A stretch of DNA of 64,000 nt. Source: Allohoeflea poritis. Lineage in GTDB: Bacteria > Pseudomonadota > Alphaproteobacteria > Rhizobiales > Rhizobiaceae. The DNA is taken from NCBI RefSeq assembly GCF_027889715.1, contig NZ_JAPJZH010000004.1, forward strand, positions 124,001 through 188,000. The letters run 5' to 3'. Position numbers and translations under genes: made by a program. The stretch's first letter is position 1, and each line of letters begins with the position of its first letter. The notes under the pieces are model-generated. The model did no database searches and was not told where the DNA came from. It saw only the letters and a program-made list of their open reading frames with translations. Of the stretch, positions 1 through 64,000 are shown piece by piece.

Positions 1-186
1 GTGCATCCAGCCATCGGCGCCGGCCGCCTTTTCGACGCCGGCCACCGAATGCAGCATGACGACGAGCAGGATGCAGAAGCCCTTGAGGTAATCGACCCAC
101 ACGACCCGGCCCGATTCCAGATGAACATAGTCGCGCATCGCGTGAGCCGAAGCGGCTGCGGGTGACTGTTTTTCCACATAGGCCAT
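1..186 (-). CDS. Acyltransferase 3 family membrane protein, N-terminal fragment
   Basis: The reading frame runs off the left edge of the window, so only the first 62 residues are visible. After a short polar N-terminus comes the motif WVDYLKGFCILLVVMLHS, the typical first transmembrane helix of acyltransferase-3 proteins, in which an Asp and a conserved His (here in MLHS) begin and end the helix. Such proteins O-acylate surface sugars or glucans at the inner membrane. The substrate cannot be told from this fragment. The gene diverges from the penicillin-binding protein gene, and the 172-base gap between them should hold both promoters. Confidence 0.75.
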   Translation of the reverse strand, partial: MAYVEKQSPAAASAHAMRDYVHLESGRVVWVDYLKGFCILLVVMLHSVAGVEKAAGADGWMH

Positions 187-358
187 GGTGCAATCCGTAA
201 GGAAGATCATTGAATTTCCTGATCAAAATAGCAGAGCAACCAAAGCGAAGCGTTAATATCCGCGTGGCAATTGTCCCGGCCCGGCAAAACGATTAACGCC
301 CCCTTAAATTGCCGCAATTAAAGTCCAAGCCGCTCCACCTGAAAAAGTGCTGGGACGC

Positions 359-2563
359 ATGGCCAAGAAACGAAAAAACCAAACGCGCATTGAACCGTCG
401 ATGACACGCCGCAACGGCCTGCGCGCGAGCGCCGGCGACCGGGTGGCGGGCGGCCATGCATCTGGAAAGCGCAAGGGCGGGTCGACCAAGAGGAAGGCCG
501 GCTCCGGGCGGCGCAAGTCGCGATCCGGATCCGCGCGGCGCGGCCTTACGGGTTTTCTGCAGCGATCGCTCTACTGGTGCTTCGTGATCGGTCTTTGGGT
601 GGCCATCGGGGTCGGCGCCCTTGTGGCCTATTACGGCGCCAAGATGCCGAGCGCGACGACCTGGACGGTTCCCGAGCGGCCGCCGAATGTGAAGATTGTC
701 TCCAGCGACGGACACACCCTCGCCAATCGCGGCGCCACCGGCGGCGAGGCGCTGACCCTGTCGCGCATGTCGCCCTATATCCCGCAAGCCGTGCTGGCCA
801 TCGAGGACCGCCGCTTCTATTCCCATTTCGGCGTCGATCCCATTGGCCTTGCCCGCGCCATGACGCAAAACGTGATGGCCGGGCGCATGGTGCAGGGCGG
901 ATCGACCCTCACCCAGCAGCTCGCCAAGAACTTATTCCTGTCGCCCGAGCGCACGATCGAGCGAAAGGTGCAGGAAGTGCTGCTCGCCTTCTGGCTCGAA
1001 TATAATTTCACCAAGGACCAGATCCTGGAGATGTATCTGAACCGGGTCTATTTCGGTTCGGGCTCCTATGGCGTTGAAGCCGCGTCACGGCGCTATTTCA
1101 AGAAGCCGGCGCGCGATGTGAACCTGGCGCAGGCGGCGCTGCTCGCCGGCCTCCTGAAAGCACCCTCCCGGCTTTCCCCGGCGCGCAACCCGGATGCCGC
1201 CGAAGCGCGCGCCCAGATCGTTCTGGAGGCCATGCGTGACGAGGGTTTCGTGACGGATCGCGAAATCACCACGGCCATGACCCGGGAACCGACGCGGGCC
1301 AAGAGCTACTGGACGGGCGCGGAAAATTATGGCGCCGATCTCGTGATGGACCGGCTGGAAGCGCTGATCGGCGGCAAGGTGACCCGCGATCTCATTGTCG
1401 ATACCACCATCGATTACCGGCTGCAGCAACAGGCGGAAAAGACCATCCGGGGCGCCATCGATCACAGCGGTACCAAGCTCAACGTCTCGCAGGGCGCGCT
1501 CGTCTCCGTCGACGGCTCCGGCGCCATCCGTGCGCTGGTCGGCGGCTATGATTATTCCGTCAGCCAGTACGACCGGGCGACGAAGGCGAAGCGGCAGCCC
1601 GGCTCGGCCTTCAAGCCGTTCGTCTATGCCGCTGCCCTGGAGATGGGCCGCACGCCGCAATCGGTGCGCAATGACGCGCCGATCCGGATCGGCAAGTGGA
1701 CGCCGTCCAATTATGATGAGAAATATCGCGGGCCCGTAACGCTGTCCGAGGCGCTGTCCAGCTCCCTCAACACCATCGCGGCGCAGCTTGTCATGGAAGC
1801 CGGCGCCGACAATGTCGCCAAGACGGCGCGCCGCCTGGGCATCGAATCCAAGCTGCAGACCAACGCATCCATTGCGCTCGGCACATCGGAAGTGACGCTG
1901 ACGGAGCTGACAGCCGCCTACGCGCCCTTCATGAATGGCGGCTACAAGGCCACGCCGCACATCATCAAGCGGGTGCGCACGGCCGACGGCAAGGTGCTTT
2001 ACGAAAACACCTATGACAACCCGCCGCGCGTGCTGCGGCCCGAGATCATCGCCATGATGAACGGCATGCTGGTCAGGGCGGTCAATGAGGGCACCGGCCG
2101 CAAGGCCCGCCTCGGCAGCCACCAGGCCGCCGGCAAGACAGGCACCAGCCAGGCGTTCCGCGACGCGCTCTTCATCGGTTACACGGCGCATCTGACGACG
2201 GGCGTATGGTTCGGCAATGACGACAGCACGCCGACCCGCAAGGTCACCGGCGGCAGCATGCCGGCACTGGCCTGGCGCAGCTATATGGAGGCCGCCCACA
2301 ACGGCTCGTCCAACGCCCGGCTGCCCGGTCAATACAATGTGCCGAGCGATCCAAGCCGCGTGGCGGTGCCGATGACCCGGCCCGCCGACGGCGTGGTGCG
2401 CAGACCCGCCGGTGCGATCGGCGACACACCGTCACGGCAGTGGTCGGGCGACGTGGCGCAAGAGCGCACCGGCTCGACATCGCGGCGCGCACCGCCCGCC
2501 GATGTCGGATCGCGCAACACCGACGAAACGACAACGCTTCTCGACATTATTCTGGGCAACTAG
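359..2563 (+). CDS. Class A penicillin-binding protein (PBP1-type, transglycosylase/transpeptidase)
   Basis: This bifunctional enzyme polymerises and cross-links peptidoglycan in the periplasm. A Lys/Arg-rich cytoplasmic tail (about residues 1-65) precedes one membrane helix (about 71-91). The GT51 transglycosylase follows, with EDRRFYSHFG (catalytic Glu149) and GGSTLTQQLAKNLFL. The transpeptidase has all three motifs: SAFK (Ser416), SSSLN and KTGTS (about 593). The C-terminal tail is Pro/Arg-rich and probably disordered. I chose ATG 359, giving 734 residues; GTG 347 in the same frame would add four residues, and neither start has a strong ribosome site. The stop codon overlaps that of the convergent neighbour in a shared CTAG. 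Confidence 0.93.
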   Translation: MAKKRKNQTRIEPSMTRRNGLRASAGDRVAGGHASGKRKGGSTKRKAGSGRRKSRSGSARRGLTGFLQRSLYWCFVIGLWVAIGVGALVAYYGAKMPSATTWTVPERPPNVKIVSSDGHTLANRGATGGEALTLSRMSPYIPQAVLAIEDRRFYSHFGVDPIGLARAMTQNVMAGRMVQGGSTLTQQLAKNLFLSPERTIERKVQEVLLAFWLEYNFTKDQILEMYLNRVYFGSGSYGVEAASRRYFKKPARDVNLAQAALLAGLLKAPSRLSPARNPDAAEARAQIVLEAMRDEGFVTDREITTAMTREPTRAKSYWTGAENYGADLVMDRLEALIGGKVTRDLIVDTTIDYRLQQQAEKTIRGAIDHSGTKLNVSQGALVSVDGSGAIRALVGGYDYSVSQYDRATKAKRQPGSAFKPFVYAAALEMGRTPQSVRNDAPIRIGKWTPSNYDEKYRGPVTLSEALSSSLNTIAAQLVMEAGADNVAKTARRLGIESKLQTNASIALGTSEVTLTELTAAYAPFMNGGYKATPHIIKRVRTADGKVLYENTYDNPPRVLRPEIIAMMNGMLVRAVNEGTGRKARLGSHQAAGKTGTSQAFRDALFIGYTAHLTTGVWFGNDDSTPTRKVTGGSMPALAWRSYMEAAHNGSSNARLPGQYNVPSDPSRVAVPMTRPADGVVRRPAGAIGDTPSRQWSGDVAQERTGSTSRRAPPADVGSRNTDETTTLLDIILGN

Positions 2564-3213
2564 ACAATCTGGACCTGGGCGCCAATTCCCATGCGCCACA
2601 GGAGCTGGTCGAAACGGTCCTGACCGTAGAACGGTTCTTTATCGAACACGAATACCGGCACGCCCCAGTGTCCGGCTTCCAGCAGCCGGTCGTGATTGGC
2701 CGCCAGGATCTGTTCGTAGCGCGATCCGTTACCGCCGGCACGCCGTTGCAGATCGTCCATGTCCAGTCCGGCACGGGCCAGCGCATCGGCAAGCGCCGGG
2801 CCCTTGTGCCAGTTCCGAGCGCTTCCATCCCAGATAAGCCGGGTGACCTGATCGAGAAAACGCCACCCGGCGCCGACCTCGTCGGCCGCGAGCGTCAGGT
2901 GGTTGAGGCGGTGAATGCGCGGCTGGTGTTCGGCCGCCCGGTAGACGGTCCCCGGCCGCATCTCGACCGGGTAGGGCCGCGCCTCGGCATAGGGCAGGCC
3001 GAGGAATGCGGCGGTACGGGCAACGTCACGAAAGAAATAGTCCTGCTCGATCGGCAGGCGGCCCTGGAAGGCGGTGGCGTTGCGCAGAACGCCGGGCTGC
3101 ACGAGCCGCAGCCGGACATCCACGTCCTCATGCGCCTGCAGCGCCAGGATCCGGTCCAGCACGAAATAGCAATAGGGGCTTTGATGCGACCAATAAACGT
3201 CGACGGTTCTCAT
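2560..3213 (-). CDS. DsbA-family 2-hydroxychromene-2-carboxylate isomerase-like protein
   Basis: This 217-residue thioredoxin-fold protein begins MRTVDVYWSHQSPYCYF. The Ser-Pro at residues 12-13 sits where DsbA has its CxxC, as in the glutathione-dependent isomerases (kappa GST group) that act in naphthalene catabolism. The family is widespread and often of unknown substrate, so a role in aromatic breakdown is not implied by the neighbours. The frame is open far upstream, but the start at 3213 matches the family N-terminus and has GGAG just before it. It converges with the PBP gene and overlaps it by four bases. Confidence 0.8.
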   Translation of the reverse strand: MRTVDVYWSHQSPYCYFVLDRILALQAHEDVDVRLRLVQPGVLRNATAFQGRLPIEQDYFFRDVARTAAFLGLPYAEARPYPVEMRPGTVYRAAEHQPRIHRLNHLTLAADEVGAGWRFLDQVTRLIWDGSARNWHKGPALADALARAGLDMDDLQRRAGGNGSRYEQILAANHDRLLEAGHWGVPVFVFDKEPFYGQDRFDQLLWRMGIGAQVQIV

Positions 3214-3382
3214 TCTCCGATTCCCTCCCGGGCAAGGCGCGTAGTGGCTGGGCGTTAAACTGATGCGAAAATGCAACAGCGGGCGCCTTATGTCTGCCAC
3301 CGCATTCATCGGCCTTGCAAATTGCCCGCCAGCACGGTTTTGTTTGGTTAACATTTCGACGTGGCGGGGGCCATTTCTTGTA

Positions 3383-3967
3383 ATGCGGTTTCGGTATGGA
3401 ATCGCCGCTTGTTTTGCGGCGCAGTTGTGTTTGGGGACTGCCGCATTCGCGTCGGACGATGCATTTCTAAGCAGATTGGAAATTGGCAAACATGCCAAGG
3501 ACTGGGAAGCGCGCTTCGGTGGGGGAGCGTTCGACACCGGTCCTGCATCACCCAATCATTTCTCCGGCGGCATCATCAACGGCGAGATCCTGCTGCCGTC
3601 ACCCGACATACTCGAGGCGATCGGATCGCCACGCCCGCTTGTCGGCGCGGACATCGCGATCTCCGACAATCCGATCCATGTGGTCTACACCGGATTGAAC
3701 TGGCAGGTTCACCTGAGCCGGCGGCTCTATGTCGGCTTTACCGGCGGCGGGTCATGGAACAGTTCGCGCGTGACGACGGACGCAGCTTCGGGCGCGACCA
3801 AGGATCTCGGATCCGACTGGCTGTTTCTTCTGCAGGCAACGATCGGCCTCGACATTACCGACAAACTGCTGGTCGAGGTGTTTTACAATCACTTCTCCAA
3901 TGCCAGCCTGACGGATTTCAATGTGGGGCTGGAATCGGTCGGTGGGCGCATGGGCTACCGCTTCTAG
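3383..3967 (+). CDS. PagL-like lipid A 3-O-deacylase (acyloxyacyl hydrolase)
   Basis: This 194-residue protein has a clear signal peptide, cleaved after about AAFA (residue 23). The rest alternates hydrophobic and polar residues as in a small outer-membrane beta-barrel, and it ends in Phe. Near the C-terminus the motif YNHFSNAS contains the His-x-Ser arrangement (His170, Ser172) used as the catalytic pair by PagL, followed by an N-x-G pattern typical of the family. PagL removes the 3-O acyl chain of lipid A in the outer membrane. I moved the start from an upstream in-frame ATG to 3383 because the signal peptide begins there; a GGCGGGGG stretch lies about 12 bases before it. Confidence 0.75.
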   Translation: MRFRYGIAACFAAQLCLGTAAFASDDAFLSRLEIGKHAKDWEARFGGGAFDTGPASPNHFSGGIINGEILLPSPDILEAIGSPRPLVGADIAISDNPIHVVYTGLNWQVHLSRRLYVGFTGGGSWNSSRVTTDAASGATKDLGSDWLFLLQATIGLDITDKLLVEVFYNHFSNASLTDFNVGLESVGGRMGYRF

Positions 3968-4135
3968 CCGGAGCCGTATCCGGACATCCGAAGGTTGGAA
4001 TCGGGCCGTTGAACGCACGGAAAATCGGTGAACTGGCATAAAATCGCGCGCCGGTGCGATTCGGGGCTTTTCAGGACCGCCCGCGCAATGCTATCGGCGG
4101 TCGCGCAGAGAGCAAAGATCGAATCCGAATCCTGC

Positions 4136-4167
4136 CTTGCAGTCCCATTACGTCTTTCTTATATACG
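4136..4167 (+). promoter_or_regulatory. Putative heat-shock (sigma-32 type) promoter of dnaK
   Basis: CTTGCAG at 4136 is followed after 18 bases from the end of CTTG by CTTATATACG at 4158, which fits the alphaproteobacterial RpoH pattern of CTTG and a C-rich, AT-containing -10 element. The mRNA leader to dnaK would be about 100 bases. The 305-base gap from 3968 to 4272 holds nothing else I can identify. A matching arrangement lies before hslV. Confidence 0.55.
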
Positions 4168-4272
4168 GCACAACAACGGCATCCGGCCGGATGCTGGGGG
4201 ATCGTACCGCTAGGGACTGTCGCATGGAACGCCGCTACGGGTCCGGACAGTTCGCTTCAAGGAGAATGTAAA

Positions 4273-6195
<1,923 letters not shown>

Positions 6196-6202
6196 GCCGG
6201 AC

Positions 6203-6237
6203 GGCCGGCGGACGTGGAAATCGTCTGCCGGCCTTTT
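6203..6237 (+). terminator. Hairpin with T-tract between dnaK and dnaJ
   Basis: A 12-base stem (GGCCGGCGGACG with CGTCTGCCGGCC, one G-T pair) with a 7-base loop is followed by TTTT. It starts eight bases after the dnaK stop and 90 bases before dnaJ. It probably ends or attenuates most dnaK transcripts, which would keep DnaJ below DnaK. Confidence 0.65.
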
Positions 6238-6326
6238 GCCTGTCCAGGTTCTCCTGCATATGGCTTTTGACTTTCCGGGAAAACCGATTCAATCATAATG
6301 ACTCAATCCAACCATGAAGCGGTCTA

Positions 6327-7469
6327 ATGGCCAAGGCTGATTTCTACGAAACGCTCGGCGTGTCCAAGGGCGCAAGCGACAAGGACCTGAAGGGCGCCTT
6401 CCGTCGGCTGGCCATGAAGTATCACCCCGACAAGAACCCCGACGATGCTGAGGCCGAGCGCAAATTCAAGGAAATCAACGAGGCGTATGAAACGCTGAAA
6501 GACCCGCAAAAGCGGGCCGCCTACGACCAGTTCGGCCACGCCGCTTTCGAGCAGGGCGGACCCGGCGGTTTCGGTGGCGGCGGTTTCGGCGGCGGAGCCC
6601 ACGCCTTTTCGGACATCTTCGAGGACATATTCGGCGAGATGATGGGCGGCGGACGGTCGCGCCGCAATGCGGGCGGCCGCGAACGCGGCGCCGATCTTCG
6701 CTACAACATGGAGATTTCGCTCGAGGAGGCCTTCACCGGGAAAACGGCCCAGATCCGCGTGCCGACATCGGTGCAGTGCGACGAGTGTTCCGGCTCCGGC
6801 GCCAAGCCGGGCAGCCAGCCGGTTACCTGCACCACGTGTCAGGGGTCCGGGCGCGTGCGTGCGTCGCAGGGTTTCTTCTCCGTTGAACGCACCTGCCCGA
6901 CCTGTCACGGGCGCGGCGAGATCATCAGCGATCCATGCACCAAATGTTCCGGCCAGGGCCGGGTCAATGAGGACCGGTCGCTCTCCGTCAACATACCGGC
7001 GGGGATCGAGGACGGCACGCGCATACGCCTTGCCGGTGAAGGCGAGGCCGGAATGCGGGGCGGCCCGCAGGGCGATCTCTATATCTTCCTGTCCGTCAGG
7101 CCGCATGAATTCTTCCAGCGGGACGGTGCCGACCTTTACTGCACTGTGCCGGTCTCCATGACCACGGCGGCCCTCGGCGGCCAGTTCGACGTCGTGACGC
7201 TGGACGGCGCGAAAACGCGCGTCAAGGTTCCGGAAGGAACCCAGACCGGGCGGCAATTCCGGCTGAAGTCCAAGGGCATGCCGGTGCTGCGCTCGTCGCA
7301 TATGGGCGACCTCTACATCCAGATTGCCATTGAGACCCCGCAGCGGCTGACCAAGCGGCAGCGGGAACTGCTGGAAGAGTTCGAATCCCTGTCCTCGCGG
7401 GAAAACAATCCGGAATCCTCCGGCTTCTTCTCCAAGATGCGGCACTTTTTCGACACGCTCAGCGACTGA
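6327..7469 (+). CDS. dnaJ: Chaperone protein DnaJ (Hsp40)
   Basis: This is the full-length 380-residue co-chaperone that delivers substrates to DnaK and stimulates its ATPase. The J domain (residues 1-70) contains the HPD signature in [11 protein letters not shown] Gly/Phe-rich linker follows. The zinc domain has four CxxCxGxG repeats: [24 protein letters not shown] and CTKCSGQG. Two beta-rich substrate domains end the protein. It follows dnaK with a 131-base gap containing a terminator-like hairpin. Confidence 0.99.
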
Positions 7470-7517
7470 CCGCAGATGCGCCGCAGCACAGCAAGACCTT
7501 TCCGGGGGAACATGTGA

Positions 7518-8114
7518 ATGCGGCAACACCTGCAACGACATGTCGCTGACAGATTCAGTCAAAAACTGCGTTTTTTCAAAGGCCTGGTCAGTCAGCCCAA
7601 AACCGTGGGCGCTATCGTGCCGACCTCCATCTACATGGCGCGGCGCATGGCGAGTGTCGCCAACCCGGCATCGGGCTTGCCCGTCCTGGAGCTGGGACCC
7701 GGAACCGGCGTTGTCACAAGAGCCCTGCTGCGACGCGGGATAGCACCGGAAAACCTGGTCGCCGTCGAGTACTCTCCGGAATTCTGCCGGCATATTCGAA
7801 AAGAACTTCCCGCGGTCAAACTCATCCGTGGCGACGCGTTCAGCCTGGATGAGACGCTCGGCGCCCTGCGCACGACCCGTTTCGACTGTGTGATCTCGGG
7901 CATACCGCTGCTCAATTTTCCGGTGGAAACGCGCGTGCGACTGCTTGAGGACGTGCTCGGCCGCATTCCGAAGGGACGGCCGTTCCTGCAATTCTCCTAC
8001 GGGCCGAATTCACCGATTCCGGCCGGCCGCGGGCAATACAGCGTGACGCGTTTCGGCATCGAGATCCGCAACATTCCCCCGGCGCAGATGTGGATGTACC
8101 GGCGCACGGGTTAG
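7518..8114 (+). CDS. pmtA: Phosphatidylethanolamine N-methyltransferase, rhizobial PmtA type
   Basis: This 198-residue SAM-dependent enzyme methylates phosphatidylethanolamine at the membrane surface on the way to phosphatidylcholine. It has the Sinorhizobium-type layout: an N-terminal amphipathic stretch (FSQKLRFFKGLVSQPKTVGA), then the SAM-binding loop VLELGPGTGVVT at about residue 55, and a C-terminal FLQFSYGP region. PmtA of this class is soluble and unrelated to yeast-type methyltransferases. The gene follows dnaJ closely, which matches my memory of related genomes. Confidence 0.85.
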   Translation: MRQHLQRHVADRFSQKLRFFKGLVSQPKTVGAIVPTSIYMARRMASVANPASGLPVLELGPGTGVVTRALLRRGIAPENLVAVEYSPEFCRHIRKELPAVKLIRGDAFSLDETLGALRTTRFDCVISGIPLLNFPVETRVRLLEDVLGRIPKGRPFLQFSYGPNSPIPAGRGQYSVTRFGIEIRNIPPAQMWMYRRTG

Positions 8115-8130
8115 AGCGAGACGACCAACG

Positions 8131-8715
8131 ATGATACCGCGAATCCTTGTTTTTGCCGGCTCCGTCAAGTCGGCATCGATCAACGCCAAGCTCGCCGACG
8201 CCGCGCAGCTCACGCTGGCGCAACTGGGCGCCGACGTAACCCGAATATCACTGCTCGATTATCCTATGCCGCTGGTCGATGAGGACCTGAAGGCGCGGGA
8301 GGGCATCCCGATGGGAGCGATGAATCTCGGGCGCCTGATTTCGGCCAATGACGGCATCTTCATTGCAAGCCCCGAATACAATTCATCGGTGCCGCCACTG
8401 CTGAAGAATGTCATCGACTGGGTCAGCCTCATTTCCGAAGATGACGGAAGACCGCTCAAGCCCTGGAACGGCCGATATGTGGCGCTCGGGGCCGCATCGA
8501 AGGGCAAGCTGGGCGGCATTCGCAACCTCTATCACCTGCGCTCGGTGATGATGGCGGTGGGCACGCAGGTTCTGACCGAACAATGCGCGGTCGGCGGCGC
8601 GGGGTCGGCCTTCGACGAGGACGGGCGGATTGTCGATGAACGCGCATCGGGCATGCTCGACAAGACCTGCCGGTCGCTCTTCGACCATTGCAAGCGGCAC
8701 GGCCGCGTGGACTAG
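8131..8715 (+). CDS. NADPH-dependent FMN reductase family protein (ChrR/azoreductase-like)
   Basis: This is a 194-residue flavodoxin-fold protein. ILVFAGSVKSASINAKLA at the N-terminus is the FMN phosphate-binding loop. SPEYNSSVPPLLKNVIDWVS is the family signature around residue 90, and GAASKGKLGG follows. Relatives reduce quinones, azo dyes or chromate in the cytoplasm using NAD(P)H. The true substrate is not indicated. It begins 17 bases after pmtA and is probably cotranscribed with it. Confidence 0.85.
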   Translation: MIPRILVFAGSVKSASINAKLADAAQLTLAQLGADVTRISLLDYPMPLVDEDLKAREGIPMGAMNLGRLISANDGIFIASPEYNSSVPPLLKNVIDWVSLISEDDGRPLKPWNGRYVALGAASKGKLGGIRNLYHLRSVMMAVGTQVLTEQCAVGGAGSAFDEDGRIVDERASGMLDKTCRSLFDHCKRHGRVD

Positions 8716-8802
8716 CGACAAAGCCGGCCCGCCACTGGACAGACCTTTCCCGGCGGCCTAAACGAAAGCCGCACCGAATCATGAAATCAGCGAGGTAACC
8801 GC

Positions 8803-9513
8803 ATGCAGGATGCCAGATCGCGCCTGATCGTCGGCCTGGATGTACCGACGACAGACAAGGCCGCGGCCATTGTTTCCGCCCTGGGCGACACGGTCGAATT
8901 CTACAAGATCGGCTATCAGCTCGTCTTTGCCGGCGGATTGGAATTCGCCCGCGATCTGATCGCCGGCGGCAAGCGTGTCTTTCTGGACATGAAACTGCTC
9001 GACATCGACAATACGGTCGCCAAAGGCGTTGAAAACATTGTCAAAATGAATGTCTCCATGCTGACGCTGCACGCCTATCCGAAGGCCATGCGCGCCGCGG
9101 TGGAGGCCGCCAGGGGATCGGATCTGTGCCTGCTCGGCGTCACCGTGCTGACCTCGATGGACGCCGCCGACCTGAAGGAAGCAGGCTATTCGGACGATCC
9201 GCAGACGCTGGTGGCCAGACGTGCGCGGCAGGCGGCGGAGGCCGGCATGGGCGGCATTGTCTGCTCTGCGGCCGAGGCACGCACAGTCAGACAGATCGTC
9301 GGGCCCGATATGGCGGTTGTGACGCCCGGAATCCGTCCCGCCGGCGCCGATCATGGCGACCAGAAACGCGTCGTCACACCCGGCGACGCCCTCGGCATGG
9401 GTTCCAGCCACCTGGTGGTCGCGCGCCCGATCATCGCGGCACCGGACCCGGTCGCGGCAGCGCAGGCCATCCTTGCGGAAATGGATGGCGCTCTTTCGGA
9501 AAATGCGCTCTAA
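8803..9513 (+). CDS. pyrF: Orotidine 5'-phosphate decarboxylase
   Basis: This 236-residue TIM-barrel enzyme converts OMP to UMP, the last step of de novo pyrimidine synthesis. Visible signatures are LIVGLDVPT at the N-terminus, [16 protein letters not shown], which holds the catalytic Asp-Lys-x-x-Asp array, and the phosphate-binding TPGIRPAG near residue 180. The start has GAGGTAACC upstream. The length is normal and all key residues are present. Confidence 0.97.
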
Positions 9514-9552
9514 TTATTAGACCAAAAAGTCAAATTATGGTGGGAGGAAACC

Positions 9553-9846
9553 ATGGCAAAAGCCTACTGGATTGCCAGTGTCGATGTGAAGGACCCCGAG
9601 CGCTACAAGGACTATGTCGCAACGGCAAAACCGGCCTTCGAGCGCTTTGGCGCCAATTTCCTGGCGCGCGGCGGCGGGATCGAAGCCCTGGAAGGCGAAC
9701 CGCGCGCGCGCAATGTCGTGATTGAATTCGCATCCATAGAAGATGCGAGGAACTGCTACAATTCGGACGAATACCAGGCCGCCAAGGCCATCCGGCAAAG
9801 TTGCGCCGAGGCGGTCACGCTTCTGGTCGAGGGATATGAAGCCTGA
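9553..9846 (+). CDS. DUF1330 domain protein
   Basis: This 97-residue protein starts MAKAYWIASVDVKDPERYKDY, the standard start of the DUF1330 dimeric alpha/beta-barrel family. Further family features are a conserved Gly-rich turn (FLARGGG) and a C-terminal region with the Tyr-x-Ala motif (EYQAAKAIR). The family is common and its function is unknown. A good GGGAGG precedes the ATG. It lies 39 bases after pyrF and its stop is overlapped by the next gene, so the three are probably read together. Confidence 0.88.
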   Translation: MAKAYWIASVDVKDPERYKDYVATAKPAFERFGANFLARGGGIEALEGEPRARNVVIEFASIEDARNCYNSDEYQAAKAIRQSCAEAVTLLVEGYEA

Positions 9847-10390
9847 TCCTGTGCAATCGGACGGTTACACGATCCGGCCCATGCGGGCCGGGGAAGCGCC
9901 CCGGCTTCTGGATATAGATACAGCGTCGACGACGCTCTTCTCAGACGTCGATATTCCGGAAATTGCCGCAATTTCAACAGTTTGCGGCCCCAGCCTTGAG
10001 GACTTTCAACGCCATATCGAGGGCAGTGGCGTCCATGTCGCCTGCGACAGTGGCGACCGACCGGTCGGCTTTATCGCATATGAAAGCGTTGAGGCCGCCA
10101 TTTATGTCTGGCTGCTGTCGGTTCACCCCGATCACATTCGCCGCGGGCTGGGGTCGCGGCTTGTCGCGTCTGCTCTGGATGCCGGCCGTTCTCTCGGGGC
10201 GCAGACATGCGTGCTTTCGACCTTCCGCGATGTAGCGTTCAACGCGCCCTTCTACCGCCGGCAGGGCTTTACCGAACTGCCGCTCGAAGAAGCAAGCGCG
10301 GTTTTCCGCAAGCGGTTCCGTGACGAGGTGCCGGCAGGCACCGACCCGGGTCTCAGACTGCTGATGCAATATGCGTTTCAAAGCGGCTGA
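9836..10390 (+). CDS. GNAT-family N-acetyltransferase
   Basis: This 184-residue protein has the GNAT core. WLLSVHPDHIRRGLGSRLVA contains the R/Q-x-x-G-x-G/A acetyl-CoA loop (RRGLGS, about residue 105), and APFYRRQGF is the C-terminal beta-strand signature. The acceptor is unknown. I placed the start at 9836, where the ATG overlaps the last codons of the DUF1330 gene and is preceded by GAGGG; an in-frame ATG further upstream lies deep inside that gene and is unlikely. Confidence 0.85.
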   Translation: MKPDPVQSDGYTIRPMRAGEAPRLLDIDTASTTLFSDVDIPEIAAISTVCGPSLEDFQRHIEGSGVHVACDSGDRPVGFIAYESVEAAIYVWLLSVHPDHIRRGLGSRLVASALDAGRSLGAQTCVLSTFRDVAFNAPFYRRQGFTELPLEEASAVFRKRFRDEVPAGTDPGLRLLMQYAFQSG

Positions 10391-10494
10391 ACACCCAAGA
10401 TTATGGGGCCTGCGGCCTATTGGCACTTCACCTTCACCACCGTTTTGACTATGAAACAGGCTGAAAAAGCAATTCTTGCGGGGAGCGGGCGACC

Positions 10495-11472
10495 ATGACG
10501 CTGAGCAATGAACCGAAGCTGGTCACGGTATTTGGCGGATCCGGTTTCATCGGACGCCATGTCGTGCGCGCGCTGGCAAAGCGCGGCTACAATGTGCGCG
10601 CCGCCGTGCGCCGGCCGGACCTCGCAGGCCACCTGCAGCCCATGGGCAATGTCGGCCAGATCGTCGCCGTTCAGGCCAATCTGCGGAACCCGGAATCGGT
10701 GCAGCGGGCCATTCAGGGCGCTGATCATGTGGTCAATCTCGTCGGCATCCTGTTCGAGCGTGGCCGTAACACCTTCGACAATATACAGCACAACGGCGCG
10801 CGCGCCGTGGCGGAAGCCTGCCGCGCCGCCGGCATCGGCCTGACCCATGTCTCGGCCATTGGCGCGGACAGCGGCAGCCTCTCCGATTATGGGCGCACCA
10901 AGGGCCTGGCAGAGGAGGCGGTTCGTCAGGCCGTTCCCGACGCGACGATCATCCGCCCCTCCATCGTGTTCGGCCCGGAGGACGATTTTTTCAACAAATT
11001 CGCCGAAATGGCGCGCTTCTCCCCGTTCCTGCCCCTGATCGGCGGCGGCGTTACGCATTTTCAGCCGGTCTATGTGGGCGATGTTGCCGAAGCTGTCGCC
11101 AAGGCCGTCGACGGCGTTGTCGAGCCGGGCAAGACGTGGGAACTCGGCGGACCGGAGATTCTCGATTTCCGGCAATGCCTGACACTGATGCTGGAGATGA
11201 TCGGGCGCAAGCGCGCCTTCCTGTCGATCCCATGGTACGCAGCCAGCCTGCTCGGCAGGGTGATGTCGCTGGTGCCGCTGATCGATCCGGTTCTGACCAG
11301 GGACCAGGTCGTCCTGCTGCGGTCCGACAATGTGGTTTCGGCGGCGGCGGAGTCGGAGGGACGCACGCTTGCAGGCCTCGGCATCGAGGCGACGACGCTG
11401 GAAGCGATCCTGCCGTCCTATCTCGTGCGCTTCAAACCGGCCGGACAGTTCACCAAAGACCTGATCGCCTGA
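10495..11472 (+). CDS. NDUFA9-like NAD(P)-binding epimerase/dehydratase family protein
   Basis: This 325-residue atypical short-chain dehydrogenase carries VFGGSGFIGRHVVRAL, the Rossmann nucleotide-binding turn, at residues 10-25. DHVVNLVGILFERG and RPSIVFGPEDDFFNKFA are hallmarks of the group that includes the complex I accessory subunit NDUFA9. The active-site Tyr-x-x-x-Lys occurs as YGRTK. In alphaproteobacteria these proteins are annotated as complex I NDUFA9 subunit family, but whether they bind complex I or modify a sugar or quinone is open. The TSUP gene follows two bases after the stop. Confidence 0.85.
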   Translation: MTLSNEPKLVTVFGGSGFIGRHVVRALAKRGYNVRAAVRRPDLAGHLQPMGNVGQIVAVQANLRNPESVQRAIQGADHVVNLVGILFERGRNTFDNIQHNGARAVAEACRAAGIGLTHVSAIGADSGSLSDYGRTKGLAEEAVRQAVPDATIIRPSIVFGPEDDFFNKFAEMARFSPFLPLIGGGVTHFQPVYVGDVAEAVAKAVDGVVEPGKTWELGGPEILDFRQCLTLMLEMIGRKRAFLSIPWYAASLLGRVMSLVPLIDPVLTRDQVVLLRSDNVVSAAAESEGRTLAGLGIEATTLEAILPSYLVRFKPAGQFTKDLIA

Positions 11473-11473
11473 T

Positions 11474-12247
11474 TTGGCGACCCTTGCTGGCATATTTCTT
11501 CCGGACGGACTGCCCGCACATTTCGCCGCCCTCTTGATCGCGGCCAGTTTTGCCACCTCCTTTATCACGGCCTCCGTGGGAATTGGCGGCGGCGCGGCCA
11601 TGATCGCGCTCATGTCCTATTTCGTTCCGCCCGCAGCGCTCATTCCTGTCCACGGCGCCGTCCAACTGGGCTCCAATGGCGGGCGAACGATCGTCTTGCG
11701 CGATTATGTCGACTGGACCCGGGTCGCTGCCTTCTCTGCCGGCGCGCTGTTCGGTGCCGCGATCGGCGCCGCCATCGCCGTGCGCTTGCAGAGCGGCATC
11801 ATCCTGATGGTGCTCGGCGCTTTCATCGTTGCCACGACCTGGGTTCCGCTCCGGCGCATCGCGGCGATGAAAACGAGGGGATTTGCGGCGATCGGTGCGA
11901 TCACGACCTTTCTGGGCATGTTTCTCGGCGCAACCGGCCCCCTCAACGCGGCGCTGCTGTCCAACAGCTTTCCGGTGCGTCAGAAGCTTGTCGGATCGCT
12001 CGCGGCGCTGATGAGTGTCCAGCACGGTTTCAAGGTGATCGGATTTGCGGTTGTCGGCTTTGCCTTCGCGCCGTGGCTGCCGCTGATCGCGCTGATGATC
12101 GCCAGCGGCTTCGGCGGTACGCTTGCCGGCTCTAAACTGCTCAATACCATGCCGGAGAAGGGCTTCAGGCTGGCCTTCAAGCTTGCCCTGACGCTGCTTG
12201 CGGCCGGCATGATCTTTCGCGGTGTGAAGACATTTTACTGGAATTAA
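11474..12247 (+). CDS. TSUP (TauE/SafE) family membrane transporter
   Basis: This 257-residue protein has about eight hydrophobic segments. It carries the duplicated TSUP half-repeat: SVGIGGGAAMIALMSYF followed by IPVHGAVQLGSNGGR, and again in the second half AATGPLNAALLSNSF followed by SVQHGFKVIGFA. TSUP proteins export or import small sulfonates, sulfite or thiosulfate across the inner membrane. The substrate is unknown here. The only early start is TTG at 11474, two bases after the preceding stop, which suggests translational coupling. Confidence 0.85.
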   Translation: MATLAGIFLPDGLPAHFAALLIAASFATSFITASVGIGGGAAMIALMSYFVPPAALIPVHGAVQLGSNGGRTIVLRDYVDWTRVAAFSAGALFGAAIGAAIAVRLQSGIILMVLGAFIVATTWVPLRRIAAMKTRGFAAIGAITTFLGMFLGATGPLNAALLSNSFPVRQKLVGSLAALMSVQHGFKVIGFAVVGFAFAPWLPLIALMIASGFGGTLAGSKLLNTMPEKGFRLAFKLALTLLAAGMIFRGVKTFYWN

Positions 12248-12413
12248 CACATTCGCCATTGAACCTTCATGAGTATGCGCTTACATGTGGCAAATCATTA
12301 GGAATTGGCTGATAAATTCAGCTTCGCCGTCACGGCGAGGTTGTTGTTTTGCGGCAGGGGACATGCCGTCGGCCAAGGCCGTCGTTGGGGATAAGACGGG
12401 TTTTTTGAGTATC

Positions 12414-12593
12414 ATGACAGAACAGAAAATAATGGGCAGGGCCGTTTTTTCATCGTTCATCATCGCCGGCGCCGTGATATTGGCAGCGGCATTCCTGGCG
12501 CCACAGGCCGGGATGAGCCGGGACAGCGGATGCAATGCCGCCTACGGCATCGACAATTGCACGGCTGACCTTGCCGGAGCCGGCAGCAACTAG
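12414..12593 (+). CDS. Possible small membrane protein, 59 residues
   Basis: This short ORF encodes a basic start, one strongly hydrophobic helix (about residues 10-28), and a small polar tail with two cysteines. The shape fits a small exported or membrane-anchored protein, but I recognise no family. The frame is open upstream to 12285; the ATG at 12414 puts the helix at the N-terminus. A second ATG lies at 12432. Its stop overlaps that of the P450 remnant. The 166 bases before it (12248-12413) hold no gene that I can support. Confidence 0.35.
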   Translation: MTEQKIMGRAVFSSFIIAGAVILAAAFLAPQAGMSRDSGCNAAYGIDNCTADLAGAGSN

Positions 12594-12874
12594 CCCAAAT
12601 CCTGATTTTTTCGCGACACAACGCGCATCGGCAGCCCGCCCTCGGGCTGGACCGTCAGTTTCTGCACGGGCCATGGATAGGTCTTTTCGGTGCAATCGAA
12701 ACGGTAGCGGCGCATCAGCACGCCGAGCGCGATCACCGCTTCCCGCAGCGCGAAGGTGGCGCCGATGCAGACCCGCGGGCCGACGCCAAACGGCAAATAC
12801 TGGAAACGGCCGATCGAATCCCTGTTTTCGGGCAGAAAGCGGGCGGGAATTAAGGGCTGAACGGGCGCATCCAT
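12590..12874 (-). pseudogene. Cytochrome P450, C-terminal heme-domain remnant
   Basis: The frame encodes only the last 90 or so residues of a P450. RFLPENRDSIGRFQYLPFG leads into the heme-ligand loop FGVGPRVCIG (Cys36 of the fragment), followed by the L-helix and the C-terminal strands. The I helix, ExxR motif and everything else (some 350 residues) are absent. The 218 bases upstream towards gyrB do not encode them in any frame I read, and the surviving piece is well preserved. It is most likely the leftover of a deletion and should not make an active enzyme. Confidence 0.8.
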
Positions 12875-12991
12875 GGCGTCGACACTTTCCTAGAGAGCAT
12901 ATAGGCGTCCGGCACCGCCGACCAAGCCGTTTTCGGCGCCAAACAAGACTATTTTGCTTGCCAACGGGACCCGGGCGACTATACCGAATAA

Positions 12992-13020
12992 TTGGATTTT
13001 TTGGGTAAAATCATTATATT
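12992..13020 (+). promoter_or_regulatory. Putative housekeeping promoter of gyrB
   Basis: TTGGAT (12992) and TATATT (13015) are separated by 17 bases in an unusually AT-rich stretch, 72 bases before the gyrB ATG. This is the best sigma-70-like match in the gap between the P450 remnant and gyrB. Confidence 0.45.
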
Positions 13021-13041
13021 AATGTCAAATTGGCCGGGTGA

Positions 13042-15528
<2,487 letters not shown>

Positions 15529-15538
15529 TGTGTGCGTT

Positions 15539-15568
15539 AAGGGTGTTTTTCAAGTTGATTACACCCTT
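15539..15568 (+). terminator. Weak hairpin just after gyrB
   Basis: AAGGGTGT pairs with ACACCCTT across a 14-base loop, starting 11 bases after the gyrB stop. There is no T-tract after the stem, so termination would be factor-dependent or weak. Confidence 0.3.
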
Positions 15569-15741
15569 GGTTGAATCAATAGCCGGAACCGTTGCGCTGC
15601 AGCAAAAAGCTGTTAGGCTGTCGCCGGATCACGTTGCGTTGCACAATATCGTGATGGTGTATTGGCTTGTGGGGACAAGCTGCACGTCCATATGGGGTGA
15701 TACCCGGGGAGCAGATTCATAAAGGCCAGAGGGGTACATCG

Positions 15742-17046
15742 ATGTTCTATCAGCTCTATGAATTGAGCCATGCGGCGATGTCGCCTTGGCGGGCTGCGGC
15801 TGATGCGATGCGGCTGGCCTATACCAATCCCCTCAACCCGATCTCGCAGACACCGGCCGGCCGGACGCTGGCCGCGGGCCTTGAAGTCTTCGAACGCACG
15901 ACCCGGCGCTATGGCAAGCCGGAATTCGGCATCCATGAAACGACGGTCGATTTCCAGAAAGTGCCGGTGCACGAGGATATCGTCTGGAAGAAGCCGTTCT
16001 GCAATCTGATCCATTTCCACCGGGCATTGCCGCCCGAGGCCAAGCGCGGCCCGAAAATCCTCATCGTCGCGCCGATGTCGGGCCACTATGCGACGCTCCT
16101 GCGCGGAACGGTCGAGACCCTGCTTCCAAGCGCCGATGTCTATATCACCGACTGGATCGATGCGCGCATGGTGCCCGTGAGCGACGGTTCCTTCGACCTT
16201 GACGACTATATCGACTACATCATCGAGATGATCCACTGCCTCGGCGAGGACACCCATGTGCTCGCCGTGTGCCAGCCGTCGGTTCCGGTGCTGGCGGCCG
16301 TTGCCGTCATGGAAAAGCGGGGCGATCCGCTGTCGCCGCGGTCGATGACGCTGATGGGCGGGCCGATCGACACGCGCATCAACCCGACCGCGGTCAATGC
16401 GCTGGCGGAAACCAAGCCGCTCGAATGGTTCCGCGACAATGTCATCATGCGGGTTCCGTGGCCGCAGCCGGGCTTCATGCGCGAGGTTTATCCGGGCTTT
16501 CTGCAACTGTCCGGTTTCATGTCGATGAATCTCGACAAGCACATGATCGCGCAGAAGGATTTCTTCCAGCATCTGGTCGAGGGCGATGGCGATTCGGCCG
16601 AAAAGCACCGCGATTTCTACGATGAATATCTGGCTGTCATGGATCTGACCGCCGAGTTCTACCTGCAGACCGTCGAGACCGTCTTCATCGAGCATGCGCT
16701 GCCGAAAGGCTGTTTCATGCATCGCGACGAGCTCGTCGAGCCCTCGGCGATCAAGTCTGTCGCCCTTCTGACCGTGGAAGGCGAGAATGACGATATCTCC
16801 GGCCTCGGACAGACCCGCGCGGCCCATGATCTGTGCGTGAACATACCGGAAGACATGCGCCAGCATTACATGCAGCCGAAGGTCGGCCATTACGGCGTCT
16901 TCAACGGCTCGCGCTTCCGGGCCGAAATCGCGCCGCGCATCGTCGATTTCATGCGCTCGCACGATCATCGCAAGGCCGCCGCGAAGAAGTCCAAAAACCC
17001 GATTCGTCGCCGCAAGCGCGTACTGGCCGGCGCGGCCGGCAAGTAG
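15742..17046 (+). CDS. phaZ: Intracellular polyhydroxyalkanoate depolymerase
   Basis: This 434-residue alpha/beta hydrolase breaks down stored poly-3-hydroxybutyrate granules. It matches intracellular PhaZ of the a-type: MFYQLYELSHAAMSPWR at the N-terminus, PMSGHYATLLRGTV, TDWIDARMVP, and the nucleophile elbow AVCQPSVPVLAA, in which Cys177 takes the place of the usual Ser, as in this class. The C-terminal GHYGVFNGSRF carries the catalytic His, and the last 20 residues are very basic. I took ATG 15742, which has AGAGGGG upstream, over an earlier in-frame start. No phaC or phaR is nearby. Confidence 0.93.
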   Translation: MFYQLYELSHAAMSPWRAAADAMRLAYTNPLNPISQTPAGRTLAAGLEVFERTTRRYGKPEFGIHETTVDFQKVPVHEDIVWKKPFCNLIHFHRALPPEAKRGPKILIVAPMSGHYATLLRGTVETLLPSADVYITDWIDARMVPVSDGSFDLDDYIDYIIEMIHCLGEDTHVLAVCQPSVPVLAAVAVMEKRGDPLSPRSMTLMGGPIDTRINPTAVNALAETKPLEWFRDNVIMRVPWPQPGFMREVYPGFLQLSGFMSMNLDKHMIAQKDFFQHLVEGDGDSAEKHRDFYDEYLAVMDLTAEFYLQTVETVFIEHALPKGCFMHRDELVEPSAIKSVALLTVEGENDDISGLGQTRAAHDLCVNIPEDMRQHYMQPKVGHYGVFNGSRFRAEIAPRIVDFMRSHDHRKAAAKKSKNPIRRRKRVLAGAAGK

Positions 17047-17103
17047 GTTCCGCATCTTCCATATTTTCAGATACTGAAGCTGAATGCAGCGGACGGACCC
17101 GGT

Positions 17104-17146
17104 GCGGAAAATTGCCTATCCGGTAAATTTTCCGCTGAATTATTGT
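17104..17146 (+). terminator. Probable terminator of phaZ
   Basis: GCGGAAAATT (17104-17113) pairs perfectly with AATTTTCCGC (17126-17135) and is followed after a few bases by a T-rich run. It lies 57 bases after the phaZ stop. Confidence 0.5.
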
Positions 17147-17263
17147 TTTATTTCAATATGTTGCAAATTTTATCGATCTCAATTTCTTGAATCCGGCCCG
17201 ATTGCCCCCACATCAAAACCGTGAGCGGCAATGTCTGCTGCTTCCTAGCAAAAGGGCTTATCG

Positions 17264-17686
17264 ATGACCAATACCACAATGTTGCGTCCTGCCTGGACCC
17301 CTCTGACCATCGGCCTGATGGTCCTGGGCTTTGTCGTATTCTGGCCTCTGGGCCTTGCAATGCTTGCCTACATCATCTGGGGTGACCGGCTCGACGGTTT
17401 CAAACGGGACGTGAACAAGGCGACGGACGAGATGTTCGCCGGCTGCAAGCGCGCCCGCCGTCACAGCCACCGGAGCTATCATTCGCGCACCGGCAATGTC
17501 GCCTTTGACGAGTGGCGCGAGAAGGAGCTTGCGCGCCTTGAAGAAGAGCGGCGCAAGCTTGACGAGGCACGGGAAGAGTTCGACACCTATCTTCGCGAAT
17601 TGCGGCGGGCCAAGGACCAGGAAGAGTTTGATCGCTTCATGGCCAAACGAAAAAAAGACCGGCCGGCAGACAGCGATCAGGACTGA
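17264..17686 (+). CDS. DUF2852 family membrane-associated protein
   Basis: This 140-residue protein opens with a polar segment and then a hydrophobic helix rich in aromatic residues (FVVFWPLGLAMLAYIIWGD, about 22-42), which is the DUF2852 signature. A long charged helix follows (roughly 80-130, many Glu, Lys and Arg in heptad-like spacing) that may form a coiled coil. The function is unknown. It is an isolated gene with its own terminator just downstream. Confidence 0.8.
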   Translation: MTNTTMLRPAWTPLTIGLMVLGFVVFWPLGLAMLAYIIWGDRLDGFKRDVNKATDEMFAGCKRARRHSHRSYHSRTGNVAFDEWREKELARLEEERRKLDEAREEFDTYLRELRRAKDQEEFDRFMAKRKKDRPADSDQD

Positions 17687-17710
17687 CCTCCAGGTCTAGC
17701 CTCATGACTT

Positions 17711-17736
17711 GGCGCCCCAATGGGGCGCCCTTTTTG
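17711..17736 (+). terminator. Rho-independent terminator after the DUF2852 gene
   Basis: GGCGCCCC and GGGGCGCC form a perfect 8-base stem with a 3-base loop, followed by CTTTTTG. It lies 25 bases after the DUF2852 stop and before the start I chose for the next gene, which argues against an alternative start at 17709. Confidence 0.85.
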
Positions 17737-17768
17737 CGTTACGCAGAGAATCGCCTAAACAAAGACGC

Positions 17769-18527
17769 ATGTTCGGACTGAAGAAGCGTTCGAGGACATC
17801 GCGCAAACAGGCAGAGCGCGGCCGCGACATAGCGGTCGCCGGTCGCCGGCTGCCGCTCACAATCAGGGAAAACGAACGCGCCACGCGCCTGACCTTGCGG
17901 ATCGAGCCGGGCGGCAGGGCGCTGAAGATGTCGGTTCCCGTCGGGATACCGGATCACGAGATCGACCGCTTCCTGCATCGCCATCATGGCTGGCTCAAAA
18001 GCCGGCTGGACAAGATGCCGAAGGCAAGCGGCCTCGAGGATGGCGGCTCCATTCCCATCCGCGGGGTTGCCCATCGCATCGTGCGAACGGGAAAGCTGCG
18101 CGGCATAACCGAAACAGGCGAAGCGGATGGCGAGCCCGTTCTTCAGGTCGGCGGCGCGCCGGAACATCTCGGCCGACGGATTGTCGACTTCCTGAAGAAA
18201 CAGGCCCGGGCGGATCTGGAAGAGGCGGCCAACCGCCACGCCGCGACTCTCGGAAAGACCATTGCCGGCATCCGCTTGAAGGATACGAAGAGCCGCTGGG
18301 GATCCTGCAGTTCGCGGGGCAACCTCTCCTTTTCCTGGCGCATCGTCATGGCGCCCGACCATGTCATCGACTATCTGGCCGCGCACGAGGTCGCCCATCT
18401 TGCGGAAATGAACCACGGTCCGCGCTTCTGGGCGCTGTGCCGCCGGCTGTGCACCCGGACCGACGAGGCCAAAAGCTGGCTGAAGCGCCACGGATCGTCG
18501 CTGCATGCCATTGATTTCCATCTATAA
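17769..18527 (+). CDS. SprT/YgjP-like zinc metallopeptidase-domain protein
   Basis: This 252-residue protein carries the zinc motif AHEVAHLAEMNHGPRFW (HExxH plus a third His) near residue 210. TKSRWGSCSSRGNLSFSWR before it is typical of the M48-like DUF45/YgjP family. The N-terminal half is a mixed beta domain. Relatives are putative metalloproteases with poorly known targets. I chose ATG 17769 because the longer reading frame would begin inside the preceding terminator. Confidence 0.82.
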   Translation: MFGLKKRSRTSRKQAERGRDIAVAGRRLPLTIRENERATRLTLRIEPGGRALKMSVPVGIPDHEIDRFLHRHHGWLKSRLDKMPKASGLEDGGSIPIRGVAHRIVRTGKLRGITETGEADGEPVLQVGGAPEHLGRRIVDFLKKQARADLEEAANRHAATLGKTIAGIRLKDTKSRWGSCSSRGNLSFSWRIVMAPDHVIDYLAAHEVAHLAEMNHGPRFWALCRRLCTRTDEAKSWLKRHGSSLHAIDFHL

Positions 18528-18681
18528 ACACGTCCATTGCGGCCCGGCGCGGTCCTTGAGGCCGACCAGCCGCCATCCGGCGTTGACGCACTGAAACATT
18601 CCTGAGCCGGTCATCCGAATTCGGCACAAATCGGCATCCCGGATACTCGACTCCGGCGCGATTTCATGCGACGAGCACCCC

Positions 18682-19338
18682 ATGAGCGTTTCTGTAAAAA
18701 TCTGCGGGCTGAAGACGCAGGAAACCCTTGAGGCGGCCATCGATGGCGGCGCGTCCCATGTCGGTTTCATCTTCTTTGCAAAAAGCCCGCGAAACATTGC
18801 ACTGAAAGACGCCGGCCTGCTCGCGGACCGGGCACGTGGACGGGCGCGCAATGTCGCGGTGTCGGTGAACGCGGATGATGAAACGCTGGACGCAATCGTC
18901 TCGGAAGTGCGGCCGGACATGCTGCAGCTTCACGGCAGCGAAAGCCCGGAACGCGTTGCCGCGGTCAAGGCGCGCTACGGCCTGCCGGTCATGAAGGCCG
19001 TTGCCCTGAAAGAGCAGGGGGACCTGCGCCAGATGGAGCCCTATCAGGGCGTTGCCGACAGGTTCCTGTTCGAGGCCAGGCCGCCGGCGGGATCGGAACT
19101 TCCCGGCGGCAACGGCGTTCCGTTCGACTGGACCATTCTTTCGACGATCGATCCGGATATCGATTACATGCTGTCCGGCGGCCTTGACGCCGAAAATATC
19201 GGCGACGCGCTGGCCGCAACCGGCGCCCGGGGCGTCGACCTTTCCTCGGGCGTTGAGAGCGCGCCTGGGCAGAAGGACATCAAACGGATCGCTGAATTTT
19301 TCGAGGCGCTGAGGTCCGCAGAAAGGGCCGCCGCTTGA
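18682..19338 (+). CDS. trpF: Phosphoribosylanthranilate isomerase
   Basis: This 218-residue TIM-barrel enzyme performs the Amadori rearrangement of PRA to CdRP in tryptophan synthesis. [11 protein letters not shown] at the N-terminus contains the catalytic Cys. Asp138 of the family is in the FDWTIL region, and the C-terminal GVDLSSGVE binds the phosphate. It heads a tight run trpF-trpB-trpA-accD-folC; trpC, trpD and trpE are not in the window, so tryptophan genes are split in this chromosome as in other rhizobia. Confidence 0.97.
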
Positions 19339-19348
19339 GGAGTATCCC

Positions 19349-20569
19349 GTGAACCAGCCAGTCAAACCCAATTCCTTCCGCGCCGGACCCGATGAAGAAG
19401 GCCGCTTCGGCATTTTCGGCGGACGCTTTGTCGCCGAAACGCTGATGCCGCTCATCCTCGACCTGCAGGATCACTGGGACAGGGCCAAGGAAGATCCCGA
19501 ATATCAGGCGGAACTGGCCGATCTCAACACGCATTATACGGGCCGGCCCAGCCCGCTCTATTTCGCCGAGCGGCTGACGCAGGAACTGGGCGGCGCGAAG
19601 ATCTATTTCAAGCGCGACGAGCTCAATCACACGGGCTCGCACAAGATCAACAACTGTCTCGGCCAGATCCTGCTGGCGCGCCGCATGGGCAAGACCCGCA
19701 TCATCGCCGAAACGGGCGCAGGTCAGCACGGCGTTGCCGCGGCGACGGTCGCGGCGCGGTTCGGCCTGCCCTGCGTCGTCTATATGGGCGCGACCGATGT
19801 GGAACGGCAGGCGCCGAATGTCTTCCGCATGAAGCTTCTCGGCGCCGAGGTCATTCCCGTCAGCGCCGGCAACGGCACCCTCAAGGACGCCATGAACGAG
19901 GCGCTGCGCGACTGGGTGACCAATGTCGAAAGCACCTATTACCTGATCGGCACCGCCGCCGGCCCGCACCCCTATCCGGAAATGGTGCGCGACTTCCAGT
20001 CGGTGATCGGCCAGGAGACCAAGGAACAGCTCATGGAGCGCGAGGGACGGCTGCCCGACATGATCGTCGCGGCGGTCGGCGGCGGCTCCAACGCCATCGG
20101 CCTCTTCCATCCCTTCCTGGATGATGAATCGGTGCGGATCGTCGGTGTCGAAGCCGGCGGCAAGGGGCTCGACAGCAAGGAGCACTGCGCTTCGCTGACG
20201 GCTGGCAGCCCCGGCGTATTGCACGGCAACCGCACCTATCTGCTGCAGGATGGCGACGGCCAGATCGAGGAAGGCCACTCGATATCGGCCGGGCTCGACT
20301 ATCCGGGCATCGGGCCGGAGCACTCATGGCTCAAGGACAATGGCCGGGTCGAATATGTGCCGATCATGGATGACGAAGCGCTTGAGGCGTTTCAGCGCCT
20401 GACCCGTGTCGAAGGGATCATTCCGGCGCTCGAGCCGTCCCATGCGCTCGCCGAGGTTATCAAGCGGGCGCCGGCGATGGGCAAGGACGAGATCATCGTC
20501 ATGAATCTGTGCGGGCGGGGCGACAAGGACGTCTTTACCGCCGCAAAACATCTCGGAGTGGAGCTGTAA
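19349..20569 (+). CDS. trpB: Tryptophan synthase beta chain
   Basis: This 406-residue PLP enzyme joins indole and serine to make tryptophan in complex with TrpA. The PLP Lys lies in [16 protein letters not shown], the Gly-rich phosphate loop in [17 protein letters not shown], and the monovalent-cation and C-terminal [12 protein letters not shown] motifs are present. The GTG start at 19349 follows GGAGTA, ten bases after trpF. All key residues are intact. Confidence 0.98.
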
Positions 20570-20571
20570 CA

Positions 20572-21411
20572 ATGACCGCGCGTATGGATGCCCGCTTCGC
20601 TTCGCTGGCCGAAGAAGGCCGCCCGGCCCTCGTCACCTATTTCATGGGCGGCGATCCCGATTACGCCACCTCGCTCGAGGTCATGAAGGCGCTGCCGGAA
20701 GCCGGCGCCGACGTCATCGAACTCGGCATGCCCTTTTCCGACCCGATGGCGGACGGACCCGCCATCCAGGCGGCAGGCCTTCGCGCGCTGAAAGGCGGTC
20801 AGACGCTCGCCAAAACGATCCGGATGGCAAGCGAATTCAGGCAGAGCGATCAGGATACGCCCATTGTTCTCATGGGATACTACAATCCGATCTACATCTA
20901 CGGCGTTGACCGCTTCCTCGACGATGCGCTGACGGCCGGCATAGACGGGCTGATCATTGTCGACCTGCCGCCGGAAATGGACGAAGAGCTGTGCGTTCCG
21001 GCGCTGAAGAAGGGCATAAACTTCATTCGCCTGGCGACGCCGACGACCGACGACAAACGGCTGCCGACCGTGCTCAACAACACGTCGGGCTTCGTCTACT
21101 ACGTCTCGATGACCGGAATCACCGGCGGCGCATTGCCGGACACCGACAGGGTGGGCGCGGCCGTTGCGCGCATCAAGGGTCATACCGATCTGCCCGTTTG
21201 CGTCGGCTTCGGCGTCAAGACGGAAGAGCACGCCAAGGCCATCGGCGCCTCGGCCGACGGTGTCGTCGTCGGCACGGCGATCGTCAATGCGGTTGCCGGT
21301 TCGCTTGATGAAAACGGCGCAGCAACGGCGGCGACAGTCGGGCGGGTCGCGGAGCTTGTCCGGGCACTTTCCTCAGGTGTCCGCTCATCCCGCCTTGCCG
21401 CGGCGGAATAA
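20572..21411 (+). CDS. trpA: Tryptophan synthase alpha chain
   Basis: This 279-residue TIM-barrel subunit cleaves indole-3-glycerol phosphate and channels indole to Trp[20 protein letters not shown] contains the catalytic Glu and Asp loop. The phosphate-binding [14 protein letters not shown] and [12 protein letters not shown] are at the C-terminal end. The start at 20572 is two bases after the trpB stop. Confidence 0.98.
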
Positions 21412-21460
21412 AACACCCACATTGTACGTTCGTACTGTTTGACACCTGGAGTATTGCGCC

Positions 21461-22471
21461 GTGAACTGGATTACCAGCTTTGTGCGTCCGAAGATCAATT
21501 CGATGCTCGGCCGCCGGGACGTTCCGGAAAATCTTTGGATCAAGTGCCCCGAATCCGGGGAAATGGTGTTCCACACCGATCTCGAGGAGAATCTGTGGGT
21601 CGTGCCCAATTCGGGCTACCACATGAAAATATCGGCCAAGGCGCGGCTGAACTATCTCTTCGATGACGGGAAATTCGAGGAAGTTGCACGTCCGAAAGCG
21701 GTCCAGGATCCGCTGAAGTTCCGCGATTCGAAGAAATATACGGACCGGCTGCGCGACGTGCGCGCCAAAACGGGCCTGGACGATTCCATCATCGCCGGCA
21801 TCGGAACGATCAAGGGCGTGCGGGCCGTTGCCGTGGCGCATGATTTTTCCTTTATCGGCGGATCGCTCGGTGTCGCCGCCGGCGAAGCGATCATTCATGC
21901 CTTCGAGGTCGCAACCGAACAGAAATGCCCGCTCGTCATGTTCGCCGCCTCGGGCGGCGCGCGCATGCAGGAGGGCATCCTGTCGCTGATGCAGCTGCCG
22001 CGCACGACCGTCGCCGTCGAGATGCTGAAGGAAGCGGGCCTGCCCTATATCGTGGTGCTGACAAATCCGACGACCGGCGGCGTTTCGGCCTCCTATGCAA
22101 TGCTTGGCGATATTCATATCGCCGAACCCGGCGCCGAGATCTGCTTTGCCGGCAAGCGGGTGATCGAGCAGACCATCCACGAAAAACTGCCGGAAGGCTT
22201 CCAGACATCGGAATATCTGATGGAACACGGCATGGTCGACATGGTGGTAACGCGTCACGATCTTCCGAAGACGCTGGCGCGTCTTTTGAAGATCCTGATG
22301 AAGGAGCCGGCGCAGCCGGCGGAAATCGTCGCGCCGCCGGAAGAGGCCGTCGAACCCGCCGAAACGGCGTCGGTCGACGAAGGCGAAACCGCACCCGAAC
22401 CGGCGCTTGAAGCGGCGGAGGCAGGTGCCGGCGATGGATCGGAAAACCGTGACGCAGACAACCGCGGCTGA
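21461..22471 (+). CDS. accD: Acetyl-CoA carboxylase carboxyltransferase subunit beta
   Basis: This 336-residue subunit transfers the carboxyl group from biotin to acetyl-CoA, the first step in fatty acid synthesis, as a complex with AccA. The crotonase-fold core shows [34 protein letters not shown] and [16 protein letters not shown]. The four-Cys zinc ribbon of E. coli AccD is degenerate: only one Cys remains in [13 protein letters not shown]. The last 45 residues are an Ala/Glu/Pro-rich tail. The start is GTG, and the end overlaps folC by 38 bases. Confidence 0.96.
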
Positions 22472-23783
22472 CGAAATCGATCACCTGATGCGCCTTCATC
22501 CGAAGGGTTACGACCTTTCGCTGGGGCGCATCGAAGGACTGCTTGAAAAACTCGGCAATCCGCAGGACCGGTTGCCGCCGGTGGTCCATATTGCCGGCAC
22601 CAACGGCAAGGGTTCCGCCGGCAGTTTCTGCCGCGCCATTCTTGAAGCCGCCGGAATGGCGGTCCATGTTCACACTTCACCGCATCTGGTTCACTGGCAC
22701 GAACGGTTCCGGATCGGCGAAAAGGGCCGGCCCGGCCAGCTTGTCGATGACGCAGTGCTGGCGGATGCCATCCGGCGCGTCGCGCGCGCCAACAACGGCG
22801 AACAGATCACCGTTTTCGAGATCCTGACGGCGGTTGCATTCGTGCTGTTCAGCGAACATCCCGCCGATGCCGCGATCATCGAGGTGGGGCTCGGCGGGCG
22901 TTTCGACGCGACCAATGTCATCAAGGAACCGGCTGTCAGCCTGATCATGCCGATCTCGCTCGATCACCAGGCCTATCTCGGCGACCGGGTGGAGCTGATC
23001 GCCGCCGAAAAGGCCGGCATCATCAAGCCGGGCGTGCCGGTGGTGGTCGGCTTCCAGCAGGAGGATGCTGCGCGCGATACGGTGGTTTCGACCGCCGACA
23101 GGCTGGGTTGCACGGTCAGCGTCTACGGACAGGACTATCACGCCCATGAAGAGCATGGCCGTCTGGTCTACCAGGACGAGACCGGCCTTGCGGACCTGAC
23201 ACTGCCGCAGCTTCCGGGACGCCACCAGCTCTCCAACGCCGCCGCGGCGGTTCGGGCGCTGAAAGCCGCCGGGTTTTCCATCCCGGACCGCGCCATCGAA
23301 GAGGGCCTGCAGAATGCGCAGTGGCCCGGGCGCATGCAGCGCGTCACCGGCGGGCCGATCGTCGCACAGGCGGCCGAAGGCGCCGAAATCTGGATTGACG
23401 GGGGCCACAATCCGGCCGCCGGACAGGCCATCGCGGAAATGATCGCTGAACTGGAAGAAAAGCAGCCACGGCCGCTGTTCCTGATCAGCGGGATGATCAA
23501 CACCAAGGACCCGGTCGGCTATTTCGCCGCCTTCTCCGGCATGGCGCGGCATGTCTATACGGTGCCAGTCACCAGTTCCGATGCCGGTGTCGATCCGGTC
23601 GCCCTCGCCGAGGACGCGGCGAATGGCGGACTTTCGGCACAGCCGGCGGCCGATGTGCGCCAGGCTCTGGAAATGATGCGCGAGGATTTCGCGGACATGG
23701 AGGCCGCGCCGCGTATCCTGATCGGCGGCTCGCTCTATCTCGTCGGCGAGGTGTTCGCCGACAATGGAATCATACCGAGTTAG
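22434..23783 (+). CDS. folC: Bifunctional folylpolyglutamate synthase/dihydrofolate synthase
   Basis: This 449-residue Mur-ligase-family enzyme adds glutamate to dihydropteroate and to folates. The ATP loop is [14 protein letters not shown] (about residues 52-65). The Mg-binding [19 protein letters not shown] and the C-terminal [10 protein letters not shown] are present. The ATG at 22434 lies inside the 3' end of accD in another frame, with GGAGGCAGG upstream; this accD-folC overlap is common in the order. Confidence 0.95.
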
Positions 23784-23800
23784 GCCGCCTCTTTACGGCA

Positions 23801-23833
23801 AAGCAAAACCGCACCGCCAATGAGGCGATGCGG
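23801..23833 (-). terminator. Rho-independent terminator of trxA
   Basis: On the minus strand a 10-base stem (CCGCATCGCC with GGCGGTGCGG, one T-G pair) and a 5-base loop are followed by TTTTGCTTT. It lies between the convergent folC and trxA, 28 bases after the trxA stop. Confidence 0.75.
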
Positions 23834-23860
23834 TCGTAAATTCGCTTGTGCCTTGTGCGG

Positions 23861-24181
23861 TCAGACGGAGCCGCTGATCCAGCTCGACAGTGCCGATTTC
23901 GGCGATGCACCGACCTTGATATCGGCAACCTCGCCGCCCTTGAACATGGCAAGGGTCGGAATGGAACGCACGCCATATTGCGCGGCGATGTCCGGATTCT
24001 CGTCGATATTGACCTTGGCGACCTTCACCTTGCCGGCCATCTCCGAGGAGATTTCCTCAAGGCTGGGCGCGATCATCTTGCAGGGTCCGCACCATTCGGC
24101 CCAGAAATCGACCACGACCGGTTCCGAGGAGTCGAGAACCTCAGATTTGAAATTTGATGTGTCGACCTTGACGGTGGCCAT
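23861..24181 (-). CDS. trxA: Thioredoxin 1
   Basis: This 106-residue cytoplasmic disulfide reductant has the active site [11 protein letters not shown] at about residues 27-37, the cis-Pro loop [12 protein letters not shown], and the normal length. AAGGAG is placed well before the ATG. It lies 137 bases downstream of addA on the same strand, so it probably has its own promoter. Confidence 0.98.
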
Positions 24182-24318
24182 CGTTGTAGCTCCTTTGCAT
24201 TCGTTTGTCCGCGCGCAAACATTTTAGTTATTGCTAATATCTTGCAGGCATGCGCCGATTTCAAGGACCGGCATGTCACTTTGTTGTCAAACAACGCAAA
24301 CTTCTTGCCCAAAGACGC

Positions 24319-27300
24319 TCAATTGGGCGATTCAACTTCCAAATCGGCGAGAGCCGAGGCGAGCCTGTCCGCCGGCAGCGGCACCAGCGCCGGCGCCTCT
24401 GTATAGAGCAGCGCGGCCTCGACGGGCCTGCCGGGATAGAGCGGCCGCATCAGGGCGCAATAGAGCGCCATCTGCACCAAATGGCCGTTGGGCACATCTT
24501 CGGCCCGCAGAACCGGCGGGCGGTTGGTCTTGTAGTCGACGATCAGCACGCGATCGTCGGTAACGGCAACGCGGTCGAGGCGGGCGGAGACCGCGCGATC
24601 CGATCCGGCAACCCTCAGCGTTCCCATCAGCGACACCTCGGCCTGGCTTGCGGGCGCAAAACACGGCGCAAACCGCGCATCCTGCAATATTGCGAGCACC
24701 GTCTCGCAAATCCGGTCCCGCTCCTGCTGCGGCCAGCCGCCGATGACCCGCTGCAGGTAACGCACCGCCGCCGCCTCCCGGGTTCCGGGTGCAATGCCCG
24801 GAAGAAGCTGGAGCAACCGGTGGACGATGCGGCCGCGCTCCATGGGCCGGCCATCGGCCTGCGACCGGTCGAAGAGGGGCGAGCCGGCAGGGGCTGAAAG
24901 CGCGTCCTCGTCGATCACCGCGCCCACAGCGGACGGGGAAAGGGGCCTTGGCAAGCGCTCGGCGGCTGTGAGCGGCACCAGCAACCGACCCGGAACCGCC
25001 GAAACGACGTCCGGTTCGGGTTCCGGTTCCGGCGCGACCGGTTTGCGCTCGTCCTGCACGGTCGAGAAGTGCAGTCCCTGCCATTCCTGCCCTGCCGCTG
25101 AATAGGTCGCCGTGCGACCGGCGGCATGGCCTTCGAGCGCCTCGGCCACCATCCTGTGCCAGTGCCGGTCGTTCGGCTTGCGAATTCCGTGATAACCGCA
25201 AACCACGAGATGGTCGGCGGCACGCGTCATGCCGACATACAAAAGCCGCCGATACTCGTCTTCCGATGCATTCAGGATCGCGTCCTTCAACGCTTCCGTC
25301 GCCGTATTGGCAACCGCTTTGCCTGGCACCCAAAGGACAGCGGGCGGCAACGGCCCCACGGTCTTGTCGACGGCAAGCTCGCGCAGCTTCGGTACATGGG
25401 TGCTTTCCGCCGGTTTGCCGCCGGAATCGACCAGGAAGACCACCGGCGCCTCAAGACCCTTTGACGCATGCACCGTCATGATGCGAACCTCGTCGCGCCC
25501 TTGCTCGAGTTCGCGCTTGATTTCCGGCGAGCTGGCCTCAAGATTTGCAAGAAAGGCCTGAAGGCCGGGCAACGCTGCCGTTTCATGCTCCAGAGCGACA
25601 TTGAGGAACTCGTCCAGCACGTCGCTCGCCTCCGTTCCGAGGCGCGACAGGAATTTCGCGCGACCGCCATCCCGCCCGAGGATGCGGGCGTAGAAATCGA
25701 AGACCGGCATGCGGTCGGCCAGCGCCATGAGTTCGGTCAGATATTCATGCGCCGAAGCCCATCGGCCGCCATTGCGCGCCAGTTCCGCAAGATGCGCGAA
25801 CACGCTCAGGCCTTCCGCGCGCTGCGCCGCGAGCCTGAAGATGTCGTCTTCGGAAAAATCGAACAGCGGGCTTTTCAGCAACGCGCATAAGGAAAGATCG
25901 TCACCGGGAAGCAGCATTGTGCGGCCCAGCGCCATCAGATCCTCGACAGCGATATGCTCAACAAGCCGCAGGCGATCGGCGCCAGCGACGGGGATATGGC
26001 GGCGTTTCAATTCGCGCATCAGGGCGGCGACGAAACCGTCCCGCTTGCGCACCAGGACCAGAATGTCGCCGGCGGTCAGCTTGCGCGGCTCGCCCTTGTC
26101 GATCCGCGTGCGGCCGGAATCCAGCCAGTCGCGGATGGTGCCGGCAACGCGGCGCGCAAGGACCGCAGGCGGCGAGGATTCAGGCGTCGCATCGAAGGGC
26201 GCCTTCCAGTCCTCGTGATCGTCGGCAGCCTCCTTGCCGATCATTTCCCAGATATCGACAGCGCCCGGATCGCGGGCGCGGTGGGCGGCGTGGGCAACGC
26301 CCTCATCCGCCGCCGACAGCCCCTTGCGGTTGGCCTCATCGGCAAAGACCGTGTCGACGGCCAGCAGCACGTCGCCGGTCGAGCGGAAAGAAAGATAAAG
26401 ATTGAGCGCATCGAACCGTCTTTCGGCGGCAAAGGCTCTTTTTCCGACCATTCGCCCGGTTTCGTGAAACAGCTCCGGCCGGGCGCCCTGGAAGGAATAG
26501 ATGGACTGTTTCTCGTCGCCGACAGCGAACAGGGTGCGGATGTCCTCGCGCGACGATTTGCCGGCAAAGAATTCCTCGGCAAGCTTCGCGATCACCGCCC
26601 ATTGGTCGGGGCTCGTGTCCTGCGCCTCGTCGACGAGGATGTGGTCGATGCCCCGATCGAGCTTGTAATGCACCCAGGGACCCGCGCCGTCGCGCTGCAG
26701 CAGGCCGGCGGTGCGGGTGACGAGGTCCTCGAAATCGAGCAGGCCGCTGCGGCGCTTCAGCGTTTCATAGTCGCGATCGAGACGCCGCGCCAGCTCCAGC
26801 GCCGCGCAGGTGGCATCTATCATGCGCAGCGTCTTCAGGCGATCGAGGAGCGCCATCATGTGCATCGCTGCCGCATCCAGCTTTTCACCTATTTCGGGGA
26901 AAACCTGCCTTACCTTTGCGGACGCCGCATTCCGGAAATTGCGCGGGTTGCCATCCTGTTTCAGAAACACAGCCAGAAGGGCCTCGAAGCGCCGGCACGG
27001 ATCGGTCTCACGGACGGCGGCTAGCAGCTCTTGCGATTTGGTTTTGGGGGTTTGCGCGGTCTGGCCCAGCGCCACCGCACGATAGGCATCGAGATCGTCC
27101 TGCGACAGCGAGGGCAGGGGCCAGGCCTGCGGCCAAAGATCATCCTCGGTCTCGCTGGGGCCGATATTCAGGGCCTTGCGCAATACCGGCTCCACCCCGC
27201 CGGCGCGCTCGGCCGCCGCAAGGAACTGCCTGATCGGTTGCCGCTTCCTGACGAGTTCACCGAAGAGGTCCTCAAGGCCCCTTTCGCCTCCGGCCTCAAG

Positions 27301-27885
27301 AACGGTGTTGAAGGCGGCCGTCAGATCGGTGTCATCGCCGCGCGCAACTGCCGAGGAGAGCTTCTCGCGGGCTTCGTCCAGCAACCGCGCCGCTGCCGCC
27401 TCGTCCATCACCTCGAAATGACCGGCGACATTGGCCTCCAGAGGAAATTGGTGCAGCACAGCCTCGCAGAAAGCGTGGATGGTCTGGATCTTCAATCCAC
27501 CCGGCGTTTCCAGTGCGCGGGCGAAAAGGCGACGGGCGAAGGCAAGGCGTTCCGCGTCGGGCCGGCGGCCCTCAAGATGGCGCAGCCTCTTGCCGAGTTC
27601 ACTGTCGTTAAGAACCGTCCATTCTGCCAGCCGCTCAAAGACACGGTTGGACATCTCCGAGGCTGCCGCCTTCGTATAGGTCAGGCACAGTATGGCGGAG
27701 GGACGGCAACCCGACAGGAGCAGGCGGATGACGCGCTGCGACAACACATGGGTCTTGCCGGAGCCGGCATTGGCGGAGACCCAGGCCGAGCGTACCGGAT
27801 CGGAGGCCAGCCCCTGCTGGCGCGTCGTCCAGTCGAGATCGCGCTCGACAAATTCACCGGGTCGGGGCGGCGCAGTCCCGGCCAT
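24319..27885 (-). CDS. addA: Double-strand break repair helicase-nuclease AddA
   Basis: This 1188-residue UvrD-type helicase with a C-terminal nuclease processes double-strand ends for RecA, together with AddB. Walker A is ANAGSGKT (38-45). LVDEAQDTSPDQW is motif II, DEKQSIYSFQGARPELF motif III, and EVRIMTVHASKGLEAPVV motif V. RVLIVDYKTNRPP near the C-terminus is the PD-(D/E)XK nuclease core. Its ATG shares one base with the addB stop (TGATG), so the pair is translationally coupled. I rejected an upstream in-frame start that would extend it into addB. Confidence 0.97.
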   Translation of the reverse strand: MAGTAPPRPGEFVERDLDWTTRQQGLASDPVRSAWVSANAGSGKTHVLSQRVIRLLLSGCRPSAILCLTYTKAAASEMSNRVFERLAEWTVLNDSELGKRLRHLEGRRPDAERLAFARRLFARALETPGGLKIQTIHAFCEAVLHQFPLEANVAGHFEVMDEAAAARLLDEAREKLSSAVARGDDTDLTAAFNTVLEAGGERGLEDLFGELVRKRQPIRQFLAAAERAGGVEPVLRKALNIGPSETEDDLWPQAWPLPSLSQDDLDAYRAVALGQTAQTPKTKSQELLAAVRETDPCRRFEALLAVFLKQDGNPRNFRNAASAKVRQVFPEIGEKLDAAAMHMMALLDRLKTLRMIDATCAALELARRLDRDYETLKRRSGLLDFEDLVTRTAGLLQRDGAGPWVHYKLDRGIDHILVDEAQDTSPDQWAVIAKLAEEFFAGKSSREDIRTLFAVGDEKQSIYSFQGARPELFHETGRMVGKRAFAAERRFDALNLYLSFRSTGDVLLAVDTVFADEANRKGLSAADEGVAHAAHRARDPGAVDIWEMIGKEAADDHEDWKAPFDATPESSPPAVLARRVAGTIRDWLDSGRTRIDKGEPRKLTAGDILVLVRKRDGFVAALMRELKRRHIPVAGADRLRLVEHIAVEDLMALGRTMLLPGDDLSLCALLKSPLFDFSEDDIFRLAAQRAEGLSVFAHLAELARNGGRWASAHEYLTELMALADRMPVFDFYARILGRDGGRAKFLSRLGTEASDVLDEFLNVALEHETAALPGLQAFLANLEASSPEIKRELEQGRDEVRIMTVHASKGLEAPVVFLVDSGGKPAESTHVPKLRELAVDKTVGPLPPAVLWVPGKAVANTATEALKDAILNASEDEYRRLLYVGMTRAADHLVVCGYHGIRKPNDRHWHRMVAEALEGHAAGRTATYSAAGQEWQGLHFSTVQDERKPVAPEPEPEPDVVSAVPGRLLVPLTAAERLPRPLSPSAVGAVIDEDALSAPAGSPLFDRSQADGRPMERGRIVHRLLQLLPGIAPGTREAAAVRYLQRVIGGWPQQERDRICETVLAILQDARFAPCFAPASQAEVSLMGTLRVAGSDRAVSARLDRVAVTDDRVLIVDYKTNRPPVLRAEDVPNGHLVQMALYCALMRPLYPGRPVEAALLYTEAPALVPLPADRLASALADLEVESPN

Positions 27886-30800
27886 CAGCCCGCGCCCGAT
27901 TCGTCTGCATCGGCCGAGGACCATTCGCGTACCCGCGCGAGATGATCGTAATCATGACCATAACTGGTGGCGCTTTCCGGAATGGCCTGCGAAACAAAGC
28001 CGATCCTGCCGGCGGCAAGCGCCGTGACGAGATCGCCGAGCCGTTCGACCGACTCGTCCGCAAGGTCTGCCGGCGATTTTTCGACATCGCTGCCCTGCAC
28101 CTTGCCTTCGATCCGCTCGACCTTGAGAACCGGATCGGGCTTGAGGCGTACATAGGCAAGGCTTGCCGGTTCAAGCGTTCCGACATCGTCGAAGGCTCCG
28201 GCCCGCAATGCGGCCGCCTCCAGCGGAAGCTGCGGATCAAGCAGCGTCCAGGCCTGTTTGCGGCTCGGCGACGAGCCGGTCTTGTAGTCGAGAATATCCG
28301 CGAGGCCGTCGGTCCGGATGTCAATGCGGTCGGCGATGCCGGAGAGGGTAATACCGCAATTCTCAAGCTGCATTTTCGCACGGCATTCGGTGAAGCGGGC
28401 GGTGATTTCCGATCCGCAGCCGCGCTCCCACTCGACAAAGGCCGCGGCGATCTTGTCGAAATGGGCGCGCCACAAAAGGTCGATATGGGCGGGAAGCGCC
28501 TGCCGGTCGAACTCTCGCTCCGCAATAACTCTTAGCTGGCTAAGCGCTTCTCTCGCTGCGAGATCATCAACCTCGGCGATGAAACATTCGAGAATCCGGT
28601 GGTAGAGCGTGCCACGTTCGGCCGGACCGGGTTCGGCGGCAAGTTGCTCGGGCGGATCCAGATCGAGAACGCGTCTGGCATAGACGGCATAGGGATCGCG
28701 GCGCAGCGTGCGGATCTCGCTGAAAGAATAGCGTTTCGGCTGGAGGTCCGCCGGCGGTTTCGGCGCGGGCCGGCTCGCCAAAGGCGCATCGTCGCGCCGA
28801 TCAAGCGCCTCCGCCCATTGCAGATAATGCATGCCGCGCGCCCGCAGCCGGTCTGCCTCGGCCTTGCCCAGGACCGCCGAAAGGCGCTGAAGCCAGCGCG
28901 ACGCCACGGTCGGCGCATTTGCGGCCCGGGTCGAACGGCTGAGGATGACATGGGGTGCACCGAGGCCCATCTGAAAATCATGGGCGGCAAGACCGATCCG
29001 ACGCTCGGGCGGCTCCAGACCGACGGCAGCCTTCATGCCGCGCGACAAAAACGGATCGCCCGCCGGGTTTGCCGGCCAGGTGCCCTCATTGAGGCCGGCC
29101 AGAACGAGCGTGTCAACATGCTGAAGCCGCGCTTCAAGCGCACCCCAGATGAAGATATGCGGGTGGCCGCCGGCGCGCGGCTTGACCAGTTCGCCGGCGA
29201 CAAGTGCCGGCACCATCTGCGTCCATTCGGCGGCGGTGCAGGAGAAGCCGGAGCGGTCCTCCATGACGGACGCGATAAGATCGGCAAGGCGTTCACCGGC
29301 TTCATCGCCCCAAAGTGCGTCCAGGTCTCCGCCCGCATTTCGCGCAATCTCTTCCAGCAGGCGCCCGGACAGGCCGGCCCATTGGCCGACTGTCGTTTCC
29401 TCGACGCTGATGACAGGCTGAAAGGCCGCTTCCAGCCGTGCCGCGAAGTCGCGCGCAAGCGCAAAATCCGCCTCGCTCATGCGCCTGAACCAGTGCGGCG
29501 CGTGCCTCGGTTCATCCCTGCGTTCGCGCAGCCGGCTGTCGAACCGGCTCACAAGGTCGTCCAGGCCGACATCACCGGTCCCGCCACGCAGTGCGATCCG
29601 CTCGAAAATCCGTGCCGCGTTGCGGGCCGTACCGGGGTCGCGCCCGAGCAGCATCAGCGGATGTTTCATCAGGCCGAGCAGCGCCACGGTCCGTTCCTGG
29701 CCGAAGGCGCTTTGCAGCAGGAGCTGCAGCAGGCTTGCCTGGGGGCTTTGCGCCAGGAACGCACCGCCTGAATCATTGGCGTCGATACCGAAGCGCTGGA
29801 GTTCGGCCGCGACGCGGCGGGCAAGCGTGCGGTCGGGCGTTACAAGAGCAATCTGTTTCGGCGGCGCTTCCACTGTCTTGCCGCCATCCGGCGGCGCGTC
29901 CGCCGCAAGGCGCATGGCAATGGCGATCGCCAACGCCTCTTCGCGTTCCGTCGCCGCCTCGATCAACTCGACTTTCTCAAAAGCCGCTCCGATTTCCGCC
30001 GATGCATCGCTGCCGCCGGCCCAACGATCGGTCGCCTGGGCCGGCATCATCGACGTGGAAACCACGGCGTTGCGGTGAGCAATCGGCGTTGCCGGCCTGC
30101 CGAGTTCGGCGATCTCTTCACGTGTCGCGCCGAGGCCGCGAAGAAGCATGAAGAGACCATATTGGGGATGAGCGCATATGGCGGGATCGAAGGGCGCGTC
30201 GCCGGCCGGGCCTCCGACCAACGACCAGGCGTCCGCGTCGAGATAAAGATCCAGCCCGGGAAGCACGATTGCGCCGTTTTCGAGGCCGGCGACTGTTTTC
30301 ATCAATGCCGCCGTCGCCGGGATCGAGCCGGTCGATCCGGCAATGATCACCGGCCCTTTCGGCGGATCGCGCTCGAGCCGAGCCGCCTCGGCATGCAGAA
30401 CCGCATTGCGGTGGGCGGCGGGATCTGCGCAGCCGAGCTCCCGCAGGCGCTGCGGCCAGAAACCGGTGGCGATCTTCAGGAATTCGAGCGTGAGCTGCCA
30501 CCAGACCGCATAATCGTCCCCGACAAGATCGTCGAGCGCCGTCCATGGCCTGTTTTCCGTTTCCATCGCCTCAAGGAGCCCGGCAAGATCGCGCGCCAGC
30601 CAAACGGCGTCCGCCGGGTTTGCCGGCGCAATGAGCCGGTTTTCCCGGTGAAAGTCGGAAACGGCCTTGGGCAGGCTGCGCTTCCAGGCCGTGATGAGCT
30701 GCGCGAGTTCGAGCAGTCTTTCCGTGGTGCCGACCGGTGGCGCAAGATCGAGCAGCGCCGGCTGGTCCTCCTCCAGGAATCCGCCGTCGTCATCGTTTTC

Positions 30801-31040
30801 GCCGAGCGTCCGGACGGTCGGCAATATGGCCGACCCACGGTCGATGAAATCGACGAATTCGGAGCGCAGGGCACGGGCCGCGCGGCGTGTCGGAACGTAG
30901 ATCGTCGCTTGAGAAAGCGCCAGCGGATCGTCCGCGCGGTAGCCGAATCCGCCGATCAGTTCGCCATGGCAAAGAGCCTGCGCCAGGCGGGGCAGAAAGG
31001 GCTCGCCGGGCGCGATCGTAAAAAGCCGCTGCGCGCTCAT
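27885..31040 (-). CDS. addB: Double-strand break repair protein AddB
   Basis: This 1051-residue partner of AddA has an N-terminal helicase-like half of the alphaproteobacterial type, with no clear Walker A Lys (IYVPTRRAARALRSEF in its place). Its C-terminal RecB-type nuclease carries GIADRIDIR and DILDYKTGSSPS, which hold the Asp-Lys catalytic core. The complex therefore has one motor and two nucleases. The start at 31040 overlaps the murU stop (ATGA). The reading frame is open another 120 codons upstream, but that is antisense-like filler inside murU. Confidence 0.95.
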   Translation of the reverse strand: MSAQRLFTIAPGEPFLPRLAQALCHGELIGGFGYRADDPLALSQATIYVPTRRAARALRSEFVDFIDRGSAILPTVRTLGENDDDGGFLEEDQPALLDLAPPVGTTERLLELAQLITAWKRSLPKAVSDFHRENRLIAPANPADAVWLARDLAGLLEAMETENRPWTALDDLVGDDYAVWWQLTLEFLKIATGFWPQRLRELGCADPAAHRNAVLHAEAARLERDPPKGPVIIAGSTGSIPATAALMKTVAGLENGAIVLPGLDLYLDADAWSLVGGPAGDAPFDPAICAHPQYGLFMLLRGLGATREEIAELGRPATPIAHRNAVVSTSMMPAQATDRWAGGSDASAEIGAAFEKVELIEAATEREEALAIAIAMRLAADAPPDGGKTVEAPPKQIALVTPDRTLARRVAAELQRFGIDANDSGGAFLAQSPQASLLQLLLQSAFGQERTVALLGLMKHPLMLLGRDPGTARNAARIFERIALRGGTGDVGLDDLVSRFDSRLRERRDEPRHAPHWFRRMSEADFALARDFAARLEAAFQPVISVEETTVGQWAGLSGRLLEEIARNAGGDLDALWGDEAGERLADLIASVMEDRSGFSCTAAEWTQMVPALVAGELVKPRAGGHPHIFIWGALEARLQHVDTLVLAGLNEGTWPANPAGDPFLSRGMKAAVGLEPPERRIGLAAHDFQMGLGAPHVILSRSTRAANAPTVASRWLQRLSAVLGKAEADRLRARGMHYLQWAEALDRRDDAPLASRPAPKPPADLQPKRYSFSEIRTLRRDPYAVYARRVLDLDPPEQLAAEPGPAERGTLYHRILECFIAEVDDLAAREALSQLRVIAEREFDRQALPAHIDLLWRAHFDKIAAAFVEWERGCGSEITARFTECRAKMQLENCGITLSGIADRIDIRTDGLADILDYKTGSSPSRKQAWTLLDPQLPLEAAALRAGAFDDVGTLEPASLAYVRLKPDPVLKVERIEGKVQGSDVEKSPADLADESVERLGDLVTALAAGRIGFVSQAIPESATSYGHDYDHLARVREWSSADADESGAG

Positions 31041-31780
31041 GGCGACAGGGCCGGCTGTGCGCCTGCCCGGAACGCCTGCATTGCATCTTCGGCTTCGCCG
31101 ATGGCATCGGGCGTTCCGATGGTCAGCCAGAGGCCCTTTCCGGCCAAGCCGTAGAGCCGCCCGTTCTCGATTGCCCGGTCGTAGCAGTGGTTCAGGGAAA
31201 ACGGTCCGGCCGGTGTCTGCTGAAAAATCGCCGGATCGGCGATGGCGGCGCCCATATTCACGCATGGATCGGGCGATGTCCCGTCGTAGCGCGCTATCCG
31301 GCCGGCCTCGTCCAGGAGAAAGTCGCCGCGTCCGCCATAACCAACCACCCGGTCCATCGGCACCGTCGTCAGAAGCATGTCCATGCGCGCCCGATCCCAC
31401 GCCGCCGCCAGCCTTTCAAGGTGCAGATCGGCGCCGGGCTGCTCAAGCCAGAATGTGTCGGCATTCAGGATGAAAAAGGGATCCGGCCCGAGAAGCGGCA
31501 GGGCTTTTACTATTCCTCCGCCGGATTCCAGCAACTCCCCGCGCTCGTCCGAAATGGTTATGGCGTCGCCCGCCCGCGCGTGCAGATGGGCCAAAAGCTG
31601 ATCGGCGAGGTGGTGAACATTTACGACGATTTTCTTCACGCCGGCTTCATGGAGGCTGTCGAGCACATAATCGATCATCGGCCGGCCGTCGACCGGCACC
31701 AGCGGCTTGGGAACCGTTTCGGTGATCGGGCGCATCCTCATGCCGAGGCCGGCGGCAAGGATCATGGCTGTATCGGGCAT
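31037..31780 (-). CDS. murU: N-acetylmuramate alpha-1-phosphate uridylyltransferase-like nucleotidyltransferase
   Basis: This 247-residue protein opens with AMILAAGLGMRMRPITETVPKPLVPV, the nucleotidyltransferase signature, and continues with VVNVHHLADQL and FILNADTFW (metal-binding Asp). MurU makes UDP-MurNAc from MurNAc-1-phosphate in the peptidoglycan recycling route that bypasses MurA. The general family also includes glucose- and mannose-1-phosphate transferases. The MurU call depends largely on its position directly after an AmgK-like kinase domain, the usual partner that makes MurNAc-1-phosphate. Confidence 0.82.
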   Translation of the reverse strand: MPDTAMILAAGLGMRMRPITETVPKPLVPVDGRPMIDYVLDSLHEAGVKKIVVNVHHLADQLLAHLHARAGDAITISDERGELLESGGGIVKALPLLGPDPFFILNADTFWLEQPGADLHLERLAAAWDRARMDMLLTTVPMDRVVGYGGRGDFLLDEAGRIARYDGTSPDPCVNMGAAIADPAIFQQTPAGPFSLNHCYDRAIENGRLYGLAGKGLWLTIGTPDAIGEAEDAMQAFRAGAQPALSP

Positions 31781-31820
31781 GTCGATCGTCCGTTTCGCGG
31801 ATTCCTCAGCGGACCCGCCT

Positions 31821-33332
31821 TCATGATTCGCTCGGCGTTATTCCAGCTTCTGTGTAGCAGTCATGCAAGGGATGGAGAACCGGATGGGCGAGCGTGCGCC
31901 GCAGATAGGCCTCGATACGGGGCAAATGGCGCAGATATCCCGGTTTTCCGTCGCGTTTCTTCAGCCGCACGAAAATGCCGAGGATCTTTGTCGCGCGCTG
32001 GCATTCCATGATGGCCAGCGCCTCGCGAAACGGGACGGGATCGAAATCCGGATCCCGGCGACGCGCATGTTCGTAGCGGGCCACAAGACGATCGCGCAGT
32101 ACCGGCTCGACGGCCACGCGCGCATCCTGGACCAGCGAGGCGACGTCATAGGCGGCCGGACCGATCATGGCGTCCTGGAAGTCGATCAGGCCGATGCGTT
32201 CGATACCGGCGCGATCCGCCTGCCAGAGTATGTTGGGTGAATGGAAATCGCGAAGCACCAGGCTTTTCGATGCGTTTTCCAGGCGATCGATCAGGCCGTT
32301 CCAGCCGGCATGGAACTTTTCTCGCAGCCTCGGTGAGGGTTCCGCGCCCAGCTTGTGGGGCAGATACCAGCTCAGGTAAAGATCGACCTCGATCAGCATG
32401 GCTTCGCGGTCGAAAGGCGGAATGGTGTGGGCCGTGCCGTCCTGTATCGTTATGTGCCGCGGCACATCCGTCCGGTGGAGCGCGACGAGACAGTCGATCG
32501 CCGCCTCCCAACGCGCGGTGACCGGCAGGCCCTGATCATCCAGGATGCCGCCGCGGCCGAGATCCTCCAGAAGCAGGAAGCCGGTGTCGAGATCCCGGGC
32601 AAGGATTTCGGGCGCGCGGAACCCGTTGTCGCGCAGGAAGGATCCGATGGCGACGAAGGGGCGGATATCTTCCGCCACATGGGCGATCTGCGCATAGCGC
32701 TTGCCGTCGCGCAGCACCGGTCCGATGAGCCTTTTCGGCGCGTCCATCAGGATCAGCCGTTCCCCGCCGGCAGTGGTCACGGCCTCGTAGGTGCGGGTCG
32801 AGGCATCGCCCTGGAGAAACTGCCGGTCTGCATCGTCATGGCCGGCCGCACCGAGGAATGCGCGAATGGCGAGCGAACGGCGGATGCGCTGCATGGCCTG
32901 ATCCGGACCGTTCAACCGCACCTTTCTCGAATCTTCCGGCCCTTCGTCGATTTCAATGAGGATCCTGCCGGAAGGCAAAGCGTCCCCAGCGTGCTCCGGC
33001 CATTCGATCAGGACCGCGCCGTCACCGAGAGCCTCGTCAAGGCCGAGCTCGACAAGTTCATCCGGATCGGCAATCCGGTAGAGATCGAAATGGGCGATCG
33101 GAATGCGCAGATCATAGCTCTGTACGAGCGTGAATGTCGGGCTGGGCACCTCAAGACCCGGATCGGCGGCGATACAGCGGATCAGGGCGCGGGCCAGCGT
33201 CGACTTGCCGGCGCCCAGGTCTCCACGCAGCGCAAGGCAGTCGCCGGGCCGCAAGGCCAGCGCCAGATCCTGCCCGAGCCTTTGCGTCGCCCGTTCGTCG
33301 TCCAGCGCGATTTCAATAGGCAATTCAGCCAA
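31821..33332 (-). CDS. TsaE-AmgK fusion: tRNA t6A ATPase subunit plus sugar kinase domain
   Basis: Two proteins are fused in 503 residues. Residues 1 to about 150 are TsaE, with Walker A GDLGAGKSTLARALIR and PSPTFTLVQSY and FDLYR motifs; TsaE drives the t6A37 tRNA-modifying complex. From about 165 on is an aminoglycoside-phosphotransferase fold closest to AmgK, with LVLRDFHSPNILW and GLIDFQDAMIG; AmgK phosphorylates MurNAc or GlcNAc at the anomeric carbon. I chose TTG 33332, 16 bases after the divL stop and preceded by AGGAAGAAG; the longer frame would overlap divL. The murU gene follows 40 bases later. Confidence 0.88.
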   Translation of the reverse strand: MAELPIEIALDDERATQRLGQDLALALRPGDCLALRGDLGAGKSTLARALIRCIAADPGLEVPSPTFTLVQSYDLRIPIAHFDLYRIADPDELVELGLDEALGDGAVLIEWPEHAGDALPSGRILIEIDEGPEDSRKVRLNGPDQAMQRIRRSLAIRAFLGAAGHDDADRQFLQGDASTRTYEAVTTAGGERLILMDAPKRLIGPVLRDGKRYAQIAHVAEDIRPFVAIGSFLRDNGFRAPEILARDLDTGFLLLEDLGRGGILDDQGLPVTARWEAAIDCLVALHRTDVPRHITIQDGTAHTIPPFDREAMLIEVDLYLSWYLPHKLGAEPSPRLREKFHAGWNGLIDRLENASKSLVLRDFHSPNILWQADRAGIERIGLIDFQDAMIGPAAYDVASLVQDARVAVEPVLRDRLVARYEHARRRDPDFDPVPFREALAIMECQRATKILGIFVRLKKRDGKPGYLRHLPRIEAYLRRTLAHPVLHPLHDCYTEAGITPSES

Positions 33333-33348
33333 TCGGCACTTCTTCCTG

Positions 33349-35898
33349 CTACTCGGCAGCCTGCGAAGGAAGCGGCGGGCTTTCCGGCAACCGGCATTCC
33401 ACGCGCGTGCCGCTGCCTTCATCGCTGCTGACCTTCACCGTACCGTTGTGCAGGCTGACGAAGCTGTCAACAATGGAAAGGCCAAGGCCAGCGCCGCTGC
33501 GCCGCCCGGTGCCGTTATGGGCTTCGAAGCGGTCGAAAACGGTTTTCAGCACTTCGCTTGGAATTCCGGGACCGTCGTCGCTGACGGCGAAGACGATTTC
33601 TTCGCCTTCGCGCGCGCAGGTCAGGCGGATCGTGCTGCCTTCCGGCGCGTAATTGGCGGCATTGCTGAGCAGTTTGAACAGGATCTGCTTCAGCCTCTGT
33701 GAATCGGCGGTGATCGCCTCGGCGCCCTTGCCGATATCGACATTCAGCGTAATGCCGTTTTCCTTCAGCCGCGCGTCGATGAGGTCGATCACCTCGTCGG
33801 CCAGTTCCGGGACATCGACACGCCGCATGTCGAGCTGCATGATGCCGGCATCCACCGTCGCCAGATCGAGAATATCGTTGACGATGGTCAAGAGCAGTGC
33901 GGACGAGGTCGAGATATGGTCCACATATTCGGCCTGTTGCGGATTCAGCTCACCGATCTGCGGTGTCTTGAGGAGATCGGTGAAGCCGATGATATTGGTG
34001 AGCGGCGACCGCAACTCGTAGGACACGTGCTGCACGAAGTCGTTTTTCAGCGCATCGGCCTTGCGCAAAGCATCGTTCTTCTCGGTGAGCGCTTTTTCGA
34101 CCCTGGCTCCGTCGGTCACGTTGACGAAGGTCAGCATGACCTGCGCATTGGGCAGCGGCACGATCGCATAGTCGAGAACGATACCGCTGTTGAGCTCCAG
34201 CCGTCCCTCATGGGTGCGGCGTTCCTCGTCGTAACCGGTGATGACGGAAGAAAAATACTCCCAGCCATCGGGCTGGTCATAGGACGGCGCGCAGATCTCC
34301 CTGATCTCATTGATATGGGCGTCGGTGGCGGCGGCCTTTTCCGGAATGGCCCACAGCGCGCGGAAGGCCGGGTTCGAAAGGCGCAACCGGCCGTCCGCCC
34401 CGAAGACGCAAACGCCCTCGGCAAGATGGTCGATGGTTTCGCCCTGCACCTTGACCAGCGTGTTGTAACGGGTCTCGAGATCGTATTTCTCGGTCAGGTT
34501 CTCGAAGACCCAGGTCACGCCGCCGCGCGGGTGGACATTGGCAAAGACATTGAGCGTCTGACCGTCCGGCAGGTGCCACAGATCGGGCTGCGGGTCGACC
34601 GACTGGTAGACGGACAATATGGAATCCTTCCAGTCCCGCCAGGAGCCGGGCTCCGGCAGGCGCCCTTCAGCCCGCAGCCTTTCGAGAAACTCGCTGTTGG
34701 TGGGTTTCGAATCGAGATAGGGCGTGTCGAGGTCCCACAGGTTCTGGAAAGCCTGATTGTAGAACTGAAGCCGCTGCTCGCCATCGAATATGGCCACAGG
34801 CGTGGCGAGATGATCCAGCGTCTCGGAATGGCTGGCTATCGTGCGCTCGAGTTCCTCGCGCACCGATTCGATCTCCGTCACGTCCTGCGCCAGACCGGCC
34901 GATCCGGAGGCACTGGAGGCATCCGTGACCTCGAAGAATGTCCGGTTGCCGCGCACCACGGTCGACAGGCGGTCGATAAAGGGCCTGTCCGTCAGCCTTT
35001 CCGACTTGATGCGCGCGCGCGCCTGGGTGCCCAGAAGTTCAAGGCCCCGTTCGACCGCGTCGGCGCCGCTGACCGCCTCGACGGCATTGGCATAGGCCTG
35101 GTTCGTCCAATGGAGCCGCCCGTCGACGTCACGCAGCCAGACAGGCGTGTCGATCGTGTCGAGCAGGCCCTGCAGCGTTTCGACGGCGCCGACGAGGCGG
35201 TCGCGCTCGATCTTGAGGCCGGCCAGTTCGGCCCTTGTGTTGGCCAGGGGCGCGACCCGCACGATGGCGCGCCCGCCGGAGGTCCGGCCCTGTGCCTCAA
35301 GCACATGGCCGCGCTGGGTCTCGACCTCGATATCGAAGCTGTTGGCATGGGCGCGCAGGGAATCGATCGCATGATCGATACGCGCGGCGCTGACCGGTTC
35401 GAGCCAGCGGCCGAAGGCCAGAAGATCCGGGTTCGCCGGCGGTGCGCCGGTATGCAATGGCAGGCTGCCGAGGAACTGCGCCGATGACTGACCGTCCCAG
35501 ATGATGTAGCAACGGTCCTTCTCGACGACCAGCGCCTGCAGGCGCGCCAGTTCCGTGTTGGCCTCGCTCAAGGCCGTCTGCAGCCGCGCATTGTCGTGGG
35601 CGATCTTGCCGCGTTCACGGATGACCCAGATGGCCGAGATCATCGCCGCCGAGACCGCGCCGATGACCAGCGCGAAGTTCATGACTTCGAAAGAGTTGAC
35701 GAACAGACGGCTGCCATGTCCTGCAAATCCCGAAGAGTCGCTCGCCGTCTGGGCGAGCGCGGGCCATGACAGGCATGTCGTCGCCAGCAGTCCCATAGCG
35801 GACAGGCGCGTTCCGATACGCCGTGCCGATGTGATCATGCATTCCCCGTACGCCGTGTTCCAGACGCCCGTCGTCGAAGACGAATCAGTCTCCGGCAT
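33349..35898 (-). CDS. divL: DivL-like PAS-domain histidine kinase with Tyr at the phosphorylation site
   Basis: This 849-residue membrane protein has an N-terminal signal-like helix (about 35-50), a second helix (about 70-95), a coiled coil, and several PAS-like domains (roughly 240-610; WLRDVDGRLHWTNQAYAN and VCVFGADGRLRLSNPAFRALW are typical). The kinase core has FVQHVSYELRSPLTNIIGF. The residue in place of the phospho-accepting His is Tyr627, the defining feature of Caulobacter DivL, which binds DivK-P and controls CckA and so CtrA. The ATP-binding motifs (N-box LLSNAANYAPEG, DDGPGIP, GAGLGLS) are intact. AAGGA precedes the start. tsaE-amgK follows after 16 bases. Confidence 0.82.
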   Translation of the reverse strand: MPETDSSSTTGVWNTAYGECMITSARRIGTRLSAMGLLATTCLSWPALAQTASDSSGFAGHGSRLFVNSFEVMNFALVIGAVSAAMISAIWVIRERGKIAHDNARLQTALSEANTELARLQALVVEKDRCYIIWDGQSSAQFLGSLPLHTGAPPANPDLLAFGRWLEPVSAARIDHAIDSLRAHANSFDIEVETQRGHVLEAQGRTSGGRAIVRVAPLANTRAELAGLKIERDRLVGAVETLQGLLDTIDTPVWLRDVDGRLHWTNQAYANAVEAVSGADAVERGLELLGTQARARIKSERLTDRPFIDRLSTVVRGNRTFFEVTDASSASGSAGLAQDVTEIESVREELERTIASHSETLDHLATPVAIFDGEQRLQFYNQAFQNLWDLDTPYLDSKPTNSEFLERLRAEGRLPEPGSWRDWKDSILSVYQSVDPQPDLWHLPDGQTLNVFANVHPRGGVTWVFENLTEKYDLETRYNTLVKVQGETIDHLAEGVCVFGADGRLRLSNPAFRALWAIPEKAAATDAHINEIREICAPSYDQPDGWEYFSSVITGYDEERRTHEGRLELNSGIVLDYAIVPLPNAQVMLTFVNVTDGARVEKALTEKNDALRKADALKNDFVQHVSYELRSPLTNIIGFTDLLKTPQIGELNPQQAEYVDHISTSSALLLTIVNDILDLATVDAGIMQLDMRRVDVPELADEVIDLIDARLKENGITLNVDIGKGAEAITADSQRLKQILFKLLSNAANYAPEGSTIRLTCAREGEEIVFAVSDDGPGIPSEVLKTVFDRFEAHNGTGRRSGAGLGLSIVDSFVSLHNGTVKVSSDEGSGTRVECRLPESPPLPSQAAE

Positions 35899-36024
35899 GT
35901 CTTGTTCCTTCTAGCCGCATCTATGCCAAGACAGCCCTGCAACGCCCCGTCCTTGTCGCCGGCGGGTGCGCGAATCATTGTGTCTTTATAGTAACTTGTT
36001 CCCGAATCATGTTGAAGATGCGGC

Positions 36025-36061
36025 CCAAAAAAGAAATCGCGCCCTTTTGTCAAGGACGCGA
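36025..36061 (-). terminator. Rho-independent terminator of ahcY
   Basis: On the minus strand TCGCGTCC pairs with GGGCGCGA (one T-G pair) across a 9-base loop and is followed by TTTCTTTTTT. It starts 32 bases after the ahcY stop and separates ahcY from divL. Confidence 0.75.
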
Positions 36062-36092
36062 CCACTATATATTGTGGGTAAGATCTCGAAAA

Positions 36093-37493
36093 TCAGTATC
36101 TGTAGTGTTCCGGCTTGAACGGACCCTGTTGGGTGACGCCGATGTAGTCGGCCTGCTCTTCTGAAAGCTGGCTGAGATTTGCGCCGAGTTTATCAAGATG
36201 CAGCTTGGCCACCTTCTCGTCGAGCGCCTTCGGAAGCACGTAGACTTCGTTCTTGTAGTTGTCGCCCTTCTTGTAAAGTTCGATCTGGGCAAGCACCTGG
36301 TTGGTGAAGGACGCCGACATGACGAAGGACGGGTGGCCGGTGGCGTTGCCCAGATTGAGCAGCCGTCCCTCGGACAATAGGATCATGCGCCTGCCGTCGG
36401 GGAACTCGATCATGTCGACCTGCGGCTTGACATTGTGCCATTTGAAATTGCGCAGCGCCTGGACCTGAATCTCATTGTCGAAGTGGCCGATATTGCCGAC
36501 AATGGCCATATCCTTCATCTCGCGCATGTGGTCGATGCGGATGACGTCCTTGTTGCCGGTGGTCGTGATGAAGATGTCGGCCGATCCGACGACATCCTCG
36601 AGCTTGACCACCTCATAGCCGTCCATCGCCGCCTGCAGGGCGCAGATCGGGTCGATTTCGGTGACCTGAACGCGCGCGCCGGCGCCGCGCAATGAAGCGG
36701 CGGAACCCTTGCCGACATCGCCATAGCCGCACACGACGGCCACCTTGCCGGCCATCATCACGTCGGTGGCGCGGCGGATACCGTCGACCAGCGATTCACG
36801 GCAGCCATATTTGTTGTCGAATTTGGATTTGGTGACCGAGTCGTTGACGTTGATCGCCGGGAAGGGCAGCTGGCCCTTCTGCTGTAGTTGATAGAGGCGG
36901 TTGACGCCGGTGGTCGTTTCCTCGGTCACGCCCTGTATCGCATCGCGCTGCTTCGTGAAGAAGCCCGGGGACTGTTCCATGCGCTTGCGGATCTGCGCAA
37001 ACAGGACCTCTTCTTCTTCAGAACCCGGATTGGTGAGCACGTCCTCTCCGGCCTCGGCGCGGGCGCCGAGCAGGATGTACATGGTGGCATCACCGCCATC
37101 GTCGAGGATCATGTTGGATACGCCGCCATCGGCCCACTGGAAGATCTTGTCGGTATAGGACCAGTATTCCTCGAGCGTTTCTCCCTTGACGGCGAAGACC
37201 GGGGTGCCAGTCTGCGCAATGGCGGCAGCGGCGTGATCCTGGGTCGAAAAGATGTTGCAGGACGCCCAGCGGACATCGGCGCCAAGCGCCTTCAGCGTTT
37301 CGATGAGAACCGCCGTCTGGATCGTCATGTGGAGCGAGCCGGATATGCGGGCGCCCTTGAGCGGCTGGCTGGCACCGAACTCTTCGCGACAGGCCATCAG
37401 GCCGGGCATCTCCGTTTCGGCGATCTCAATTTCCGTGCGGCCGAAATCCGCCAGGGCGATGTCGGCGACAATGTAATCCGTACCAGTGCTCAT
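36093..37493 (-). CDS. ahcY: S-adenosylhomocysteine hydrolase (adenosylhomocysteinase)
   Basis: This 466-residue cytoplasmic NAD enzyme splits SAH into homocysteine and adenosine, relieving inhibition of methyltransferases such as Pmt[36 protein letters not shown] and the NAD-binding [18 protein letters not shown] are visible, and the C-terminus ends in FKPEHYRY as in the family. The length includes the roughly 40-residue insertion usual in proteobacteria. The start at 37493 has GGAGAACAAG upstream. A palindrome about 105 bases further upstream may be its operator. Confidence 0.98.
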
Positions 37494-37598
37494 CTTGTTC
37501 TCCGAATGGGTGTGGGGCCGGCGGCAATGCGCATGCCTGCTCCGCGCCGTCCTTCTCAAGCCGCCTTTAGCAGGCTGAACCCAAAAGGGCAACAAGAT

Positions 37599-37614
37599 AT
37601 AAAGAAGTCTTTAT
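37599..37614 (-). promoter_or_regulatory. Palindromic operator candidate upstream of ahcY
   Basis: ATAAAGA and TCTTTAT form a perfect 7+7 inverted repeat with a 2-base centre in an AT-rich island, between ptsH and ahcY. The shape resembles binding sites of small ArsR-type regulators of methionine and SAH metabolism (SahR class). That assignment is from memory and not proven. Confidence 0.4.
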
Positions 37615-37654
37615 GTGATTCGACCCGGCGATCCGCTGAAATACGGTCGAACCG

Positions 37655-37945
37655 TCAAGAATCCTCGCCGAACCGGTTGGCGATGAGTTCGTCGAGCGCA
37701 TCGAGCGCCTTTTGCGCATCCGGCCCCGACGCGGACACGTCAATGCTGCATCCGGGGCTGGCGGCGAGCATCATCAGGCCCATGATCGATGTTCCGCCGA
37801 CACTCATGCCGTCCTTGCTGACCAGGATCCGGGCATCGAAGCTTTCGGCAAGCTGCACGAATTTCGCCGATGCCCGGGCATGCAGGCCGCGCTTGTTGAC
37901 GATGTCGAATGTGCGGACGAGCTGTCCGTTCACGGCCTCATCCAT
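37655..37945 (-). CDS. ptsH: HPr-like phosphocarrier protein (nitrogen-type PTS)
   Basis: This 96-residue phosphocarrier has the active-site His22 in NKRGLHARASAKF. The regulatory Ser53 lies in GGTSIMGLMML, the site that HprK phosphorylates in other bacteria. With EIIA and hprK nearby and no sugar permease, it belongs to a regulatory PTS rather than a sugar uptake system. The start is uncertain: ATG 37945 has no clear ribosome site, because a terminal inverted repeat begins only four bases upstream. A GTG five codons in is a possible alternative. Confidence 0.93.
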   Translation of the reverse strand: MDEAVNGQLVRTFDIVNKRGLHARASAKFVQLAESFDARILVSKDGMSVGGTSIMGLMMLAASPGCSIDVSASGPDAQKALDALDELIANRFGEDS

Positions 37946-37949
37946 GCGC

Positions 37950-37982
37950 TAGAGCGAGTTGTGAGTAGATTGACGCATTTGA
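37950..37982 (+). repeat. Terminal inverted repeat, left copy (33 bp)
   Basis: TAGAGCGAGTTGTGAGTAGA and the following 13 bases are the inverse of the sequence at 38221-38253 with one mismatch (position 15, G here, T there). It bounds the 304-bp element on the ptsH side. Confidence 0.9.
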
Positions 37983-38220
37983 CCGCGGCGATTTTGGTCT
38001 CTGGCCAGGCGGGTTGCGCGCCGTGGTGTTCCCTCACCACAAGCGCGAGCCAACGACGCCAGGGGCCAAAATCGCCCGGCCCATTCCATATTCGTTTCCA
38101 ATATCTTCTCCCCTTTCGAGGGTGGGGAAAATCGGCCCATCGGACGTCGTTGCGCCGCTTGCCCGATGCGCTGCATCGCGCTGCGCGACGCGCCTAGCCG
38201 AGTGAACCGGTTTTCCTCCA

Positions 38221-38253
38221 TCAAATGCGTCAATCTAATCACAACTCGCTCTA
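38221..38253 (-). repeat. Terminal inverted repeat, right copy (33 bp)
   Basis: Identical in all 33 bases to the single copy at 44914-44946 and the inverse of the left copy. Read on the minus strand it begins TAGAGC, and its first three bases are the stop codon of the EIIA gene. Confidence 0.9.
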
Positions 38254-38652
38254 TTTTCCGCTCAGGACGCGGCTCGCGACATTGATATATTTGCGGCCCG
38301 CTTCCTGCGCTTCCGCAAGCGCCTTTTCCATGTCGTTGTCGGTGCGAACGCTTGCCAGCTTGATCAGCATGGGAAGGTTGACGCCGGCCACCACCTCGGT
38401 GCGGCCGCCATCCATGACCGAGATGGAAAGGTTTGAGGGTGTGCCGCCGAACATGTCCGTCAGGATGATGACACCTTCGCCCTCGTCAGCCTTGGAGACA
38501 GCCTCAATGATGTCCATGCGCCGCTGGTCCATGTCATCCTCGGGGCCGATCGAAACCGTTTCCAGCAATTTCTGCGGCCCGACAACGTGCTCCAGCGCGT
38601 TCCGGAATTCTTCGGCGAGCTTGCCATGGGTGACAAGCACTAATCCAATCAT
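38251..38652 (-). CDS. PTS EIIA component of the mannose family
   Basis: This 133-residue protein starts MIGLVLVTHGKLAEEF, with phosphorylated His9, and has VIILTDMFGGTPSNLS in the centre, both hallmarks of the EIIA-Man fold. In this lineage it stands alone, without EIIB/C/D permease genes, and accepts phosphate from HPr as a regulatory output. ATG 38652 matches the family start; the frame is open 17 codons upstream. The stop TAG is the first triplet of the inverted repeat at 38253. Confidence 0.93.
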   Translation of the reverse strand: MIGLVLVTHGKLAEEFRNALEHVVGPQKLLETVSIGPEDDMDQRRMDIIEAVSKADEGEGVIILTDMFGGTPSNLSISVMDGGRTEVVAGVNLPMLIKLASVRTDNDMEKALAEAQEAGRKYINVASRVLSGK

Positions 38653-38804
38653 CTGCAACTGCTCCTGCGGTCGTGACCGGTCAGAACCCGCGCCATACTG
38701 CACCCAGATGGAGGCGATTACCAGTGGAATGCCGCGTGCGCCAACGCGTCAATCGTTAAGGCTTAAATGTGCATAGGCGTCAATTCAACAGGTTTTGATT
38801 GCAT

Positions 38805-39275
38805 TCACGCAAACAGCCGGTTTTCCAGACGCGCCGCCAGCAGCGCGAACGGGTCCATCAGACGTCCGGGCTGCAGAAAGACGAGCGGCAGATAAAGGCC
38901 CGGAAGAACCTCGCGCTGCGTCGACGGATCGGGAAACCGTTCGCCCTTGCCGGTATATTCAACCGAAACGGCGATGTGCATGACAGCCCGCTCCAGATGA
39001 TGTTTGCGGATGATGCCGGTTCCACGCATCTCCATCAGGCCACGAATGGGCTCCGGCGCCACGGCGACAACGCACTTACCGGATTTTTTCAGAAAGACCT
39101 GATCATCGGCAACCAGCGCGGCAAAGCGCCCGCTCAAGCACGCGGACTGGATGAACTCCTCGGCAAGGCGGCTTTTGCCGCTGCCGGGCGGCCCGACGAT
39201 GAGCACGCCGGTTTCACCGACGACGAGCGCCGTTGCGTGGATATTCGGGAGTTTGTCTGTTGTCTTTTCAGGCAC
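38805..39275 (-). CDS. hprK: HPr kinase/phosphorylase, short alphaproteobacterial form
   Basis: This 156-residue protein corresponds only to the C-terminal kinase domain of Gram-positive HprK. NIHATALVVG precedes the P-loop GPPGSGKS (28-35), followed by LVADDQVFLKKSG and RGLMEMRGTGII, the family signature loop. It phosphorylates a Ser on HPr. I chose GTG 39275, eight bases after the chvG stop; a longer in-frame ORF would overlap chvG. Its location between the sensor kinase gene and the PTS genes is conserved in rhizobia. Confidence 0.9.
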   Translation of the reverse strand: MPEKTTDKLPNIHATALVVGETGVLIVGPPGSGKSRLAEEFIQSACLSGRFAALVADDQVFLKKSGKCVVAVAPEPIRGLMEMRGTGIIRKHHLERAVMHIAVSVEYTGKGERFPDPSTQREVLPGLYLPLVFLQPGRLMDPFALLAARLENRLFA

Positions 39276-39282
39276 GTCGTGT

Positions 39283-41088
39283 TCACGCCCGCCTGAGCGG
39301 CAGATGAACGATAAACCGCGCGCCCCGGCGCTGGCCGGTCTTTTCATCCACCATGTTCTCGGCCGTGAGCGTGCCGCCATGGGCCTCGATGATCTGGCGG
39401 CTGATGGAAAGGCCGAGACCCGAGTTCTGGCCGAAGGCCTCGCCTTCCGGCCGGTCCGTATAGAAGCGCCGGAAAATGTGGTCGATGTTCTCGGCGCTGA
39501 TGCCGGGCCCGTTGTCTTCCACCAGGATGAGGCAGCTGTTGCGGGTGCTGGTCAGGCGAATGCGGATACGCCCGCCGATATCGGGAACGAAGGAACGGGC
39601 ATTCTCGATGAGATTGGTCACCACCTGCCCGATGCGCAGGTCGTGGCCGGACACCATGTAACGGTTCTTCTGAGCCGTTTCCCGGTCGATCTCGAAATCG
39701 ATCCGAACCATTTTCGCGCCCTTGCGGATCTGGCTGGAAATGCTGACGAGATCCTCGAGCAGACGCCGCAGGTTCACCGGCTCGGCATCCTGGCGGGCAA
39801 GTTCCGCATCGAGTCGCGAAGCATCGGAGATATCGCTGATCAGACGGTCGAGCCGACTGACATCATGCAGGATGACATCGAGCAGACGCCGCCGTGAATC
39901 GTCGTTGCGGGCCAGCGGCAGCGTCTCGACGGCGCTGCGCAGCGAGGTCAGCGGGTTCTTCAGCTCATGGCTGACATCGGCCGCGAAGCTCTCGATCGCA
40001 TCGATGCGATCGTAAAGCGCGTTGGTCATGTCGCGCACGGCCACAGAAAGGTTGCCGATCTCGTCCTGCCGAGCCGAGAAATCCGGAATCTCCTCGCGAA
40101 TGCTCACGCCGCGGCGCACCCGCTGGGCGGCATCGGCGAGACGGTGCAGCGGGTTGGCGATGGTTCCGGCGAGCAACAGCGACAACAGGATCGTCACGGC
40201 AGCGGCGACGATGAAAACGCGCACGATGGCCAGCCGCTCGGCTCGCACGATCTTGTCGATATCGCCGGCCTGGGTCGACAGCAGCAGCACGCCGAGCACC
40301 GCCCGGAAACGCTGGACCGGCACGGCAACCGAAACAATCAGCTCACCCTTGTCGGTTGCCCGCACCACGGCGCTGCGGCCACCGGTCAGCGCCGTCAGCA
40401 CCTCCTCATAGAGCGTGCCGTCGCCGCCCGGCTGTTCCTGATAGGTCGGCAGGTCGGCCCTCTGGATAAGCCGGTTGAGCGAATCCAGCAGGCGCTCCGC
40501 GAAGGGCAGGATCTCCTCGTCCAGCGGCGGCAGGTCGTAGCGCAGGATCTGCCCGGCGGAATAAAGGTGCTGGGAATCGAGGATAAGGCTGGCGTCGCGG
40601 TCGTAGATACGGGCTCTTGTGCGCGTCGGCGAGATCAGCCGGCGCAGAACCGGCGCGACGCGCTCCGGGTTGATGGGGAATTCGAGATCCTCGATTTCCC
40701 CGCCGGGGGAGATGCTTTCCCCGGCCTGCAGCTCAAGCAGCTTTTCGGGATCGATCGTTATGGAGTCGGTTTCCACGCTGGCGGAGCCGGCAATGGCGGC
40801 GGCGATGATCTCGCCCTGGGTCAGCAGGCTTTCGACGCGGGCGTCGATCAGCCCTTCGCGAAACTGGTTGAGATAAAGAATGCCGGACAGAAGGACGAGC
40901 AGGGCGGCGAGATTCAAAAACAGGATGCGCCGTGTCAGGCTGGAGAAGATGATGCGGCTCAGCGCCCGGCTGATCAGCGCGAACGGATAGGACCAGGGAC
41001 GGGCCTCGACGGCCTTTTGCGGAACCGGCCGGTCTTCCTCCTGAGGACGCTCCTGCGGTACCTCGCTGTGATCAAAATTCGCCGTCAT
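39283..41088 (-). CDS. chvG: Sensor histidine kinase ChvG (ExoS)
   Basis: This 601-residue inner-membrane kinase has a cytoplasmic tail and a first helix (about 52-72), a periplasmic sensing domain (about 75-275), a second helix (IVRVFIVAAAVTILLSLLLA), a HAMP domain, the H-box FAADVSHELKNPLTSLRS, and a GHKL domain with NLIENARSF, DNGPGIS and NSGLGLSIS. ChvG/ExoS senses acid or envelope conditions and controls exopolysaccharide and symbiosis or virulence genes through ChvI. It is transcribed with chvI (20-base gap) and hprK follows. Confidence 0.95.
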   Translation of the reverse strand: MTANFDHSEVPQERPQEEDRPVPQKAVEARPWSYPFALISRALSRIIFSSLTRRILFLNLAALLVLLSGILYLNQFREGLIDARVESLLTQGEIIAAAIAGSASVETDSITIDPEKLLELQAGESISPGGEIEDLEFPINPERVAPVLRRLISPTRTRARIYDRDASLILDSQHLYSAGQILRYDLPPLDEEILPFAERLLDSLNRLIQRADLPTYQEQPGGDGTLYEEVLTALTGGRSAVVRATDKGELIVSVAVPVQRFRAVLGVLLLSTQAGDIDKIVRAERLAIVRVFIVAAAVTILLSLLLAGTIANPLHRLADAAQRVRRGVSIREEIPDFSARQDEIGNLSVAVRDMTNALYDRIDAIESFAADVSHELKNPLTSLRSAVETLPLARNDDSRRRLLDVILHDVSRLDRLISDISDASRLDAELARQDAEPVNLRRLLEDLVSISSQIRKGAKMVRIDFEIDRETAQKNRYMVSGHDLRIGQVVTNLIENARSFVPDIGGRIRIRLTSTRNSCLILVEDNGPGISAENIDHIFRRFYTDRPEGEAFGQNSGLGLSISRQIIEAHGGTLTAENMVDEKTGQRRGARFIVHLPLRRA

Positions 41089-41108
41089 ATACCCGGACTG
41101 TTTCGCAA

Positions 41109-41816
41109 TCAGTCTTCCCGGAACCGGTAACCGACCCCGTAGAGAGTCTCGATCATATCAAAATCATTGTCGACCATCTTGAATTTCTTGCGCAGGCGCT
41201 TGATGTGGCTGTCGATCGTGCGATCGTCGACATAAACCTGCTCGTCATAGGCCGCGTCCATGAGCGAATCCCGGCTCTTGACGACACCCGGACGCTGGGC
41301 AAGCGAATGCAGGATCAGGAACTCGGTCACCGTCAACGTGACCGGCTGTCCCTTCCAGGTGCAGGTGTGGCGCTCCTGGTCCATGACAAGCTGTCCGCGT
41401 TCCAGGCTTGTGCTCTCCATCGGGCCGGCCTTGGCCGGCGCTGTGGCGTCGCGGCCGGCGGCGCGGCGCAAAATCGCCTTGACGCGCTCGACCAAGAGCC
41501 GCTGCGAAAACGGCTTGGTGATGAAGTCGTCGGCGCCCATCTTGAGGCCGAACAGTTCGTCGATCTCCTCGTCCTTGGAGGTGAGGAAGATGACGGGAAT
41601 GTCCAGCTTCTGACGCAATCGGCGCAGAAGCTCCATTCCGTCCATGCGCGGCATCTTGATGTCGAGGATCGCCAGTTGCGGCGGGCGGGCCACAAGCCCC
41701 TCAAGCGCGGAGGCGCCATCGGTGTAGGTTTCGACACGATATCCTTCCGATTCCAGCGCGATGGAAACGGATGTCAGGATATTGCGGTCGTCGTCGACGA
41801 GCGCGATTGTCTGCAT
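41109..41816 (-). CDS. chvI: Response regulator ChvI (OmpR/PhoB type)
   Basis: This 235-residue regulator has a receiver domain with acidic pocket VDDD (7-10), phospho-Asp52 in [13 protein letters not shown], the switch Thr/Ser (FLTSKDE), and Lys in ITKPFSQ. The winged-helix DNA-binding domain ends in [12 protein letters not shown]. It is the partner of ChvG. I chose ATG 41816 (GGAGAG, 9 bases upstream); an ATG two codons earlier has poor spacing. The gene diverges from pckA. Confidence 0.96.
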
Positions 41817-41998
41817 GTGCATTCTCTCCGTCAGCAATGCCGGGCGGTCCGGTTTGGCCGGCACCCATAATATATCGGGCGTGTCATGAGGCCAAAGGTG
41901 GAACAAATTGTGGCATAGATGGCTTTGGGCCTCTTTTCAACGGCGCGGCTTCATCCGCCTTGCCCTTTGTAATCTTGTGTCTTGCCGCGTGATTTAAA

Positions 41999-42030
41999 CG
42001 ATTTAAAAATTCCGAAACTTTTTTAAATCG
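41999..42030. promoter_or_regulatory. AT-rich inverted repeat in the chvI-pckA gap
   Basis: CGATTTAAAAA and TTTTTAAATCG form a perfect 11+11 inverted repeat with a 10-base spacer; another GATTTAAA lies just before it at 41991. The 331-base gap (41817-42147) between the divergent chvI and pckA is far richer in A and T than its surroundings and must hold both promoters. Confidence 0.45.
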
Positions 42031-42071
42031 ATTAATATCTTGAAATCATTAATCTTTTTAACAGGTGGCTG

Positions 42072-42100
42072 TTGCGAAATTTAAATTTCGCCCCTATGGT
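42072..42100 (+). promoter_or_regulatory. Putative pckA promoter with overlapping 18-bp palindrome
   Basis: TTGCGA (42072) and TATGGT (42095) are 17 bases apart, a plausible -35/-10 pair ending 48 bases before the pckA ATG. A perfect palindrome, GCGAAATTTAAATTTCGC (42074-42091), covers the -35 element and most of the spacer, exactly where a repressor would block RNA polymerase. Confidence 0.5.
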
Positions 42101-42147
42101 CCGGCAACTTTTTACCGGGCAACCGCAGATCAAAGGTGGCAAAATCC

Positions 42148-43770
42148 ATGCATGCGACAGGACCTGAAACCGGAAAACGCAATCTTTCCAACGGTATCGA
42201 CACGATCGGACTGAGCGGCCTGCAGCATGTCTATTACAATCTCAACGAAGCCGAGCTTTATGAGCAGGCCCTGTGCCGGGGCGAGGCCGTCATCACCGCG
42301 CAGGGTGCGCTGCGGGCACTCACCGGCCAGCACACCGGCCGGTCGGCGCAGGACAAATATGTCGTGCGTGATGAAAAAACCGGGCCGCTGATCTGGTGGG
42401 ACAACAACAAGGCCCTGTCGCCGGCGCATTTCGACACGCTGCTTTCCGATTTCAAGGCCTACGCGAAGGGCAAAGAACTTTTCGTGCAGGATCTGATCGG
42501 CGGCGCCGATGAAAGCCACGCGCTGGCCTCGCGCATCGTCACGGAGTTTGCCTGGCATTCGCTGTTCATCCGCAACTTGCTGATCCGGCCCGAGCGCGCG
42601 GCGCTGGGCGGTTTCGAGGCGGAGCTGACCATTGTCGACTTTCCCGGCTTCAAGGCCGATCCGGAACGTCATGGCTGCAGCAGCGAGACGGTGATTGCCG
42701 TCGATCTGGAACGGCGCCTGGTGCTGATCGCCGGCACCTCCTATGCCGGCGAGATGAAGAAGTCCGTCTTCACCGCCCTCAACTACCTGCTGCCGGAGCG
42801 CGGCGTCATGCCTATGCACTGCTCGGCGAACCAGGGCCCCGACGGCGACACGGCGATCTTCTTCGGTCTATCGGGTACCGGCAAGACAACGCTCTCGGCC
42901 GATCCGAACCGAACCCTGATCGGCGACGATGAACATGGATGGGGCGAGGACGGCGTCTTCAATTTCGAGGGCGGCTGCTACGCAAAGACCATTCGCCTTT
43001 CCGAGGAAGCGGAGCCGGAAATCTACGCCACGACACAGCACTTCGGCACGGTGCTCGAGAACGTCGTTCTTGATGAGAACAGGCAGCCGGATTTCGACGA
43101 CGGCTCACTGACGGAAAACACCCGCTGCGCCTATCCGCTGCATTTCATTCCCAATGCCAGCGCCACCGGCCGGGCCGGACAGCCCCGCAACATCATCATG
43201 CTGACGGCCGATGCCTTCGGCGTGCTGCCGCCGATCGCCCGGCTGACACCGGCCCAGGCCATGTATCACTTCCTTTCCGGCTATACCGCCAAGGTGGCCG
43301 GCACCGAAAAGGGCGTCACGGAGCCGCAGGCGACCTTCTCCACCTGCTTCGGCGCGCCCTTCATGCCGCGCCATCCGTCCGAATACGGCAATCTGCTGCG
43401 CGATCTGATCGCCCGCCACGACGTCGATTGCTGGCTGGTCAATACCGGCTGGACCGGCGGCGCCTTCGGAACCGGCAGCCGCATGCCAATCAGGGCGACC
43501 CGCACCCTCTTGACGGCGGCGCTGGACGGATCGCTGGCAAAAGCCGATTTCCGAACCGATCCGCATTTCGGCATCGCCGTGCCGGTCTCGGTCGAGGGCG
43601 TCGACAGCGCCATTCTCGATCCGCGCTCGACCTGGTCGGATCCGCAGGCTTATGACGCGCAGGCGCGCCGCCTTGTCGACATGTTCATCGACAATTTCGC
43701 CAAATTCGAGGATCACGTCGGCACAGACGTCCGCGGCGCGGCGCCGGGGATGGCGCAAGCGGCCGAATAG
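42148..43770 (+). CDS. pckA: Phosphoenolpyruvate carboxykinase (ATP)
   Basis: This 540-residue enzyme converts oxaloacetate to PEP, opening gluconeogenesis from C4 acids. [37 protein letters not shown] with kinase-1a loop [14 protein letters not shown], and [20 protein letters not shown] are all present. I chose ATG 42148, nine bases after AAAGGTGG, over an in-frame GTG at 42136. The position beside chvI is conserved in rhizobia. A strong terminator follows. Confidence 0.98.
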
Positions 43771-43798
43771 ATCCGGAAAATTCCTGGAGGAGGACAAG

Positions 43799-43824
43799 CC
43801 CGCGGAGCAATCCGCGGGTTTTTT
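43799..43824 (+). terminator. Rho-independent terminator of pckA
   Basis: CCCGCGGA and TCCGCGGG form a perfect 8-base stem with loop GCAA, followed by TTTTTT. It lies 28 bases after the pckA stop. Confidence 0.9.
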
Positions 43825-43879
43825 GTGTGAATAGGGCAGGGTAGTATTGCGTTGAATTCAACGGACCGGCAACGCACCC

Positions 43880-44314
43880 ATGGCAAGCGAGTCCCTTTAC
43901 ATCAATGCGACGATTACGGTGGCCGGCTGGGAGCTGGTGGAGCAATTCATTCGCGCATCGGGGCCGGGCGGCCAGAACGTCAACAAGGTCGCGACCTCCG
44001 TTCAGTTGCGGTTCGATGCGCGCTCATCGCCCTCGCTGCCCGAACGTGTCAAGCACAACCTCGTTTCGCTTGCCGGCCGGCGCATGAGCAAGGACGGCGT
44101 CATCGTCATCGAGGCTGACCGTTTCAGGACCCAGGAGCGCAACCGCGCCGACGCGCGCGACCGGCTGAAGGCGCTGATCGAGCAGGCCGCCGCGCCACCA
44201 CCGCCGAAACGCAAGAAGACCAGGCCGACCAAGGGTGCCGTCGAACGCAGACTCAAGGCGAAGGCGGCGCGGTCGGGCATCAAGAAGCTGCGCGGTTCGG
44301 TGGAACGGGAATGA
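43880..44314 (+). CDS. arfB: Alternative ribosome-rescue factor ArfB (YaeJ), peptidyl-tRNA hydrolase
   Basis: This 144-residue protein has the release-factor catalytic motif in RASGPGGQNVNKVATSVQL (GGQ at about residue 33-35) without the stop-codon recognition domains. It ends in a long Lys/Arg tail (from about 105, RKKTRPTKGAVERRLKAKA) that enters the empty mRNA channel of stalled ribosomes. Both parts are needed for rescue of ribosomes on mRNAs without a stop codon. Its stop overlaps the alkB start (ATGA). Confidence 0.94.
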   Translation: MASESLYINATITVAGWELVEQFIRASGPGGQNVNKVATSVQLRFDARSSPSLPERVKHNLVSLAGRRMSKDGVIVIEADRFRTQERNRADARDRLKALIEQAAAPPPPKRKKTRPTKGAVERRLKAKAARSGIKKLRGSVERE

Positions 44315-44931
44315 GCACGCTGGCGGAGGGAATCTCCTATTATCCGGACCATTTCGACCGTCCGGCACAGGAAGCGCTGGTCGATGCCATCCGCGACGTC
44401 GTGCGCGTTGCGCCGCTTTTCGTGCCTGTCATGCCCCGGACCGGCAAACCCATGCATGTACGCATGAGCAATTGCGGGCAACTCGGCTGGGTGACCGACA
44501 AGGACAACGGCTACCGTTACCAGCCAACCCATCCACAGACCGGGCGCGCCTGGCCGCCAATCCCGCCCGCGCTGCTGCAACTGTGGGACGATGTGGCCGG
44601 TTTCGATGCGCCGCCGGAGGCCTGCCTGATCAACTTCTACGGCGATAGCGCAAAAATGGGCCTGCACCAGGACCGGGACGAACAGGAGTTCGCAGCGCCT
44701 GTCGTTTCGGTGTCGCTGGGCGATGATTGCCTGTTCCGGATCGGCGGAACGGAACGCGGCGGGCCGACGCAATCGATGCGGTTGCGCAGCGGCGATGTCA
44801 TTGTGTTGGGCGGGCCGTCGCGGCTGCGCTATCACGGTGTCGACCGGATTTATCCGGCGAGTTCGACCCTGCTGAAAGACGGCGGTCGCATAAATCTGAC
44901 CCTGAGACGGGTGTCAAATGCGTCAATCTAA
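44311..44931 (+). CDS. alkB: AlkB-type Fe(II)/2-oxoglutarate dioxygenase (alkylated-base repair)
   Basis: This 206-residue enzyme oxidatively removes methyl groups from 1-meA and 3-meC in DNA. Iron ligands are His119 and Asp121 in MGLHQDRDEQEF and His175 in RYHGVDRIYP. The 2-oxoglutarate Arg pair is in NLTLRRV (199-201), and NFYGDSAKMG matches E. coli AlkB. The last five residues (SNASI) and the stop codon come from the 33-bp repeat starting at 44914, so the native C-terminus may have been altered; the catalytic core is complete. Confidence 0.93.
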   Translation: MSTLAEGISYYPDHFDRPAQEALVDAIRDVVRVAPLFVPVMPRTGKPMHVRMSNCGQLGWVTDKDNGYRYQPTHPQTGRAWPPIPPALLQLWDDVAGFDAPPEACLINFYGDSAKMGLHQDRDEQEFAAPVVSVSLGDDCLFRIGGTERGGPTQSMRLRSGDVIVLGGPSRLRYHGVDRIYPASSTLLKDGGRINLTLRRVSNASI

Positions 44932-44946
44932 TCACAACTCGCTCTA
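44914..44946 (-). repeat. Single copy of the 33-bp terminal repeat, overlapping the end of alkB
   Basis: All 33 bases are identical to 38221-38253. No partner repeat or element interior is found beside it. It encodes the last five residues and the TAA stop of alkB and lies just before the glycan cluster. Confidence 0.9.
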
Positions 44947-45034
44947 GATGCCCAACTGGCGCCCGGTTCTTAACTGGCCATTTACTTGAAATCGATAGCC
45001 TCTTCTCGTCATTTTGAATCGGACGGCCGTACCT

Positions 45035-46057
45035 GTGACCCAAGACCTCTCTCAAGGTGGCGTCAATAATCGCCCCATCTATTCGCTTGTTCTTCCGATA
45101 TTCAACGAGGAAGCCGTTTTACCGATCCTCGCGAAGCGCATCACCGAGCTGCTCGATCAGCTTGACGGCCCCTGCGAGGCGATATTCGTCGATGACGGCA
45201 GCAGCGATACCAGCGTTATTTTCCTGCGGGAAATGGTCAATCAGGACAGCCGCTTCAAACTGATCGAACTGTCTCGCAATTTCGGGCATCAGATCGCCAT
45301 TACCGCCGGTATGGATGCAGCGACGGGCGATGCCGTTATCGTCATGGACGCCGATCTTCAGGACCCGCCGGAGGTCGTGTTCGATCTGATCGCCAAATGG
45401 AAGGAAGGGTTTGAGATCGTCTACGCCAAGCGCATCAAGCGTGAAGGCGAGACCGTGTTCAAGAAGATCAGCGCAAATCTCTTCTATAAGGTCCTCGATC
45501 GAATGACATCGGTCGACATACCGCGCGATGTCGGTGATTTCCGGCTTGTCGGGCGCAAGGCCCTGACGACGTTCCAGGGCATGCCCGAGCGTGACCGGTT
45601 CGTCCGCGGCATGTTCGGCTGGATGGGCTTCCGTCAGACGGAGGTGCCGTTCGAGCGACCGGCAAGAGCCGCCGGCGAAACCAAATACCCGTTGTGGAAA
45701 ATGCTCCGCCTGGCGGTCCATGGCATTGTCAGCTTTTCGGAAAAGCCGCTGCGCGCCGCTCTCTGGCTGGGCCTCGGGATCTCCCTCATGGCCGGCCTTT
45801 TCGGCGTCTACGCGCTGTTTGCCTGGCTTTTCAAGGCGAATGTGGTCGAAGGCTGGACCTCAACCATGGTCGTCGTGTCGTTCCTTTTCGGGATCAACAT
45901 CTTCATGACGGGCATTATCGGACTTTATGTCGGCGGTATCCATGCGGAGGTCAAACGACGCCCGCTTTACGTCATCGATCGCCTCGCCGGCTTTCAGCAT
46001 GGCGCTGAAGCTGAGTTCGACCGGCGTCAGGGCGGTACCGACCGGAGGATCGCCTGA
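45035..46057 (+). CDS. Family 2 glycosyltransferase, DPM1/GtrB-like with two membrane helices
   Basis: This 340-residue enzyme opens with SLVLPIFNEEAVLP and FVDDGSSDTS, then VIVMDADLQDPPEVV (metal-binding region), typical of polyprenyl-phosphate sugar transferases. Two membrane helices follow near residues 235-255 and 275-295, with a short cytoplasmic tail. Such proteins load glucose or another sugar onto undecaprenyl phosphate at the inner face of the membrane. The start is uncertain: GTG 45035 follows GGACGG, while a TTG at 45014 lacks a ribosome site. It leads a run with a methyltransferase and gtrA. Confidence 0.88.
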   Translation: MTQDLSQGGVNNRPIYSLVLPIFNEEAVLPILAKRITELLDQLDGPCEAIFVDDGSSDTSVIFLREMVNQDSRFKLIELSRNFGHQIAITAGMDAATGDAVIVMDADLQDPPEVVFDLIAKWKEGFEIVYAKRIKREGETVFKKISANLFYKVLDRMTSVDIPRDVGDFRLVGRKALTTFQGMPERDRFVRGMFGWMGFRQTEVPFERPARAAGETKYPLWKMLRLAVHGIVSFSEKPLRAALWLGLGISLMAGLFGVYALFAWLFKANVVEGWTSTMVVVSFLFGINIFMTGIIGLYVGGIHAEVKRRPLYVIDRLAGFQHGAEAEFDRRQGGTDRRIA

Positions 46058-46749
46058 TGGCGACACTTTTTGACAGCTATCGGTCCAGCTATGACAACGT
46101 TGTCGAGGATTCGGTCAGTTTTTCCGGCCTCAAGCACGATTTTTTCCTGGAGGCAAAGGCCGACCTGCTGGCCAGACTGATCGTGGAGCGGCGGCTCGTC
46201 GGGCATCCGGACGGCCCGCGCACCCTGGATGTCGGTTGCGGTATCGGTGCCCTGCATCCTTATCTGAGCAAAATTCTTCCGCGCCTGGAAGGATGCGATA
46301 TTTCCAGCGAATCCATCGAACGGGCCCGCATGGACAATCCGGATGTTGCGTATCAAAGCTATATCGCGCCATCACTGCCCTATTCCGACAATACATTCGA
46401 CCTGGCTTTCGCGGTCTGTGTCATGCATCACGTCATTCCGCAGGACTGGTGCGGCTTCATCCGTGAAATGAAAAGGATCGTCCGGCCGGGCGGCTGCGTC
46501 ACGATCATCGAGCACAATCCTCTCAATCCGCTGACGCGGCTCGCCGTCCTGCGCTGCCCGTTTGATGAAGATGCGGTTCTCCTCAGTCACAGAAAGACGG
46601 CCAGACTTCTTCAGGACAGCGGTTTGCGCAATGTGCGAAGCGAATATTTTCTGCTTCTGCCGACCAAGGCACGGCCCGCGCGGTCCGTGGAAAGAGCGCT
46701 TTCGCGCTTGCCGTTCGGCGCACAATACGCCACCAGCGCCATCGTGTAG
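46057..46749 (+). CDS. Class I SAM-dependent methyltransferase
   Basis: This 230-residue protein has the SAM-binding loop TLDVGCGIGALHPYL at about residue 50, the acidic residue in EGCDISSESIERAR, and CVMHHVIPQDW with the post-loop motif KRIVRPGGCVTIIEHN, as in UbiE-like methyltransferases. The acceptor is unknown; its position, with the start sharing one base with the GT2 stop (TGATG), suggests modification of the same glycan or lipid-linked sugar. Confidence 0.85.
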   Translation: MATLFDSYRSSYDNVVEDSVSFSGLKHDFFLEAKADLLARLIVERRLVGHPDGPRTLDVGCGIGALHPYLSKILPRLEGCDISSESIERARMDNPDVAYQSYIAPSLPYSDNTFDLAFAVCVMHHVIPQDWCGFIREMKRIVRPGGCVTIIEHNPLNPLTRLAVLRCPFDEDAVLLSHRKTARLLQDSGLRNVRSEYFLLLPTKARPARSVERALSRLPFGAQYATSAIV

Positions 46750-46760
46750 CGGCTGATATC

Positions 46761-47162
46761 ATGCGTGGCAGCAAAGCGTTTCACCTGGTATCGAAATTCG
46801 CCCTTGTCGGCCTGTCGGCAACGCTTCTTTACGCGGTGCTGGCGACAGTCTTCGAGATGCAACTGGGTGCATCCCTCGGACAGGCTACGGTTTCGATTGC
46901 CGCCTACGCCATCGCAGCCCTGTTTTCATACAGCGCGCACAGGGTTTTTACCTTTGCTTCAAACGGCGCCTACAGGCTTGAAATTCCGCGATTTGCTCTG
47001 CTGACCGCAACCGGTGCCGCACTTTCCTTCGCCCTGCCTGCCTTCATCGGCGGATTTCTCGGGCTGCCGATGTTCGTTTCGGTTGCGTGTGTGTGCGTGG
47101 TCATTCCGCTGATCAATTTTGTCGCGCTCGACCGGTGGGTCTTCGGCGACCGAGGCAACTGA
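46761..47162 (+). CDS. GtrA-like membrane protein
   Basis: This 133-residue protein has four hydrophobic segments and the GtrA fold: FALVGLSATLLYAVLATVFE at the start, YAIAALFSYSAHRVFTF in the centre (the S-x-x-x-R-x-F-x-F core) and VIPLINFVALDRWVFGD at the end. GtrA proteins are thought to flip sugar-charged undecaprenyl phosphate to the periplasmic face. It lies 11 bases after the methyltransferase and forms a GtrA/GtrB pair with the GT2 enzyme. Confidence 0.85.
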   Translation: MRGSKAFHLVSKFALVGLSATLLYAVLATVFEMQLGASLGQATVSIAAYAIAALFSYSAHRVFTFASNGAYRLEIPRFALLTATGAALSFALPAFIGGFLGLPMFVSVACVCVVIPLINFVALDRWVFGDRGN

Positions 47163-47179
47163 CAAGGCGGAGGCTGCAC

Positions 47180-48703
47180 ATGTCGAATGCCCAGACGTTC
47201 GAGAGACAGGGCCGGCCCCTGGCGGTGACGAACTGGCCGGCCATTGTCGGATGCGCGGCCGTTGTCGCACTTTCCGTTCTGTTGAATGCCAGGATCGGCA
47301 CGAATACCGATGTGTCCTGGATCATCACGATCCTCGAGAGGATGGCCGCCGGAGAGCGCCTTTATCACGACATCGTGGAAACAAATCCGCCATTTACCAT
47401 GTGGCTCTACCAACCCGCATTCCAGCTGGCGCAGTTTCTTTCAATCAGGCCTGAAACAGCGGTTTTCATTTTCACCTACCTTGCCGGACTGGCCTCGCTG
47501 GCGCTCACATACCGCATCACGGAGCGCGCGGGCCTTACCTCAAACGAGACCCATTGGTGGCTCTGGCCGGCGCTGGCGGCAGTATTCTTTGTCCTTCCGG
47601 GCAGTGTGTTTGCCCAACGCGAACATGTCGGCCTGATGATGCTTCTGCCGCTTCTGGCGATCCAGGCCTGGCGCATGCGCGAGGATGCGCAAAGCCAAAT
47701 TCCCGCTTATCTGGCGATTGTTGCCGGCGCTGCCGGATCGGTGATCATTCTCGTCAAACCGCATTGGGCACTCGCCATCGTGTTTCCCGCCATCTATGTC
47801 GCCTGGTCACGGCGCTCAATTCTGTCCGTGTTCCGGCTGGAATACTGGGTTATCGGAGCAATCGCGGCGGCTTATATGGCAAGTGTGCTTGTGTTGTATC
47901 CGGTATTTCTTGAGAGCATGTATCCGATGCTCAAACAGCTCTATCTGCCGATCAGCAACGCATCGGGCCGGTGGACGCCGATCTTCGTCAAATTCATCCT
48001 CCTGCTGGCGGTCTGGAGCCTGTTGCGCATGCAAAGCGCAAAAGCGCCGTTGTCCGATATTACCGTTCTGGCGTCGATCGGGTTCTTTGCCGGAATGTAC
48101 GGGCTGGGAAAGGGCTGGGATTACCACCTGTACCCATCCATCGCCACCGGCATGATCGCATCGGTGGTGGCGCTGGATGCTGCTTTGCGCACAGCTAGGC
48201 GGGCCAGCATCATATGCTGGATGGCCGTTTTCATGGGGTGCATCGCATCGCTTTACTTCGGTCTTACGAACCATGTCCGAAAGGGTCCTGAGCCGGCTAT
48301 CGTTGAAGCAATCCGCGATCATCACGAAAAGCCGGCCATCGCCGTGGTCGGCGCCGATATCGGCCTGGCATTTCCGCTCACGCGATTGGTCAACGGAACG
48401 TTTCATTCAGCCTATTGCAGCGACTGGGCCAGCGCGCACGCCCTTATCCGGTTGATCAGGGAAAAGTCCTCCCTCAGCGACGGCGACAGACTCTGGCTCG
48501 AGACGTTCCTCGCCACATATATCGATGCCAAGATCGCGGAGTTCACGGACCATGATCCGGATATCGTGATCGTTTCGCAAAACACGCTTTGGGCAAAACA
48601 CCTGCTTGCCGAAGACGCGTTTCAATCCGTGATGTTGCGCTACGAACCGCTGGTGGAGAACCAGCGTTATGTCGTTTTCAAACGCAAGGCGGATGCTACA
48701 TAG
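47180..48703 (+). CDS. Polytopic membrane protein, possible GT-C glycosyltransferase
   Basis: This 507-residue protein has about ten predicted helices followed by a soluble C-terminal part of about 110 residues. After the first helix, the loop DVSWIITILERMAAGERLYH runs into DIVETNPPF, which resembles the first periplasmic loop of ArnT/GT39-type enzymes where an acidic residue serves catalysis. That would make it the transferase moving the flipped sugar to its acceptor (a GtrC role). The similarity is weak, so I leave the function open. ATG 47180 follows GGCGGAGG closely. Confidence 0.6.
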   Translation: MSNAQTFERQGRPLAVTNWPAIVGCAAVVALSVLLNARIGTNTDVSWIITILERMAAGERLYHDIVETNPPFTMWLYQPAFQLAQFLSIRPETAVFIFTYLAGLASLALTYRITERAGLTSNETHWWLWPALAAVFFVLPGSVFAQREHVGLMMLLPLLAIQAWRMREDAQSQIPAYLAIVAGAAGSVIILVKPHWALAIVFPAIYVAWSRRSILSVFRLEYWVIGAIAAAYMASVLVLYPVFLESMYPMLKQLYLPISNASGRWTPIFVKFILLLAVWSLLRMQSAKAPLSDITVLASIGFFAGMYGLGKGWDYHLYPSIATGMIASVVALDAALRTARRASIICWMAVFMGCIASLYFGLTNHVRKGPEPAIVEAIRDHHEKPAIAVVGADIGLAFPLTRLVNGTFHSAYCSDWASAHALIRLIREKSSLSDGDRLWLETFLATYIDAKIAEFTDHDPDIVIVSQNTLWAKHLLAEDAFQSVMLRYEPLVENQRYVVFKRKADAT

Positions 48704-48831
48704 CCGTTTTTGTGATCCGTCGACCGATTTCGGGCGGGTTCCTACCGGATCCATCGGCCGGTGGACGACCTGACGTGGCAGGTTTCTTAATCATTTTCCG
48801 CTAATGCTGCGTGCAACCAAGGGAGCGATCG

Positions 48832-49920
48832 ATGGTGCCGAACCGTGCCTACATGAGCGCTTTGGTCCACGAGACCGTTGCCGTCACCAAGAGCAACCGC
48901 ATACTCTTCATCCTTATTGCGCTCTATGCGCTGACGGGATCCGTCTATGTGTGGGCAACTGTAGGATTTTCCCTCGATCCCTATCGGGTCTATGGCTGGC
49001 TCTGGCTGAAGAACTATCTGCTGATCTTTCCGGTCGCTCTGTTCGGCGCGGGAGCGATACGCATCATCCTGCGGCTGGATGAGCGGCGGAAGCTGGCTTT
49101 TCGCCACATGTTTTCCTCCAGACGCATGGCGCATTTCTTGGCCGGTACGGTGCTGATGCTCGCCCTCATGCCGTTTCAGGCAACCTTCACGGCCATCAAG
49201 AACGCGCTTTCGGTCAACGGCTTCCTCTACGACGAGGTCCAGGCGAATATCGACAAGCTGATCCATTTCGACACCGATCCGTGGCAATTGCTTTTCCGGC
49301 TAACAGATAGCCAGGCATTTCTCTGTCTTGTGGAAGTCAACTACATGGTCGTGTGGTTCGTGCTCTGCTTCGGCATCCTTTACTGGGTGGCCGTTTCGCC
49401 GAATACGTCCGGTTTCCGCGTCCGCTACATCATTACATTCATGCTGGTGTGGTTCGTCGTCGGCAATCTCCTCGCAGGAGCCTTTATTTCCGCCGGCCCG
49501 GTCTATTACGGCCATGTGACCGGCGATTTCGCGCGTTTCGGCGATCAACTGGAGCTGCTCGCCCGCAACGAGGGGCACTTCAATGCGGCTGTGAAATATC
49601 AGAACTATCTGTGGCTGCTTCGCGAAAACAACGTTACGGGGCTTGGATCGGGCATCTCCGCTTTCCCGAGCGTTCACGTCGCGCTGACGATGATGAACGC
49701 GCTCTTTGTCTATGAATTCAACCGCAAGCTGGGATGGGCGTTCTTCGCCTATACGGCGTTCATCGTTTTCAGTTCGGTCTATCTAGCCTGGCACTACGCC
49801 ATCGACGGCTATGTCGCGATCCCGGTTACGCTGGCCCTGTATTACGCGGTGCGCAACCTGCCCATCGCCAGGCCGGTTCCGCAGGATCGGGAAACCGCGA
49901 TTGCGCACCCGGCATCCTGA
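48832..49920 (+). CDS. PAP2-superfamily membrane phosphatase-like protein
   Basis: This 362-residue protein has several membrane helices. The two C-terminal PAP2 motifs are SAFPSVHVALTMMNA (catalytic His) and VYLAWHYAIDGYVAI (nucleophile-type His plus Asp), as in the PAP2_3 group related to inositolphosphotransferases. Members hydrolyse or transfer lipid phosphates, for instance undecaprenyl pyrophosphate or phosphatidate. ATG 48832 has AGGGAG upstream and is preferred over a GTG seven codons earlier. It converges with a second PAP2 gene. Confidence 0.8.
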   Translation: MVPNRAYMSALVHETVAVTKSNRILFILIALYALTGSVYVWATVGFSLDPYRVYGWLWLKNYLLIFPVALFGAGAIRIILRLDERRKLAFRHMFSSRRMAHFLAGTVLMLALMPFQATFTAIKNALSVNGFLYDEVQANIDKLIHFDTDPWQLLFRLTDSQAFLCLVEVNYMVVWFVLCFGILYWVAVSPNTSGFRVRYIITFMLVWFVVGNLLAGAFISAGPVYYGHVTGDFARFGDQLELLARNEGHFNAAVKYQNYLWLLRENNVTGLGSGISAFPSVHVALTMMNALFVYEFNRKLGWAFFAYTAFIVFSSVYLAWHYAIDGYVAIPVTLALYYAVRNLPIARPVPQDRETAIAHPAS

Positions 49921-50022
49921 GGCAGGAGCACACCTCCGGTATCGGCCGCGCCGGACTTTATCAATCTGTAAAACCTGCCCGGGTTCAGGACATAGACATG
50001 TCCCTGGCCTGAGCGCCGGGGC

Positions 50023-51045
50023 TTACTCGCCGGTTGCGTGCCGCATCATGTCCTTTGTCGCCGCCACCGGACCAAGGTGCGGTTGGCCGGCCGCCGGCGG
50101 TGCGAAAAGCGTCCGGTAACGATCGGTCCGTTCGAACGCACGGCAAACGACCACGGCAATGGCTGCGCCGGCGAACAGGTCGACAAAATAGTGACCGCCC
50201 CAGACCGGTGTCGATGCAATCATCACCACCGTGTAGCAGAGCACCGGGATGTAAAGCAGACTACGTCGGTAGGCATATGCCAATACGATGCCCGCTGCCG
50301 TGTCAAACGACGGAAATGTCGTCAATCCAGGCAAGTCGAATACATTGAACGTGTAGGTGTCGGCGTTACGCAACGCTTCAAGGATTGGAATGGAATACCA
50401 GCCGGGACGCGTTGCAAATTGATCCAGTAACTCCGGCCTCTCCAATGCATATCCGACCGCCGCAACTGCCGGAAAGAACATGCCAATGACCGTGCACACA
50501 ATCGCAGTCGTTGTGAAGGTGACGACGAAAAACCGCGCGGCCTCGATCCGCCCGAGCAAGAAAAGGCCAATGAAACCGGCGACACTTGTGGGCGTCAGGC
50601 TGACATAGGCCAAATCGAGAATACGGATCAGCGCCGGACGATCGGCAACGAAGGAGAAATAGGCATTCCAGTCCAGGAAGAAGGCACGGTCCCAGGCCAG
50701 AAGCATCGCATCGGCATAGGGGATGTCCGTCATCATCGTGATATGGTTGAACAGGCGCAGTGCCACCCAGCCCAACAGGATGAATGCGTAACCCTCAAAA
50801 AAGGTCTGCAGCTTTTCGATCAGCCGCCGTGAAGATGGCGTCGTGACAAGTAAAACGCCGCCTCTTTTGGCATTCAGCAGCCAGTAGTTGGCCGCAACGA
50901 CGCACAGCAATCCGATTCCCGAGCCTGCGGTTCCCAGCAACGAGCGCAGGTCCACTCGGTGACCAGCCAGATAGATATATGCAAAATCAAAGGCAGCCAA
51001 CAGCGCCAGTCCGACGAACCAGCGCCTTCCGGGAAAGGTCAGCAT
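50023..51045 (-). CDS. PAP2-like membrane protein with altered catalytic motif
   Basis: This multi-helix protein of 340 residues (from ATG 51045; 344 from an in-frame ATG at 51057) ends in a PAP2-like domain. The central motif reads FPSFDTAAGIVLAYAY, with Asp where active family members have His (PSxH). The last motif WGGHYFVDLFAGAAI is intact (His and Asp). The DNA clearly gives GAC at this site. It may be inactive as a phosphatase, or it may have a different role. It is convergent with the other PAP2 gene, 102 bases away. Confidence 0.72.
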   Translation of the reverse strand: MLTFPGRRWFVGLALLAAFDFAYIYLAGHRVDLRSLLGTAGSGIGLLCVVAANYWLLNAKRGGVLLVTTPSSRRLIEKLQTFFEGYAFILLGWVALRLFNHITMMTDIPYADAMLLAWDRAFFLDWNAYFSFVADRPALIRILDLAYVSLTPTSVAGFIGLFLLGRIEAARFFVVTFTTTAIVCTVIGMFFPAVAAVGYALERPELLDQFATRPGWYSIPILEALRNADTYTFNVFDLPGLTTFPSFDTAAGIVLAYAYRRSLLYIPVLCYTVVMIASTPVWGGHYFVDLFAGAAIAVVVCRAFERTDRYRTLFAPPAAGQPHLGPVAATKDMMRHATGE

Positions 51046-51107
51046 GTCAGGCTCCAATTCAACACCGGGAGCCTAGCAAAGCACTGTTAAGGAAGTGCCA
51101 ATTCTCA

Positions 51108-51136
51108 AGGCTGTGGTGACCATTTAACCACAGCCT
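51108..51136 (-). terminator. Hairpin at the end of coaA (his-coaA operon end)
   Basis: AGGCTGTGGT and ACCACAGCCT form a perfect 10-base stem with a 9-base loop that overlaps the coaA stop codon. Only a weak T-containing stretch follows on the minus strand, so it may stabilise the mRNA end or terminate with help. Confidence 0.5.
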
Positions 51137-52127
51137 AAAGCTTGCGCAGCGCCACCTGCTCGATCAGGTGATCGTCGCCCTTGTGCAGGATGAGATCGGC
51201 GCGGGGGCGGGTGGGCAGGATGTTCTCGCGCAGGTTCCGCAGGTTGATGTTTTCCCAAAGGCCGTTTGCGATGGCCAGTGCCGCATCCTCGGAAATCGTG
51301 GAGTAGCGGTGGAAGAAGGATTGCGGGTTCTTGAACGCCGTCTCGCGCAGCCGCATGAAGCGCTCCACATACCAGTTGTGGATGCGTTCCTCCTGGGCGT
51401 CGATATAGATCGAAAAGTCGAAGAAATCCGATACGAAGGGGATGATCTTGCCATCCTCCGGCAGGTCCCGTACCTGCAAAACGTTGATGCCTTCGAAAAT
51501 CAGGATGTCGGGTCGGTCGATGACGACGAATTCGCCGGGCATGACATCGTAGGTCAGGTGCGAATAGCAGGGCGCCTTGACGTTCGGGCGCCCCGCCTTG
51601 ATGTCGGACAGGAATTTCAGGACCGAGCTGACATCATAGCTTTCCGGGAAGCCCTTGCGGTCCATCAGATTCTCGCGCCGCAACACCTCGTTGGGCAAGA
51701 GGAAGCCGTCCGTCGTCACAAGATCGACCTTCGGGCTGCCGGACCAGCGGGTCAGGAGTTCTTTCAGGATACGGGCCGTCGTCGATTTGCCGACGGCAAC
51801 GGAGCCGGCAATGCCGATGATAAAGGGCGTCTTGGTGACATTCGGCAGCGACAGGAAGCTGCGTCGCTGGTCGAACAGCAGCTTGGAAGCCTCGACATGC
51901 GCATAAAGCAGACGCGACAGGGACAGATAGATGCGGCGCACCTCGTCCAGATCGACAGGGTCGTTCAACGAGCGCAGCCGCTCGACCTCGTCCTTGTTGA
52001 GGGTCAGAGGCGTGTCGTCGCGGAACTCCGCCCAGCGCTCGGCGGAAAAGAACCGGTAGGGTGAATAGTCGCCGGGCTCAAAATGATTGAGCTCCTCCTG
52101 CGGCCAGTCAGCAACGTCGTCATTCAT
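51135..52127 (-). CDS. coaA: Pantothenate kinase (type I)
   Basis: This 330-residue enzyme phosphorylates pantothenate in the first step of coenzyme A synthesis. The P-loop is [19 protein letters not shown] (about residue 100). [20 protein letters not shown] and [11 protein letters not shown] are family signatures, and the C-terminal [14 protein letters not shown] is conserved. Its ATG overlaps the hisE stop (ATGA), so it is the last gene of the his operon. coaE, the last enzyme of the pathway, begins to appear at the right edge of the window. Confidence 0.97.
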
Positions 52128-52447
52128 GATCCAGCACGGCTCGCTTTCTCCTCAAGCCCGGACCGGGCTGTGCGGTTTTCAAGCTCGGCCATGACATCGT
52201 CGAGTGGAATATCGGCGATCTTGAGAACAACAAGCAGATGATAGAGGACATCGGCTGCCTCGGCCGTCAGACCGGCCCGGTCTGCGGTAACGGCGGCGAT
52301 CGCTGCTTCAACCGCCTCCTCGCCGAGCTTCTGGGCCGCCTTTTCCTGTCCCTTAGCGACAAGCTTTGCCGTCCAGGACTCCTCCACGGGCGCACCCGCC
52401 CGGGCGGCAATGATGGTTTCCAGATCGGCTAGCGTAAAGGCGCTCAT
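52124..52447 (-). CDS. hisE: Phosphoribosyl-ATP pyrophosphatase
   Basis: This 107-residue all-alpha enzyme removes pyrophosphate from PR-ATP, the second step of histidine synthesis. [20 protein letters not shown] and [10 protein letters not shown] hold the Mg-binding acidic residues, followed by [16 protein letters not shown]. It lies 33 bases after hisF. HisI is a separate protein in this lineage and is not in the window. Confidence 0.96.
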
Positions 52448-52480
52448 ATAAAGCTCCGCACCGTCATAGGTTCAAATGGC

Positions 52481-53257
52481 TCAATCGAGCCGCATGGCAA
52501 CACCGGCATCGGCCATATGTTTCTTGGCTTCTTCAATCGTATAGGTGCCGAAGTGAAAAATCGAGGCCGCAAGGACGGCCGTGGCGTGGCCGTCGCGAAC
52601 GCCCTCGACCAGATGGTCGAGCGTGCCGACGCCGCCGGAAGCGATGACCGGCACGGTCACAGCGTCCGCGACAGCGCGGGTCAGGGGTATGTTGTAGCCA
52701 AGCTTGGTGCCGTCGCGGTCCATGGAGGTAAGCATGATCTCGCCGGCGCCCAGGTCAACGACCTTGCGGGCGAATTCGACGGCATCGATACCGGTCGGCA
52801 CGCGACCGCCATGGGTGAAGATCTCCCAGCGGCCTTCCTCGTGCGGCTGCGAGACCGTCTTGGCGTCGATCGAAACGACGATGCACTGGTTGCCGAACTT
52901 GTCGGCGGCCTCGGCGACGAAATCGGGATTTTTGACTGCGGTCGTATTGATCGACACCTTGTCGGCGCCGGCCAGCAGCAGCTTTCGGATATCAGCGATG
53001 GTGCGCACGCCACCGCCGACCGTCAGCGGCATGAAACACTGTTCGGCGGTGCGGGCGACGACGTCGAAGATCGTATCGCGGTTGTCGGACGAGGCGGTGA
53101 TGTCCAGAAAGCACAGCTCATCGGCGCCGGCGGCGTCATAGACCCGCGCCGCCTCGACCGGATCGCCGGCATCGATCAGATCGACAAAGTTGACGCCCTT
53201 GACGACGCGGCCGTCTTTCACGTCCAGACAGGGGATAATGCGTGCCTTGAGCGTCAT
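52481..53257 (-). CDS. hisF: Imidazole glycerol phosphate synthase subunit HisF (cyclase)
   Basis: This 258-residue TIM barrel receives ammonia from HisH and forms IGP and AICAR from [24 protein letters not shown] starts the barrel with catalytic Asp11. [14 protein letters not shown] and [16 protein letters not shown] are the two phosphate-binding halves. It overlaps hisA by four bases (ATGA). Confidence 0.98.
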
Positions 53258-53997
53258 TTTCCGTTTTCCCGCGCCTCGGCCAGCAATGCCAGCGCTTCCC
53301 CGGAATCGATGCGGCCATCATACAGCGCGCGGCCCGATATCGCGCCTTCCAGGCGCGCGGCGTCGGGCATGGTCATGCGCACGATGTCGGCCATGGATGC
53401 AAGGCCGCCGGACGCAATGACCGGAATCTGTACTGCATCGGCCAGCACCAGGGTCGATTCCCAGTTGATGCCGGTCAGGACGCCGTCCCGGTCGATATCG
53501 GTATAGATGATCGCCGCGACACCGGCGCCCTCGAAACGTCGGGCGAGCTCCACGGCCTCAAGCTCCGAGGCCTCGGCCCAGCCCTCGACAGCCACCTTGC
53601 CGCCGCGCGCATCGATGCCGACGGCGATCCGATCGGGAAAACGCCGGCAGGCCTCCTTCACCAGATCCGGGTCGCGCACGGCGACCGTGCCGAGAATGAC
53701 GCGGGCAAGTCCCTTGTCCAGCCAGTCCTCGATGTGATCCAGCGAGCGGATGCCGCCACCGAGCTGCACCGGATTGCCGGTGGTCTTCAGGATCGCTTCG
53801 ACGGCTTCGCCGTTGACGCTCTGCCCGGCAAAGGCGCCGTTGAGATCGACCACGTGGAGCCAGGAGAAGCCCTGTTCCTCAAAAGCAGCCGCCTGCGCCG
53901 CCGGATCGGTGTTATAGACCGTCGCGGAATCCATTTCGCCGAGCTTGAGGCGCACGCATTCGCCGTCTTTCAGATCAATGGCCGGAAACAGGATCAT
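53254..53997 (-). CDS. hisA: ProFAR isomerase HisA
   Basis: This 247-residue TIM barrel opens the ribose ring of ProFAR to give [22 protein letters not shown] begins the barrel with the catalytic Asp. [13 protein letters not shown] and [13 protein letters not shown] bind the two phosphates, and [12 protein letters not shown] has the second catalytic Asp. ATG 53997 overlaps the hisH stop; three upstream codons (MDA) also lie in frame. Confidence 0.97.
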
Positions 53998-54644
53998 GGC
54001 GTCCACTTCAGAAAATTGGCGATCAGCGCGAGTCCGAGCTTCTGGCTTTTCTCGGGGTGAAACTGGGTGCCCGCACGGTTCTCATGCGCCACGGCGGCTG
54101 TGACCGCTCCGCCGTAGTCGGTGACCGCGACTACATCCGACGCGTCTTCGGCATCCAGATAATAGGAATGCACGAAATAGGCGTGCAGGCCCGCGGGTCC
54201 GGTCGCGATGCCTTCGAACAGCGGGTGCGGACGCTGCAAGTCCAGCGTGTTCCAGCCGATCTGCGGAATCTTGAGGTCCGGATCGGCGGGCTGCATCAGG
54301 CGCACGTCGCCGGACACCCAATCGAAGCCCGGGGTTTCGACCTTTTCCAGCCCGCGCGTCGCCATGAGCTGCATGCCGACACAGATGCCGAGAAACGGAC
54401 GTGCCTTATGCTCGACGGCCTCAAACAGCGCTTCCTCCATGCCATCAACGGCGGCGAGACCGCTGCGGCAGTCGGCAAAGGCGCCGACACCCGGAAGAAC
54501 GATCCGGTCCGCCTTGGCGACGGTTTGCGGCTCGCTCGTCAGCAGGATATCGGCATCGACGCCGCTTTCGCGTGCGGCGCGCTCAAAGGCCTTGGTGGCC
54601 GAGCGCAGATTGCCTGATCCATAGTCGATGATGGCGACTTTCAT
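53994..54644 (-). CDS. hisH: Imidazole glycerol phosphate synthase subunit HisH (glutaminase)
   Basis: This 216-residue class I amidotransferase provides ammonia to His[18 protein letters not shown] is the N-terminal signature, [12 protein letters not shown] has the nucleophile Cys, and [10 protein letters not shown] has the catalytic His-x-Glu. The gene starts seven bases after the DUF2628 gene. Confidence 0.98.
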
Positions 54645-54651
54645 CTAAAGA

Positions 54652-55137
54652 TCAGCCTCTGTTTTCGTAGTCCAGCAAGCCGAGAGCAGGTCCCGAACCC
54701 ACCGGCGCGGGGCCGGTGGCCGCTTCTTTGCCGAATGCGGGCGCAGGACGTGGCTTTTGCTGGTTTGTCTGTGCGGCAGCGGAGAAGAAAATTTCCTCGG
54801 CGGTGGCATGGTCCGGCGCATCGATGACGGCGCGCAAATCCCAACCCTGCCGTTCCTTCTTCGCAATGCGCCAATTGTTGCCCTCGAGCGCGACGAACAG
54901 CGATATCATGACCGACGACACCGTGAAGACGGTTGACCAGGCGGGAAGCTGGCTGATGGCCACCGCGATCGCCACCGACAAGAGCAGCAGCATGATGGCG
55001 GCAAACCACAACCGGTTCCACAAAAGCCAGATGACGGGGACGATCAGTGCGAGCAAGGAGAAACCGTCGCGGATCAGAGCCGCCCGCTCATCCTTTTCGC
55101 AGCCATCCGGGGGCGTCAATACAACATAACTTGCCAT
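54652..55137 (-). CDS. DUF2628 family membrane protein in the his operon
   Basis: This 161-residue protein starts MASYVVLTPPDGCEKDERA and has a hydrophobic central region (about 25-70) that may form two or three helices (LLALIVPVIWLLWNRLWFAA and WSTVFTVSSVMISLFVALEG). A soluble tail follows, ending in LGLLDYENRG. The family is unknown and usually lies between hisB and hisH in this order, as here (14 bases after hisB, 7 before hisH). A frame open to 55419 overlaps hisB and is not used. Confidence 0.82.
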   Translation of the reverse strand: MASYVVLTPPDGCEKDERAALIRDGFSLLALIVPVIWLLWNRLWFAAIMLLLLSVAIAVAISQLPAWSTVFTVSSVMISLFVALEGNNWRIAKKERQGWDLRAVIDAPDHATAEEIFFSAAAQTNQQKPRPAPAFGKEAATGPAPVGSGPALGLLDYENRG

Positions 55138-55150
55138 CGCGATTCGCGCC

Positions 55151-55759
55151 TCAGGCCAGGGTTCCCTTTGTCGACGGTATGCGGTCCGCCTGGCGCGGAT
55201 CGATTTCCGTCGCCGTTCGCAGGACCCTTGCGACCGCCTTGAAGCATGTCTCGGCAATATGGTGATTATTGGCACCGTAAAGGTTTGTGACATGCAGGGT
55301 GATGCCGGCATTCTGCGCCAGCGCCTGGAAGAACTCGCGGCACAGTTCGGTGTCGAACGTACCGATCTTTGACGACGAGAACTCCGCGTCCCAGACAAGG
55401 AACGGCCGGCCCGACACATCGATGGCGGCCGTCGTCAGCGTCTCGTCCATGGCGAGATCGAGCGATGCGTAGCGCACAATGCCGCGGCGCTCGCCCAGCG
55501 CCTTAGCGATCGCCAGGCCGATCGCAATGCCGGTATCCTCGACCGTGTGGTGGTCGTCAATGTGCAGATCGCCCTTTGCCGAAATTTCCATGTCGATCAG
55601 CGAATGGCGGGAAAGCTGGTCCAGCATATGGTCGAAGAAGCCGATGCCCGTATCGATCTTCGACGCGCCCGTGCCGTCGATATCGATCTTCACCGAAATA
55701 TCCGTTTCATTCGTCTTGCGGGCCACTTCGGCCACGCGGTTTTGCCGGGACTCACCCAT
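55151..55759 (-). CDS. hisB: Imidazoleglycerol-phosphate dehydratase
   Basis: This 202-residue single-function HisB dehydrates IGP to imidazole acetol phosphate using Mn. It shows the duplicated metal motifs: [12 protein letters not shown] in the first half and [12 protein letters not shown] in the second, plus [14 protein letters not shown]. The histidinol-phosphatase domain of E. coli HisB is absent, as usual outside enterics. I chose ATG 55759, the family start; longer in-frame starts reach into hslV. It leads the his-coaA operon. Confidence 0.97.
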
Positions 55760-55844
55760 TCGGCATACTCCATGAACCACGATGGGGGCTGCATAACAGG
55801 GCGGCGGGAAAATATCCAGAAAAGCGTGCCGGACCGATTGGGGA

Positions 55845-55875
55845 TTTGCAATGCGGCGCAGGCGTCTTACATAGG
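55845..55875 (+). promoter_or_regulatory. Putative heat-shock (sigma-32 type) promoter of hslVU
   Basis: TTTGCA (55845) is followed, 15 bases after its end, by CTTACATAGG (55866), 48 bases before the hslV start. The dnaK promoter has TTGCA, 16 bases, then CTTATATACG, which is nearly the same layout. Confidence 0.45.
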
Positions 55876-55922
55876 GAAGCCTGACAGGCCTGTTCGGCCG
55901 TTTTGCGTCAAAGGAAGTACCG

Positions 55923-56501
55923 ATGAGTGAACATGATCCCCAGGGCACCATGCATGCCACCACCATTATCACCGTGCGCAAGGGCGACCAGGTGGTGATG
56001 GCCGGTGACGGCCAGGTCAGTCTCGGACAGACGATCATGAAGGGCAATGCGCGCAAGGTGCGGCGCATCAGCTCGGCAAAATCGGGCGGCGGCGAGGTCA
56101 TTGCCGGCTTTGCCGGCGCGACCGCCGACGCCTTCACGCTCATGGAGCGGCTCGAAGCCAAGCTCGAACAGTATCCGGGCCAGCTTATGCGCGCCTGCGT
56201 CGAGCTTGCCAAGGACTGGCGCACCGACCGCTATCTGCGGCGGCTGGAAGCAATGATGCTTGTCGCCGATGCGACGACGACCCTTGCCCTGACCGGCACC
56301 GGTGACGTGCTGGAGCCGGAGCATGGCGCCATCGCCATCGGTTCGGGCGGAAACTACGCCTATGCAGCGGCGCGCGCCCTGATGGACAGCGACAAGAGCG
56401 CCGAGGAGATCGCCCGCCGCGCAATGGAAATCGCCGGCGATATCTGCGTCTACACCAATGACAATATCGTCGTCGAAACGCTGGAAACCGGCGCCTCGTA
56501 A
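55923..56501 (+). CDS. hslV: ATP-dependent protease subunit HslV (ClpQ)
   Basis: This 192-residue proteasome-like peptidase forms a double ring capped by HslU. The sequence [20 protein letters not shown] shows that the nucleophile is Thr13, so a 12-residue propeptide must be removed, unlike E. coli HslV where only Met is cleaved. [14 protein letters not shown] and the C-terminal [13 protein letters not shown] are family features. It diverges from hisB and is followed by hslU after 76 bases. Confidence 0.97.
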
Positions 56502-56538
56502 GGCTTGAGACGAGGCCGCGACCCGATATTCCGACAAA

Positions 56539-56555
56539 GGAGCGCACCGCGCTCC
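56539..56555 (+). other. Small hairpin between hslV and hslU
   Basis: GGAGCGC and GCGCTCC form a perfect 7-base stem with a 3-base loop, flanked by AAA before and CTTTC after. It may attenuate transcription or protect the upstream hslV message; the short T-run makes full termination unlikely. Confidence 0.4.
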
Positions 56556-56577
56556 CTTTCAACACAGGTTCTGATCC

Positions 56578-57885
56578 ATGACCAATTATTCACCGCGCGA
56601 GATCGTTTCCGAACTCGACCGCTACATCATCGGCCAGAAGGATGCGAAGCGCGCCGTCGCAATCGCCCTTCGCAATCGCTGGCGCCGACAGCAGCTCGAG
56701 GACGATCTGCGCGACGAGGTGATGCCGAAGAACATCCTGATGATCGGACCGACCGGTGTCGGCAAGACCGAGATCTCGCGACGGCTCGCCAAACTCGCGG
56801 GCGCGCCCTTCATCAAGGTCGAGGCGACCAAATTCACCGAGGTCGGCTATGTCGGCCGCGACGTGGAGCAGATCGTGCGCGATCTGGTCGAAGTGGGCAT
56901 CGCGCTGGTCAAGGACAAGAAGCGCGAAGAGGTCAAGGCCAAGGCGCATCTGAATGCGGAAGAGCGGGTGCTCGACGCGCTGGTCGGCTCCACCGCATCG
57001 CCATCGACGCGCGAATCCTTCCGCACCAAGCTGCGTGACGGCCTGCTCGACGACAAGGAAATCGAGATCGAGGTGGCGGATACGGGTTCCGGCATGCCCA
57101 ATTTCGAGATCCCAGGCATGCCGGGCGCCAATATCGGCGTGCTCAACCTGTCGGACATGCTCGGCAAGGCCATGGGCCAGCCGCAGAAGAAGATCCGCAC
57201 GACGGTGAAGGATTCCTACGCGCAGCTGATCAACGACGAATCGGAGAAGCTGCTCGATCAGGACCAGATCACGCAGGAAGCCATGCGGATCGCGCAGAAT
57301 GACGGCATCGTCTTCCTCGACGAGATCGACAAGATCGCGGCGCGCGACGGCGGCATGGGCGCGGGCGTCTCCCGCGAGGGCGTGCAGCGCGACCTGCTGC
57401 CGCTGGTCGAAGGCACGACGGTGGCGACCAAATACGGACCGGTGAAGACCGACCACATATTGTTTATCGCTTCGGGCGCCTTCCACGTCTCGAAACCATC
57501 CGACCTGTTGCCCGAACTTCAGGGCCGGCTGCCCATCCGCGTCGAGCTCAGGGCGCTGACGAAGGAGGATTTCCGGCGGATTCTGACCGAGACCGAAGCC
57601 AGCCTCATCAAGCAGTATGTGGCGCTGATGGCAACCGAGGAGGTCACGCTGACCTATACGGAGGACGCCATCGATGCACTGGCGGATGTGGCTGTCGAAC
57701 TCAACAGCAGCGTCGAGAATATCGGTGCGCGGCGGCTGCAGACCGTCATGGAACGGGTGCTCGACGATATCTCCTACGAAGCGCCGGACAAGTCAGGCAC
57801 GGAATTCGTGATCGACGCGGAATATGTGCGCAAGCATGTCGGCGATCTGGCGAAGGATGCGGACTTGTCACGGTATATCCTGTGA
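56578..57885 (+). CDS. hslU: ATP-dependent protease ATPase subunit HslU (ClpY)
   Basis: This 435-residue AAA+ unfoldase feeds substrates to Hsl[22 protein letters not shown] begins the protein. Walker A is [15 protein letters not shown], Walker [12 protein letters not shown], and the sensor and C-terminal [20 protein letters not shown] are present. The C-terminus ends DADLSRYIL, the tail that docks into HslV. The family's intermediate domain spans roughly residues 110-240. Confidence 0.99.
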
Positions 57886-58018
57886 CTTTTACGCATCGGT
57901 GACAGAGGAAAGCCGGCAATTGATCCGATAAGTCTGCCGCCGCGGCAAGAATTACTCGACTTTTCGGGTAATTTTTCTAGAGTTCGGGCAATCAAAAAGT
58001 GCCCGGGGAGCCGCCTGG

Positions 58019-58993
58019 ATGGTGCGTCGCCATCTGACACATGCCGTCAGTCTTCTGCTTTGCTTCACGCTTATCGCGGTGTCGCCGGCCAGCGCCAGGC
58101 TGATAACGGTTCCGGAAGGCAATCGCAACAAGGTGCAGCCGAAGATACCGGGCGCATCCGTCAAGCGAACCAAGCAGACCAAGTCCACATTCGACCGCAA
58201 ATACGAGAAGATCCGCGACCTTCTGCGGCGGGACGAGAAACTGCGCGGCAAAATTGCCAGTGTCGCGCAGACCTACGAGATCGATCCGCTGCATATCGTC
58301 GGCGCGCTGGTCGGCGAGCACACTTACAATGTCGATGCCTATGACCGTCTTCAGGCCTACTATGTCAAGGCCGTCTCCTATGCCGCCGGCGGCATCGACT
58401 TTCGCTACGATGGCGAAAATGTCGATGAATTTATCCAGCGCGAGGAGTTTTCGGGCTGCGCGGACCTGACCGGCTCCTTCGAATTATGGTCCTGCCGCGA
58501 AGCCGTCTGGAACGACACGTTCCGCAACCGGACCGTCGACGGCAAGCGGTTTCCCAATGACCGGTTCAGCGCCGTGTTCTTCCAGCCCTTCTACGCCGGG
58601 CAGACCTTCGGGCTCGGACAGCTCAATCCGCTGACCGCGCTCAAACTGACGGATCTCGTCAACAAGGTCTCCGGATACAAGAAATTGTCGCATCAGCGTG
58701 GTGACGACGTCTACAAGGCGATCATGAACCCGGATATCACGCTGGCCTATGTCGCAGCGGCACTGAAATATTCGATCGATGTCTATGGCGACGTCGCCGG
58801 TTTCGACATATCCGGAAACCCGGGTATTACTGCCACGCTCTACAATGTCGGAAGTCCTGACGTTCGTGCCGAGACACTGGCGCGCACCAACCGCAAGCGC
58901 AAGGCCAGGGGACAGCGGCCGAAACTTCCGCAGGAGAATTATTACGGCTGGCTGGTCAACGACAAGCTCGAGGAACTCAAAGAGCTTTTCTAA
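58019..58993 (+). CDS. DUF1402 family exported protein
   Basis: This 324-residue protein has an N-terminal signal peptide (cleaved after about ASA, residue 26). The mature part is rich in Tyr and Asn, with IDPLHIVGALVGEHTYNVDA and FFQPFYAGQTFGLGQLNPLTALK; the fold may be lysozyme-like, but I see no proven catalytic motif. The family is typical of this order and its function is unknown. The stop overlaps that of the convergent regulator gene. Confidence 0.82.
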   Translation: MVRRHLTHAVSLLLCFTLIAVSPASARLITVPEGNRNKVQPKIPGASVKRTKQTKSTFDRKYEKIRDLLRRDEKLRGKIASVAQTYEIDPLHIVGALVGEHTYNVDAYDRLQAYYVKAVSYAAGGIDFRYDGENVDEFIQREEFSGCADLTGSFELWSCREAVWNDTFRNRTVDGKRFPNDRFSAVFFQPFYAGQTFGLGQLNPLTALKLTDLVNKVSGYKKLSHQRGDDVYKAIMNPDITLAYVAAALKYSIDVYGDVAGFDISGNPGITATLYNVGSPDVRAETLARTNRKRKARGQRPKLPQENYYGWLVNDKLEELKELF

Positions 58994-59346
58994 AGCATGT
59001 CATCAAGAATCGACTGAAGCCGCGCGATATCCTTTTTTCTGAGTTTGCCGATCGACCGGGCGAGACCGTTCGCCAGCGCCGTCGCCTCGGGCGACAAACC
59101 GGCAGTGTCGATGGTGACGCGCGGGTGGGAAAGCGCGGCCAGTCGCTGCAGTTCCTCGGCGTCGTCCCAGATAATGTTGAAATAGCCGATGATGCGCTGC
59201 AGGAGTTCCCAGCTGGGCTGGCCGCGATGGCCATGTTCGAGCGCTGACAGATAGGCAGGCGACACACCGATCGATTGCGCCATCTGCTTCTGGGTGATAC
59301 CGCGTTCGGAGCGCAGTCTGCGGATTTCCTCGCCGAAGGGCGTCAT
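58990..59346 (-). CDS. XRE-type helix-turn-helix transcriptional regulator
   Basis: This 118-residue protein has the Cro/C1-type HTH in residues 5-60: FGEEIRRLRSERGITQKQMA then VSPAYLSALEHGHRG. A short helical C-terminus (70-118) has no known ligand domain. Its start overlaps the smr stop by four bases, making it the last gene of a Tim44-mltA-smr-xre operon. This protein is conserved at this place in related genomes; its targets are unknown. Confidence 0.9.
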   Translation of the reverse strand: MTPFGEEIRRLRSERGITQKQMAQSIGVSPAYLSALEHGHRGQPSWELLQRIIGYFNIIWDDAEELQRLAALSHPRVTIDTAGLSPEATALANGLARSIGKLRKKDIARLQSILDDML

Positions 59347-59906
59347 CGTTCAACCACCTTCCGTTTCAATCTGACGTAGAGCGCGCCGTCGCCGCCATGG
59401 CCGCGTGCCGCCGGCTCGACACCGGAGGCAAGCTCCCTGAAGGCTGCAAATCCGAGCCATTTCGGTACCGCGCGCCGCAGCACGCCCTCGCCGCCGCGCG
59501 ATGTACCTTTGCCTGTAATTACAAGGACATGGCGCAAGCCCCGCGCATGGGCGCTTCGCAAAAATCCAAGCAGGAGATCGTGTGCCTCGTCCTGCGTCAT
59601 GCCATGAAGATCGATGCGCGCCTCGAGCGGCAAACGGCCTCGGGCAATCTTGCGATAGACCGATCGGTCTATCGGATTGATCGCTTGAGCGCTCATGTTC
59701 GTCCTTACCGTTTTTTGTTTTGGCGGCTCACTGTCAACACGAGACCGGACAGTCGTTCGGTTTGGGTTTTTTGTCTCCTGGGTGCCTTTTTCCAACTCCT
59801 CATCGAGCAGCGATTCAAGGCGGCCGGGATAGGCATCGACGGTCCGGGCCACCTGTCCCCACAAAATACGATCTTCCTTCGAAAGACTTTTTTTCCTGCC
59901 GCTCAT
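59343..59906 (-). CDS. Smr-domain DNA endonuclease-like protein
   Basis: This 187-residue protein has a variable basic N-terminus and a C-terminal Smr domain. ARIDLHGMTQDEAHDLL has the LDLHG-type motif, and HVLVITGKGTSRGGEGVLR has the T-G-x-G loop. Small MutS-related domains nick branched or structured nucleic acids; the physiological role of the stand-alone form is unsettled. It overlaps mltA at its start and the xre gene at its end, each by four bases. Confidence 0.92.
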   Translation of the reverse strand: MSGRKKSLSKEDRILWGQVARTVDAYPGRLESLLDEELEKGTQETKNPNRTTVRSRVDSEPPKQKTVRTNMSAQAINPIDRSVYRKIARGRLPLEARIDLHGMTQDEAHDLLLGFLRSAHARGLRHVLVITGKGTSRGGEGVLRRAVPKWLGFAAFRELASGVEPAARGHGGDGALYVRLKRKVVER

Positions 59907-61006
59907 GCCGTCAGTCCCGCTGCAGCCTGCCTCGGAGCCAGGATATAAAAGACGGCCGGATGTTTCACCGTTCCCGCCTTCTCGCCAGCCGCGGTTCCGC
60001 TGCCGACGAAAATATCACCGCGCGCCGGGCCGAGGATCGCCGAACCCGTGTCCTGCGCGATCATCAGGCGTCGGAACGCGCCGCCGTCCAGATGGACGAG
60101 GCTTTGGGCATGGACATAGATTGGGGTGCCGTAAGTATGCAGGAACCGGTCGACGGCCAGCGACCGCCTGGCGATCAGCGGTACTTTCGCGGCGGCGACC
60201 GGACCCCTCTCCGGATCATCGACGGTCGCCCTTCTGAAGAAAATGTAGGAGCGGTTCCGCCACAGGATTTCATCGATCCTGTCTGGATGCCCGGCAAGCC
60301 ATTGGCGCAGGCTCTGCATGGAAACCGTTGCCGGATCCTGCTCGCCCAACGCGATAAGGACCCGGCCGATCGCCGTGAAGGGATGTCCTGTCTTGGCCGC
60401 ATAGGTAATGCGCTCGACGCTGCCATCCGGATAGCGCAGCCGCGCGGAGCCCTGGATATGGACAAAAAAGACATCGACGCGGTTTTCGACCCAGGCGATC
60501 TCGAGGCCGCGCCCCTCAAGATATCCGCTGTCGATCTGCCGACGATCCGGATATTCGCCGATTGTGCCGTTCCGGAGCTGTCCGAAAGCGAAATCCACGT
60601 CCAGTTCAGGCGGCCGGTTGGCGTCGTCGACATCGACGAGATCGTCGGGCCGGGCATAAAAGGGATAGATGTGCCGGTCGGTGCGCACCGGCGAGGCATC
60701 GATCTCAGGTTCGTAATAGGCGGTGACAAAGCCGTCCTTGCCGCCGGCCGGCTGGATGCGCAGCGGCACGAAATGCGCCTCGAAGAACCGGCGCGCTTCG
60801 TCCTGCGTGCGCGGTGGACTTTCTTCCAGTGCGGCAATGGCCGGCATGAAATCGCGCCACTGCAGGCCGAGCGTTCCGGTCTTGTAGGGTTTGACGTTGC
60901 GGGCATGGTCCGCGCAATCGATCAGGCCGGTCAGAATTTGTGTCGGATCGTCACAATCCCAACCCGGCAGGTCCTTGAACGACACCGGGGTGAGGCTGGC
61001 GATCAT
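59903..61006 (-). CDS. mltA: Membrane-bound lytic murein transglycosylase A
   Basis: This 367-residue enzyme cleaves peptidoglycan between MurNAc and GlcNAc with 1,6-anhydro product formation. KDGFVTAYYEPEIDAS marks the barrel domain. The C-terminal 3D domain has IAQDTGSAILGPARGDIFVG, with the catalytic Asp. I see no strong signal peptide or lipobox at the start, so the export route is unclear; a longer start is not available in frame. The products would feed the AmgK/MurU recycling route coded at 31-33 kb. Confidence 0.94.
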   Translation of the reverse strand: MIASLTPVSFKDLPGWDCDDPTQILTGLIDCADHARNVKPYKTGTLGLQWRDFMPAIAALEESPPRTQDEARRFFEAHFVPLRIQPAGGKDGFVTAYYEPEIDASPVRTDRHIYPFYARPDDLVDVDDANRPPELDVDFAFGQLRNGTIGEYPDRRQIDSGYLEGRGLEIAWVENRVDVFFVHIQGSARLRYPDGSVERITYAAKTGHPFTAIGRVLIALGEQDPATVSMQSLRQWLAGHPDRIDEILWRNRSYIFFRRATVDDPERGPVAAAKVPLIARRSLAVDRFLHTYGTPIYVHAQSLVHLDGGAFRRLMIAQDTGSAILGPARGDIFVGSGTAAGEKAGTVKHPAVFYILAPRQAAAGLTA

Positions 61007-61018
61007 GCAAAATTCCGT

Positions 61019-61723
61019 TCAGTCTTCCGATTCGGTCGCAATCAGCTTCCAGTTCGGATCGCGCGAGCGGGTGTCGCGGGCAAAGGTCCACACATCATTG
61101 ACCTCGCCGACGCTGTCGGGATCGCCGTCAATGACATTGCCGTCCTTGTCATAGGTAGCGGTAATCAGCTGGCTGGAGATGCGCATCGTGATGTTGGCCT
61201 CGGTGCCCTTCATCTCCGCCTGGACGATGTCGGCCTTGCCGATGCCCACAAAGGACGACTTGATGGTCTCCGATCTTGCATCGCGTTCCTTGATGGCCGA
61301 GACGAAGCCGTCATAGACCTCCTTCGACAACAGCGAGCGCAAGGTCTTCTTGTCGCCGTCCGCATAGCCATTGACGATCATCTCGTAGGCCATCTTGGCG
61401 CCGGCGACGAATTCCTGGGGATCGAAGCTCGGGTCGGCCTGGATGACAGTGCGCAACGCCTTGTTCAGATCCGAGCCGGGATCGCTGTAGGCATCGGCCG
61501 CGGCGAAACGGTCGTCGGAGCCCTTGTCGCCCTCGCGTCTCGGCAGGGTGATCACCTTGCCGTCATCGCCATCGCCCGCCGGCACGTCGCCATCGCGCGC
61601 GCTGTAGGGATCGAAAGGCGGCCTTTCGTTACCGGTGCGGCGGCCCAGCACATTGCGCAGCTGCAGGAAAATGATGACCGCAGCCACGAAGAAAAAGACT
61701 GTTACAAAATCAAAGGAGCCCAT
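61019..61723 (-). CDS. Tim44/TimA-domain membrane-anchored protein
   Basis: This 234-residue protein has an N-terminal helix (SFDFVTVFFFVAAVIIFLQL), an acidic linker, and a Tim44-like domain (about 95-234) with FVAGAKMAYEMIVNGYADGD and ending in DPNWKLIATES. The family is related to the mitochondrial import motor protein Tim44; in bacteria its role is in membrane protein complexes and is poorly known. I chose ATG 61723, which has GGAG before it and starts at the helix. It is first in the Tim44-mltA-smr-xre operon and diverges from fxsA. Confidence 0.9.
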   Translation of the reverse strand: MGSFDFVTVFFFVAAVIIFLQLRNVLGRRTGNERPPFDPYSARDGDVPAGDGDDGKVITLPRREGDKGSDDRFAAADAYSDPGSDLNKALRTVIQADPSFDPQEFVAGAKMAYEMIVNGYADGDKKTLRSLLSKEVYDGFVSAIKERDARSETIKSSFVGIGKADIVQAEMKGTEANITMRISSQLITATYDKDGNVIDGDPDSVGEVNDVWTFARDTRSRDPNWKLIATESED

Positions 61724-62003
61724 ATTGCCTGGTACCGGTACGAGATCTCGCGCTGGAGCACCCGCCCCAACACCTTCCATATAGTCTGTTGCCCTCTATC
61801 ATTCAAATCCTGTTTCCAGGTCAATGCAACCGGACGACGCAGGGAATTCTAAGGCTTCTGGCACGCCGGCGATCGATTTTCGTCAAACAGGCTTAACGCG
61901 TCACCATATAGGGCGCAGAACAAGGATTTCGAACGGTCGAAATCAGGACCGATCCGTGCGATGCTCGGACTCCGGATCGCCGCCAACAAGGACAATCATC
62001 TTC

Positions 62004-62492
62004 ATGCCCTTTACCCTCGTCCCGTTGCTGCTTCTCATCGTTCCGCTGGCGGAGATCGGAGCCTTCATCGTCATCGGCCGTGAAATCGGTGTCTTCTGGA
62101 CCCTGGCCATGGTCTTCGCCACGGCCGTTGTCGGTTCGATCCTGCTTCGTATCCAGGGATTCGGGCTCATCAACCGCATCAGGCAGGAGACGGAAGCAGG
62201 CAGGGTCCCGGGGCGGGAACTGGTGCATGGCGTGATGATCCTGATCGCCGGCGTGCTGCTTTTGACCCCCGGCTTCATTACCGACACGATCGGCTTCCTG
62301 CTTTTCATTCCGGCTATCCGGGACGCGGGCTGGGCGCTGATCAGGAAGCGCATCACCATTGTTTCCGGCACTGGTTTTGAAAGTGAACACTTCCGCGACA
62401 AGACGCAGAACAGCCAAACGCCGACCATCGATCTCGACGACAAGGACTTCACGCGCGATCCCGATCCCGATTCGCCGTGGAACAAGGATTGA
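62004..62492 (+). CDS. fxsA: FxsA family membrane protein
   Basis: This 162-residue inner-membrane protein has three or four helices: LVPLLLLIVPLAEIGAFIVI, TLAMVFATAVVGSILLRIQG and MILIAGVLLLTPGFITDTIG, the last with the FxsA signature. The cytoplasmic tail is polar and ends in DPDPDSPWNKD. FxsA in E. coli affects phage exclusion when overexpressed; its normal role is unknown. ATG 62004 follows AAGGACA; the longer frame upstream lacks membrane character. Confidence 0.92.
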   Translation: MPFTLVPLLLLIVPLAEIGAFIVIGREIGVFWTLAMVFATAVVGSILLRIQGFGLINRIRQETEAGRVPGRELVHGVMILIAGVLLLTPGFITDTIGFLLFIPAIRDAGWALIRKRITIVSGTGFESEHFRDKTQNSQTPTIDLDDKDFTRDPDPDSPWNKD

Positions 62493-62643
62493 GTTTTCGC
62501 GCGGGTCCTGACCGGCTTTAATCGGACACGGTCCGCAAGCCGGAAACACATCGGATTTTGGTTGTAAGCGCAGGATCGAAATGCTAGCCAGTGGCCCGAA
62601 ACAAGGCCGGTCGGCCGACACCGCAGCAATCAAGGACAGTTTT

Positions 62644-63171
62644 ATGGCCAAACAGCCCGATCCGAAAGCACCCGCAGGCGCGTCTCCCGAAGGGGCGGAA
62701 GCCGGCAACGGCACGGCGCCGCAGCTGAATGTGCTGGCGCAATATATCAAGGATCTTTCCTTCGAGAATCCGAACGCGCCGCAATCGCTCACACAGCGCG
62801 AAAAGGGCCCGGCCATCAACATCAATGTCAATGTCAACGCGAATCCGATTTCGCAAACCGACTATGATGTCGTTCTGACGCTCAATGCCGAAGCCAAGGA
62901 CGGCGAGAAGGTCGTGTTCAATGTCGAGCTGATCTATGGCGGTGTCTTTCGCGTCCAGGGCTTCCCGCAGGAACACATGCTGCCGCTGCTGTTCATCGAG
63001 TGCCCGCGGCTGCTGTTCCCCTTCGCGCGGCAGATCGTTGCCGACGCGACCCGCAATGGCGGTTTCCCGCCGCTGATGATCGATCCGATCGATTTTGCCC
63101 AGATGTTCGCCCAGCGTATGGCCGAAGAACAGGCAAAGGCCAAGGTAGAAGCGCCGCCTGTCACCAACTAG
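62644..63171 (+). CDS. secB: Protein-export chaperone SecB
   Basis: This 175-residue tetrameric chaperone keeps preproteins unfolded and delivers them to Sec[19 protein letters not shown] is the N-terminal signature. The core includes [20 protein letters not shown] and [20 protein letters not shown], and [17 protein letters not shown] is the conserved end. The first 30 residues are an Ala/Pro/Gly-rich extension usual in this lineage. ATG 62644 follows AAGGACAG. It converges with dnaQ, nine bases apart. Confidence 0.97.
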
Positions 63172-63180
63172 TGGTTGCGG

Positions 63181-63879
63181 CTATTCAGCGTATTTGTTCC
63201 AGAGGGCCTTGTCACCGAGGCCCTCTTTCAGTTTGAGATGCGCGGCCCGTTCCTCTGCGCTCAGGCGCACTGCCAGCGGCGAAGGTCTCGGCCCGGTACT
63301 GGCGGTGACGCTGCTGCGGCTCTGGACCGATGCGCCTGCATCGCTTTCCGTCAGGCCCAGCGCGGCCTGCCGGCCGCCATTCATTTCGATATAGACTTCC
63401 GCCAGCAATTCGGCGTCGAGCAGCGCGCCGTGCTTGGTGCGGTGTGAATTGTCGATACCGTAGCGCTTGCACAGCGCGTCCAGTGAATTGGGGCCCATCG
63501 GGTGGCGACGCCGCGCCAGCGCCAGCGTGTCGACAACCCGGCCGGGGTCGACGGGCGGCAGTCCGAGACGCGCATATTCGGCATTGATGAAACCGATATC
63601 GAAACTGGCATTGTGCGCGACCAGCTTGGCGCCGTCGAAGAGTGTGCTCATCTCCTCGATGATTTCGGCAAAGACCGGTTTGTCCTGCAGGAACTCATCG
63701 GTGATGCCGTGGACGGCCAGCGCCTCGGGATGGACCTTCTGGCCCTGGGCGTTGATATAGACATGGAAGGAGCGGCCGGTCGGAAACTTGTTGGCAAGCT
63801 CAACGCCGCCGATCTCGATGACGCGATCCGTCTGGTTGTCCAGCCCGGTCGTTTCGGTGTCGAACACGATCTCACGCAT
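63181..63879 (-). CDS. dnaQ: DNA polymerase III epsilon subunit (3'-5' proofreading exonuclease)
   Basis: This 232-residue proofreading subunit has the DEDDh exonuclease motifs: [11 protein letters not shown] (Asp7, Glu9), [17 protein letters not shown], and [18 protein letters not shown] with the catalytic His and Asp. The C-terminal 50 residues should bind the polymerase alpha subunit. Its ATG lies inside the last codons of coaE, an overlap of eight bases typical of this order. Confidence 0.97.
63201..63226 (+). terminator. Hairpin inside the dnaQ 3' end, possible secB terminator
   Basis: AGAGGGCCT and AGGCCCTCT form a perfect 9-base stem with an 8-base loop, followed by TTC, 30 bases after the secB stop. 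It lies within the last codons of the convergent dnaQ. The T-run is short, so the strength is uncertain. Confidence 0.4.
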
Positions 63880-64000
63880 CGTTTGTTTCCCCTCCGATCA
63901 GCCCGTCGATCAGCGCATCGATTTGCCGTCTGGTTTCGTCGAACGTTCCAGACGTGTCTATGACGAAATCGGCGCGCGCCCTTTTTTCCGAATCAGGCAC
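63872..64000 (-). CDS. coaE: Dephospho-CoA kinase, C-terminal fragment
   Basis: The right edge cuts this gene; only the last 42 residues are visible. [20 protein letters not shown] is the conserved C-terminal segment of CoaE, where the ARADFVI element precedes the final helix. CoaE adds the last phosphate in coenzyme A synthesis. The coaE-dnaQ arrangement with overlap is conserved in this order. The P-loop and other catalytic parts lie outside the window. Confidence 0.8.

Follow-up and report, generated by a model that had tools for sequence, protein, structure and literature searches.

We find that the 304 bp filling the gap between ptsH and the EIIA gene of Allohoeflea poritis (positions 37950-38253 of the 64,000-nt stretch of DNA analyzed here, which we call the window) consist of a 300-bp mobile element with a TA on either side. 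From its ends and its target, we conclude that this element is very probably a MITE that is moved in trans by a transposase of the IS630/Tc1-mariner type. Having no gene for such an enzyme, the element probably borrows it; the transposase would bind the 27-nt end, excise the element, and paste it into a new TA. The parts of the locus and its neighbors are as follows.

37950-37951, TA target-site copy on the ptsH side; a single TA stands here in the sister genome
37952-38251, mobile element proper (GAGC...GCTC, 300 bp), delimited by the empty site in the sister genome (G002) and by dispersed copies
37950-37982, plus strand, left terminal repeat: 27-nt IS630-type end including the TA, then CATTTGA
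37983-38079, hairpin arm 1, 97 nt, coordinates taken by hand from the fold
38080-38122, AT-rich linker that ends in a 12-nt hairpin, from the fold
38123-38220, hairpin arm 2, 98 nt, from the fold
38221-38253, minus strand, right terminal repeat, identical at 26 of 29 positions to an IS630 3′ end of Sphingomonas sp. YR710
38252-38253, TA target-site copy on the EIIA side, which together with the element's first G makes the EIIA stop codon TAG
37655-37945, minus strand, ptsH (HPr), the downstream gene of the split pair (Pfam)
38251-38703, minus strand, EIIA-man gene (Pfam), with the insertion in its stop codon
38805-39380, HPr-kinase C-terminal match (Pfam)

The initial annotation, made from the sequence alone, had treated all 304 bp as one unit. 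The sequence (TAGAGC...GCTCTA) is as described, and the mobile part proves to be the inner 300 bp, the TA on each side being the target duplication. The 33-bp inverted ends were seen correctly, with one mismatch between the two 33-nt ends (32/33 alike), and the long internal stem reported at 37987-38005 with 38058-38076 is contained in the predicted fold. Pfam, which gives HPr and EIIA-man for the two flanking genes, agrees with the placement, and the EIIA stop codon was rightly assigned to the right end of the element, where TAG (minus strand, 38253-38251) is formed by the TA and the element's first G. The statement that the element has no coding capacity holds in that no Pfam match was found for it, while a mechanical open reading frame of 97 aa does lie inside (37949-38242, minus strand).

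The features by which MITEs are recognized are found here: the element is shorter than 500 bp, encodes no transposase, carries terminal inverted repeats, occurs in many dispersed copies with differing flanks, and is bounded at this locus by a target-site duplication where relatives have an empty site. AT-richness, which is typical of MITEs and not required, is absent from the 300 bp as a whole (GC 0.59, versus 0.62 for the window); the sole AT-rich part is the linker (0.37 GC). Elsewhere in the window, a solo terminal repeat whose sequence is exactly that of the element's right arm is located at 44914-44946 (minus strand). No second repeat of this type lies close by in the window, and the solo repeat is the remnant of a second copy.

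The initial annotation had named a non-autonomous transposon among its readings and had proposed a search for copies, holding that one and the same sequence at this locus in every relative, with no copies elsewhere, would tell against a mobile repeat. That search returned many dispersed copies, and the transposon reading has been upheld by these copies, by the uninterrupted locus in relatives, and by the IS630-like ends. In the source genome (5.58 Mb, 54 contigs), BLAST gives 57 matches, of which 28 are near-complete (counted by hand, window copy included), and the end pattern TAGAGCN{18,22}CATTTGA gives 73 matches versus 1 for the reversed control. Copies are present in all eight genomes of the genus, the source genome included, and at least 17 of 151 genomes in a wider draw from the family have a match (the source genome and one genus-mate among them), with no more than four candidates scored per genome shown. 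One other genus (G127) has nearly full-length copies at 75-77% identity; several other genera in the family draw match a single hairpin arm only. The stretch at about 38145-38199 in arm 2 is among the best-conserved interior sequence and occurs alone in other genera, e.g., with at least five matches in one genome (G119); it is a possible protein site. A plasmid search with end types a and b gave no match, and one with the whole element gave a single match, of 55 bases of arm 2, in Agrobacterium.

For comparisons among copies, we extracted complete elements that have TAGAGC-like ends and whose two arms agree at 24 or more of 33 positions. Such elements came from 60 of 108 scanned loci, giving 59 after the duplicates L137 and L138 were dropped and the window copy was added. 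The other 48 loci hold partial copies, have an end outside the pattern (L002, L015, and L033 among them), or exceed 450 bp (L161 and L162).

The insertion itself is documented by the empty site. The EIIA-ptsH junction is uninterrupted in seven of seven genus relatives, which answers the question, raised in the initial annotation, of whether orthologous gaps lack the element. Relative to the sister genome G002, GGAAAATA-GCG has become GGAAAATA[GAGC...GCTC]TAGCG, i.e., 300 bp and a second TA have been gained. We also searched the joined flanks of 12 further copies in G002 and in a second genome (G001). Four of the 12 (L003, L006, L024, and L008, the last with a 1-nt alignment gap two bases past the junction) have a TA empty site in G002, and for L003, L008, and L024 the TA is also present in G001. 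As for the remainder in G002, L018 has the TA with indels just ahead of it, the L013 site reads TG, the junctions of L012 and L004 are gapped or diverged, and a usable spanning alignment is lacking for L009, L014, L016, and L028. Among the 59 complete elements, 54 have TA at both ends, and the target is YTAR in 55 and CTAG in 21; the element ends were partly picked by pattern, the flanking bases not. IS630 elements prefer CTAG targets. In ISY100, a member of the family, insertion is nearly confined to TA, which is duplicated, as described in an excerpt of PMC2170065.

The second line of evidence is the resemblance of the MITE ends to those of alphaproteobacterial IS630 elements of ~1.05 kb. 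At a first look, the IS630 loci L079-L085 yielded no pair of inverted ends. We assembled 18 IS630 elements of 1027-1060 bp in which both ends are TAGAGC-like, 14 or more of 28 positions are shared, and the transposase end can be identified; the first two features were the selection criteria. When IS630 ends (43) are compared with MITE arms, the mean best match is 18.9 of 27 positions, versus 15.0 for shuffled ends and 15.6 for the highest mean of 200 shuffles. Both kinds of end share G23, the stop-codon position, and C27, with C27 fixed in the MITE set by the search pattern and TAGAGC fixed in both sets. A scan of 84,980 species, one genome each, for a MITE-like end combined with the IS630 3′-end signature returned 11 stretches, and the best cognate end lies in Sphingomonas. 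There, the IS630 3′ end of strain YR710 agrees with the right arm of the window copy at 26 of 29 positions and with the left arm at 25 of 29, the scan pattern having fixed most positions; among the six free ones, 12, 13, 15, 25, and 26 agree with the right arm and 9 does not. Read by hand, this end codes for ...NSGYASI-stop, and the YR710 IS copies found are cut by contig ends or stand beside other sequence. In the 18-element set, GAATC (a CcrM-type GANTC site) occupies positions 23-27 of 14 left ends (e.g., in L165, L169, and L171) and of none of the 18 right ends.

The two ends of an IS630 element can be told apart, and we used this to ask from which of them the MITE arms derive. The transposase stop codon sits inside the repeat of IS630 right ends. 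Of the 18 right ends, 9 have TTA at positions 16-18, and none of the 18 left ends does; this TTA recurs in 58 of 101 distinct MITE arms and in both arms of 36 of the 59 elements. A weight matrix of right versus left ends, correct for 34 of 36 ends in leave-one-out, classes 83 of 101 distinct arms as right-like. Counted over the 59 elements, right-like arms are fewer on the left (47/59) than on the right (53/59), and in 46 elements both arms are right-like. The GAATC that marks IS left ends occurs in 9 of 101 MITE arms. Since both arms of 46 of 59 elements resemble the transposase-3′ end, both MITE ends probably descend from that end of one IS630, and the simplest reading would be that a single IS630 right end was duplicated in inverted orientation; the remaining 13 of 59 elements do not fit such an origin cleanly. 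A common descent from the transposase-3′ end would account for MITE ends being more alike than the two ends of an IS630. The agreement between the two ends is 22-27 of 27 positions in the MITEs and 14-23 of 27 in the 18 IS630 elements, both sets having been selected for end similarity. On a tree of the core, end type changes 15 times, compared with a minimum of 8 and with 24.4 for shuffled labels; with 8 of 41 inner branches well supported, the tree gives weak support to repeated switching of end type.

Between these ends, the element is strongly folded. As proposed in the initial annotation, the fold was predicted for both strands, and on each it is far more stable than shuffled sequence (−171.2 kcal/mol and z = −12.6 on the plus strand, −170.2 kcal/mol and z = −11.8 on the minus strand; 0 of 100 shuffles as low on either). 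The ends pair in a 33-bp stem from which two hairpins of ~98 nt emerge, giving a three-way plan. When folded singly, 47 of 63 sequences (two duplicate loci included) form two and only two arms that reach 60 nt or more, the usual length being 95-100 nt; among the remaining sequences, the majority either fold the interior into a single domain or contain insertions or deletions. The 403-nt variants looked like three-arm forms, a reading that we rejected, as a second repeat of ~101 bp is nested at a CTAG of arm 1. This nested repeat (L034/L138 and L043/L137, G003) is itself TAGAGC-ended, has two hairpins, and stands in opposite orientations in the two copies.

In an alignment of 44 copies, which omits the 182-, 213/214-, 264-271-, 332-, and 403-nt forms, 98.0% of the cells are paired, versus 90.9% in shuffles; the structure was derived from the same alignment, and the shuffles do not preserve relatedness. 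Slid versions of the structure all pair below 39%. Double changes occur in 35 of 87 pairs, of which 17 belong to the terminal stem and 18 to the interior. Departures from pairing, scored on a structure predicted without G-U pairs, are equally split over the whole element (36 G.T and 35 A.C); divided by hand, they number 29 G.T and 18 A.C in the interior versus 7 G.T and 17 A.C in the terminal stem, counted over cells that are not independent events. Because the double changes keep pairing without strand bias, we infer DNA-level maintenance of the palindromic hairpin interior, and the strand-neutral departures speak against selection on one RNA strand across the whole element.

How the palindrome is kept is a separate question. 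We give about an even chance to its being a by-product, in which an inverted duplication was followed by template switching or gene conversion that keeps the arms alike, with hairpins that have no function. The overall strand neutrality of the pairing fits this reading, as does the covariation of the terminal arms within a copy, which differ at 5.9% of positions within one copy and at 24.8% between copies. So does a trace of the duplication in the interior: arm 2 of the window copy weakly resembles arm 1 when read in inverted order (a level reached by 1 of 300 shuffles), and such inverted similarity is seen in 3 of 11 elements compared. Pure repair would not obviously be expected to yield a fixed length, and yet arms of ~98 nt are kept in Rhizobium and Aminobacter elements that can barely be aligned with the window family. 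More tentatively, and in our view rather improbably, the hairpin arms may serve as a DNA device that extrudes under supercoiling or at the replication fork, shortens the path from end to end, and helps the transposase pair the ends. Such a device would explain both the strand-neutral covariation and the retention of ~98-nt arms in families whose interiors hardly align, and, if it exists, the same core would be reusable with different IS630 end types.

The insertion took place at the TA in the stop codon of EIIA, re-created the stop as TAG, and placed 302 nt between EIIA and ptsH; the locus is a case of a MITE landing harmlessly in a stop codon. More broadly, an open frame of 100 codons or longer stops at the TA in 17 of 24 copies in this genome, versus 29 of 69 YTAR sites drawn from the window only (Fisher P = 0.019) and 5 of 11 YTAR sites in a smaller control from the same flanks. 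A comparison of stop-free frames across the joined flanks was uninformative (19 of 23 junctions, versus 94% of 460 random points). The ptsH-side end of the 304 bp lies 4 nt from the ptsH ATG. In genus relatives, as read by hand, 3 nt separate the EIIA stop from the ptsH start in five genomes, and the two codons share one base in the other two. In the window, the sequence now preceding the ATG is CTCACAACTCGCTCTAGCGC, in which an obvious purine-rich ribosome site is absent. The insertion may affect HPr expression, and from these two observations it is a reasonable guess that HPr translation is reduced or uncoupled, in that translational coupling to EIIA would be lost.

We consider it very unlikely that the element is a local regulatory RNA of the EIIA-ptsH transcript, conserved for setting the HPr level. 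The fold is very stable (on both strands), its pairing is conserved among copies, the location is within an operon-like gene pair, and in the interior alone G.T departures exceed A.C. Against this stand the element-free junction in all relatives, the 28 near-complete copies in the genome, and the equality of G.T and A.C over the whole element. In addition, Rfam returns one weak match in 37600-38700 (14.8 bits, versus a gathering score of 380), and the sole promoter-like and sole terminator-like matches both lie outside the element. The suggestion of the initial annotation that an RNA structure sets the EIIA to HPr ratio is therefore abandoned, and a local RNA regulator is rejected, given the empty junction in relatives and the strand-neutral departures.

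It remains to consider which transposase acts on the element. The source genome, a 54-contig draft, contains no intact IS630, and so no intact cognate transposase; we found there one DDE_3 (PF13358) fragment, at a contig end. DDE_3 matches are present in four of eight genus genomes. The IS630 at L083 (G003) ends in TAGAGCCTGTCGCG, and relatives of its transposase are found in 107 of 199 genomes of the family. We also observed that GGTCTAATCGACATTCAGGATTCATTTTTG adjoins the right flank of L007 and the left flank of L010 (both MITE copies) and the IS630 relic L079, all at contig ends; it is probably the end of another, collapsed multi-copy IS. Transposases of the IS5/IS427 type likewise duplicate TA. 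That such a system mobilizes the element, the likeness to IS630 being chance, is highly improbable: the absence of an intact IS630 from the genome and the IS-like end GGTCTAATCGACATTCAGGATTC beside two MITE copies and an IS630 relic, where contigs end, would suit it, but it leaves unaccounted for the G23, the stop-codon position (and the pattern-fixed C27) common to IS630 ends and MITE arms, the 26/29 match to the YR710 end, and the TA targeting that is the habit of the IS630 family, as far as the excerpted PMC2170065 describes it.

The palindromic interior is of wider interest. A study of Mos1 presents a model that, by its own account, leaves the full-length palindromy of most MITEs unexplained, and data that suggest palindromy is unneeded for mobility (PMC2642840). 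The well-kept hairpin shape makes this question testable in the family described here. Recognition of the ends and palindromy of the interior can be tested separately, since many copies show compensatory changes, one core occurs with several end types, and there are sister families of the same geometry whose interiors hardly align.

Among the matches listed in a search of open-licence literature (titles and starts of abstracts), we found no published name for the 300-bp repeat, which may be identical with an old rhizobial repeat under another name; RIME and CIR were compared by their descriptions. The CIR (Caulobacter CcrM-associated intergenic repeats) are likewise alphaproteobacterial, with 5′-TA termini and two hairpin arms joined by a linker, and they differ in their length of ~110 bp, their GANTC, and their lack of terminal repeats, a distinction drawn from the description in an excerpt of PMC2229807 only. 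A GANTC site in a hairpin loop and the absence of a terminal repeat are not what we see: GANTC is absent from the window copy and from 45 of 60 elements, and the window element has a terminal stem. The RIME (Rhizobium-specific intergenic mosaic elements) are dispersed rhizobial intergenic repeats with conserved secondary structure, again likened by description (PMC2573895, in excerpt).

The IS630/Tc1-mariner elements, of which ISY100 is a studied example, share insertion at TA and its duplication (PMC2170065, in excerpt), and the terminal 27 nt of the MITE share the design of IS630 elements, from which the MITE differs in having no transposase gene and in its nearly identical ends. The RUP (repeat unit of pneumococcus) of Streptococcus with IS630-Spn1 is a comparable pair: as described in excerpts of PMC2229807 and PMC3049150, RUP is a small TA-ended MITE with IS630-like ends and a tight fold in which the ends are paired. 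It is 107 bp long and AT-rich, whereas the window element is 300 bp long, has 59% GC and a three-way fold with two ~98-nt hairpins, and belongs to a family with several end types. The same geometry is shown by a 273-bp repeat of Rhizobium leguminosarum/johnstonii plasmids and a 275-bp repeat of Aminobacter niigataensis (L117:1501-1773, L116:1501-1773, and L118:1501-1775), which have no annotation of their own in the records. The Rhizobium element occurs at 344 places in 179 plasmid records, with at least 80% of it present in 126. The interior arms of these repeats cannot be aligned with those of the window element, the nearest approach being a borderline similarity (Z = 3.6-5.1) between Aminobacter arm 1 and one G003 element of the window's family. 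They have in common with it the TAGAGC ends, the three-way fold, and two arms of 95-100 nt (95 and 99 nt in the Rhizobium element, 100 and 98 nt in that of Aminobacter).
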